Source: a virus. From it: 29,267 nucleotides of DNA. The stretch covers positions 1 to 29,267 of the IMG/VR virus record IMGVR_UViG_3300009181_000254; one strand, given 5' to 3'. The stretch's first letter is position 1, and each line of letters opens with the position of its first letter. Positions 1-29,267 of the stretch are shown piece by piece. The notes under the pieces were generated by a model. It did not search any database and had not been told where the DNA came from. It saw only the letters and a program-made list of their open reading frames with translations. Made by a program: the position numbers and the translations under genes.

Positions 1-161
1 AAGAGGAAGAGGAAGAGGAAGAGGAAGAGGAAGAGGAAGAGAAAGATGCCTCTTCTATGAAGCCTGAGCATCCTGCTAAGCAAGCTCAGGAAGAGGAAGA
101 GAAAGATGCCTCTTCTATGAAGCCTGAGCATCCTGCTAAGCAAGCTCAGGAAGAGGAAGAG
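1..161 (+). repeat. Tandem coding repeats: hexamer GAAGAG run and 60-bp unit
   Basis: Bases 1-41 are a nearly pure GAAGAG hexamer run that encodes poly-Glu. A 60-bp unit fills 57-116, and its first 45 bases are repeated exactly at 117-161 before the copies diverge. The tail of an earlier copy (28-56) precedes it. All copies are in frame, so changes in copy number would preserve the protein. Confidence 0.9.
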
Positions 162-578
162 GAAGAGGACTCCTGTGGTTCTGATTCCATGATGGGTGGC
201 ATGCATGCTCAGGCAGAAGAGGAAGAGGAAGAGGAAGAGGAGGATGAATCCGGCGTCCCAGTTGATGTCCAGATTATGCTCGAGCAAATGAAGCTTCCTG
301 CCATGAGCGGTCTTCCTGCCATGTCAGAGTCTCCTGCAGCTCCTGCAGCTCCTGCAGCTCCTGCAGCTCCTGCAGCTTCGGTTGCAGCTTCTTTAGAGGC
401 TCTTTTTTCTGATGATCCTGAGGTTCAGGCTCACCGCGAAATCATGGCAGCTTCAAACCCTGGCTTTAAGTCAGGACGAGTTGCCTCGACCAGTGGTGCT
501 AAGAAGCTCGGTAAAGTCCAAGCTTCCGATCAGAAGAACGCAACTTCTTCTTTAGAAGCATTGTGGGATCGTTCCTGA
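1..578 (+). CDS. Acidic repeat protein, probable prohead scaffold/core component (5' partial)
   Basis: The reading frame is open from the first bases of the window, so the true start lies upstream; the ATG at 57 is inside a repeat and is probably internal. The visible part begins with Glu runs, then a 20-residue unit starting MKPEHPAKQAQEEEE that occurs in tandem, a further Glu-rich stretch, an Ala-Pro linker of repeated PAA units (about residues 93-107 counted from the ATG at 57), and a basic C-terminal tail ending SSLEALWDRS. There is no catalytic motif. Location directly before the capsid genes and extreme acidity suggest a scaffold, a prohead core protein or the scaffold tail of a protease-scaffold fusion; this is inference from position and composition. 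A strong terminator follows the stop codon. Confidence 0.6.
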   Translation, partial: EEEEEEEEEEEEEKDASSMKPEHPAKQAQEEEEKDASSMKPEHPAKQAQEEEEEEDSCGSDSMMGGMHAQAEEEEEEEEEDESGVPVDVQIMLEQMKLPAMSGLPAMSESPAAPAAPAAPAAPAASVAASLEALFSDDPEVQAHREIMAASNPGFKSGRVASTSGAKKLGKVQASDQKNATSSLEALWDRS

Positions 579-589
579 AATAAAATTTT

Positions 590-628
590 AACCCCAGATG
601 GAGACTAAGGTTTTCATCTGGGGTTTTA
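590..628 (+). terminator. Rho-independent terminator
   Basis: An 11-bp stem AACCCCAGATG / CATCTGGGGTT (590-600 with 615-625) encloses a 14-base loop and is followed by a short T run. It lies 12 bases after the stop of the acidic repeat protein and separates it from the following capsid genes, whose promoter should then lie in 629-770. Confidence 0.85.
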
Positions 629-784
629 GATAAAGAAACGCAGACTTTTACAGAACCTAGGGAAGTTTTTAGGGAAATATAAACAACAATTTGGACGGAT
701 TCGCGGAATAGGCCGGACTGAATTCACAGATTGTAAAAATTCATTGTTTACCCGAAAAGCTGACTGAAGGACTGGAGTAATAAA

Positions 785-1435
785 ATGGGAATCGGCGGAC
801 AAGCATCAGGCGATTTTAAGCTTGACAATAGTGCGCTGCGTATCCTCTACTCGCTTATCAAGGATACTATTCCTTCTTTAGCGAGCGATGGATTTACGCA
901 GAATAATCCTTCTGTCGTAGTGGCAGCTGCGAACGCTTCAACAACCTTTCCTGTGGACGTCAAGAAGGGCGTTCTTGGTGGTTCTTGTGCGTTCCTTCGT
1001 CCCGACGTGGGTTCTAACGTAGTTGGCGGTGCCGTAGTCGATGGCATGGGCGACTATTACGTTGGTACGCGTCCAGTAGGTCTTTTCATCAATGACGCCA
1101 AGGGTGGCGCATATGAGAACACACCTTCGGTGGCTTCGGGCAAATGCCCGTTCCTTCGTGGTGGTTCCGTTGGTGTTAAGATTTATGAGACCCAGAAGCA
1201 GATTGGTGCTGATGATGACCTCACCTACTTGGTTGGTGATTTCCTCTACGCCTCAGTCAATGGCCTTCTGACCAAGAACTGGGAAGACTCGTACGAGAAG
1301 CAGTGGATTGACACTGCTACTACGGGCAGCGGCGCGGGTGGCGTTGCAATTGAACCGGATGTCACCCGTATGGGTGTTGTCCTTTCACCCCCAGATGCAA
1401 ACTCATCGGAGCTGTTCCTCGCGCTCTTCTTCTGA
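785..1435 (+). CDS. Putative head decoration / virion structural protein
   Basis: A 216-residue protein rich in Gly, Val and Ala with no signal peptide or membrane segment. The start ATG is preceded by a good ribosome binding site (GGAG, 8 bases upstream). It ends 27 bases before the major capsid gene and shares its GC-richer, highly expressed codon style, so the two are very likely co-transcribed. No family motif is recognised with certainty. The position next to the capsid gene and the composition suggest a capsid decoration or stabilisation protein, but a minor head protein is possible. Confidence 0.6.
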   Translation: MGIGGQASGDFKLDNSALRILYSLIKDTIPSLASDGFTQNNPSVVVAAANASTTFPVDVKKGVLGGSCAFLRPDVGSNVVGGAVVDGMGDYYVGTRPVGLFINDAKGGAYENTPSVASGKCPFLRGGSVGVKIYETQKQIGADDDLTYLVGDFLYASVNGLLTKNWEDSYEKQWIDTATTGSGAGGVAIEPDVTRMGVVLSPPDANSSELFLALFF

Positions 1436-1462
1436 GCCTAGGACAGAGAAAGGACTATTATT

Positions 1463-2350
1463 ATGGCATACGGAGTACAGGTGGTTGATAACGCCATCAA
1501 AGAGCAGATTGTTGACAAGTTCATTGGAACGAGCGCTGGTCGTCGCCACTTAGCGGCTTCTATGATTCAGCCTCTTCGCGAGCGTCGCGATTATTCGTCC
1601 GTTGGCCGCAAGACGTTCCTCGTCGAGCAGCTACCGGACGGAGCGCTTCCCATCTACGACAAGGACCCCGACGTCGTTGCTTACGTCATCGGGGAAGAAG
1701 GCGAGTCGATCACGGCGGTTTCTAAGCCCCGCCGTGTTATCTTCCCGCTCTTCGAGATCGCGGCCCTCCCCAAGGCTCCTCTTACGCAGATCAAGGAGCG
1801 TCGTTACGACCTCCTCAAGCGTATGCAGGACCTTGGTAAGGCTCAGATCCAGGCTGCTGAGGACGATCGCGTGTTCAGCATCCTCGATGCTATCGCGGTT
1901 AATGGCTTCGACAGCCTTCCTGGTGGTACGAACCCGGATATTCCGGTCGTTGCTCCCATCTCGCCTGCCATCCTTGCGGATGCGTTTGCCGAGATCGAGC
2001 GCCACGACCTGCGTGTTGCTCGCGTTTATATGAACGCGACCGATTACGCAGACGTTCGTAAGTTCGGACGCGACGTTCTCGATATCGAGAGCCAAGCGAC
2101 GCTCTGGAAGACCGGTATGATGGCAACGGGCTGGAACGCCCAGTTCATCGTCTCGCGTCTCGTTCCCGCAGGCGTTGTTTACGTCTGCTGCGAGCCCGAG
2201 ATGTTTGGTCGCATCCCGGTTCGTACTGAGCTGACCGTATTGAGCGCGGATAATCCCGAAGAGCGCACAATCGGGTTCAGCATGTTTGAGAATCTTGGTA
2301 TTGGCGCATACAATCCACGCGGATTAGTGCGCCTCATCGTCCAACGCTGA
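1463..2350 (+). CDS. Major capsid protein (HK97-fold type)
   Basis: A 295-residue protein that forms the icosahedral shell. Features of HK97-fold capsid proteins of large myoviruses are visible: an N-terminal arm with RERRDYSSVGRK, an acidic strand region (LPIYDKDPDVVAYVIGEEGE, an E-loop candidate), a long amphipathic helix around residues 110-140 (RRYDLLKRMQDLGKAQIQAA), and a P/A-domain region with IERHDLRVARVYMNATDYAD followed by a final beta segment. The start has an AAGGA ribosome binding site. Codon use is strikingly GC-rich (CGC, CTC, ATC, GAC), unlike most neighbours, as expected for the most abundant virion protein. A strong terminator follows at once. Family identity is from pattern recognition, not from a search. 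Confidence 0.8.
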   Translation: MAYGVQVVDNAIKEQIVDKFIGTSAGRRHLAASMIQPLRERRDYSSVGRKTFLVEQLPDGALPIYDKDPDVVAYVIGEEGESITAVSKPRRVIFPLFEIAALPKAPLTQIKERRYDLLKRMQDLGKAQIQAAEDDRVFSILDAIAVNGFDSLPGGTNPDIPVVAPISPAILADAFAEIERHDLRVARVYMNATDYADVRKFGRDVLDIESQATLWKTGMMATGWNAQFIVSRLVPAGVVYVCCEPEMFGRIPVRTELTVLSADNPEERTIGFSMFENLGIGAYNPRGLVRLIVQR

Positions 2351-2370
2351 TTTTCGGAATTCCGGAAATC

Positions 2371-2412
2371 ATTAAGCCCCGGTCCTTGATTGGATCGGGG
2401 CTTAATTGTTTT
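2371..2412 (+). terminator. Rho-independent terminator after the capsid gene
   Basis: A 15-position stem (2371-2385 with 2392-2406, one mismatch) with the GC core AAGCCCCG/CGGGGCTT and loop TTGATT, followed by TTGTTTT. It closes the head transcription unit 20 bases after the capsid stop. Confidence 0.9.
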
Positions 2413-2454
2413 ATATCCCAGTACAGAGGCTTATAACCAAATGTAAAATTTTAT

Positions 2455-3957
2455 ATGATGTGCAGAATATGCAATGCTGTTAGCCAGCACGATCTTTGCA
2501 ATGTATGTCGTCAGGATACTAACTACTTAGTAAAATACCCAGTATTAAAGAATATCCTTACAGATTCAGCCTTAGAGGTCTTGGATTTTAATCCCTCGCG
2601 CTCTGACTTTCAACGAGTAGACGTTATATGTGGTGAATGCAAGAGTACTAATAATATAGATTTAGTTAGCATCCTTAAATATATAAGACGTCATCTAAAA
2701 AAGAATCCCTATAACATATATAAGTGTCATTCATGTTCTAAAAGAGGGGAATCTCTCATTAGTCTCAAAGAGGTGATGCCGATCATAGATATGAAACTCA
2801 CACAGGAAAAACATGGTGGAATAGGTAAAAATGTAAAAAAGTCCCTTGTTGTGGTCAAATGCGAGGATTGTTATGAACTATCAGACATTAAGTTAAGTAG
2901 TTTACTGCATGGGGCTAGAAGGCATCAGAAGCTAGGTCGAAAGTGTATTTACAAGTGTTTTAAGTGTGGTGTTCTATTGCCGGATGCCATAAAGAAGTCC
3001 AATGATGCCAGAGCTAAGCAGTTAGCTGTAGGAGCCCGTTCTCATATCGAAGTCGCTTTAGCCAATAGATTAAAGGCTTTGAATATAGAATATGAGGAGT
3101 AGTTTCGTACCGATATGTATGTTTGGGACTTTTACCTCCCTAAGTATTTATTATTAATAGATGTAAATGGAGAATACTGGTATGGACTATCTCGGAATAA
3201 ATCAAAAGATAAGTCTAAACTGACTTATGTAGAAAATTATCTACCTGAATATAAAACCCTAATCATAGAGGAAAAGCGTTTTCTAAACCCCTTGATGGTA
3301 GATAAAATAATTAAGGACGCCATAGGAGAATCTAAGAAGATTACGGTAGAAGAGTTTAGCTTATTGGATGTGATCATTAATCAGTCCTCAAAGGTATCTA
3401 AGTCCAAAAGGTCTACGGAATCTGATTTTTTAAACTCTTATCATTACTCAGGATTTGGTCGGAACGGGAAATTAGTAATTACGGCACATCTTAATGAATC
3501 ATTGGTGGCACTTTGTAAATTTAGTGGTACGACTCGACAAGGCACTGCTAAGTCTTTGGGTTATAAATGTTATGAAGTCCTGGAACTTGACAGATTCTGC
3601 ATACATCCTTCTTATCATAAAAAGAACTTCGCTTCTTGGTTTTTGTCACGATGTATGAAATTAGTATTTGAATCGAATAAACTTATGCAATGTTTGGTAT
3701 CATTCGCAGATCCCACATATGGTCATACCGGCACTATTTATAAAGCCACAAATTGGGAAATGAAAGGCAAAACCAATCCAAGTTACCATTATATGGATCA
3801 CTTAGGGGTTCCAGTCAATAAGAAGAGGATTTATGACTTTGCACAAAAACTTCGGATGAAGGAAGCTGAATATGTTGAACTTCATGGACTACAGAAGTTC
3901 TCTGAATTACCCAAGATTAAATATGTTTACAAGCGTTTTTCATCCGGGTCTAGATAG
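2455..3957 (+). pseudogene. Homing endonuclease with C-terminal Mom-like domain, interrupted by in-frame TAG
   Basis: One reading frame of 501 codons is broken only by TAG at 3100-3102. The first part (215 residues) holds three pairs of CxxC zinc-binding motifs (CRIC/CNVC, CGEC/CHSC, CEDC/CFKC). The nuclease core spans the stop: ...IEYEE, TAG, FRTDMYVWDFYLP, then VNGEYWY. Against the intact relative at 14487 this aligns without a gap and the TAG falls on a Gln (CAG). The His of the GEYWH motif is Tyr here, so the nuclease site also looks degraded. The C-terminal part carries HYSGFGR, LELDRFCIHP, NFASWFLSR and SFADPTYGHTG, motifs of the Mom-like acyltransferase family. No ribosome binding site precedes the start. 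It is either a decaying element or two separate polypeptides (2455-3102 and 3115-3957). Confidence 0.8.
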
Positions 3958-4104
3958 TTCTGTTGGTATCATGTTCCAAATGGGTGATGGGGATCATTAC
4001 CTTTTCATTAGTATGAATTTACTGTGTTGATGTTCGTTCATATTTGTGCTTCGCTATTTATTAGAACATACTTATCCTTTAATTTTTTATGTCACACATA
4101 AAAT

Positions 4105-4605
4105 ATGAATCGTAGTGCTATTTCTCCTTCGCGAATCTCAACGTCTCTGCGTCGCATAGCTTCCGCTATCGAGAATTCGGAGAATCCCTCACGTGAGTTG
4201 GTAGCAAGGGAGTTACAACGTCTAGTAAGAAAAATAGCTGGTAACGAAGACGGAATTTCAGTACTTGGTCAAACGGTAAATGTTGAGGTTCCCGGTTTGG
4301 GTCTCGTACCTGTAATACTTACTAAAGTCGAATTCTTTGATGAGAAGAATACTCGAAATGTGGTAGGAACTATAAATGGTTTTATGGTCAAGACTAGTAC
4401 ATACAGTAGATCTTATAAGGTAGATCCTACTGATATCCTTCCTGTGGAGTTAAAGCAATATTTCGATCCTGAAGGATTCCGACCTGTCGACGCTTTTGCC
4501 ATCGCAATAGACAAAATTCTTAAGAATTATGGGATAGAGGACGAGTACCCAATTATAGAAAATGGTATATATTTTTCTAGTGAGCAGGATGACGACTCAA
4601 TATAA
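4105..4605 (+). CDS. Unknown phage protein with conserved N-terminal helical module
   Basis: A 166-residue protein. Residues 10-48 form a helical module containing LRRIASAIENSENPSRELVA, which recurs in the broken gene at 25285 and, more distantly, in the minus-strand gene at 25731-26369. The remainder is a mixed beta region with no recognised catalytic motif. No Shine-Dalgarno site is visible; an AT-rich leader runs straight into the ATG. It follows the broken homing endonuclease by 147 bases, as the paralogue at 25285 follows the third homing endonuclease. The function is unknown. The modular N terminus may be a targeting or interaction tag (inference). Confidence 0.75.
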   Translation: MNRSAISPSRISTSLRRIASAIENSENPSRELVARELQRLVRKIAGNEDGISVLGQTVNVEVPGLGLVPVILTKVEFFDEKNTRNVVGTINGFMVKTSTYSRSYKVDPTDILPVELKQYFDPEGFRPVDAFAIAIDKILKNYGIEDEYPIIENGIYFSSEQDDDSI

Positions 4606-4884
4606 CGATAAAGAATAGTAGACTACAGGATTCCTCATCGAAATCCTGTAGAGTGCTCTACACGCATTTAATTTATAAAATGTGTTAAGTATATAGGGAA
4701 ATAAAGTGGAGAAGTATTCATCCTCCCTGGGTCTAAAGTTAGTAAGTACATAACAATGTGATTAAAGAAACTCGGGATATTGAAGTTCAGTATAAACCCG
4801 GCCCACATGACGACGTTAGAACATGTGGTTCCTTTATATAATAAAAACCAGGAATAACTAATGATTTTTTTAGTATAGTATTCT
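4606..4884. other. Non-coding interval with two inverted repeats
   Basis: No convincing gene is seen in this 279-base AT-rich stretch. It contains a 10-bp perfect hairpin CTACAGGATT / AATCCTGTAG (about 4623-4651) just after the preceding gene, without a T run, and a second 7-bp inverted repeat CCACATG / CATGTGG around 4802-4829. Either could be a weak terminator or an RNA-stability element. A promoter for the following gene probably lies here, but none could be assigned. Confidence 0.4.
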
Positions 4885-5118
4885 GTGATACAGATAAAAT
4901 TTTCTAAATTTGATGGTGGTAACATAGTATCAGCTGGCGGAGATTTAGTAGAAGTCACTGATAAATATGTAATAGTTAAACATCAAGATGTCAGTTACTC
5001 CTTCCGAAGGACTCCCGGTTCTAAATCGGGATATGGTATTGGGGCGGCAAAAAATTGGAGGCTGGGGTTAGAAGAAAGAAACCAGCATGTTCACCCTGAA
5101 AATCTGAAGAAAAGATAA
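4885..5118 (+). CDS. Small hypothetical protein
   Basis: A 77-residue protein (IQIKFSKFDGGNIVSAGG...) ending in a basic tail. The frame's earliest start after a stop is GTG at 4885. An ATG at 4861 in the same frame, with a weak purine-rich site before it, is cut off from this gene by TAG at 4876. The beta-rich sequence with several Gly turns looks like a small SH3-like or similar barrel, but no family is recognised. Its stop codon lies inside the left arm of a strong terminator, so it is the last gene of its transcript. Confidence 0.6.
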   Translation: MIQIKFSKFDGGNIVSAGGDLVEVTDKYVIVKHQDVSYSFRRTPGSKSGYGIGAAKNWRLGLEERNQHVHPENLKKR

Positions 5119-5158
5119 TTTAACCATCAATATATAAGCTATTGATGGTTAAATTTTG
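5117..5158 (+). terminator. Strong hairpin terminator
   Basis: A 16-bp perfect stem (5117-5132 with 5140-5155; core TTTAACCATCAATA) with a 7-base loop ends in TTTT. Its left arm overlaps the stop codon of the preceding gene. It isolates the lipoprotein gene that follows. Confidence 0.85.
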
Positions 5159-5183
5159 TGTAACTTCCTAACGGAGAATTTCT

Positions 5184-5444
5184 ATGAAAATGCTTAACGT
5201 TGTTTCAGTTTTGATTCTAGCTCTCGTGTCTTGTGGTAAGGACGAAAGTAAGCCTGTTGATGCCGCTTCTTCGGCTTCCGTGGGCTCTGGTGGCTCCGGT
5301 GGTGCCAAAATGGTTAGTGGTTCAGGAGGCGCAGACGGAGACGGAGGAACGGGCGGAGCGGTTGCATCCTCGGTTTCCGGTTCTGGTGGAGCCGGTATGG
5401 GTGGTTCTGGTGGAGCCGGAATGGGTGGTTCTGGCGGCAAGTGA
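5184..5444 (+). CDS. Small Gly/Ser-rich lipoprotein
   Basis: An 86-residue protein with a signal peptide (MKMLNVVSVLILALVSC) and a lipobox LVSC, so Cys17 should be lipidated and the mature chain anchored in a membrane of a diderm cell. The mature part starts CGKDESKP, then becomes low-complexity with repeats of GSGGAGMGG, and has no folded domain. The start has a GGAG ribosome binding site 9 bases upstream. The gene stands alone between two strong terminators, so it has its own promoter (within 5159-5175 or inside the upstream hairpin region) and is an independently expressed accessory gene. Possible roles are superinfection exclusion or spanin-like work, but nothing in the sequence proves either. 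Confidence 0.75.
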   Translation: MKMLNVVSVLILALVSCGKDESKPVDAASSASVGSGGSGGAKMVSGSGGADGDGGTGGAVASSVSGSGGAGMGGSGGAGMGGSGGK

Positions 5445-5465
5445 CTATCTAGCATATAATGTCCA

Positions 5466-5509
5466 AGGGGAAACGACCGATATCAGTCGTTTCCCCTCAT
5501 TAGTTTTTT
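5466..5509 (+). terminator. Strong hairpin terminator after lipoprotein gene
   Basis: A 12-bp perfect stem AGGGGAAACGAC / GTCGTTTCCCCT (5466-5477 with 5486-5497) is followed by a T-rich tail ending TTTTTT. It closes the single-gene lipoprotein unit. Confidence 0.9.
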
Positions 5510-5599
5510 CATATTGATTTGGTTTGTGGACCAGAAGATTTTTTCTTCTTCCATTTCTTACATTGTGCTACTTCTAAATAATCGGAAAGATTGACAGTT

Positions 5600-6136
5600 A
5601 TGGATCATTTCTATCAAAGTGTTTCTGGTTGGTTTGAATCTTTGGATTTATTTAGTTTCGTTGTAAATAAATATGATCAAGCTCACTTCGTTGAAGTAGG
5701 TTCTTGGAAGGGTCGCAGCTCCTGCTGTATGGCAGTAGAAATCATAAATTCGAAGAAATCTATCAAATTTGACTGTGTAGACTTATGGGAATACTCTGAT
5801 TCCCAAAATGATATTTCTTCTAATGAATTTGAAGGAGTATACGGGGAGTTTATTTCCAACATATCTAAAGTTGCCCATTATATAAATCCTGTAAAATCTA
5901 CTTCAGTAGAAGCATCTAAACTATATTTAGATGCTTCTTTAGATTTCGTCTTTATAGATGCAGCACATGATTATGAGAATGTGAAAAAAGATATAGAAGC
6001 TTGGTTACCTAAGATGAAGTCCGGTGGTATTATCTCTGGTCATGACTATTTCTTTTCTCAAGGGGTGAGACGTGCTGTACATGAAATACTCGGTGAAGTG
6101 CATACTACTTCAGAATCTTGGTATAAAGAAGTTTAA
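5600..6136 (+). CDS. Class I SAM-dependent methyltransferase
   Basis: A 178-residue protein with a Rossmann-type methyltransferase core: motif I at HFVEVGSWKGRSS, an acidic second strand (FDCVDLWEY), the motif IV-like segment DFVFIDAAHDYENVKKD and GGIISGHDY near the C terminus. This layout fits the Methyltransf_24 group, whose characterised members methylate sugars or small metabolites rather than DNA bases. I prefer ATG at 5600; a TTG three codons upstream lies too close to the GGAAAG purine stretch at 5584-5589. It sits between two lipoprotein genes, so a role in modifying cell-surface glycans is possible but unproven. Small size suggests the catalytic core only. Confidence 0.75.
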   Translation: MDHFYQSVSGWFESLDLFSFVVNKYDQAHFVEVGSWKGRSSCCMAVEIINSKKSIKFDCVDLWEYSDSQNDISSNEFEGVYGEFISNISKVAHYINPVKSTSVEASKLYLDASLDFVFIDAAHDYENVKKDIEAWLPKMKSGGIISGHDYFFSQGVRRAVHEILGEVHTTSESWYKEV

Positions 6137-6166
6137 TAAACTCATTATGATCCATGGAGTCGAATC

Positions 6167-7150
6167 ATGAATAAATCATACCTAATGGGGATTGTAACTT
6201 GGATATCGGCTGTTTGCTTGGCTGGCTGCCCGTCAGATTTGACTCAAAAGAAAAATGAGCAGGTTTCCAGATTAAGAATAGTTAATGGTTGCAGTGACCC
6301 GATGTGGATTTTCTGGTATAATTCTGAGGGTGGTGGGGACTCGGGTACCCCCAAAAAATTCATACTTGATGCTGGCAAACCCTATCTGGATGTGCAAATC
6401 CCAGACGCTGGATTTGCTGGTTCACGTTTTTGGCCGGGATATAACTGCGATCCTGAAGGAAACGGTTGTCAGATAGGACAGAGTGGTGGTCCCGCTAAGT
6501 ACGGGTTCACTTGTCCTCCTGAGGGTTGTGCTCCACCAGTTGATAGTAAATTCGAGGGTACATTCGGTTGTTTATCAACTGTCGACCCTTCTTTATGTCA
6601 AATAAACCCTTCTGGGGCTCCCGGTCAGCGTTTACCTACCGCTGATTCTTGGGACACTAGTATGGTGGATGGATATACTCTTCCATATAAAGTTAGGGTG
6701 CTAGACGATTGCATTGGTGGTCCTAATAACAACGCGATTGACTGTTCTAATCTTTCGATGTCTTCTTGTCCCGATAATGAGGATCTTTCTTCTGGCGGTA
6801 TTCATCCAGAATATTCTAGTATGGAACTAAACGTTAGTAACCCATCGACTGGAAAGAAAGCTGGATGTTTTTCTGATTGTGGAAGACTTACTTATAACAA
6901 TTGGAAGTATGAACCGGGGTTAAATCCGTCAGATTTACCGGCTGTTGATTATTGTTGTCCTGTATCGGAGATTAGTCCAGAATCTTGCCGAAAGGGGCCA
7001 GTAGCTAACACGAGTTATGTCGATCTTATACATCAACAATGTCCTCAAGTATATGCATACTCCTATGATGAAACAAATCCGAGCGGAGCATTGTGGTCCT
7101 GCCCAGCCGGGACCAGATATGAAGTGACGTTTTACTGCCCCAATTTTTGA
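6167..7150 (+). CDS. Thaumatin-like lipoprotein
   Basis: A 327-residue protein with a signal peptide and lipobox LAGC (Cys20), so it should be exported and lipid-anchored. The mature part matches the thaumatin / PR-5 fold in order: RIVNGCSDPMWIFW at the start, an acidic Gly-rich region with NCDPEGNGCQIG, DSWDTSMVDGYTLP (the family's 'VDGFNLP' segment), CSNLSMSSCP, GCFSDCGRL, DYCCPV, and CPQVYAYSYDE leading to the terminal YEVTFYCP. The many Cys residues fit the family's conserved disulphides. Family members bind or hydrolyse beta-glucans or act in defence; activity here cannot be predicted. Ribosome binding site GGAG. Thaumatin domains are very unusual in phages, so this is probably an acquired envelope-modifying gene. 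Confidence 0.85.
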   Translation: MNKSYLMGIVTWISAVCLAGCPSDLTQKKNEQVSRLRIVNGCSDPMWIFWYNSEGGGDSGTPKKFILDAGKPYLDVQIPDAGFAGSRFWPGYNCDPEGNGCQIGQSGGPAKYGFTCPPEGCAPPVDSKFEGTFGCLSTVDPSLCQINPSGAPGQRLPTADSWDTSMVDGYTLPYKVRVLDDCIGGPNNNAIDCSNLSMSSCPDNEDLSSGGIHPEYSSMELNVSNPSTGKKAGCFSDCGRLTYNNWKYEPGLNPSDLPAVDYCCPVSEISPESCRKGPVANTSYVDLIHQQCPQVYAYSYDETNPSGALWSCPAGTRYEVTFYCPNF

Positions 7151-7314
7151 TAGCTGATTTCAAGTCCCTTTTCCATAAAATCTATTGTGGCTGCATTTCT
7201 AGATATGGAGAAGTCATATGTTACATTATTTATGTTATTGCCAGTTTGTTCCTCGTTGAAATTCCAACTATTTTGCCAAGATATTTGAGAAAATTCATTT
7301 GTGGAAAATCCCAT
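7132..7314 (-). CDS. Possible small protein, or remnant of a longer gene
   Basis: A 60-residue frame (MGFSTNEFSQISWQNSW... to LEISYQKLGQ) with a balanced, protein-like composition rich in Asn, Ser and Gln. It overlaps the 3' end of the thaumatin-like gene tail to tail. No ribosome binding site precedes its ATG, and the upstream DNA on this strand has short open segments in the other two frames (7315-7443). It could therefore be the last part of a gene disrupted by frameshifts. No family is recognised. Confidence 0.3.
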   Translation of the reverse strand: MGFSTNEFSQISWQNSWNFNEEQTGNNINNVTYDFSISRNAATIDFMEKGLEISYQKLGQ

Positions 7315-7374
7315 CAGTCCAAAAACGCTTATTCATTAAGTAATGACTAGTGTTGACAGAGATTCCGAATATCT

Positions 7375-7443
7375 TCACATCTTTCTTGCTTTGTATGATA
7401 GTTGTAACCCTTCTTTCTTCGGCTGTGCACTTTCCTGGAACAT
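7375..7443 (-). CDS. Very short ORF with strong ribosome binding site
   Basis: A 22-codon frame (MFQESAQPKKEGLQLSYKAR...) whose ATG follows a GGAGG site by 8 bases. That site lies in the last codons of the zinc-ribbon gene just upstream on the same strand, a typical arrangement for coupled translation. If one A of the AAGAAAG stretch is removed, the frame would continue to a CEDIRNLCQH end, so a frameshifted slightly longer gene is possible. Confidence 0.3.
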   Translation of the reverse strand: MFQESAQPKKEGLQLSYKARKM

Positions 7444-7444
7444 A

Positions 7445-7627
7445 TTAATATCCTCCGGATTTATACCATCCCGATCCTATTAGTAAAAAAGCGCCCTGTT
7501 TTGATATTATCCTTTTAAAGGTGTTTTCTTTACATTCGGGACATTGTTTTAGTGGTTCCTCTTTAATGGATTGAAAGACTTCAATTATTTTTTGACACTT
7601 GTCGCATTCATATTCGTAATTGGGCAT
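7445..7627 (-). CDS. FmdB-family zinc ribbon protein
   Basis: A 60-residue protein beginning MPNYEYECDKCQK with a second metal-binding pair CPEC; the Cys4 zinc ribbon covers about residues 8-36. This is the typical FmdB / 'putative regulatory protein' zinc ribbon, usually 60-110 residues, of unclear molecular role in bacteria and common in phages. The C-terminal FLLIGSGWYKSGGY is also typical of the family. A second, longer relative is at 17113. The leader lacks a Shine-Dalgarno site. Confidence 0.85.
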   Translation of the reverse strand: MPNYEYECDKCQKIIEVFQSIKEEPLKQCPECKENTFKRIISKQGAFLLIGSGWYKSGGY

Positions 7628-7682
7628 ATTTAATTATACAGCTTTATAGATCTAGATAACATCTTAATGCCTAGCGATCATT

Positions 7683-8111
7683 ATGAATGATTTTCTTTCT
7701 TTTCTGGATAAACATGGTTATTTTTTAACAGCTTCAATTGTCTGGCCTGTCTTTTCCGGCATAATCAATTATTTTTTTCATAAAAAATCACCTGAGGCAT
7801 GGGTGGCATGGTCAGAAAAGAACCCGAAGCTTTCTGTAGTAAATAAAATTCTTAGGGCAGCTGGTTTTGATCCTGTGAAATTTTTGGAAGCTATGAAACA
7901 ATTTATAGAATTGTATGCGAAGCAAATTGAAAAGAAAGAAGAAATTGTATCGCACGAGTCGAACCAAGATTCGGAGGTTCCTGCTGTCGTGATTATTGTA
8001 GATGATGTAAAGCCGGAGTCTACTTCCGAACCTATTAAGAAGGCATTGAAGGTTCCTAAGAGTATTAAGAAAAAGACTCCGCCAAAACCTCTGAAAAGTC
8101 GTAAAAATTAG
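7683..8111 (+). CDS. Putative holin or lysis-associated membrane protein
   Basis: A 142-residue protein with one N-terminal hydrophobic segment (about residues 13-31, YFLTASIVWPVFSGIINYFF), then KSPEAWVAWSEKNPKLS, a helical section with an amphipathic stretch, and a long basic Lys/Pro-rich tail ending PPKPLKSRKN. The small-membrane-protein layout with a charged tail and its place two genes upstream of the lysozyme suggest a holin or another lysis regulator. There is no family-specific motif, so this is inference from topology and context. Confidence 0.5.
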   Translation: MNDFLSFLDKHGYFLTASIVWPVFSGIINYFFHKKSPEAWVAWSEKNPKLSVVNKILRAAGFDPVKFLEAMKQFIELYAKQIEKKEEIVSHESNQDSEVPAVVIIVDDVKPESTSEPIKKALKVPKSIKKKTPPKPLKSRKN

Positions 8112-8125
8112 ATGTACATTTTCCC

Positions 8126-8341
8126 ATGAACGGATTTGGGAGAAGGAACAAAGTCGGTAGTCTAAGGTTAGAAGAAAGAAGGCACTTAATTATTATAGGG
8201 ATTCAGGAGTCCCGAAGAATATATGGATTTAGTAATTCGACTTATCGGGCTATGACTGACTCCCACGGAGTGGTTAGTGTTAACACTATAAACCGATTCC
8301 GCAATATTTATGACAAGTTATTTATGGAGTCTTCTCTATAA
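8126..8341 (+). CDS. Small basic hypothetical protein between putative holin and lysozyme
   Basis: A 71-residue, Arg-rich protein with no membrane segment. The central part (RIYGFSNSTYRAMTDSHGVVSVNTINRFRNIY) could form a short helix-turn-helix, but this is not a confident match. It lies 14 bases after the putative holin gene and 3 bases before the lysozyme gene, so it is probably in the lysis operon. There is no clear ribosome binding site. Confidence 0.55.
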   Translation: MNGFGRRNKVGSLRLEERRHLIIIGIQESRRIYGFSNSTYRAMTDSHGVVSVNTINRFRNIYDKLFMESSL

Positions 8342-8344
8342 ATC

Positions 8345-9046
8345 ATGCAAATTAATGATGACCTACGTATTTCGAGTAATGGTGTAAAATTTATAACTAA
8401 GTGGGAGGGATTAAAACTTTCTAAATATTTATGTCCCGCTGGTAAATGGACTATTGGTGTGGGTCATGTTATACTTCCACATGAGAACATATCGGATACT
8501 ATTACAAAGGAGCGGGCTGAATCAATTCTGCGTTCCGATTTAGTGAGATTTGAAAAAGCAATCAAGAAGTTTATAACTGTACGTCTAAATCAAAATCAAT
8601 TTGATGCCCTGGTAAGTTTCATATTTAACACTGGTGAGGGTGGTATTAGAAATACTTCTGTACAATCGACGGTAAATGAGCAGAAGTTTTCAGAAGTACC
8701 TGAAAAACTCCAGATGTGGAGTAAAATGAGACAAAATGGAAAGTTGGTGGTTAGTCAGGGACTTTTAAGACGAAGAATGAGTGAGTCAGAATTATTCATG
8801 CTTTCTGTTCCTGAACCACCTTCAATGATTTTTCATTTATGGACTAAAGAATCATTGAAGGTGGTTCAGGCGGTTCTCACCGAATTGAATTTCTATGATA
8901 AATCCATAGATGGAATATACGGTCCTGGTACTGCCATGGGTCTTAAGAAATACTGTATGTCAATTAATTTTTTGGATGGTCAATATGATGACAATGGGAT
9001 TGCTAAATCTTTATATGATTCGATCGTGATCAAGAATCTAGGTTAA
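8345..9046 (+). CDS. GH24 lysozyme (endolysin) with C-terminal peptidoglycan-binding-like domain
   Basis: A 233-residue muramidase that should cut the glycan backbone of peptidoglycan at lysis. The catalytic Glu21 lies in KWEGLKLSKYLCPAGKWTIGVGH, with Cys30 in place of the T4 Asp20 and Thr36 at the T4 Thr26 position, the E-C-T version seen in many phage endolysins. The GH24 domain covers about residues 8-150 (FNTGEGG and LLRRRMSE are further family landmarks). Residues 165-215 resemble a PG-binding helical repeat (LKVVQAVLTELNFYDKSIDG). There is no signal peptide or SAR segment, so release through a holin is expected, consistent with 7683-8111 upstream. The stop codon overlaps that of the converging gene. 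Confidence 0.9.
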   Translation: MQINDDLRISSNGVKFITKWEGLKLSKYLCPAGKWTIGVGHVILPHENISDTITKERAESILRSDLVRFEKAIKKFITVRLNQNQFDALVSFIFNTGEGGIRNTSVQSTVNEQKFSEVPEKLQMWSKMRQNGKLVVSQGLLRRRMSESELFMLSVPEPPSMIFHLWTKESLKVVQAVLTELNFYDKSIDGIYGPGTAMGLKKYCMSINFLDGQYDDNGIAKSLYDSIVIKNLG

Positions 9047-9300
9047 CCTACGATTCTGGCTTTATGCGTTTTCTCCCTGGTCTTGCCTAAGTATTTATTG
9101 ATATTATTTCTTAAATGTTCGAGGTTCTCATGTACAGGGTGAATAAATTCAATTATTTTCCCATTCACATCAACATATAAAATATAATTAGGTAGTTCGA
9201 TCTTATAATCAACTAGTTTATGCTCTGTAAAAGGGACCCAAGCGAATTCCTTCTTATCAACTACTCCGCAAAGTTGGTATAGAGAGTCGTGTACTTTCAT
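9043..9300 (-). CDS. Small hypothetical protein
   Basis: An 85-residue protein converging on the lysozyme gene; the two stop codons share the palindrome TTAA. The sequence has alternating beta-like segments (KIELPNYILYVDVNGKIIEFIHP) and a basic C-terminal helix and tail. No family is recognised. It is the last gene of a minus-strand series that runs from 13053 down to here. The 96 bases upstream contain two TCTAGA-centred repeats (about 9344 and 9387) of unknown meaning. Confidence 0.6.
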   Translation of the reverse strand: MKVHDSLYQLCGVVDKKEFAWVPFTEHKLVDYKIELPNYILYVDVNGKIIEFIHPVHENLEHLRNNINKYLGKTREKTHKARIVG

Positions 9301-9396
9301 GGATTCGATTACCTTTAATTTTAAAAATTCGAGAATGGGGAGAGTCTAGACACCTAGAATTTTATAAGATGTGATAATTCCAGACGTCTAGATAAG

Positions 9397-9972
9397 TTAC
9401 ATTACCAATTCAGAAATTTTCTCTATACTGGTATGATCGGGAATCGCTAATCCTCGTTCTAAGTAATTTTTGATTCCTTCTAATGAATATTCTATCTTAT
9501 GATCATCATACCACTCTGGTTTTTTAGTGCCTTTATTCCACTTGGCAAATAATTTTTCTCCTTTATAATAAGACCGATATGCTACGATTGTGCCTTCATT
9601 CCGGTATATAAGAGGCATTACTTGTGGTGGTTTAGTGAATGATGATTCTCCCCATTGAATTCTACTCATGTCATTTGATACCCTGTTTAACACAGATAAG
9701 CAGGCATGTGTTTTATGGAATCTTTTCGTATACTCTCTTGATATTTCATAGGCATGGGTTAATAACCAAGAAAAGTTCCCTTCAGATTTCACTGTCCACC
9801 TAGAGCATGGGTGATTTTTCATCAGCAATCTATAAGGCGGGTCTGTTAATTTAAATATGTGATATGCATTAGAAAGCATTTGGGCTGATTCTAGCAGCAT
9901 CTTTGGAATATGTTTATCACATAAATTCTGAGCTGCAATATTTGGATCAAAATCAGTAAAGAATACGTTCAT
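9397..9972 (-). CDS. Conserved phage protein of the 'CDKH...HPCSxW' type
   Basis: A 191-residue protein starting MNVFFTDFDPNIAAQNLCDKHIPKM, followed by LESAQMLSNAYH, NHPCSRWTVKSEGNFSWLL and, near the C terminus, YRSYYKGEKLFAKWNKGTKKPEW. This order of motifs recurs in a widespread family of uncharacterised phage proteins. The invariant-looking Cys, His, Lys and Glu residues in CDKHIPKMLLES suggest an enzyme or metal site. Such proteins are sometimes labelled pyrimidine-dimer glycosylase-like, but I see no firm support for that here. It lies in the minus-strand series with the superoxide dismutase and transglycosylase genes. Confidence 0.75.
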   Translation of the reverse strand: MNVFFTDFDPNIAAQNLCDKHIPKMLLESAQMLSNAYHIFKLTDPPYRLLMKNHPCSRWTVKSEGNFSWLLTHAYEISREYTKRFHKTHACLSVLNRVSNDMSRIQWGESSFTKPPQVMPLIYRNEGTIVAYRSYYKGEKLFAKWNKGTKKPEWYDDHKIEYSLEGIKNYLERGLAIPDHTSIEKISELVM

Positions 9973-9991
9973 TTAAAATATTACATTTTTG

Positions 9992-10528
9992 TTATCTTTT
10001 AACGTTTTTAGGAAGTTCCACTAGGTTCTTCCTCCTAAAGGGTAATACCCTATTCCCATCAATTTCTGTGGGATTTTCCAGTTCCTCCAATTTAGATTGT
10101 AAATCCATAGATAGTGTTCTATAATATATAATATATGATATTAATACTAATCCGAGAGATGTGATAGCTGCTATCATTAATCGTTCATCTGTAATTCTCG
10201 GGAATAAATGTGGATGCTTTTCGGGATTTAATTCGTTTAATAGTCCCTTAGTTAATAGGATTCCCAACCCTATTCCGGATAAAGAATTGGTTAAAAACGA
10301 AATGGCCTTATTCAATGCTTTTTGATTCTTTGATGCAGCTTTCGGGATTGGAATTCCTTTATCAACCAAACCTTTATATATTGTAGACGGAGAACTGGAT
10401 AACTCTATGTTTTTTACGATAAATTCATCCAGTGTAGTAAGTGCTTTATCATTCAATGAATTTAATAAATTATCTGCAATATTTTTTACATCAGAGTCAT
10501 TAATATAGAGAGTCACTAACTTATCCAT
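9992..10528 (-). CDS. Hypothetical membrane protein
   Basis: A 178-residue protein with two hydrophobic segments, one around residues 76-95 (ISFLTNSLSGIGLGILLTKG) and a stronger one at 119-137 (IAAITSLGLVLISYIIYY). The soluble N-terminal half is helical and the C-terminal tail is basic (LPFRRKN...PKNVKR). A hairpin membrane protein is the likely topology. No family is recognised. It lies between the conserved phage protein and the superoxide dismutase gene, with gaps of 19 and 27 bases, so co-transcription is likely. Confidence 0.6.
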   Translation of the reverse strand: MDKLVTLYINDSDVKNIADNLLNSLNDKALTTLDEFIVKNIELSSSPSTIYKGLVDKGIPIPKAASKNQKALNKAISFLTNSLSGIGLGILLTKGLLNELNPEKHPHLFPRITDERLMIAAITSLGLVLISYIIYYRTLSMDLQSKLEELENPTEIDGNRVLPFRRKNLVELPKNVKR

Positions 10529-10555
10529 AATCGAATTAATTATTACAAGGTTATT

Positions 10556-11113
10556 TCATGAGAATCTACTTGACACCATTCCCCAATCTATATATGGTTT
10601 TAAGGCAGTTAAATAACCATTCTTGTCGGTTCCCCAATCCATCCAGTATGCATGTTCCCAAACATCAATGACACACAAAGGATTATATCCAAATGCTGCT
10701 CCTTCATCATGAGAATTCATGGCGAAAATGCGGAGATTTTTCGAGCCTGGATCTTGTGCTAAAACGGCCCATCCCCGACAAGATAGACCCGTCGATTTCA
10801 TTTGTTCATACAAATTATCCAGAGACCCCCAATGTTCTAGTACATGTTCTACAAACGCACTTTCGGGCGGTTTTGGTTCCAGAGACAGATTGCTAAAATA
10901 AAGAGAATGGAGGTCTGCTCCTCCTACAGCATATCCATGATTACGCAATGACTTGGCTATGTTCCCGTCTAGGGCATTTTTATTTAGTGAATGTATTGAT
11001 TTTAGCTCTAAATCTGCTTTCTCAAGCATCTTAATGTAACCATCAAATAACTTTAAATGTTCGCTTAAAGCTCTCGAAGATGTGGCTCCCGGAAGTTCCG
11101 AATATCCTATCAT
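10556..11113 (-). CDS. Fe/Mn-type superoxide dismutase
   Basis: A 185-residue protein with the family signature DVWEHAYW (Asp150 and His154) near the C terminus, preceded by a beta-rich domain (GWAVLAQDPGSKNLRIF), and N-terminal helices with SEHLKLFDGYIKML (His19) and GGADLHSLYF (His69). Thus all four expected metal ligands (two N-terminal His, then Asp and His) appear present. It should convert superoxide to oxygen and hydrogen peroxide. It is slightly shorter than bacterial SodA/SodB (about 190-205 residues) and lacks an export signal, so a cytosolic role is expected. A phage SOD could protect the infected cell from oxidative stress, or be a structural relative with changed activity. It sits 23 bases downstream of the transglycosylase gene. 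Confidence 0.85.
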   Translation of the reverse strand: MIGYSELPGATSSRALSEHLKLFDGYIKMLEKADLELKSIHSLNKNALDGNIAKSLRNHGYAVGGADLHSLYFSNLSLEPKPPESAFVEHVLEHWGSLDNLYEQMKSTGLSCRGWAVLAQDPGSKNLRIFAMNSHDEGAAFGYNPLCVIDVWEHAYWMDWGTDKNGYLTALKPYIDWGMVSSRFS

Positions 11114-11136
11114 ATATTTATTGCATCATTAACCGT

Positions 11137-13053
11137 TCATTCTTGTAGTTCTGGATTTGGTACTTCAGGTTCATCGATTAAATCGGGTTCTGATTGGCCT
11201 ATTACTACCCATTCATTCAACCCGTTTTTTTCTTCTTCCTCTGTGATGAATTTTAACTTTTTCAGATTATTCATTACTAAATGGATGAACTTCATTTTAG
11301 AATCGGTGACTCTTCCGATTTTATCCCATGATACTGATTTAGGATTTGGAAGCAAAGAAGCCAGAAGTATGCATTGCGTGAGAGATAAACTGGCCGGGTT
11401 CGTATTGAAATATTTCTTGGCTGCGTTCCCGATTCCATATTCACCGGGAGAAAACTCTACTATGTTTAGATATGTTTCCATAATTTCGTTCTTGGATAAT
11501 ATCTGTTCCAAATGAACAGTAAAAAATGCCTCTTGAATTTTACGTGCCATGGTTTTCTTTCTATTCAGCCACAAGTTTTTCGCAGTCTGCATTGAAATCG
11601 TGCTACCTCCTCTAATGAATTTATGGGCTTTGATATTTTCAACCATTGAATTCTCGATTGCATTAATCAGTATGCCTTTATGCTTCATGAATGCTGAATC
11701 CTCGGTTCCCATAACAGAAATCGGCATATATTGTGAAATGTTAGAAAGACTAACCCAGTTTGGTGTTTGTGGACCTGTGACTTCTTCTATTTCTTCTCCT
11801 TTACTGTTTATTACTATTCGAGAATACTTGGACATTAGTACATTTCGTGAGTATTTTTTGGGAGAGCTCACCGAATGGCAGTTATGATTTAGTTTTATAC
11901 TAACTTGGGGATTTTTGGTTAGTAACGATGTACTGCCAGATATTTGTCCAGCGAATATGAATTCATCTAAATTGTCCTTCATGCTGTCTGGCAAGGCTTC
12001 TATCAGTGCTTGACATTCGGTTGTATCAAGCACTGTTTTGATTTCAAGGTCTTCACCATTCTTCTTTAGAATTCCGGAAATGTGGACTTCCCCAATCTTT
12101 AGATCGTAATCAAAAGTATCATCTATTTTAGATAGAAATATTTCAACACCGCGTATTTTTATATTTGACTTACTTAACTTCTCATTAGACCCATAGATGT
12201 AGCTAGATTTAAGAAACATCTTATTGTTCTTTATTTCTATGTTAACGCCTTCCATGTTCGTAATTTCTTCTTGATGCTGACTGATTTGAATTGATTCGCA
12301 ATTCATTGTATGCGACTTATAGTCGCCACTGATGGCATTTATGGAATAACTGTTATATTTAGCTTTAATCGATTTAAAAGAAAAAGATGGTACTGATTCT
12401 AACTGGTTATATATTTTGAGAATGTAGGACTCCATATCTGCTTCCTTTTTATTTTTAGAGTCTCGGGGTTCGATCTTCCTATCATCCTGATGCTTCAGCT
12501 CAAATGATATGTTTCCTAGTGATATCCTTCCGTCTTCATATGCTCCTTTGTCTATTGTAAACGCATTATCTCCCTTTACCAAAGACGCATTTGTAAATTT
12601 CACATATTTCTCTCCATTCATGTATGATGCCTCTGCAATATCTAACCTAACGTCATACCCGTGGGATTTAATGTTGGTTCTAATATTATTTAGGTGTAAT
12701 TCATAAACGCTTCTATGGCTGTCGTATGAATTCTTATTATCCTGGATATGTGTATAGTTTACATACCCATCATTTGCTTTTATTATGTACTGTTCCGGAT
12801 ATACGTAATTAATGTTCAGTGACCGGAAGTTTATGTCTTGGTTTTCCTTAAATATGTGTACCTCATGACAGTCAGCACCCATCCACCTCATGCTGCATTC
12901 TTGTACTTGAACTGAGTACCCTTTAGATTCTAACTTTTCTATAATTTTGTTTTTTACATATGTTGGTAAGTATGTAATCGTTGCTGAAAGAATCAAAAAT
13001 ACCATAAAGGAGATTTTGAATTTTAGGTTTTTTATAATTGGAAAAGCATTCAT
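11137..13053 (-). CDS. GT51 peptidoglycan glycosyltransferase with N-terminal membrane anchor and AsmA-like region
   Basis: A 638-residue protein; I start at the ATG at 13053 because an upstream ATG (13173) would overlap the divergent gene at 13081. One membrane segment (about residues 14-32) is followed by a long beta-rich extracytoplasmic region with AsmA-like character. The GT51 domain (about 435-600) has the catalytic motif TEDSAFMKHKG (Glu451), RGGSTISMQTAKNLWL, RKIQEAFFTVHLE and EYGIGNAAKKYF. These are the hallmarks of enzymes that polymerise lipid II into glycan strands. There is no transpeptidase domain. The enzyme builds rather than cuts the wall, which is surprising beside an endolysin. 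It is the first gene of the minus-strand series including the SOD, 27 bases from the divergent neighbour. Confidence 0.85.
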   Translation of the reverse strand: MNAFPIIKNLKFKISFMVFLILSATITYLPTYVKNKIIEKLESKGYSVQVQECSMRWMGADCHEVHIFKENQDINFRSLNINYVYPEQYIIKANDGYVNYTHIQDNKNSYDSHRSVYELHLNNIRTNIKSHGYDVRLDIAEASYMNGEKYVKFTNASLVKGDNAFTIDKGAYEDGRISLGNISFELKHQDDRKIEPRDSKNKKEADMESYILKIYNQLESVPSFSFKSIKAKYNSYSINAISGDYKSHTMNCESIQISQHQEEITNMEGVNIEIKNNKMFLKSSYIYGSNEKLSKSNIKIRGVEIFLSKIDDTFDYDLKIGEVHISGILKKNGEDLEIKTVLDTTECQALIEALPDSMKDNLDEFIFAGQISGSTSLLTKNPQVSIKLNHNCHSVSSPKKYSRNVLMSKYSRIVINSKGEEIEEVTGPQTPNWVSLSNISQYMPISVMGTEDSAFMKHKGILINAIENSMVENIKAHKFIRGGSTISMQTAKNLWLNRKKTMARKIQEAFFTVHLEQILSKNEIMETYLNIVEFSPGEYGIGNAAKKYFNTNPASLSLTQCILLASLLPNPKSVSWDKIGRVTDSKMKFIHLVMNNLKKLKFITEEEEKNGLNEWVVIGQSEPDLIDEPEVPNPELQE

Positions 13054-13080
13054 GTCGTAGTGTTTTCTGGAGGTTTTGAA

Positions 13081-14067
13081 ATGAGCACTATGTCTTGGAA
13101 ACGGGGAAATTACATCAAATTCTTTGCTAAGATGAAAATCCGGGTGGGTGGCGGGACCCCGATAGATATTCAAAGTGGTGATGAATTTGATTATGATGGT
13201 TCGATTTTAAGGTACTCAGGTATGGATATCCCATCACCTCAATTAAGAGGGGCAGTAGAAAACGGTTGGGTAGTACCCGCCAGTTTAGAAGAATCTGGTG
13301 ACAGGATAGATACCATACGACCCAATCGTAACATAGCAAAAGCCCAAACTGTAAACAAGGACTTGAGCCGCGTTCAGCGAGCGTCTGGTGCACAATTAAC
13401 CACTACTACTTTAGACGAAGATGAGGTTCTCAAAGTAGAAGATAGAGGATCCTCCAATAAAAAGAATCCTAAAGTATTGGTAGGTACAGATAACCGTAAA
13501 TCCAGGGGAATGGCCGTGTCTAGTGATACGACTGATGCTCAGGAAGCTGTATCAATTGGCAGGGTTCGCACTAGTGCCAAGGCTGTTTTTAATGACGTTT
13601 CGCGTCCTGACTCAATAAAAATAATGCAAGAATTGGAAAATATGAGCGGCGTTAAAGCCGACTTATTTAAAGATTCGGTAATTCAAAGAGAAGGGATTAC
13701 CATTACCACCAATTTAGGTAAAATGAACTCTGTTAGAGAAGCTGATGATGAATCTGGGACAGTGATTGCTCAGGTCAGAAATTCTTCCAAGGGATCTTTT
13801 GAAGGCATTTCTGTTAAGGACACTAGTGGTATTAGGAATAAGAAGCCCGGCGCTCCTAAGATTTCTGACCCTCGCTTAAGGGTAGCTCGCGCCATTGATC
13901 CTAGCTTCCCCATGGATTGGGCTTTTACTGGTAAGCTCGCTGAACGTTTAGAAAACATTAAGCGTCATGGGGCTACCGCAGAATTTTTGGAAGCTCTGTA
14001 TGCGGCAGAGGGTGATCAGATGAGAAAGACGTTGGTCAAGGAATTCCCTGATCAATTTGAAGGATGA
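13081..14067 (+). CDS. Hypothetical phage protein
   Basis: A 328-residue protein. ATG at 13081 is chosen because a GGAGG ribosome binding site lies 7 bases upstream; a GTG at 13060 would precede that site. The N-terminal 60 residues (KRGNYIKFFAKMKIRVGGGTPIDIQSGDEFDYDG...) look like a small beta domain. The middle is polar and low in hydrophobics, and the C-terminal 50 residues (DPSFPMDWAFTGKLAERLENIKRHG) form helices. No family is recognised. The strong ribosome binding site is shared only with the virion and lipoprotein genes here, suggesting high expression and perhaps a virion role. A long hairpin terminator follows. Confidence 0.7.
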   Translation: MSTMSWKRGNYIKFFAKMKIRVGGGTPIDIQSGDEFDYDGSILRYSGMDIPSPQLRGAVENGWVVPASLEESGDRIDTIRPNRNIAKAQTVNKDLSRVQRASGAQLTTTTLDEDEVLKVEDRGSSNKKNPKVLVGTDNRKSRGMAVSSDTTDAQEAVSIGRVRTSAKAVFNDVSRPDSIKIMQELENMSGVKADLFKDSVIQREGITITTNLGKMNSVREADDESGTVIAQVRNSSKGSFEGISVKDTSGIRNKKPGAPKISDPRLRVARAIDPSFPMDWAFTGKLAERLENIKRHGATAEFLEALYAAEGDQMRKTLVKEFPDQFEG

Positions 14068-14080
14068 CTTGACTTGATCG

Positions 14081-14128
14081 AATAAGAATCATGGAGAAGC
14101 CCTTAATGGTTACTCCCTGATTCTTATT
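14081..14128 (+). terminator. Long hairpin terminator
   Basis: A 16-position stem with one mismatch (AATAAGAATCATGGAG at 14081-14096 against CTCCCTGATTCTTATT at 14113-14128) and a 16-base loop, 13 bases after the stop codon at 14067. There is no long T run, so it may act as a transcript 3' end or stabiliser. Confidence 0.7.
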
Positions 14129-14155
14129 TGAGGTTATAATTAGAAATATTAATAT

Positions 14156-14485
14156 ATGTCGGCTACTATTTACATACAAGAAGAATTGTCTGACGCTAGA
14201 TTACGTTGTAATGAGTTAAAAAATTATATAGTTAAAGTATTTGACTTAGTTAATGCAAGCGAAAAGAAGGATCACTTCTACGCAGTAGCTGGCGATTTGA
14301 TAGAGTCAATACCGAGTACACTTTTGAAATTAGAAAAATCTCTAGACGCCACAGCATTAGCAGTTAATAAGATAGATTATGAAGAGCTGCGCATGACTCT
14401 GCGCCCTGAGAAAGTAGATGAATTAGAAAGAGTACTTGAGGATGTAAGATTGAGAATTCCTCGAAGGACTGGCCGATTATTTTGA
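14156..14485 (+). CDS. Small helical hypothetical protein
   Basis: A 109-residue, almost wholly alpha-helical protein with heptad-like spacing (LKLEKSLDATALAVNKIDYEELRMTLRPEKVDELERVLEDV), probably a coiled coil. No family is recognised. A TATAAT box lies at 14135-14140, 15 bases before the ATG, and there is no ribosome binding site, so the transcript may be almost leaderless. The stop codon is one base before the ATG of the next homing endonuclease, so that element sits exactly at a gene boundary. Confidence 0.6.
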   Translation: MSATIYIQEELSDARLRCNELKNYIVKVFDLVNASEKKDHFYAVAGDLIESIPSTLLKLEKSLDATALAVNKIDYEELRMTLRPEKVDELERVLEDVRLRIPRRTGRLF

Positions 14486-14486
14486 A

Positions 14487-15917
14487 ATGAATGGAGAAAA
14501 ACTAGCTAAATATTTAGCTACGTTAGAGCCTGGGTATACGAATAAATCCAGAATAACTTATACTTGTGAGATGTGTGGTATTCAAAATCACATTATTTTA
14601 AAATGCTTTAAAGAAAAAATATCTAAGGGCTCGTTATATTGTAAGAAGTGTTCACTGAAGCAGAAATGGCAAGATGAAGAATATCGATCTAAAATAAAGA
14701 AAAGTCAAGAAATAATATGGAATGAAACTGATACGAAAAATAAAATATCGGAAAAAAGCAAGAAATTGTGGCAAGATCCCGAATACAAATCTGCTCAGTT
14801 AAAAATTCACTCCGACCCCGAATATCTAAAATCAGCTAGAGAACATTCAATAGACAATTGGAAGAGTGTAGAATTCAGAGAAAACCAACTGAAAACTCGA
14901 AATACTCCTGATTTTAAAGCAAAACAGTCACAATCAATGCGTGATTTATGGAATTCTAACAAATATGTAGAAAAAACCCTTCTGTCCTTATCAAAAAAAT
15001 TCAGTAGTGACTTTAAATCATCGTTAGAGATCATAACATCTAATATTTTAACTGCTCTTAGTATTTCATATAAAGAGCAGTATGTAGTAGGACCCTATAT
15101 TTTTGATTTTTATCTTCCCGATTTTAAAGTATATATTGAATGTCAAGGAGAGTATTGGCATTCATTAGAATCTGCTGTTAAGCGTGATGCGAGTAAATCT
15201 ACTTATCTAAGGAAGGCTCATTCTGATAGTAAGTTTTTGTACTTAAATGAGGTAGATTTCTGCAATCCTACTTTAATCAAGCAAAAAATTATTAGTATTT
15301 GTGGTTCGACTGCCATAACACAGGTTAAGTCGTTCGAATTAAAAAGTGTAGATATTAAGTTAATTAAAAAGGATGATCGGGATTTTAATTTAGCACATAA
15401 CTTGTTAACTAGTTTTCATTATGCGGGTTTTGGTAGAGCTGCTAAGGTAATATTTGGAGCATATAAGGATAAGGAGCTCATAGCCGTATGTAAGTTTTCA
15501 CCGCCAATAAGACAGGAAGTGGCCACCTCTTTAGGCATTAGTCCTAAAAATATGCTTGAGCTTGATAGGTTCTGTATAAAACCAGATAGGCAAATAAAGA
15601 ATTTTGCTAGTTGGTTTTTATCGAGAGCAGCTAAACTCATTTTTAGTATAGATTCTTCAAAATCTCACTTGGTGTCTTTTGCTGATAGCACTTACAATCA
15701 CTTAGGAACTATTTATAAAGCAGCCAATTGGGCGTATGTTGGTGTTGTTTCCCCTGATTATTACTACGTTAATGGTCAGGGCTGGATATTACACAAAAAG
15801 ACATTATATAATCAAGCTGTAAGAAATAAAATGAGGGAGTCTGATTATGCTGAAAAGCATCATTATGTAAAAATATACGGAAAAGAAAAATATAAATTTA
15901 TTCTTGCTAAGTCTTGA
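14487..15917 (+). CDS. Homing endonuclease with C-terminal Mom-like acyltransferase domain (intact copy)
   Basis: A 476-residue multidomain protein. Residues 24-62 hold a zinc ribbon (CEMC...CKKC). Residues 65-170 carry repeated helical units with WxDPEYK/LW motifs, likely DNA-binding NUMOD-like repeats. Residues 172-270 are an EDxHD/Vsr-like nuclease core: SSLE, YIFDFYLPDFKVYIECQGEYWH and KRDASKS. The C-terminal half has SFHYAGFGRA, LIAVCKFSPPIRQ, LELDRFCIKP, NFASWFLSRA and LVSFADSTYNHLGTIYKAANW, matching the Mom-like GNAT family (phage Mu Mom modifies adenine in DNA). It should cut DNA at a target site and perhaps modify DNA. Inserted between two phage genes with no disruption; relatives are at 2455 (broken) and 23305. 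Confidence 0.8.
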   Translation: MNGEKLAKYLATLEPGYTNKSRITYTCEMCGIQNHIILKCFKEKISKGSLYCKKCSLKQKWQDEEYRSKIKKSQEIIWNETDTKNKISEKSKKLWQDPEYKSAQLKIHSDPEYLKSAREHSIDNWKSVEFRENQLKTRNTPDFKAKQSQSMRDLWNSNKYVEKTLLSLSKKFSSDFKSSLEIITSNILTALSISYKEQYVVGPYIFDFYLPDFKVYIECQGEYWHSLESAVKRDASKSTYLRKAHSDSKFLYLNEVDFCNPTLIKQKIISICGSTAITQVKSFELKSVDIKLIKKDDRDFNLAHNLLTSFHYAGFGRAAKVIFGAYKDKELIAVCKFSPPIRQEVATSLGISPKNMLELDRFCIKPDRQIKNFASWFLSRAAKLIFSIDSSKSHLVSFADSTYNHLGTIYKAANWAYVGVVSPDYYYVNGQGWILHKKTLYNQAVRNKMRESDYAEKHHYVKIYGKEKYKFILAKS

Positions 15918-15944
15918 CATTGTTATTTAGCTTTTGATTATAAT
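15914..15944 (+). promoter_or_regulatory. Candidate sigma70-like promoter
   Basis: A perfect TTGACA (15914-15919) overlaps the stop codon of the homing endonuclease, and a perfect TATAAT (15939-15944) follows after 19 bases, slightly longer than the usual 17. The ATG of the next gene lies 12 bases beyond the -10 box, so its message would have a very short leader, consistent with the missing ribosome binding site. Confidence 0.4.
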
Positions 15945-15955
15945 ATGGTTTTGTA

Positions 15956-17089
15956 ATGGATAGTCATGGGTTTGTATTAACAGAAGCTGCTCAATATGCA
16001 TTTAAATGTCAGGATGTTTATCCTGACATTTTGTCTTTTGCTGCTGCAATCCCAGAACATCTCAAGCCGATATTTCTTTTACCCGTTAAGATGGAAGCTA
16101 TTGTGGCTTCTGAATCTAACTATTTGATAGCTACTCGAATAGCAGCGTGTGCTATGGATGGATCCACCCCTGAGGGTGATCTTTTTAGTTATCAATCATT
16201 CTTATATAATGATATAGAACCTACTATTCCTAATTCATCTCCGGGATCTATTTTCGATATAAGTGACGCCGATAGTCTTACCCATCATCAAGAGTATAAT
16301 TTCGATCAAAATATTCAAGTTCCGACTGATACGAGTTATATGTCTGATGTTGATATGACTCAATATTTCAGTTATCCATATAGAACGGTAGAACAGCCCG
16401 TAAGAAAATCCTCACTGAACTCCCATCATGTTGCTTTAATCAGATTAGCACTAAATCCGGATTATTTGGAAACGAAAACTCCCAGAAAAATAAAGAAAAA
16501 TGCTGATGAATGCACTGTAATTTTGATAGATTATGATCGGAAGACACGAACTTTTACATTTAATGTGGTTTGTGGTAGCGATAAAAAAGTAGTAAAAGCC
16601 GCTTTATCTGATGTAAGAAATGTTGTACTGGTTTGCAATTGCGAATTCTGGAGATACAATGGTCCTGATTACAATGCGAAAACCAACAAATTTTTATTAG
16701 GTCCCCCCGTTGGTCGTGCTACTCCCCCAAATATAAGAGATCCTAAGCGACAATATTGGCTTTGTAAGCATACGTATGCTGTCATAGTTAGATTAGACGA
16801 TTTCTTGAAGGACATTTCTTCGGAAAATCTAGAACTTGACGAAAAGTCCTTGTTAAATGTAGTAGATAGGGAGTATGATAGGTTAGCAGAGAAGACTCTA
16901 GTTCCTCTTGAAGATGTCGAGCAGGACGTGGAAGTAGATTGGGAGGGATTTGATGGGCAACAACAAATCCCTGTTTATTTTGATGAAGATGAGCAGCAAC
17001 AAACTCCTGTCGATATGGAACAGGATCAACAAGATGTAATCCAACTCACTCAGGATGACGTCCAATTTTTACAGCAACAGCAAAAATAA
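15956..17089 (+). CDS. SWIM-type zinc-finger protein with Gln/Asp-rich tail
   Basis: A 377-residue protein. A CxC...CxH arrangement (Cys227, Cys229, Cys270, His272; LVCNCEFW and YWLCKHTYAVI) fits the SWIM zinc finger, which binds DNA or proteins. The 40-residue spacer between the two halves is long and rich in Gly/Pro. The N terminus (1-90) is helical, and a Ser/Asp-rich linker separates it from the finger domain. The last 50 residues are Gln/Asp-rich and end in QQQQK. The finger is followed by a helix typical of the family (VIVRLDDFLKD). No known phage protein of this name is recognised. Its role could be DNA binding or virion assembly, and it likely has its own promoter at 15914. Confidence 0.7.
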   Translation: MDSHGFVLTEAAQYAFKCQDVYPDILSFAAAIPEHLKPIFLLPVKMEAIVASESNYLIATRIAACAMDGSTPEGDLFSYQSFLYNDIEPTIPNSSPGSIFDISDADSLTHHQEYNFDQNIQVPTDTSYMSDVDMTQYFSYPYRTVEQPVRKSSLNSHHVALIRLALNPDYLETKTPRKIKKNADECTVILIDYDRKTRTFTFNVVCGSDKKVVKAALSDVRNVVLVCNCEFWRYNGPDYNAKTNKFLLGPPVGRATPPNIRDPKRQYWLCKHTYAVIVRLDDFLKDISSENLELDEKSLLNVVDREYDRLAEKTLVPLEDVEQDVEVDWEGFDGQQQIPVYFDEDEQQQTPVDMEQDQQDVIQLTQDDVQFLQQQQK

Positions 17090-17092
17090 CTC

Positions 17093-17110
17093 ACTACTTT
17101 GTAAAGTAGT
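17093..17110 (+). promoter_or_regulatory. Small perfect hairpin immediately before a start codon
   Basis: ACTACTTT and AAAGTAGT form an 8-bp stem with a 2-base loop, ending two bases before the ATG at 17113. It fills the place of a ribosome binding site, so it may control translation of the FmdB-like gene, or be the transcript end of the preceding gene. Confidence 0.4.
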
Positions 17111-17112
17111 AT

Positions 17113-17517
17113 ATGCCTACATATAGTTATAAGTGCACTTCTGATTCATGTGAAAATGTTCAGGAGTGTGTAGCTTCCATGAAAGAATATAATGTAATCA
17201 CTCCAGCATGTAAAGAGTGTGGTAGTTTATGTAATTATTTCTATGTGCCTTCGGTTCCCTTGGTTTCATTTTTGGACGGTCCTTCGGGCAGTTGGCCATC
17301 AAAGGGAAATCGGTTCAAAAAGCACCGAGAAAAGTCTGCTGAAGCCGCTAGCCTAAGGCAAAGAGATAGATATGGTGCAGTGGGCGGGGCTGTCCCGAAT
17401 TTTCAAGGTAAAGATACGGGTACTTGGGCAGAAGCTCAATTTCAGGCTATGAAAGAAAAAGGTGTGGAAAGTGCTGCTACATATAATGATAAGGTAAAAT
17501 CCGAAAAGACGAAGTAA
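17113..17517 (+). CDS. FmdB-like zinc ribbon protein, extended phage form
   Basis: A 134-residue protein with an N-terminal zinc ribbon starting MPTYSYKCTSDSCENVQEC and a second metal-binding pair CKECGSLC, closing with a VSFLDGPSGSWPSKGNRFKKH segment. The C-terminal 70 residues are charged and helical (KEKGVESAATYNDKVKSEKTK). The N-terminal domain is the FmdB-type ribbon also present at 7445; the extended form occurs in tailed phages near structural genes, but its role is not known. It is 23 bases downstream of the SWIM protein and 3 bases from the preceding reading frame of the following gene. Confidence 0.75.
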   Translation: MPTYSYKCTSDSCENVQECVASMKEYNVITPACKECGSLCNYFYVPSVPLVSFLDGPSGSWPSKGNRFKKHREKSAEAASLRQRDRYGAVGGAVPNFQGKDTGTWAEAQFQAMKEKGVESAATYNDKVKSEKTK

Positions 17518-17550
17518 CTATTGGTCTTTTATTCAGTCGTCTACATTAAG

Positions 17551-18192
17551 ATGCCGAGAGTATTTTCTTTAAATCGTCGCAGGAAAAATCTTTTAGATAT
17601 AGTCATTTCTTCAAAATCTGACGTCGGATCATATCAATTCGCGGTATCAGATAATTTTGATGGAATGTTTTCGGATTTTCAAGTAGTGCCCAAGGCGGGA
17701 TACCGTTCTAAAGGTGTAGTAGAAGGATCTCAGTCTTATTCGGGGTTTAGAGGGTTAACCAGATTCCTTCTAAATCCAGAAGACTACGTGATGTCTTTCC
17801 CGGACCTGGATGATACAAAGCCTTTTTGGATTACTGTATCCGAAATTCCTTATGGAGGAGCTGCTGGCGCTCCTAGTGCACCCCATTTGGTGTTGCCATA
17901 TAACACCACCCCTAATCTAGGCTTTAATATTTCGGGAAGCGTTTCTGCTACGGTTACTGAAATACAATTACCACAATTAGTTTCTAATATTGTAATAGAT
18001 GTAGTGGGTCCAGATGGTTTAAATTTGGCCTATGAGGAAAATGGAACCGTATTTACTATCCCACTAAATGCGGGTCTTGACGTTGAGTATTGGTCAACAT
18101 TCCACACAACCGGACAGTTATTCTTGTCTAGTACTGGAATGGACACAGAATTCAGTGCTGCTTTCCGACTGATGAACAGTTTAGCCTTATAA
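17551..18192 (+). CDS. Putative virion structural protein
   Basis: A 213-residue protein. I choose ATG at 17551 (MPRVFSLNRRRKNLL) over a TTG at 17521. It is beta-rich, with many Gly, Ser, Thr and Val, and ends with a Ser-Ala-Leu tail; the segment PYNTTPNLGFNISGSVSATVTEIQ resembles beta-sandwich virion proteins. No family is firmly recognised. It is followed closely by two genes with ribosome binding sites and strong coding style, so all three probably belong to one structural operon ending in the hairpin at 19622. Confidence 0.65.
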   Translation: MPRVFSLNRRRKNLLDIVISSKSDVGSYQFAVSDNFDGMFSDFQVVPKAGYRSKGVVEGSQSYSGFRGLTRFLLNPEDYVMSFPDLDDTKPFWITVSEIPYGGAAGAPSAPHLVLPYNTTPNLGFNISGSVSATVTEIQLPQLVSNIVIDVVGPDGLNLAYEENGTVFTIPLNAGLDVEYWSTFHTTGQLFLSSTGMDTEFSAAFRLMNSLAL

Positions 18193-18221
18193 TACTTTAC
18201 CAAAATTGGTAGGAGATTTCA

Positions 18222-18776
18222 ATGCCCCTGATTTACATAAGAGTTGTTAATGAACAAGTCATTGACCGGTCACTTTTAATAGATAAAATTGACAAGAGCC
18301 AGGGGAACTTTGAAGGTTATGCTCAGCGTGCAAAACAGGCTGTTTATATCCCTTACGTAAATCCGGATGATACTTCTGTAAAGGGGTATTTAAATCTGGT
18401 ACCTACGGATGAAGTCCTGTTGGCGGCAAATAATGGATCTATAAAGGGTCTTTCAGACGCTAACTACATTACTTTCTCTCCTGTAGACGCTTTAGCGATT
18501 GCGAAAAGCGTGGTTGTGGCTGCGGCCAACGACGTCATGAACAACTGGACTGACGTGGATGGCTTGACTTTTACATCTGTTTACCCAGATGACACTCGTC
18601 TCCAATTGAAGAATATGGGTGGAACGGTCCAGACAATTACTTCAGGGGACTTTGCAGTGTTTACCGGTATAGCTATCCGTGTGTTGGATGCAGTAGTAAC
18701 TATTGGCGTTCCAGCAGCAGGGTGGCAAGTGAGAGTCCAGGCTAATTCGCTATTTAGCGAGTGGTTCACTCTCTGA
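18222..18776 (+). CDS. Putative virion structural protein
   Basis: A 184-residue protein with an AGGAG ribosome binding site 7 bases before the ATG. The sequence is rich in Val, Asp, Ala and Thr, without signal peptide or membrane segment. It starts with a beta region (LIYIRVVNEQVIDRS), continues with SQGNFEGYAQRAKQAVYIPYV and a helix ALAIAKSVVVAAANDVMNNW, and ends in a Ser-Glu-Trp-Phe-Thr-Leu tail. The role is inferred from neighbours and expression style: it sits 29 bases downstream of another putative structural gene and 30 bases before the next one. No family is recognised. Confidence 0.65.
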   Translation: MPLIYIRVVNEQVIDRSLLIDKIDKSQGNFEGYAQRAKQAVYIPYVNPDDTSVKGYLNLVPTDEVLLAANNGSIKGLSDANYITFSPVDALAIAKSVVVAAANDVMNNWTDVDGLTFTSVYPDDTRLQLKNMGGTVQTITSGDFAVFTGIAIRVLDAVVTIGVPAAGWQVRVQANSLFSEWFTL

Positions 18777-18806
18777 TAAGACTTTAGAATAAAGAGGAGC
18801 AAACAA

Positions 18807-19607
18807 ATGCGAGTCGGTGCTATCAGAACGGACATTCAAAAGGTTTACTTAGCGGACATTGAGAATCGCGCTCAGCGTTGCTTCTCTAGCGAGCCGCCAG
18901 GGCAGTCTCGTTATCTCGAAAAGCCGTCAGATGACGACTTTAAGAGCGTGTTAGATACGTACGCGTTTTTGTCGCTGTACGGGTCTAACAATGCGGCTAC
19001 GGTCAACACGACTGGTGGAAATAACGTTTTTAAGGTTCGCGTTTCAGCGACAGCTGCCTACACGACCATTAACGTTACCTCGAATGCTGCTTTAGCTAAA
19101 GCTACGATCCGTAATGAGTTGAATGCAGGATTTGAATCTGCCAGCCTTCCGCTAGTTGCTCGTTTAGTGGGCAATCGCATCATCGTAGATTCAAATGGAT
19201 CAAATTCCGGTCCGGCTGCTTACATTGGGGTTGATGTTGGTGGCAATTCAACACTCAATCCGATAGTGGGCTTCACGGCTGGTGCACTCTCTGGGTTATC
19301 AGTTACTGCTCTTAAAGCGGCAGTATATGCTGGTGGTACAGTAGATGTTTCGAGCGCCACTATTTTGGCTCTTTCTACTTTTACCCGTTTGCTTGCTGCA
19401 GCTCAGGATGCACTAGTCGGCGGTATAGCAGACTTGGCAGCACCAAGTCTCATTGAGACCGGTCCCGTTCTCTTGTCCTTCGTTTATGGTAATCTCTCTA
19501 AGTACAACTCGGCTGATTTCCAGCCGGGTGGAGACAGAGCAGGTTTAACTGCTGGTGCGGCTGTTGTCTGCTTAGAAGACGACGGTTCTACTCTTTTCTC
19601 AGTCTGA
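18807..19607 (+). CDS. Putative major virion structural protein
   Basis: A 266-residue protein with a strong AGGAG site 8 bases before the ATG. The N-terminal 50 residues are charged (RTDIQKVYLADIENRAQRCFSSEPPGQSRY). The rest is rich in Ala, Val, Gly and Thr with repeats of 'SGxSVTAL'-like turns, a beta-rich body typical of tail or head decoration proteins. Codon use is markedly GC-enriched compared with neighbours, as in the capsid gene, which suggests an abundant virion component (tail tube or a decoration protein are candidates). A hairpin terminator lies 14 bases after the stop. Confidence 0.65.
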   Translation: MRVGAIRTDIQKVYLADIENRAQRCFSSEPPGQSRYLEKPSDDDFKSVLDTYAFLSLYGSNNAATVNTTGGNNVFKVRVSATAAYTTINVTSNAALAKATIRNELNAGFESASLPLVARLVGNRIIVDSNGSNSGPAAYIGVDVGGNSTLNPIVGFTAGALSGLSVTALKAAVYAGGTVDVSSATILALSTFTRLLAAAQDALVGGIADLAAPSLIETGPVLLSFVYGNLSKYNSADFQPGGDRAGLTAGAAVVCLEDDGSTLFSV

Positions 19608-19621
19608 GAGAGCGTAGTATT

Positions 19622-19660
19622 TTATGCCTACCCAGGGTGTGAATCCCCGGGTAGGCATAA
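19622..19660 (+). terminator. Hairpin terminator (possibly bidirectional)
   Basis: A 12-bp perfect stem TTATGCCTACCC / GGGTAGGCATAA (19622-19633 with 19649-19660), with an extra inner GGG/CCC pairing, ends the structural unit. No long T run follows. Confidence 0.8.
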
Positions 19661-19704
19661 TCGTATTAGTGGTTCGATGAGTATTGTGTGTTGGAAAATT
19701 TAAA

Positions 19705-19938
19705 ATGGAACAAGAAGAATTAGAAACTCATGACATTTATTTGGCGGCTTATCTTAGCATCGCGGGTTGTGCGCTTAAACGCAGATATCGAACTGGTCCC
19801 AGGGTTTATTTTGTATTTGTAAATCCTGCAGGTTCTATAAATGAACTACGTGAATCGTATTATGCTGGTAGCGCGACTGTAAAAGCCCATGACTTCTCAC
19901 AAAAAGTGATCGGGATGAAGAATCTTTGCTTTGAATGA
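19705..19938 (+). CDS. DUF5659-like small protein
   Basis: A 77-residue protein. ATG at 19705 is preferred to a TTG at 19684; a weak GGAA lies upstream. The sequence THDIYLAAYLSIAGCALKR, then PRVYFVFVNPAGSINELRESYYAGSATVKAHDFSQKVIGMKNLCF, follows the DUF5659 pattern known from phages and bacteria: a 'T-D-x-x-L-A-A-Y-L' opening, an 'F-x-F' strand and a terminal helix. The function of DUF5659 is unknown. The stop codon is only 4 bases from the converging gene's stop. Confidence 0.7.
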   Translation: MEQEELETHDIYLAAYLSIAGCALKRRYRTGPRVYFVFVNPAGSINELRESYYAGSATVKAHDFSQKVIGMKNLCFE

Positions 19939-19942
19939 GTGA

Positions 19943-20236
19943 TTATTGACTTGCTATTTGCCGCAATTTTTTTGGTTTAGATTCGAATATTCCACTATCT
20001 AGGTGGGTGGATTCAGCTTTTCCCTGCATCTCGTCTTTTTTGTCACGTATCATATTTGCTAAATAACCGAGGTTTTCCGTTATTTCAAGTTCTTTAGGTG
20101 CAGTCAGTACTCTATGAATTTTATCTAATATTTCGATTAAGTTCTCAGAATACCAAAATTCTTTATTCTTAGGTATTCCTGACCAATTGAGTTCCTCGAT
20201 GCCAGCTATTCTGAAGGAGATTTTTCTCAGATTCAT
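19943..20236 (-). CDS. Small protein with shared 'MNLRKISFRIA' N-terminal tag
   Basis: A 97-residue protein. I choose ATG at 20236 rather than one six codons upstream, because the resulting N terminus (MNLRKISFRIAGIEELNW...LPK-type NKEFW) matches that of the broken gene at 21715 (MNLKRIATRIAS...NPDFW) and of the small gene at 29150 (MDVKRISMRIAFG). The remaining sequence is helical and polar, with a basic C-terminal SKPKKLRQIASQ. No enzyme motif is seen. It lies on the minus strand, converging on the DUF5659-like gene. Confidence 0.65.
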   Translation of the reverse strand: MNLRKISFRIAGIEELNWSGIPKNKEFWYSENLIEILDKIHRVLTAPKELEITENLGYLANMIRDKKDEMQGKAESTHLDSGIFESKPKKLRQIASQ

Positions 20237-20289
20237 AATTCTTGCTCTATTCAAGAGCCTTTATTAGATTACTAATAATTAATTCAATT

Positions 20290-20673
20290 ATGAGCCGTTT
20301 AGTGTCTAGTGGTGTTATAATATACGATCAGATAGTAATAGTTGATCCTCTGAATTCTCAGGATAGAGTACTGGATGTCTTAGTCGGTGATTTATCTTTA
20401 AATCTTTTTGTTAACAATGTGAAATATAACTGGGATATCTTAGATGGATCATCAGTATTAGATTCAAATATCTCTCCTGGGAGTATTTATTTTAATGAAA
20501 TTAGTGGATCCCCGGGTTTTTATTCTGTAAGATTCTATCCTGATAAAACTGGCTATTGGTATACATCTTACGTATATAGTGTAAACTCGCTTGAAATTGT
20601 TAGGGATTATGATTTAGTACCAAGAAATTTCTTCGGGTCTTCTTCTTCTGGCATAGTCGCCAGCTTTACTTGA
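20290..20673 (+). CDS. Putative virion protein, beta-sandwich domain
   Basis: A 127-residue beta-rich protein (ATG at 20290, preceded by an AT-rich leader without a ribosome binding site). The section PGFYSVRFYPDKTGYWYTSYVY resembles the repeat found in the next gene and at 22246: a strand with a Gly-Tyr or Phe-Tyr pair, a turn, and a second strand. It ends SSSSGIVASFT, one base before the next ATG, so the genes are co-translated. A role as a small tail or baseplate protein is plausible, but no family name is supported. Confidence 0.6.
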   Translation: MSRLVSSGVIIYDQIVIVDPLNSQDRVLDVLVGDLSLNLFVNNVKYNWDILDGSSVLDSNISPGSIYFNEISGSPGFYSVRFYPDKTGYWYTSYVYSVNSLEIVRDYDLVPRNFFGSSSSGIVASFT

Positions 20674-20674
20674 T

Positions 20675-21358
20675 ATGACCGTAGTTTATAAGAATCAGCA
20701 GCTTAGTGTAGGCGAGATAAGCTTGCAGCTACAGAATGCTGAAGGGCAAATCATTAATGTCAATTCCGTCACATACTCTATTTATGCGTTAGATGGGAAA
20801 TTAGTTTCGGGAAAATCTTTACCAGCCATTTTGGCTGTTGATGGAAAATACTATATTCCTTGGGAATCCAATATACCAAATGGTACTTATAAAATTTTGT
20901 GGGAAATCAATACAAATGGCATCCAGATAGAAATCAAAGAATCATATATTTTTGTGTTAGATAAGGCGGCTTATCCTAAATCTCCTTCAAGTGTCTGTTG
21001 TATTCTGCCTTCTAGTATACCTAATCCATTATCAAAAGTCTTTATATCAGGAACAACATTAGGTCCTGAAGATTTAAATATGTACTTGAACGATTCAATA
21101 ACAGGTCTTTTCATCGACCCTTATTCAATATATTGGACGATATTTAACTGTCGCGGTTGTATCGAAACCCGGAAAACTGTTGGGTCTAAATACGCTGTTG
21201 GTAAATTTTACGCCCCGTACACCGTAATGGGTCCGACTGCTGAATATGATATAGTATGGGAATTTAAAGAGAATGTGAATTCACCTCTGATGTCAAAAAC
21301 TCAGAGATTCTCAGTGTTAAATACTACAAACCTAAAATTTAAAGAGTGTGACTGTTAA
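20675..21358 (+). CDS. Putative virion protein with two beta-sandwich repeats
   Basis: A 227-residue protein, starting one base after the previous stop. Two repeats of about 100 residues are visible. The first has VDGKYYIPWESNIPNGTYKILWEI followed by SYIFVLD; the second has VGKFYAPYTVMGPTAEYDIVWEF followed by QRFSVL. Both share the pattern G-x-(Y/F)-Y-x...Y-x-I-x-W-E. The same repeat forms the N terminus of the 22246 gene. The Cys-rich segments (SSVCCIL, NCRGCIE) and the CDC end are unusual. Phage Ig-like or baseplate-upper-protein domains look similar. Its stop overlaps the converging broken gene. Confidence 0.65.
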   Translation: MTVVYKNQQLSVGEISLQLQNAEGQIINVNSVTYSIYALDGKLVSGKSLPAILAVDGKYYIPWESNIPNGTYKILWEINTNGIQIEIKESYIFVLDKAAYPKSPSSVCCILPSSIPNPLSKVFISGTTLGPEDLNMYLNDSITGLFIDPYSIYWTIFNCRGCIETRKTVGSKYAVGKFYAPYTVMGPTAEYDIVWEFKENVNSPLMSKTQRFSVLNTTNLKFKECDC

Positions 21359-21715
21359 CGTTTATCAAACAGTTTCTTGGTCTTTCTGGTCTCTCTGTCT
21401 ACTGTAGTGTTTCTATCGAGATCTGCTTCCTCGGAGAGGAGGTTAGCCATGTCCTCGGCTTCATTTTCATCATCATCATCAGTTTCAGGTGCTGGTTTTT
21501 CATACTCTCTAAAGAAATAATCTAATCTTTTATCTAGTATGGTAAGGTTATCAACCTATTGTTTCCGGGTCTTTACCTGATAAAGCACCCGACATACCCC
21601 AAGCCACGAGATTAGAAGTCTCTGTTTTCCAAAAATCAGGATTTTTAGGTAAGTTATCGAATTTAGGTATTAAATCTAATGATGCGATCCGAGTAGCTAT
21701 CCTTTTAAGATTCAT
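21355..21715 (-). pseudogene. Frameshifted small gene with shared 'MNLKRIATRIA' N terminus
   Basis: On the minus strand, ATG at 21715 opens a frame encoding MNLKRIATRIASLDLIPKF...NPDFWKTETSNLVAWGMSGALSGKDPETIG, which stops at TGA near 21553. If one G of the GG at about 21556 is skipped, the frame continues as VDNLTILDKRLDYFFREYEKPAP..., an acidic DDDD stretch and a basic end KKLFDKR, stopping at 21355. The combined product would be about 119 residues. The total length (361 bases) is one base over a multiple of three, as expected for a single-base insertion. A sequencing error, a mutation or a programmed shift are the options. The start matches the 20236 gene. It overlaps the stop of the plus-strand neighbour. 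Confidence 0.6.
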
Positions 21716-21749
21716 AAATAATCATTAAAATTTCGGATTAAAACCACAA

Positions 21750-22094
21750 TTATCGCAAGTTCATGAATTTTCTAATTCTTGGAGCTTCTGTATGATCTAG
21801 TAACGAATCAAAATTATCACGCTTTATGTATGTGTCTATGATATCATATATGAAACCTTCCTTAGACCGTGTCTTCCTAAAATCGTAAGATTCAAAGAAA
21901 GAGTAGAGGCACACTACTTTTTCTGATATTATGCGACTGAGTATTAATGCTTCCAGATTGATTGATTCTCCCTCGCTATAACTTCCATATACTGGGCCTC
22001 TGAATACCGGAACTGATTTCTTGATGGAGTCGAAAAACTCTATCATTAATGGTTCTGGGTGTCGGATTTCGCTAATATAATGAATCTTGCGCAT
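21750..22094 (-). CDS. Hypothetical protein
   Basis: A 114-residue protein with alternating helical and beta segments (LEALILSRIISEKVVCLYSFFESYDFRKTR). It has no signal peptide or metal motif. The 35-base spacing to the frameshifted gene downstream on the same strand suggests one transcript. No family is recognised and no Shine-Dalgarno site is present. Confidence 0.55.
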   Translation of the reverse strand: MRKIHYISEIRHPEPLMIEFFDSIKKSVPVFRGPVYGSYSEGESINLEALILSRIISEKVVCLYSFFESYDFRKTRSKEGFIYDIIDTYIKRDNFDSLLDHTEAPRIRKFMNLR

Positions 22095-22245
22095 GATGTT
22101 TCTATTTAATTAATAAGCAAAAAAGACTTGCACGAATTTCGAATAGATTACTATATGACATACATGGTTCCTGTGTGTGTGAATCTAGTGCAACACTAGT
22201 GATTGTACCAAATATACATTAAGCCTGTTTTCGGTATTTTTCTTT
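22095..22245. promoter_or_regulatory. Divergent intergenic region with small inverted repeat
   Basis: This 151-base region separates divergent genes and so should hold promoters for both. A TTGCAC near 22129 with TATATG near 22152 is a weak sigma70-like pair on the plus strand. CTAGTG and CACTAG (22185-22199) form a 6-bp perfect inverted repeat with a 3-base spacer, a possible operator. No gene is seen. Confidence 0.35.
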
Positions 22246-23157
22246 ATGAGTGGTGTTGTATTTAAAAGAAATCAACAATTAAGTAGAACGAGTGGTTTAT
22301 CTTTATTTCTTAAGGGCCAGGATAGGACTTCTAAAAATGCTGCCCAACTATTTTACGATATATTCGATTTTACTACTGGTATTGAAGTATTACTTCCACC
22401 TGCTAATCGAGTACCACAAAACCCTACGGTAGGTGAGTATTACGCTGATTTTACGGTGCCTATTGATGCGAATATAGGAGATTACCGAATTCGGTGGAAG
22501 GCTCGAGAATATTTAAATTCCCCAGTAGTGAACATATTGCAAGAATTTGCGATAGTTTCTGACCCTACTCAATTGGTAAGTTTGCCAGGTGCCTCTAATA
22601 ATCAGTTAGATATGATAAAGAGCCTTAGGATATTGTTGCGAGATAATAATCCAGCAAGAAACTATCACTTCTTGCCTCCGTCTGGCGAAGAAAGCGTTAA
22701 CCAGATGAATAGAATATTCGGATATATATGGGAGGATCCAGAGCTTCTTGAGTACCTCCGCGTGTCTTTAGACATCATAAACATGTATCCGCCTCGGACT
22801 TTCTATGCGACTTTGGATCAACTAATGCAACAGAATGCAGGGTGGAGGTCTTTAGTGCTAACTGGTGCTATGGTATATTCACTACAAGCATTAAGTCTGA
22901 ACTGGGTGGCAGACGAGTTTGCCTACTCAATAGGCGGCGTTTCCCTTGATTTAGAAAAATCATCCAAGTATTCATCCATGGCTGATGCAATAGATGGACG
23001 ATTTAAAGAGATGTTATCCGCTGATACTGGAGCTAAAGCTACCGTTAAAATCATTCGCGGTATACAACAGTCAAAATATGGGATAGGAATAAGGTCATCA
23101 TTTGGTCCATCAGTAGGCCGTGGTGCTCTTACCCCTCGACGGTTTATTGGAATGTGA
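22246..23157 (+). CDS. Conserved virion structural protein (beta-sandwich N terminus, helical C terminus)
   Basis: A 303-residue protein. The N-terminal ~105 residues carry the same beta repeat as 20675 (VGEYYADFTVPIDANIGDYRIRWK...VNILQEFAIV). The rest is helical: LDMIKSLRILLRDNNPARNYHF, a middle helix bundle, and an end with GVSLDLEKSSKYSSMADAIDGRFKE and IRSSFGPSVGRGALTPRRFIGM. The C-terminal pattern resembles structural proteins of large tailed phages near the neck or tail, though I cannot name a family. It is probably expressed from the promoter region at 22095-22245. A perfect hairpin follows its stop codon. Confidence 0.7.
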   Translation: MSGVVFKRNQQLSRTSGLSLFLKGQDRTSKNAAQLFYDIFDFTTGIEVLLPPANRVPQNPTVGEYYADFTVPIDANIGDYRIRWKAREYLNSPVVNILQEFAIVSDPTQLVSLPGASNNQLDMIKSLRILLRDNNPARNYHFLPPSGEESVNQMNRIFGYIWEDPELLEYLRVSLDIINMYPPRTFYATLDQLMQQNAGWRSLVLTGAMVYSLQALSLNWVADEFAYSIGGVSLDLEKSSKYSSMADAIDGRFKEMLSADTGAKATVKIIRGIQQSKYGIGIRSSFGPSVGRGALTPRRFIGM

Positions 23158-23225
23158 TTAAATATATACTGTCATTAGAGAATATTTAGTATTGTTTTGA
23201 TTAGTACTGATTTCTTCTTCCGGTT

Positions 23226-23260
23226 CATGGTCCTAAATATAATACATATTTAGGACCATG
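23226..23260 (+). terminator. Perfect 15-bp hairpin (transcript end)
   Basis: CATGGTCCTAAATAT (23226-23240) and its exact complement (23246-23260) enclose the 5-base loop AATAC, 68 bases after the structural gene and 45 bases before the third homing endonuclease. It has no T run and could serve both strands. Confidence 0.7.
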
Positions 23261-23304
23261 ATGTGTACTAATTCCAATTTATAGTCCAAATTGTATAGTA
23301 ATTT

Positions 23305-25209
23305 ATGTATAATTGTGAGTATTGTGGGAAAGAATTTCCACGACCAGTCACATCTGGTCATAAGAGGAAGTGTCCGGAGTTCCTCGCAGCTAAGCCCTTA
23401 GATGAGAGAAAACCACCTGCATGTCTTTGTGGTCATCAAGAAAATTCCTTCACTAGTATGAAGAGACACAGAGGTATATGTGAATTATGGAAAAATAGAG
23501 ATAAAAAACAAGTAACTAATGAAAGAATAATAAATACTTTCGAAAAAAGGTATGGGTCAGGTGTAACTAATGCTATTCATATTCCAGATGCTAGGAGAAA
23601 AAAGGAAGAAACCAATCTAAAGAAGTACGGGGCTATAAATACCTTTTGTAAGGATTCTATATTATATGATCAAATTCAAAGTTATTGGAATGGAAAAGAT
23701 AGGTCAGCTCACTTAGATAAAAATAACTGGGCGCGACCTGAAGTTAAAGCCAAGATTAAAGAATCTAATTTAAGAAAATATGGTGTAACCAATCCGTCTT
23801 TACATCCAGAAATTCGTGCTAAACAGCTGGCCACTTCTAAGGAGCGTTATGGTGATGAACAGACTTTAAGAGTTCCTGAAATTAGAGCCAAGGGAATAAA
23901 TACTATGATTGAAAAATATGGAGTTCCCAATGCAATGAAACTTGAAGAAATCCAAAATAAAGTCAAGGGAACTAATTTAGAAAATTACGGTGTTGAATGG
24001 ACTACTCAAGATATGAATACACGTTTAAAACAATATGAAAGCCAGATTAATCATTACGGTAGTTATTACTTTCAGACTACTGAGGCTAAGAAAATTATAA
24101 AAGACAAATTTCCTGAATCATTAGACAAATTTCATGCTACCAACATAGAACGCTATGGGGTCCCCCATCCTATGCAGAACCCCGAGTATGCTAGAAATCA
24201 ATTACAACATTCTAGACGTTCAGGACCGAATAATCTAGAGAAAAAATTCCAGAGCATCTTCCCTCAATTTTTATTTACAGGAGATGGTTCATACTGGAGA
24301 TATTTACCAGCATTAAGTAAGAATAAAAACCCTGATTTTCTTCTGATAGGTCCCGAACCTGAAAATCCGTTCCATGGTGCAAACTCAATAGTAGAAATAT
24401 TTGGTGATTATTGGCATTCTGAACGTTTTACAGGATTAAATAATGAAGACCATGAATCTTTGACTATTGCAGCATGGAATGAAATAGGTATGAATTGTTT
24501 AGTTATCTGGGAAAATGAATTTAAGACAAATAATTGGAAATCTAAAGTAAAATATTATCTTAATAGGATCAAGATAAGCAATTCAGTACCTGTTGGTGTC
24601 AAGCGTAATCCGTCACTTATCAATCAGGATTTGGTAGATTTTTCCTTTTCAGATATTAAGATATCACGTCTATCTAGTTTCGATGACGCTAAAAAGTTTT
24701 TAGATGACTATCATTATTCTGGATATGGGCGTGCAGGATCTGTAAATTATGGAGTGTATTTAGGTACCGATTTGCTTGCAGTTGTTAAATTCGCCTCGCC
24801 TGTCCGTCAGGGCATCGCCGCCACTCTCAAAATAGAGTCAAAGCAGCTTTTGGAGTTAGACCGTTTTTGCATTCACCCGTCTCGTCACAAGAAAAACTTT
24901 GCCTCATTCATCATGGCTCGTGTAATTCGCCTTATTAAGCGGGACTTTCCTATCATTCGTAAGTTAGTTAGCTTTGCCGATCCTCGTGCTGGTCATACCG
25001 GTCATATCTACAAGGCATCTAACTGGACCGATTTAGGTAAAACTGCTCCCTCTTATTATTACCTCGATCCTAATGGAAATGAAGTTAACAAAAAGACTCT
25101 TTACCAGTCCGCCAAGCGTCAAGGCCTAATAGAGCGCGAATATTTTGAGTCTTTAGGTTATAAGAAAGTGCAGACACCCGCGAAATTTAAGTATTCCTAC
25201 ACTTTATGA
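23305..25209 (+). CDS. Large homing endonuclease with C-terminal Mom-like acyltransferase domain
   Basis: A 634-residue protein. Two zinc-finger motifs open it (CEYCGKEFPRPVTSGHKRKC and CLCG...HRGIC). Residues 70-310 hold at least five repeats of the form N-x-x-K/R-Y-G-V-x-N-P/A (for example NLRKYGVTNPSLHPEIRAKQ, EKYGVPNAMK, ERYGVPHPMQ), typical DNA-binding repeats of phage homing enzymes. The nuclease core has NNLEKKF, NPDFLL and IVEIFGDYWHSE...NEDHES, fitting an EDxHD-type site with the His intact. The C terminus has YHYSGYGRAG, ELDRFCIHPSRHKKNFASF, VSFADPRAGHTGHIYKASNW, Mom-like. From about 24780 onward codon use shifts to CGT for Arg and more GC, unlike the AGA-rich N terminus, suggesting a chimeric origin. 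Confidence 0.8.
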   Translation: MYNCEYCGKEFPRPVTSGHKRKCPEFLAAKPLDERKPPACLCGHQENSFTSMKRHRGICELWKNRDKKQVTNERIINTFEKRYGSGVTNAIHIPDARRKKEETNLKKYGAINTFCKDSILYDQIQSYWNGKDRSAHLDKNNWARPEVKAKIKESNLRKYGVTNPSLHPEIRAKQLATSKERYGDEQTLRVPEIRAKGINTMIEKYGVPNAMKLEEIQNKVKGTNLENYGVEWTTQDMNTRLKQYESQINHYGSYYFQTTEAKKIIKDKFPESLDKFHATNIERYGVPHPMQNPEYARNQLQHSRRSGPNNLEKKFQSIFPQFLFTGDGSYWRYLPALSKNKNPDFLLIGPEPENPFHGANSIVEIFGDYWHSERFTGLNNEDHESLTIAAWNEIGMNCLVIWENEFKTNNWKSKVKYYLNRIKISNSVPVGVKRNPSLINQDLVDFSFSDIKISRLSSFDDAKKFLDDYHYSGYGRAGSVNYGVYLGTDLLAVVKFASPVRQGIAATLKIESKQLLELDRFCIHPSRHKKNFASFIMARVIRLIKRDFPIIRKLVSFADPRAGHTGHIYKASNWTDLGKTAPSYYYLDPNGNEVNKKTLYQSAKRQGLIEREYFESLGYKKVQTPAKFKYSYTL

Positions 25210-25284
25210 CCTTAATGGCTTTTCAAGCGATATCTTAGGCAAATGTCCAATAGTATATGATGGATTTTTTTAATTCATACCTAT

Positions 25285-25713
25285 ATGAATCCGTCTGATA
25301 TACCTAATGCTCTTCGTCGTATAGCTGTAGCAATCGAAAATTCGCAAAATCCATCTCGCAAATTAGTCGCTCGCGATTAAGGCTTATTAGTTTCTAAATT
25401 ATCATCGAAATACTCAAAAAGGGCACCATTTAATATCCCGTATGATTTCGCATCTTTAATCAAGGATTCAGGACACTTAGATTCCATTAATAGATTCACA
25501 CCTTTAGATGAATCCGAGCTAAACGAGCTTTCGGAGTTAGATGTACTCGTTAGGGCTGCCATACAATACTGGTCCAGCCCCAGATCGAGCTTTAATGTTT
25601 ATTGGTCTTATGAAGGTAAGGAATATACGAAGGATTTAATTACTAAGCTGTTGAAGGAAGTTGGTGAAAGGATAATGAATCAAGTAAAGCAAAGACATCG
25701 TATGAAGTTGTAA
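25285..25713 (+). pseudogene. Paralogue of the 4105 gene, disrupted by an in-frame TAA
   Basis: An ATG at 25285 opens MNPSDIPNALRRIAVAIENS...NPSRKLVARD and stops at TAA 25378-25380. The same frame then stays open for 110 codons to TAA at 25711-25713 (GLLVSKLSSKYSKRAPFNIP... ending RHRMKL). In the intact relative at 4105 the stop position is a Leu (RELQRLV versus RD, stop, GLLV), so a single T-to-A change from TTA would explain it. The long open remainder shows that the break is recent. The C-terminal part has no recognised motif. Like its relative it directly follows a homing endonuclease gene. Confidence 0.75.
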
Positions 25714-25730
25714 ATCCAACCGCAGTCATA

Positions 25731-26369
25731 CTATATAAAGTCTTCGCGGCTCAACCCTCTATAACCATAAGGGTCTTCCGCTTCCTCGGCATTATCGGCA
25801 TAATCGGCAGCAAATGCCTTTGCTTCGTTAGAAACTTGGGCATCCTCACGGAGTGAATCGGATAGAGAAGACCACCCATGTTCTTGGTCGCTGAGATCTT
25901 TTTCATCTAAAAATCTTTCATAAAGTTCATCACTACTGAGGACCTCAACACCATCTAATTTTAGAGTGCAACCAGTGGTACAATCTGGTTCATCAGAAAT
26001 ATCAACACTAATATATGACCAAGAGGTCCTACCATCTGAATCTTTCTTCATAGAAAGACTGTACTCGACTGGAACCGTAAATTCGAATGGTTTTCCATCG
26101 AAACGACCCTTAAATGTGAAATTTGCCGTAAGATCCTTCTTCTTATCGTAATTCCATCTTGAATCCGTCAATTCGAAATTCGAATTTCCTTTGTGAGTCC
26201 TTCCTCCCGCCAATTTATTTGTTAAATAAGCCTCAGCTTTTCTATTTCCGTTTATGGCATCAGATAACGCCATAAGATCTTTTGCTACGGCAGATTTATT
26301 GGGAGACTTGGATGCCGCTAACGCGGCAGCCATTCTCTTCATCATATTAGATGCATTTACGGGGTTCAT
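25731..26369 (-). CDS. Unknown protein with a diverged copy of the same N-terminal module
   Basis: A 212-residue acidic protein. Residues 1-42 (MNPVNASNMMKRMAAALAAS, then PNKSAVAKDLMALSDAINGN) align with the modules at 4105 and 25285: 'LRRIA-x-AI-x-NS' becomes 'MKRMAAALAAS', 'LVARELQRL' becomes 'AVAKDLMAL'. The central part is a beta-rich domain (FTFKGRFDGKPFEFTVPVEYSLSMKK), with two Cys at DCTTGCTLKL, and the C terminus is strongly acidic with Asp/Glu/Ser clusters. No enzyme motif is recognised. It converges on the broken paralogue with 17 bases between stop codons. Confidence 0.7.
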   Translation of the reverse strand: MNPVNASNMMKRMAAALAASKSPNKSAVAKDLMALSDAINGNRKAEAYLTNKLAGGRTHKGNSNFELTDSRWNYDKKKDLTANFTFKGRFDGKPFEFTVPVEYSLSMKKDSDGRTSWSYISVDISDEPDCTTGCTLKLDGVEVLSSDELYERFLDEKDLSDQEHGWSSLSDSLREDAQVSNEAKAFAADYADNAEEAEDPYGYRGLSREDFI

Positions 26370-26407
26370 ACTATGAATGGTATATTAAAAGATAAAATAT
26401 ATACGGG

Positions 26408-26527
26408 TCATTCAGGTTCCATATCGGCTCCGGTGAAATTGGCTCCCTGAGTTTTTGCCCCGTCCAGTATTGCCCCGATCAATTTCGCCCCGGTCAGGTC
26501 CGCCCCGCGCAGGTGGCTTTGCAAAGA
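26408..26527 (-). pseudogene. 3' remnant of a pentapeptide-repeat gene
   Basis: On the minus strand 39 codons (ending HLRGADLTGAKLIGAILD, GAKTQGANFTGAD, MEPE, stop) have the A-(D/N)-L-x-x pentapeptide pattern but are cut by TAG at 26528 with no start codon. The last 24 codons are nearly identical in DNA to the 3' end of the gene at 29150-29267, so it is a partial duplicate. Confidence 0.75.
26411..26488. repeat. Direct repeat copy 1 (78 bp) with 29159-29236
   Basis: This 78-base segment matches 29159-29236 with only two differences, at a fixed offset of 2748 bases, in the same orientation. Both encode the C-terminal end of a pentapeptide-repeat protein on the minus strand. The repeats bracket the genes at 26682-29150. 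Confidence 0.9.
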
Positions 26528-26600
26528 CTAAAGGTATGAAAAGAATGTGAGTGTCTTGAAGCTTTATGATATAAAAAAGTCCATACTCAACCCAAACTCA

Positions 26601-26652
26601 AGTTCGTACTCGAACTAAAAAATTAGAGATGATACCGGATGTGGTATTATCT
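26601..26652. promoter_or_regulatory. Two small inverted repeats upstream of the AcrVA2-like gene
   Basis: AGTTCG / CGAACT (26601-26616, 4-base spacer) and AGATGATACC / GGTATTATCT (26627-26652, one G-T pair) lie in the 150-base gap before the AcrVA2-like gene. They could be operators or a weak terminator; no T run follows either. No small gene is seen here. Confidence 0.35.
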
Positions 26653-26681
26653 TCCATGTAAAATCTTCACAAGGCATATAA

Positions 26682-27701
26682 ATGAGTATTGATAGGTATG
26701 ACTACAAATATTTCGCTCAGTCATTTCATAAGTGGAGGAAAGAAGTATCCCAGCACGATGGTAGTGGGATAGAACGTGAAAAGCTACAAGCTTTAGGAAC
26801 TGCCATATGGCCCCATAGTTACCAAAAATCAGATAATGATGAAGAAGCTATGGATCACCTGTCTGATTATGTGTATTCTAATCCTCAGTTTTCAGCATTT
26901 TTAATGATACCATCGGATCGCATCGCTTTTTTAGCTTCAGCGAGGTGGGCAGATCAGGGGTTTCCTTCTATTGTTATGGGACATAAGTACGCTGCAGCGC
27001 TTATGGCCACACATGTGCCTGCCGAGATTTCATCCATAACGCTTCCACCTTGGAAAGCTTTTTGTATCGAGATTCCGGACAATCTTTTATTTATACTAAA
27101 TTCTAAATCTGAGGAAATACCTATCAAAAGAGTGTTGGTTCAGTATATCGGGAACTTCCAAGATAAATCAGGCATCTGGCAATATGTGGCTTTTACTAAT
27201 ACTGATGTCACTATATGGAACCACGGTGTCAAATCGGTGCAGATGGCAGAAGGTCAATTTGAAAAGTATGAAGGGGTAGAAAATGAATGGGCGGATACGA
27301 TATTTAGTTTACCGCCTAATAGTATTGACGACGCTACTAATAAGCTAATAGGTAAGTTAATCATAAACGTCTGCTTGGCCATGTCTGATCCTGATAATGT
27401 AAAGACACGACCCGAGAATGGTTCAGTAGGTAGCATATCCTCTAACAGAGGAAATTTTAAAAATGTGAGAACCTACAAATTAGGGAAACCCATTTCTATA
27501 GACGTAAGACAAGCCATAAATGACTACATGCATGGGCGTAGTCGGTCTGGGGGAACCCCCTCAGTGCAAACGATCGTTCGTGGACATTGGAAACCCAAGT
27601 TGACTTCTAGGATCGGTCGTCCGGTTTGGATAGAACCCTACATTAGAGGCCCTGAAGACGCACCTGTTTTGATTAGGTCCGTCAGGTTAGGAAAGTCTTG
27701 A
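26682..27701 (+). CDS. AcrVA2-like protein (putative anti-CRISPR type V family)
   Basis: A 339-residue protein whose layout resembles AcrVA2 and its many phage relatives: a helical N-terminal part, a central LPPWKAFCIEIPDN strand region (AcrVA2 has a similar 'LPDWCVYVDI'), a helix KLIINVCLAMSDPDNVKTRP (compare 'LLWLCVAEPDI'), a polar linker, and a C-terminal VRGHWKPKLTSRIGRPVWIEPYIRG (compare 'RRGHWHGYW...WQPAVFVN'). In the characterised AcrVA2 the protein lowers Cas12a production by acting on its message during translation; distant relatives may have other targets. The start has a weak AAGG site. It is followed 39 bases later by an Acb1-like gene, supporting an anti-defence context. Assignment is by motif order, not search. 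Confidence 0.6.
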   Translation: MSIDRYDYKYFAQSFHKWRKEVSQHDGSGIEREKLQALGTAIWPHSYQKSDNDEEAMDHLSDYVYSNPQFSAFLMIPSDRIAFLASARWADQGFPSIVMGHKYAAALMATHVPAEISSITLPPWKAFCIEIPDNLLFILNSKSEEIPIKRVLVQYIGNFQDKSGIWQYVAFTNTDVTIWNHGVKSVQMAEGQFEKYEGVENEWADTIFSLPPNSIDDATNKLIGKLIINVCLAMSDPDNVKTRPENGSVGSISSNRGNFKNVRTYKLGKPISIDVRQAINDYMHGRSRSGGTPSVQTIVRGHWKPKLTSRIGRPVWIEPYIRGPEDAPVLIRSVRLGKS

Positions 27702-27740
27702 CTGTGGATTTTAATACCATTTTTATGTAATGTGTTAAGT

Positions 27741-28208
27741 ATGAGCGATGATAAGGTATACTACACTGGCGTTGTTTTAGACGATTTGGAAATCAAAAAC
27801 CTTCGTGATTCATTAGATGATGCTTTAGACTCATTTTACGAATCTATGGACACGGACGAATATGCCCAAGTAAAACAATGGGTACGTTCTAATATAAATC
27901 CTACCCACGGTCATGAACAGTTAAATCATCATATGACCATATATGCTAAACCAGCAGATGAAGAAGTTCGGGAAGATTTAGGAAAGGAGTTGAAACTGAC
28001 CATAGACGGATTCGGTATTGATCCGGAGCTAAAAGTAGCAGCGTGGCGTGTGAAATCACCCATTTCTGTAGAATCTGGGGTTCCACACATTACTGCTCTT
28101 TTAGGTCCAAGTGGGAAGGTATTTAATTCTAAGAATATAAAAGTATGGGTCGATTTAGTTCCATTTGATTTGGTGGGTAAATTACAAGAAGTCACTTCAA
28201 AGAAATGA
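27741..28208 (+). CDS. Acb1-like 2H phosphoesterase (putative anti-CBASS nuclease)
   Basis: A 155-residue protein (ATG 27741; a GTG three codons upstream is less likely). Two H-x-T motifs, His64-Met-Thr66 (LNHHMTIYAKP) and His116-Ile-Thr118 (GVPHITALLGPSGK), are the catalytic pair of 2H phosphoesterases. Length, the opening VYYTGVVLDD, the DLGKELKLTIDGFG strand and the PSGKVFNSKNIKVW end closely follow Acb1 (T4 gene 57B), which hydrolyses the cyclic nucleotide signals of bacterial CBASS defence. It should act in the cytosol on cyclic di- or trinucleotides. Other 2H enzymes act on RNA ends, so that alternative remains. It lies directly downstream of the AcrVA2-like gene. Confidence 0.75.
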   Translation: MSDDKVYYTGVVLDDLEIKNLRDSLDDALDSFYESMDTDEYAQVKQWVRSNINPTHGHEQLNHHMTIYAKPADEEVREDLGKELKLTIDGFGIDPELKVAAWRVKSPISVESGVPHITALLGPSGKVFNSKNIKVWVDLVPFDLVGKLQEVTSKK

Positions 28209-28243
28209 TAGATATGACTTTATTGACGTATTAATATTGCACC

Positions 28244-28726
28244 ATGAGTGAAAATTCTCCTGCTAACCATGATTTATGGGATAGGATTCAGAAGCTTACT
28301 CGCGGTGATGTTGCCTATATTATACATAATAAACGCCGTGTAGATGGACCGAACGGAGGTAAAGGGTTTAAGAAGCACCCATCTGCTTACTCTAACGGTT
28401 GGGCGGTGAAGTTATATAACGAATCTGGTGGGAAATGGGTCTCCTCTAAAAATGCTAGCATTGCGTTAAGAATAGCTAATCTTAGCGATTGGTTCAAAAA
28501 AGAAGATTGGGTAGCTATTGATACACATGGCAAGATAGTAGGACCATGTGGCCAATCAGAGAATAGACCCAAAGAGACTCACAAGGGTCAAGACCCTCTG
28601 AAATGTTTGCCTCGCTCTAAAGCTCACCAGATGACTAAAGCGGAAAGGGCTTCTGCTTCACGGCGCAAAAAGCGTTACGAAAAAGAAATTCCGGATTCAA
28701 AAAAACCAGTTCATAGTCCGACGTAA
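28244..28726 (+). CDS. Basic phage protein with C-terminal 'CLPRSKAHQMTKAERA' motif
   Basis: A 160-residue, Lys/Arg-rich protein. The middle has KKEDWVAIDTHGKIVGPCGQS and the C terminus KCLPRSKAHQMTKAERASAS followed by a basic tail. This W-V-x-I-D...G-P-C-G...C-x-P-x-x-K-A...T-K pattern recurs in many small phage and large-virus proteins of unknown role (some are grouped with DUF5872-like sequences). The Cys pairs suggest a small zinc site. High charge and presence beside the anti-defence genes allow a nucleic-acid-binding role, but this is not shown. Confidence 0.65.
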   Translation: MSENSPANHDLWDRIQKLTRGDVAYIIHNKRRVDGPNGGKGFKKHPSAYSNGWAVKLYNESGGKWVSSKNASIALRIANLSDWFKKEDWVAIDTHGKIVGPCGQSENRPKETHKGQDPLKCLPRSKAHQMTKAERASASRRKKRYEKEIPDSKKPVHSPT

Positions 28727-28754
28727 AAATAATTACTCCGGTGTATGTTGTTTG

Positions 28755-29030
28755 ATGGAAATCATCGGCATACTACTCGGTTTGATCGGTCCTGTTCTTC
28801 TCATTTTGGTGTTATCCGGAAGTCCTGTTAACGCCTGGATGAAAGGTCTTAAATATGTAAGTTTAGTGATTGGTCTTTTACAGTTATTTACTGCGTTGAT
28901 CATAGTAACTGCAACAAACCCTAAGTCGGTTGGTACAGATGATATTTGGATGCGTGTCATACTATTGATTATCTGGTCTATCTTAAATGTTTTGGCTTAC
29001 ATCAAGACCAGGAAATCAGAATACCAGTAG
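28755..29030 (+). CDS. Small membrane protein with three hydrophobic segments
   Basis: A 91-residue protein (ATG 28755) with probable membrane helices at about residues 3-21 (IIGILLGLIGPVLLILVLS), 32-52 (LKYVSLVIGLLQLFTALIIVT) and 67-84 (VILLIIWSILNVLAYI), and a short basic tail. No signal peptide is needed for such a layout. It lies in the anti-defence block, so a superinfection-blocking or membrane-sensing protein is possible; holin-like activity is another option. The 3' end overlaps the converging small gene by 15 bases. Confidence 0.65.
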   Translation: MEIIGILLGLIGPVLLILVLSGSPVNAWMKGLKYVSLVIGLLQLFTALIIVTATNPKSVGTDDIWMRVILLIIWSILNVLAYIKTRKSEYQ

Positions 29031-29150
29031 AGTATTGCACTCCGGTTCGGTTTCCGGAACCAACCACTTAAAACCTGTTGAACCCCGTAGATAGGCGATC
29101 AAGTTCGAATTCCCAAAAGCGATCCGCATTGATATTCTTTTCACGTCCAT
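29016..29150 (-). CDS. Short gene with shared 'MDVKRISMRIA' N terminus, coupled to pentapeptide gene
   Basis: A 44-residue product, MDVKRISMRIAFGNSNLIAY... ending NTLLVF. Its ATG overlaps the stop of the upstream pentapeptide-repeat gene as TGATG, a classical coupled-translation arrangement. The start matches the N termini of the genes at 20236 and 21715, which supports it as a real, possibly truncated, family member despite its small size. No other motif is seen. Confidence 0.55.
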   Translation of the reverse strand: MDVKRISMRIAFGNSNLIAYLRGSTGFKWLVPETEPECNTLLVF

Positions 29151-29267
29151 CATATAATTTCAGGATCCATATCGGCTCCGGTGAAATCGGCTCCCTGAGT
29201 TTTTGCCCCGTCCAGTATTGCCCCGATCAATTTCGCATTGGTCAAATTCGCATTGCTCAAATTCGCA
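29150..29267 (-). CDS. Pentapeptide-repeat protein (3' end only; continues beyond the window)
   Basis: The visible 38 codons read ANLSNANLTNAKLIGAILDG, AKTQGADFTGADMDPEII, stop: A-(N/D)-L-x-x repeats that form a right-handed quadrilateral beta helix. Some pentapeptide proteins mimic DNA and bind gyrase, but most have no known role; nothing here decides it. The start lies outside the window. The last 78 bases of the repeat region are duplicated at 26411-26488. Confidence 0.8.
   Translation of the reverse strand, partial: ANLSNANLTNAKLIGAILDGAKTQGADFTGADMDPEII
29159..29236. repeat. Direct repeat copy 2 (78 bp) with 26411-26488
   Basis: See the partner at 26411-26488: 78 bases with two differences. 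This copy is part of the apparently intact pentapeptide-repeat gene, while the other belongs to a remnant, so this copy is the likely donor. Confidence 0.9.

Follow-up and report, generated by a model that had tools for sequence, protein, structure and literature searches.

Genes and features of a phage contig end

The window, by which we mean the whole stretch of 29,267 bases that was analysed, carries a gene for a thaumatin-like lipoprotein together with genes for a major head protein, a methyltransferase, a second lipoprotein and an endolysin. The main features are as follows.

1463 to 2350, plus strand: major head protein, a phage hallmark (phrog_2522; 38% identical to the major head protein of Bacillus phage G)
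2371 to 2406, plus strand: strong terminator-like hairpin closing the head-protein unit (consensus match only)
5184 to 5444, plus strand: second small lipoprotein with lipobox LVSC and a Gly/Ser-rich tail (from the sequence)
5466 to 5497, plus strand: terminator-like hairpin between the small lipoprotein and the methyltransferase-thaumatin pair (consensus match only)
5591 to 6136, plus strand: SAM-dependent methyltransferase (Methyltransf_24, Pfam, 72.3 bits)
6167 to 7150, plus strand: thaumatin-like lipoprotein gene, 327 amino acids, ATG start (PF00314 score and fold match)
6167 to 6229, plus strand: signal peptide II with lipobox LAGC, lipidated Cys21 and Pro at +2 (from the sequence)
6230 to 6265, plus strand: short linker from lipid anchor to domain (alignment A2)
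6266 to 7147, plus strand: thaumatin-like domain with 18 Cys and a candidate acidic cleft (alignments, Cys columns, model with pLDDT 75.3)
8345 to 9046, plus strand: endolysin (Phage_lysozyme, Pfam, 126 bits), 1.2 kb downstream of the thaumatin-like gene

All 29,267 bases of the window match bases 227,937 to 257,203 of the 257,205-base contig G001 with 0 mismatches. This contig also encodes a terminase large subunit (at 216.6 kb), a head maturation protease (at 225.7 kb), a ribonucleotide reductase and a helicase, and the phage has a GC content of 39%. Between the major head protein of the window and its counterpart in an uncultured 485-kb phage, identity is 77%. Relatives of the window's head protein were found in 437 IMG/VR stretches, and the best 80 of these 437 include contigs up to 619 kb. 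The first-pass annotation had described the thaumatin-like gene as encoded by a phage, and the terminase, head maturation protease and major head protein on the same contig bear this out. The window is thus not contaminating host DNA: it closes a 257-kb phage contig on which terminase, protease and head genes are also encoded.

Some further properties of the contig should be mentioned. The major head protein (1463 to 2350) is 90 to 97% identical over dozens of contigs with widely differing neighbours and is thus an unusually conserved marker of this giant-phage group. Bases 1 to 250 of the window contain an in-frame GAGGAA repeat translated into poly-Glu, which likely reflects an assembly break relative to the 257-kb contig. 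At about 153.5 kb of G001 (L039:13497-13571), ARAGORN predicts a tRNA-SeC with anticodon tca, possibly a suppressor-type tRNA instead of one for selenocysteine.

The methyltransferase gene ends 30 bases upstream of the thaumatin-like gene, and the two possibly form one transcription unit. The thaumatin-like gene lies in a variable island that extends from the hairpin at 2371 to 2406 to the next block kept in relatives (from 13060). Rfam gave no match within the window. On the minus strand, 11137 to 13173 encodes a 677-amino-acid protein with a C-terminal GT51 Transgly peptidoglycan glycosyltransferase domain (162 bits) and a long N-terminal part, which is odd for a phage; relatives of this protein are found near the head genes of L114 and L137. 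On the same strand, only the C-terminal domain of an Fe/Mn superoxide dismutase is recognised at 10556 to 11113 (Sod_Fe_C, 73 bits), and a pyrimidine dimer DNA glycosylase (PF03013) at 9397 to 9972 is barely over the cut-off. Three Mom-family (GNAT) domains are encoded at 2455 to 3957, 14487 to 15917 and 23305 to 25209, two of them fused to endonuclease-like parts (DUF559-like; DUF7487). These reading frames are apparently mobile elements, and in relatives they also lie directly behind the head gene. The first region consists of two reading frames 12 bases apart (2455 to 3102 and 3115 to 3957) that look like one endonuclease-Mom fusion that has been split, and the same order is found in L078.

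Family membership, predicted fold and lipid anchor

Best known from plant defence and from its sweet-tasting proteins, the thaumatin/PR-5 family also has members in bacteria. The product of 6167 to 7150 is almost certainly a true member of this family, made as a lipoprotein by a giant tailed phage. In a Pfam search, residues 40 to 322 matched positions 1 to 207 of the 209 positions of PF00314 Thaumatin (E 4e-15) with 56.5 bits, compared to a curated cut-off of 27.4 bits, and the same profile gave 0 matches among 14 control genomes. The segments 'IVNGCS', 'VDGYTLP' and 'YEVTFYCP', on which the first-pass annotation had based its thaumatin/PR-5 assignment, are all present, and the assignment holds. 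Solved thaumatin-like proteins are already reached with phmmer (Puccinia TLP 7p23, E 4e-8), and a profile built from nine relatives extends this to 26 distinct thaumatin-like PDB sequences (E <= 1e-5). Proteins with 51 to 59% identity to the window protein are encoded in three other viral contigs and in Nannocystis, and the closest phage pair has a pN/pS of 0.29, indicating purifying selection. Because the reading frame is kept in these contigs and in Nannocystis and is under purifying selection, it is not a chance one.

With the window's own, a search of viral databases for homologues yielded nine distinct thaumatin-like versions on viral contigs; phage head or packaging genes accompany four of the nine. 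The seven versions that were scored all exceed the PF00314 cut-off, and the other two were found by tblastn. The IMG/VR contigs with relatives are of 298 kb (L003), 199 kb (L004), 19 kb (L005), 38 kb (L075), 152 kb (L077), 619 kb (G511, L159) and 147 kb (L163). Identical copies are present on L160 (54 kb) and L161 (24 kb), and the 5.9-kb contig of L020 has a partial copy of the L005 version.

A template-free model of the window protein was built from nine sequences (the window and its relatives' loci) and is of moderate confidence, with a pLDDT of 75.3 and a pTM of 0.79; a model from four sequences was poor (pLDDT 45). Foldseek matched the nine-sequence model to 28 thaumatin-like PDB chains with a probability of 1.00, all at E <= 4.8e-8 and with TM scores on the target of 0.65 to 0.76, the best match being 3zs3 (E 1.6e-12). 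Next in rank after the thaumatin-like proteins were GH64 beta-1,3-glucanases and the thaumatin-like xylanase inhibitor TLXI. The beta-sandwich that a thaumatin assignment implies was therefore recovered in the comparison with solved structures, and the model, although uncertain in its loops, strongly supports this fold for the window protein. The eukaryotic PR-5 proteins of PF00314 (such as Mal d 2, 3zs3; Pru av 2, 2ahn; osmotin, 1pcv; and Puccinia TLP, 7p23) share with it the fold, the 16 Cys and presumably the acidic-cleft residues, but they are only about 20% identical, are about 60 to 90 residues shorter and are not bacterial-type lipoproteins. The solved bacterial thaumatin-like protein of Amycolatopsis rifamycinica (7p22) has the same fold (TM 0.65 to 0.66 on the target), but it is 16 to 17% identical and belongs to a different subfamily.

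By alignment, the window protein has equivalents of the 16 canonical thaumatin Cys and an extra pair, C135/C144, giving 18 Cys. L075, Nannocystis and the close phage relatives all have this extra pair as well. C42 and C324, the first and the last of the canonical Cys, are both kept in the window protein and in Nannocystis and are both lost in L003, L004 and L005. Such joint loss is the behaviour expected of a disulphide pair, and we predict that the two are paired. Residues R87, E130, D163, D168 and D301 are presumably the equivalents of the osmotin-type REDDD acidic-cleft residues, as judged by sequence alignment and the osmotin numbering. The 13 sequences of alignment A2 show no variation at R87, E130, D168 and D301. 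At the D163 position, several bacterial relatives and L075 have Asn; L075, which is outside A2, also has Gly at the D168 position.

The first-pass annotation had also proposed an SPase II lipoprotein signal (LAGC). Inspection and pattern matching of the N-terminus, MNKSYLMGIVTWISAVCLAGC, agree with this, as a basic n-region is followed by a hydrophobic h-region and a lipobox with its Cys. A lipobox is found in all nine distinct viral versions (LAGC, FPSC, LFSC, LSGC, VSGC, LASC, LVAC, FSC and LVAC), and the myxobacterial thaumatin-like kin are also lipoproteins wherever the N-terminus was read. The residue at +2 is Pro or Gly in the window protein and in five other viral versions, and Lys in G511 and L163. 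In Myxococcus xanthus, inner-membrane lipoproteins tend to carry Lys at +2 (PMC3222651). As the window protein has neither Asp nor Lys at this position, it would be expected to be sorted to the outer membrane; the Lys of the G511 and L163 copies would in Myxococcus favour the inner membrane, which argues against an outer-membrane reading.

Genomic context and bacterial kin

Apart from the window's contig, firm evidence for phage origin beyond the IMG/VR label comes from G003, the contig of L004 (terminase and a 78%-identical head protein), from L005 (thaumatin-like gene surrounded by portal, scaffold and major head genes) and from G511 (79%-identical head protein). The terminase profiles phrog_2, phrog_9 and Terminase_6N had no match in contigs G002, G484 and G485, nor did phrog_9 and Terminase_6N in contigs G517 to G519; these contigs owe their viral label to IMG/VR and to the presence of single phage-type genes. 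The match to the terminase large subunit in G003 (G003:C1:119632-121407) contains one in-frame TGA, which could be an insertion, an error or recoding.

Among 32 contigs with the same head-protein family, the thaumatin-like gene is present in two, G003 and G511, the latter with a distant version. Many of the 32 are fragments; 14 exceed 190 kb, and 12 of these 14 are without the gene. On G003 the gene is located about 25 kb from the head gene and does not adjoin it. L003 and L004 encode thaumatin-like proteins that are 80% identical and have no other real reading frame in common over the roughly 10 kb compared on each side. The presence in only 2 of 32 contigs, the mosaic context, the terminator-like hairpins (by consensus only) and the myxobacterial kin together strongly support the view that the thaumatin-like gene is a mobile accessory gene that behaves as a moron.

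In a scan of species genomes, the closest proteins came from three Nannocystis species (N. pusilla, N. bainbridge and Nannocystis sp. RBIL2), with 55 to 57% identity over the domain. They share with the window protein the extra Cys pair, the DSKFEGTFGC and WDTSMVDG signatures and the lipobox, but they are chromosomally encoded and have a long Ser/Thr-rich linker, where that of the window protein is short. A prophage origin of the Nannocystis copies was rejected, as the 12.9 kb that were read contain ordinary-looking chromosomal neighbours and no phage genes. Close homologues of the Nannocystis type occur in 4 of 379 Myxococcota genomes (E <= 1e-6). Out of 193 genomes from the same class, 26 encode a thaumatin domain of any kind. 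A Comamonas plasmid encodes a 35%-identical relative. A scan with purely bacterial patterns (alignment A3) returned no viral relative.

A tree with 40 rows places the phage copies in at least three separate clades among bacterial (myxobacterial) thaumatin-like lipoproteins. One group with full support unites the window protein, L003, L004, L005 and Nannocystis, and L075 is its neighbour. Judging from these sequence relationships, giant phages seem to have taken up the thaumatin-like gene several times from myxobacteria-type soil bacteria. The donor phylum is a lead rather than a result, because the profile survey covered Myxococcota alone. Nannocystis genomes are G+C-rich, and the 39% GC of the phage by itself does not fit a G+C-rich host.

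The first-pass annotation had considered a lipid-anchored thaumatin of a phage to be rare or undescribed. For phages this stands: no thaumatin-like match was found in PHROGs, NCBIfam or about 50,700 INPHARED phages, the BFVD structure library gave no phage protein among the confident matches, and in the open-access literature we found no relevant paper on thaumatin in phages. For viruses overall it does not, as thaumatin-like proteins are known in eukaryotic viruses, namely giant viruses (Tupanvirus), a brown-alga virus (Feldmannia species virus) and closterovirids (PMC8297929). These have the same domain in a virus, but they infect eukaryotes and a separate origin would be expected. Nor is the lipid anchor the odd part, since the myxobacterial kin are lipoproteins too. 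A lipid anchor is the rule in this thaumatin subfamily; the phage setting and its recurrence are the novelty. The phage-borne, lipid-anchored branch is thus new for phages in the libraries and collections searched.

Possible roles at the host envelope

We tentatively propose that the protein may be an outer-membrane lipoprotein that binds a surface glycan or receptor and thereby blocks superinfection. Of the roles considered this is the likeliest, although it is possible rather than probable, and we infer export, sorting, ligand and exclusion alike. During infection, the phage would express the protein from a separate small transcription unit. Judging from its sequence, the protein would be exported, would form its disulphides in the periplasm and, once lipidated, would reach the outer membrane of a Gram-negative host. 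At that site, the acidic cleft could bind a surface polysaccharide or protein, and the bound protein might mask or block the receptor or entry route of other phages, which would amount to lipoprotein-based superinfection exclusion. The protein may also keep progeny from sticking to debris. Such a role fits a domain that is accessory, membrane-anchored and repeatedly acquired and that comes from a family with a history of glycan binding. Llp of phage T5 is a phage-made envelope lipoprotein that acts in superinfection exclusion (PMC9586334). The likeness is in logic only, both being phage-encoded envelope lipoproteins, as Llp is an unrelated protein that blocks FhuA from the periplasm. Moreover, T5 Llp is an early product, but the thaumatin-like gene lies near head and lysis genes and not among genes of evident early type, and this counts against exclusion. 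PADLOC anti-phage defence models gave no match.

Some plant and fungal thaumatin-like proteins are beta-1,3-glucanases (CAZy GH152). The window protein could therefore be a lipid-anchored enzyme of this type, or a glucan binder, that loosens capsule, slime or matrix and, together with the endolysin encoded nearby, lets progeny escape or re-adsorb less. In osmotin-type proteins the five acidic-cleft residues are linked to glucan binding or hydrolysis, and the window protein has candidate equivalents of all five, R87, E130, D168 and D301 being invariant in A2; GH64 beta-1,3-glucanases rank next in the structure search. However, an anchor that holds the enzyme at the producing cell is a poor fit for a release enzyme, and the cleft is altered in some relatives (Asn for D163 in several bacterial ones and in L075, Gly for D168 in L075), so that we consider this role unlikely.

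The thaumatin family also includes the xylanase inhibitor TLXI and amylase/trypsin-inhibitor members. An inhibitor or binder of an enzyme at the envelope might protect the infected cell against predators or against depolymerases and proteases of competitors, and the appearance of TLXI in the fold search, the disulphide-rich design with 18 Cys and the myxobacterial lipoproteins as bacterial kin are consistent with this. An inhibitor would not need the acidic-cleft residues, yet these are kept, and we regard this possibility as quite unlikely. We are equally doubtful about a host-fitness (conversion) gene, a copied myxobacterial surface lipoprotein used for matrix building or predation in long-lasting infections. 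That the nearest cellular kin are chromosomal Nannocystis lipoproteins, that an integrase gene lies about 1 kb from the L003 copy and that phage copies occur in at least three clades would suit such a gene, but close homologues in just 4 of 379 Myxococcota hardly indicate a general host need, and most giant phages are lytic. A virion or head-decoration protein, as the position of the L005 copy between scaffold and major head genes might suggest, is highly improbable, as the signal peptide and lipobox of all nine versions direct the protein to the envelope, away from cytoplasmic head assembly, and 30 of the 32 contigs with the same head-protein family lack the gene.

If superinfection exclusion is the role, a broader scenario can be envisaged, which we think somewhat unlikely as a whole: giant phages would repeatedly have recruited surface lipoproteins of predatory myxobacteria as lipid-anchored, glycan-binding exclusion proteins, and the Nannocystis gene, which in the tree stands among phage copies, may even be a phage gene returned to a host.

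These results extend the thaumatin/PR-5 family to tailed phages. Its uptake there was recurrent, with at least three clades, and always in the form of a lipoprotein. Such repeated uptake in the same form argues for a definite task at the infected cell's envelope, probably in phage-phage competition or in the handling of host polysaccharides, and the protein probably coats or alters the surface of that cell. For giant phages, the thaumatin-like gene may also provide a hint of the host.

Follow-up and report, generated by a model that had tools for sequence, protein, structure and literature searches.

A probable remote homologue of AcrVA2 encoded beside a 2H phosphoesterase in a phage-G-like huge phage

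A gene in a 29,267-base virus record (IMG/VR IMGVR_UViG_3300009181_000254; this whole stretch is called the window here) encodes a protein that is almost certainly a remote homologue of AcrVA2, and the family around this protein is the interesting part of the locus. The gene downstream encodes a 2H phosphoesterase which, among the 2H families, is closest to CNPase and PF08302, though it lies itself below the Pfam threshold. The features of the locus are as follows.

26682–27701, plus strand: protein of the AcrVA2 superfamily, 339 aa, ATG start, phrog_15934 branch (ORF, phrog_15934, Foldseek, hhalign)
26919–27698, plus strand: part collinear with AcrVA2, residues 80–339 (hhalign)
27576–27590, plus strand: VRGHW motif, residues 299–303, the most conserved module, equivalent to RRGHW of AcrVA2 (alignments)
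27732–28208, plus strand: 2H phosphoesterase, CNPase/tRNA-ligase CPDase-like, 158 aa from a GTG or 155 aa from the ATG at 27741 (ORF, relatives, model, fold search)
27930–27938, plus strand: first H-x-T motif, H64-M-T66, numbered from ATG 27741 (H and T invariant in the alignment)
28086–28094, plus strand: second H-x-T motif, H116-I-T118, within PHIT...GK...S.NI..W (H and T invariant in the alignment)
28244–28726, plus strand: neighbour, 160 aa, weakly DUF5872-like, phrog_23735 (3.6e-12), with a basic C-terminal tail (family searches)
28752–29030, plus strand: neighbour, 92 aa, hydrophobic in make-up, probably a membrane protein (ORF and family searches)

The original prediction, an anti-defence island made of an AcrVA2-like gene and an Acb1-like gene, had described a 339-residue frame followed 39 bases later by one of 155 residues; both are present, the ATG at 27741 lying exactly 39 bases after the stop of the first ORF. 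Because both ORFs have homologues (phmmer down to 4e-24 and 1e-12, respectively) and a 257,205-bp sister contig carries an identical copy of the whole two-gene stretch, the genes are not chance frames.

Homology to AcrVA2 and the spread of the family

The 26682–27701 protein matches phrog_15934 (E=5.9e-10), whose function is unknown in PHROGs, and no Pfam or NCBIfam family. Searches of the PDB sequences with the protein and its profiles by phmmer and hmmsearch did not find AcrVA2, and the link therefore required profile–profile and fold comparison, both of which had been proposed as checks with the original prediction and both of which found the similarity. In hhalign, a profile of 14 relatives of the protein aligned with one of nine true AcrVA2 relatives, gathered without the VRGHW pattern, at 96.6% probability (E=4.9e-10) over 237 collinear columns, with an identity of about 9%. 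In this alignment LPPWKAFCIEIP faces LPEWCVYLDIA on the AcrVA2 side, LIINVCLAMSDPD faces LLPYLLWLCVAEPE, and VRGHW faces RRGHW, so that the three motifs first named for the protein indeed stand in the same order opposite their AcrVA2 counterparts. Reversed, column-shuffled and unrelated control profiles gave E values of 0.13–0.98. The homology does not hinge on the C-terminal motif, since the portion preceding RGHW still reached 90.5% and E=1.4e-6 by itself. Furthermore, two bridging sequences were found by HMMER, one matching the model of the window's branch (L145, 1.4e-10, positions 45–286) and the other the AcrVA2 model (L009, 2e-6, positions 60–318).

The AlphaFold2 model of the protein is of low confidence (pLDDT 58 overall, roughly 70–88 in the core). 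In a Foldseek search of all PDB chains, ranks 1–3 were nevertheless AcrVA2 chains (7ci2_A and 7ci1_A/B, E 2.6e-4 to 6e-3), the best being 7ci2_A with a probability of 1.00 and a TM score of 0.36 from a model that is poor outside its core. Beyond the AcrVA2 chains none fell below E=1.1, which makes AcrVA2 the only significant fold match. Two independent tests, showing profile homology over most of the length and the AcrVA2 fold, therefore support remote homology. The designation "AcrVA2-like" holds at this level and fails at that of phrog_6160, AcrVA2's own PHROG and the match of 7/7 true AcrVA2 relatives scanned; membership in it was rejected, since the protein matches phrog_15934 instead. While the Moraxella AcrVA2 (7CI1, 7CI2) shares the collinearity, the motif order and a C-terminal R-x-H-W module with the window's protein, its C-terminus reads RRGHWHGxWxG...W.P in place of VRGHW...WIEPY..GP.

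A DNA pattern for VRGHW...W[IM] matched at least 120 stretches in viral contigs, from which at least 83 VRGHW-motif ORFs were read, three of which are copies of the window's own ORF; conservation of VRGHW among these loci is a product of the search pattern and was not counted as evidence. The closest among the matches listed (L070, L049, L099, L104 and L087; phmmer 4e-24 to 2e-16) are direct sequence relatives in an unnamed phrog_15934/VRGHW family, whose members vary greatly in length and in their N-terminal region. At least 80 viral contigs carry a member of this family, as do genomes of Actinomycetota, Myxococcota, Acidobacteriota and Proteobacteria, and weak matches lie on plasmids of Streptomyces, Rhodococcus and Gordonia. 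Judged from sequence, the window's AcrVA2 relative thus belongs to a large, mostly unnoticed phage family. In one viral contig (L095), two adjacent VRGHW-motif ORFs at 3546–4415 and 4409–4915 are apparently a tandem duplication.

Homologues of AcrVA2 had been listed in two phyla by a 2019 survey (PMC6739104). True AcrVA2 relatives occur in Moraxella, Leptospira and Pasteurella, in Lactobacillus delbrueckii phages and in Erwinia amylovora jumbo phages; the latter (Alexandravirus, about 262–267 kb; L140, L141 and L142) carry them without annotation. The AcrVA2 annotated in Shewanella phage Y11 matches PDB 7CI1/7CI2 at 1.5e-72. The last 36 residues stand out as the better conserved part of the protein in each branch (mean pairwise identity 48% and 45%), with the reservation that in the window's branch the motif had itself been used for the search. 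Cas12a was absent from 32/32 genomes carrying a member of the window's branch; this is weak, as Cas12a is rare anyway (1/369 Gammaproteobacteria), and therefore indicates only a lack of enrichment.

The neighbouring 2H phosphoesterase and its distance from Acb1

Alone, the 27732–28208 protein is below the Pfam thresholds and matches no family, PF08302 included. A weak crAss-phage match in tblastn against phages led to the 2H family, and relatives were gathered via this match and a motif DNA pattern; a Lactococcus match (L125) was dropped because the matched protein is without H-x-T motifs. The predicted pair of H-x-T motifs is present as H-M-T and H-I-T. The H and T of each motif do not vary among the relatives found, all of which have the first and second H-x-T and K...S.NI..W. 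Some of these relatives, L128 (4.7e-6), L127 and L124, score above the Pfam cut-off for tRNA_lig_CPD, the fungal tRNA-ligase phosphodiesterase (PF08302). In another, L126, the 2H domain is fused behind HAD_SAK_1 (2.4e-41), a domain of Swiss-Army-Knife RNA repair proteins. This viral fusion, seen at 3067–4152 of L126 and at 2227–3312 of L129, joins a phosphatase domain of RNA repair to the same 2H domain, and its make-up suggests a compact enzyme of two domains that heals RNA ends.

The structure model of the window's protein is good (pLDDT 84.4). Among PDB structures it gave 28 matches at E<=0.001, all to CNPase (best 8e-5); entry 6u05, a fungal tRNA-ligase kinase, came 50th. Among viral structures, giant viruses lead, the top match being an RNA ligase of Marseillevirus LCMAC202, and Cafeteria roenbergensis virus also appears. 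Two H-x-T motifs in a 2H fold place the protein in the 2H superfamily. It shares this fold, both motifs and the best structural matches with CNPase, the fungal tRNA-ligase CPDase (PF08302) and the Swiss-Army-Knife proteins (PF10307 fusion), and unlike them it is stand-alone and shorter.

Acb1 itself, represented by T4 gp57B, is likewise a 2H protein of similar length with a pair of H-x-T motifs, and its catalytic tetrad HxT/HxT (PMC9117128) has its equivalent in the window's protein, yet both motifs are common to 2H families in general. The profile comparison with Acb1, suggested alongside that with AcrVA2, came out negative: the Acb1 Pfam model PF23474, which matches T4 Acb1 at 2.7e-60, found no match at E<=1, and the hhalign alignment to seven Acb1 sequences was confined to 19 columns at the second motif, with a probability of 10.8%. 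Acb1 was absent among the best 50 matches in the PDB fold search, and the search of viral structures placed it 13th (E=0.035). The first and the second histidine are 52 residues apart in the window's protein against 69 in Acb1; the Acb1 signature YSR / R..GA..D..Y.PHIT is missing, and GK...S.NI..W follows the second motif. The missed PF23474 model and the poor hhalign alignment therefore indicate a 2H enzyme other than Acb1. The identity with Acb1 was rejected on these grounds, on the motif spacing, and because CNPase, tRNA-ligase CPDase and giant-virus RNA-ligase domains are closer; "Acb1-like" stands for the superfamily, with its fold and motifs, and falls for Acb1 itself. This gene gives a caution that a pair of H-x-T motifs is insufficient to call Acb1.

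Genomic setting

At least the last 12,586 bases of the window are identical to the end of the sister contig, which is also from IMG/VR. The major head protein of the window has 77% identity to that of LR745208, an uncultured 485-kb phage, 45% to that of Tunturiibacter phage Tunturi_5 and 38% to that of Bacillus phage G, and the source is therefore a phage-G-like huge phage. In phage records, LR745208 included, tblastn gave no significant match to either of the two proteins, so both look accessory.

The two genes and their two downstream neighbours form a patch bracketed by a 93-base direct repeat (26411–26503 and 29159–29251, minus strand, 91% identical), which may mark a recent rearrangement. 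Its first copy encodes, on the minus strand, the C-terminal end (3′ gene end) of a pentapeptide-repeat protein, and nine matches to the repeat are found in the sister contig. The two records stop at nearly the same position (29267 in the window), within the pentapeptide-type repeat and probably because of it. Elsewhere in the window, three genes within 29 kb (3115–3957, 14487–15917 and 23305–25209) combine Mom-like domains with HNH/homing-endonuclease-like parts; phrog_1384 is found in all three, and the last has Mom PF25680 (1.4e-26) and DUF7487. From these domains they look like a repeated gene family of the homing-endonuclease type.

The proposed island fared poorly. A 2H gene was found in 0/7 records (31–192 kb) with an AcrVA2-branch relative, and an AcrVA2 relative in 0/6 records with a 2H gene, in both cases among records that may be fragments. 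The adjacent ORFs had been put forward as further counter-defence candidates; the flanking ORFs matched no PADLOC model, PADLOC holding defence rather than anti-defence models, and the 28752–29030 protein matched no family in family-model searches. With the pair together in no other record tested and the neighbours without a defence-library match, an anti-defence island is unsupported.

Possible roles of the two proteins

The reading preferred here, with a little more than even confidence, is that the accessory patch of this phage-G-like huge phage has two unrelated accessory genes, one for an AcrVA2-type silencer and one for a phosphodiesterase acting on RNA ends (or cyclic nucleotides). Homology, fold and the two catalytic motifs are observed, and target, mRNA decay and substrate are inferred from them. 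AcrVA2 is reported, in one recent study, to read the LSKT peptide at the nascent N-terminus of Cas12a and so to set off decay of the mRNA by machinery as yet unknown, and has been called the first defence-related factor of prokaryotes to degrade an mRNA via its nascent peptide (PMC13131331). The 26682–27701 protein would most likely act in the same AcrVA2-type manner, by translation-coupled silencing of a host gene through mRNA decay. Its variable body would pick the nascent chain of some host protein, probably one of defence, and the conserved C-terminal R-x-H-W module would perform the step common to the AcrVA2 branches. The target need not be Cas12a; anti-Cas12a activity is not implied for a protein from another branch of so wide a family, whose phage members probably silence other host genes.

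Alternatively, the protein keeps the AcrVA2 fold for a purpose unrelated to defence and serves to regulate some gene of the phage or the host in the normal course of infection, such as during host takeover. Such a regulator would fit the very broad distribution across phages, plasmids and genomes of actinobacteria, as well as the varied settings of AcrVA2 relatives, which in Lactobacillus phage JCL1032 sit between attP and the genes for lysis and in the Erwinia jumbo phages among unknown genes. Against it, the AcrVA2 of Shewanella phage Y11 is close to two genes annotated as antirestriction and AcrVA2 itself is an anti-CRISPR, and a role outside defence is considered unlikely.

Most likely, the 2H enzyme would hydrolyse 2′,3′-cyclic phosphates left on cleaved RNA, for example on tRNAs that defence nucleases of the host have cut; less probably, its substrate may be a cyclic nucleotide. 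Both RNA-healing and signal-removal roles have been assigned to 2H enzymes of jumbo and other phages (PMC7824862, PMC5512222). The sister contig has a single P-loop kinase domain, of the AAA_33 type that also includes T4 PNK. None of the Rnl1, Rnl2 and RtcB ligases was found in it (T4 served as positive control for Rnl1), so the RNA-repair pathway is incomplete in the sequenced part. This absence would suit an enzyme that degrades a defence signal (2′,3′-cyclic, 2′-5′ or cyclic oligonucleotide) instead of healing RNA and that is Acb1-like by convergence, and phage 2H domains that never occur linked to an RNA ligase have been suggested to act as RNases or to degrade signals (PMC5512222). Such a function seems rather improbable in that the nearest folds and relatives are phosphodiesterases of RNA ends or 2′,3′-cyclic nucleotides, one of them fused to an RNA-repair HAD domain. 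As for the joint counter-defence block first envisaged, with an anti-Cas12a AcrVA2 and an Acb1 removing CBASS cyclic nucleotides, the AcrVA2 homology, the 2H fold and motifs shared with Acb1, its appearance in the viral fold search and the action of poxvirus and phage 2H enzymes on cGAMP (PMC12064943) speak for it, but it is very improbable given the Acb1 comparisons above, a pairing seen nowhere else and a superfamily that extends far past Moraxella-type hosts, with the weak Cas12a count.

For the AcrVA2-type silencer, a broader proposal is possible if somewhat doubtful: AcrVA2 may be one specialised offshoot within a very large family of phages, plasmids and prophages, in which the C-terminal R-x-H-W module serves as a common effector of mRNA decay coupled to translation and the variable body differs in the nascent chain that it reads, in the case of the window's member that of a non-Cas12a protein. 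"AcrVA2-like" must accordingly not be equated with "anti-Cas12a". The large family with its separately conserved C-terminal module offers many natural variants to compare and residues to mutate, and, if the proposal is true, the AcrVA2 family would represent a general, retargetable means of co-translational silencing of host genes by mobile elements.
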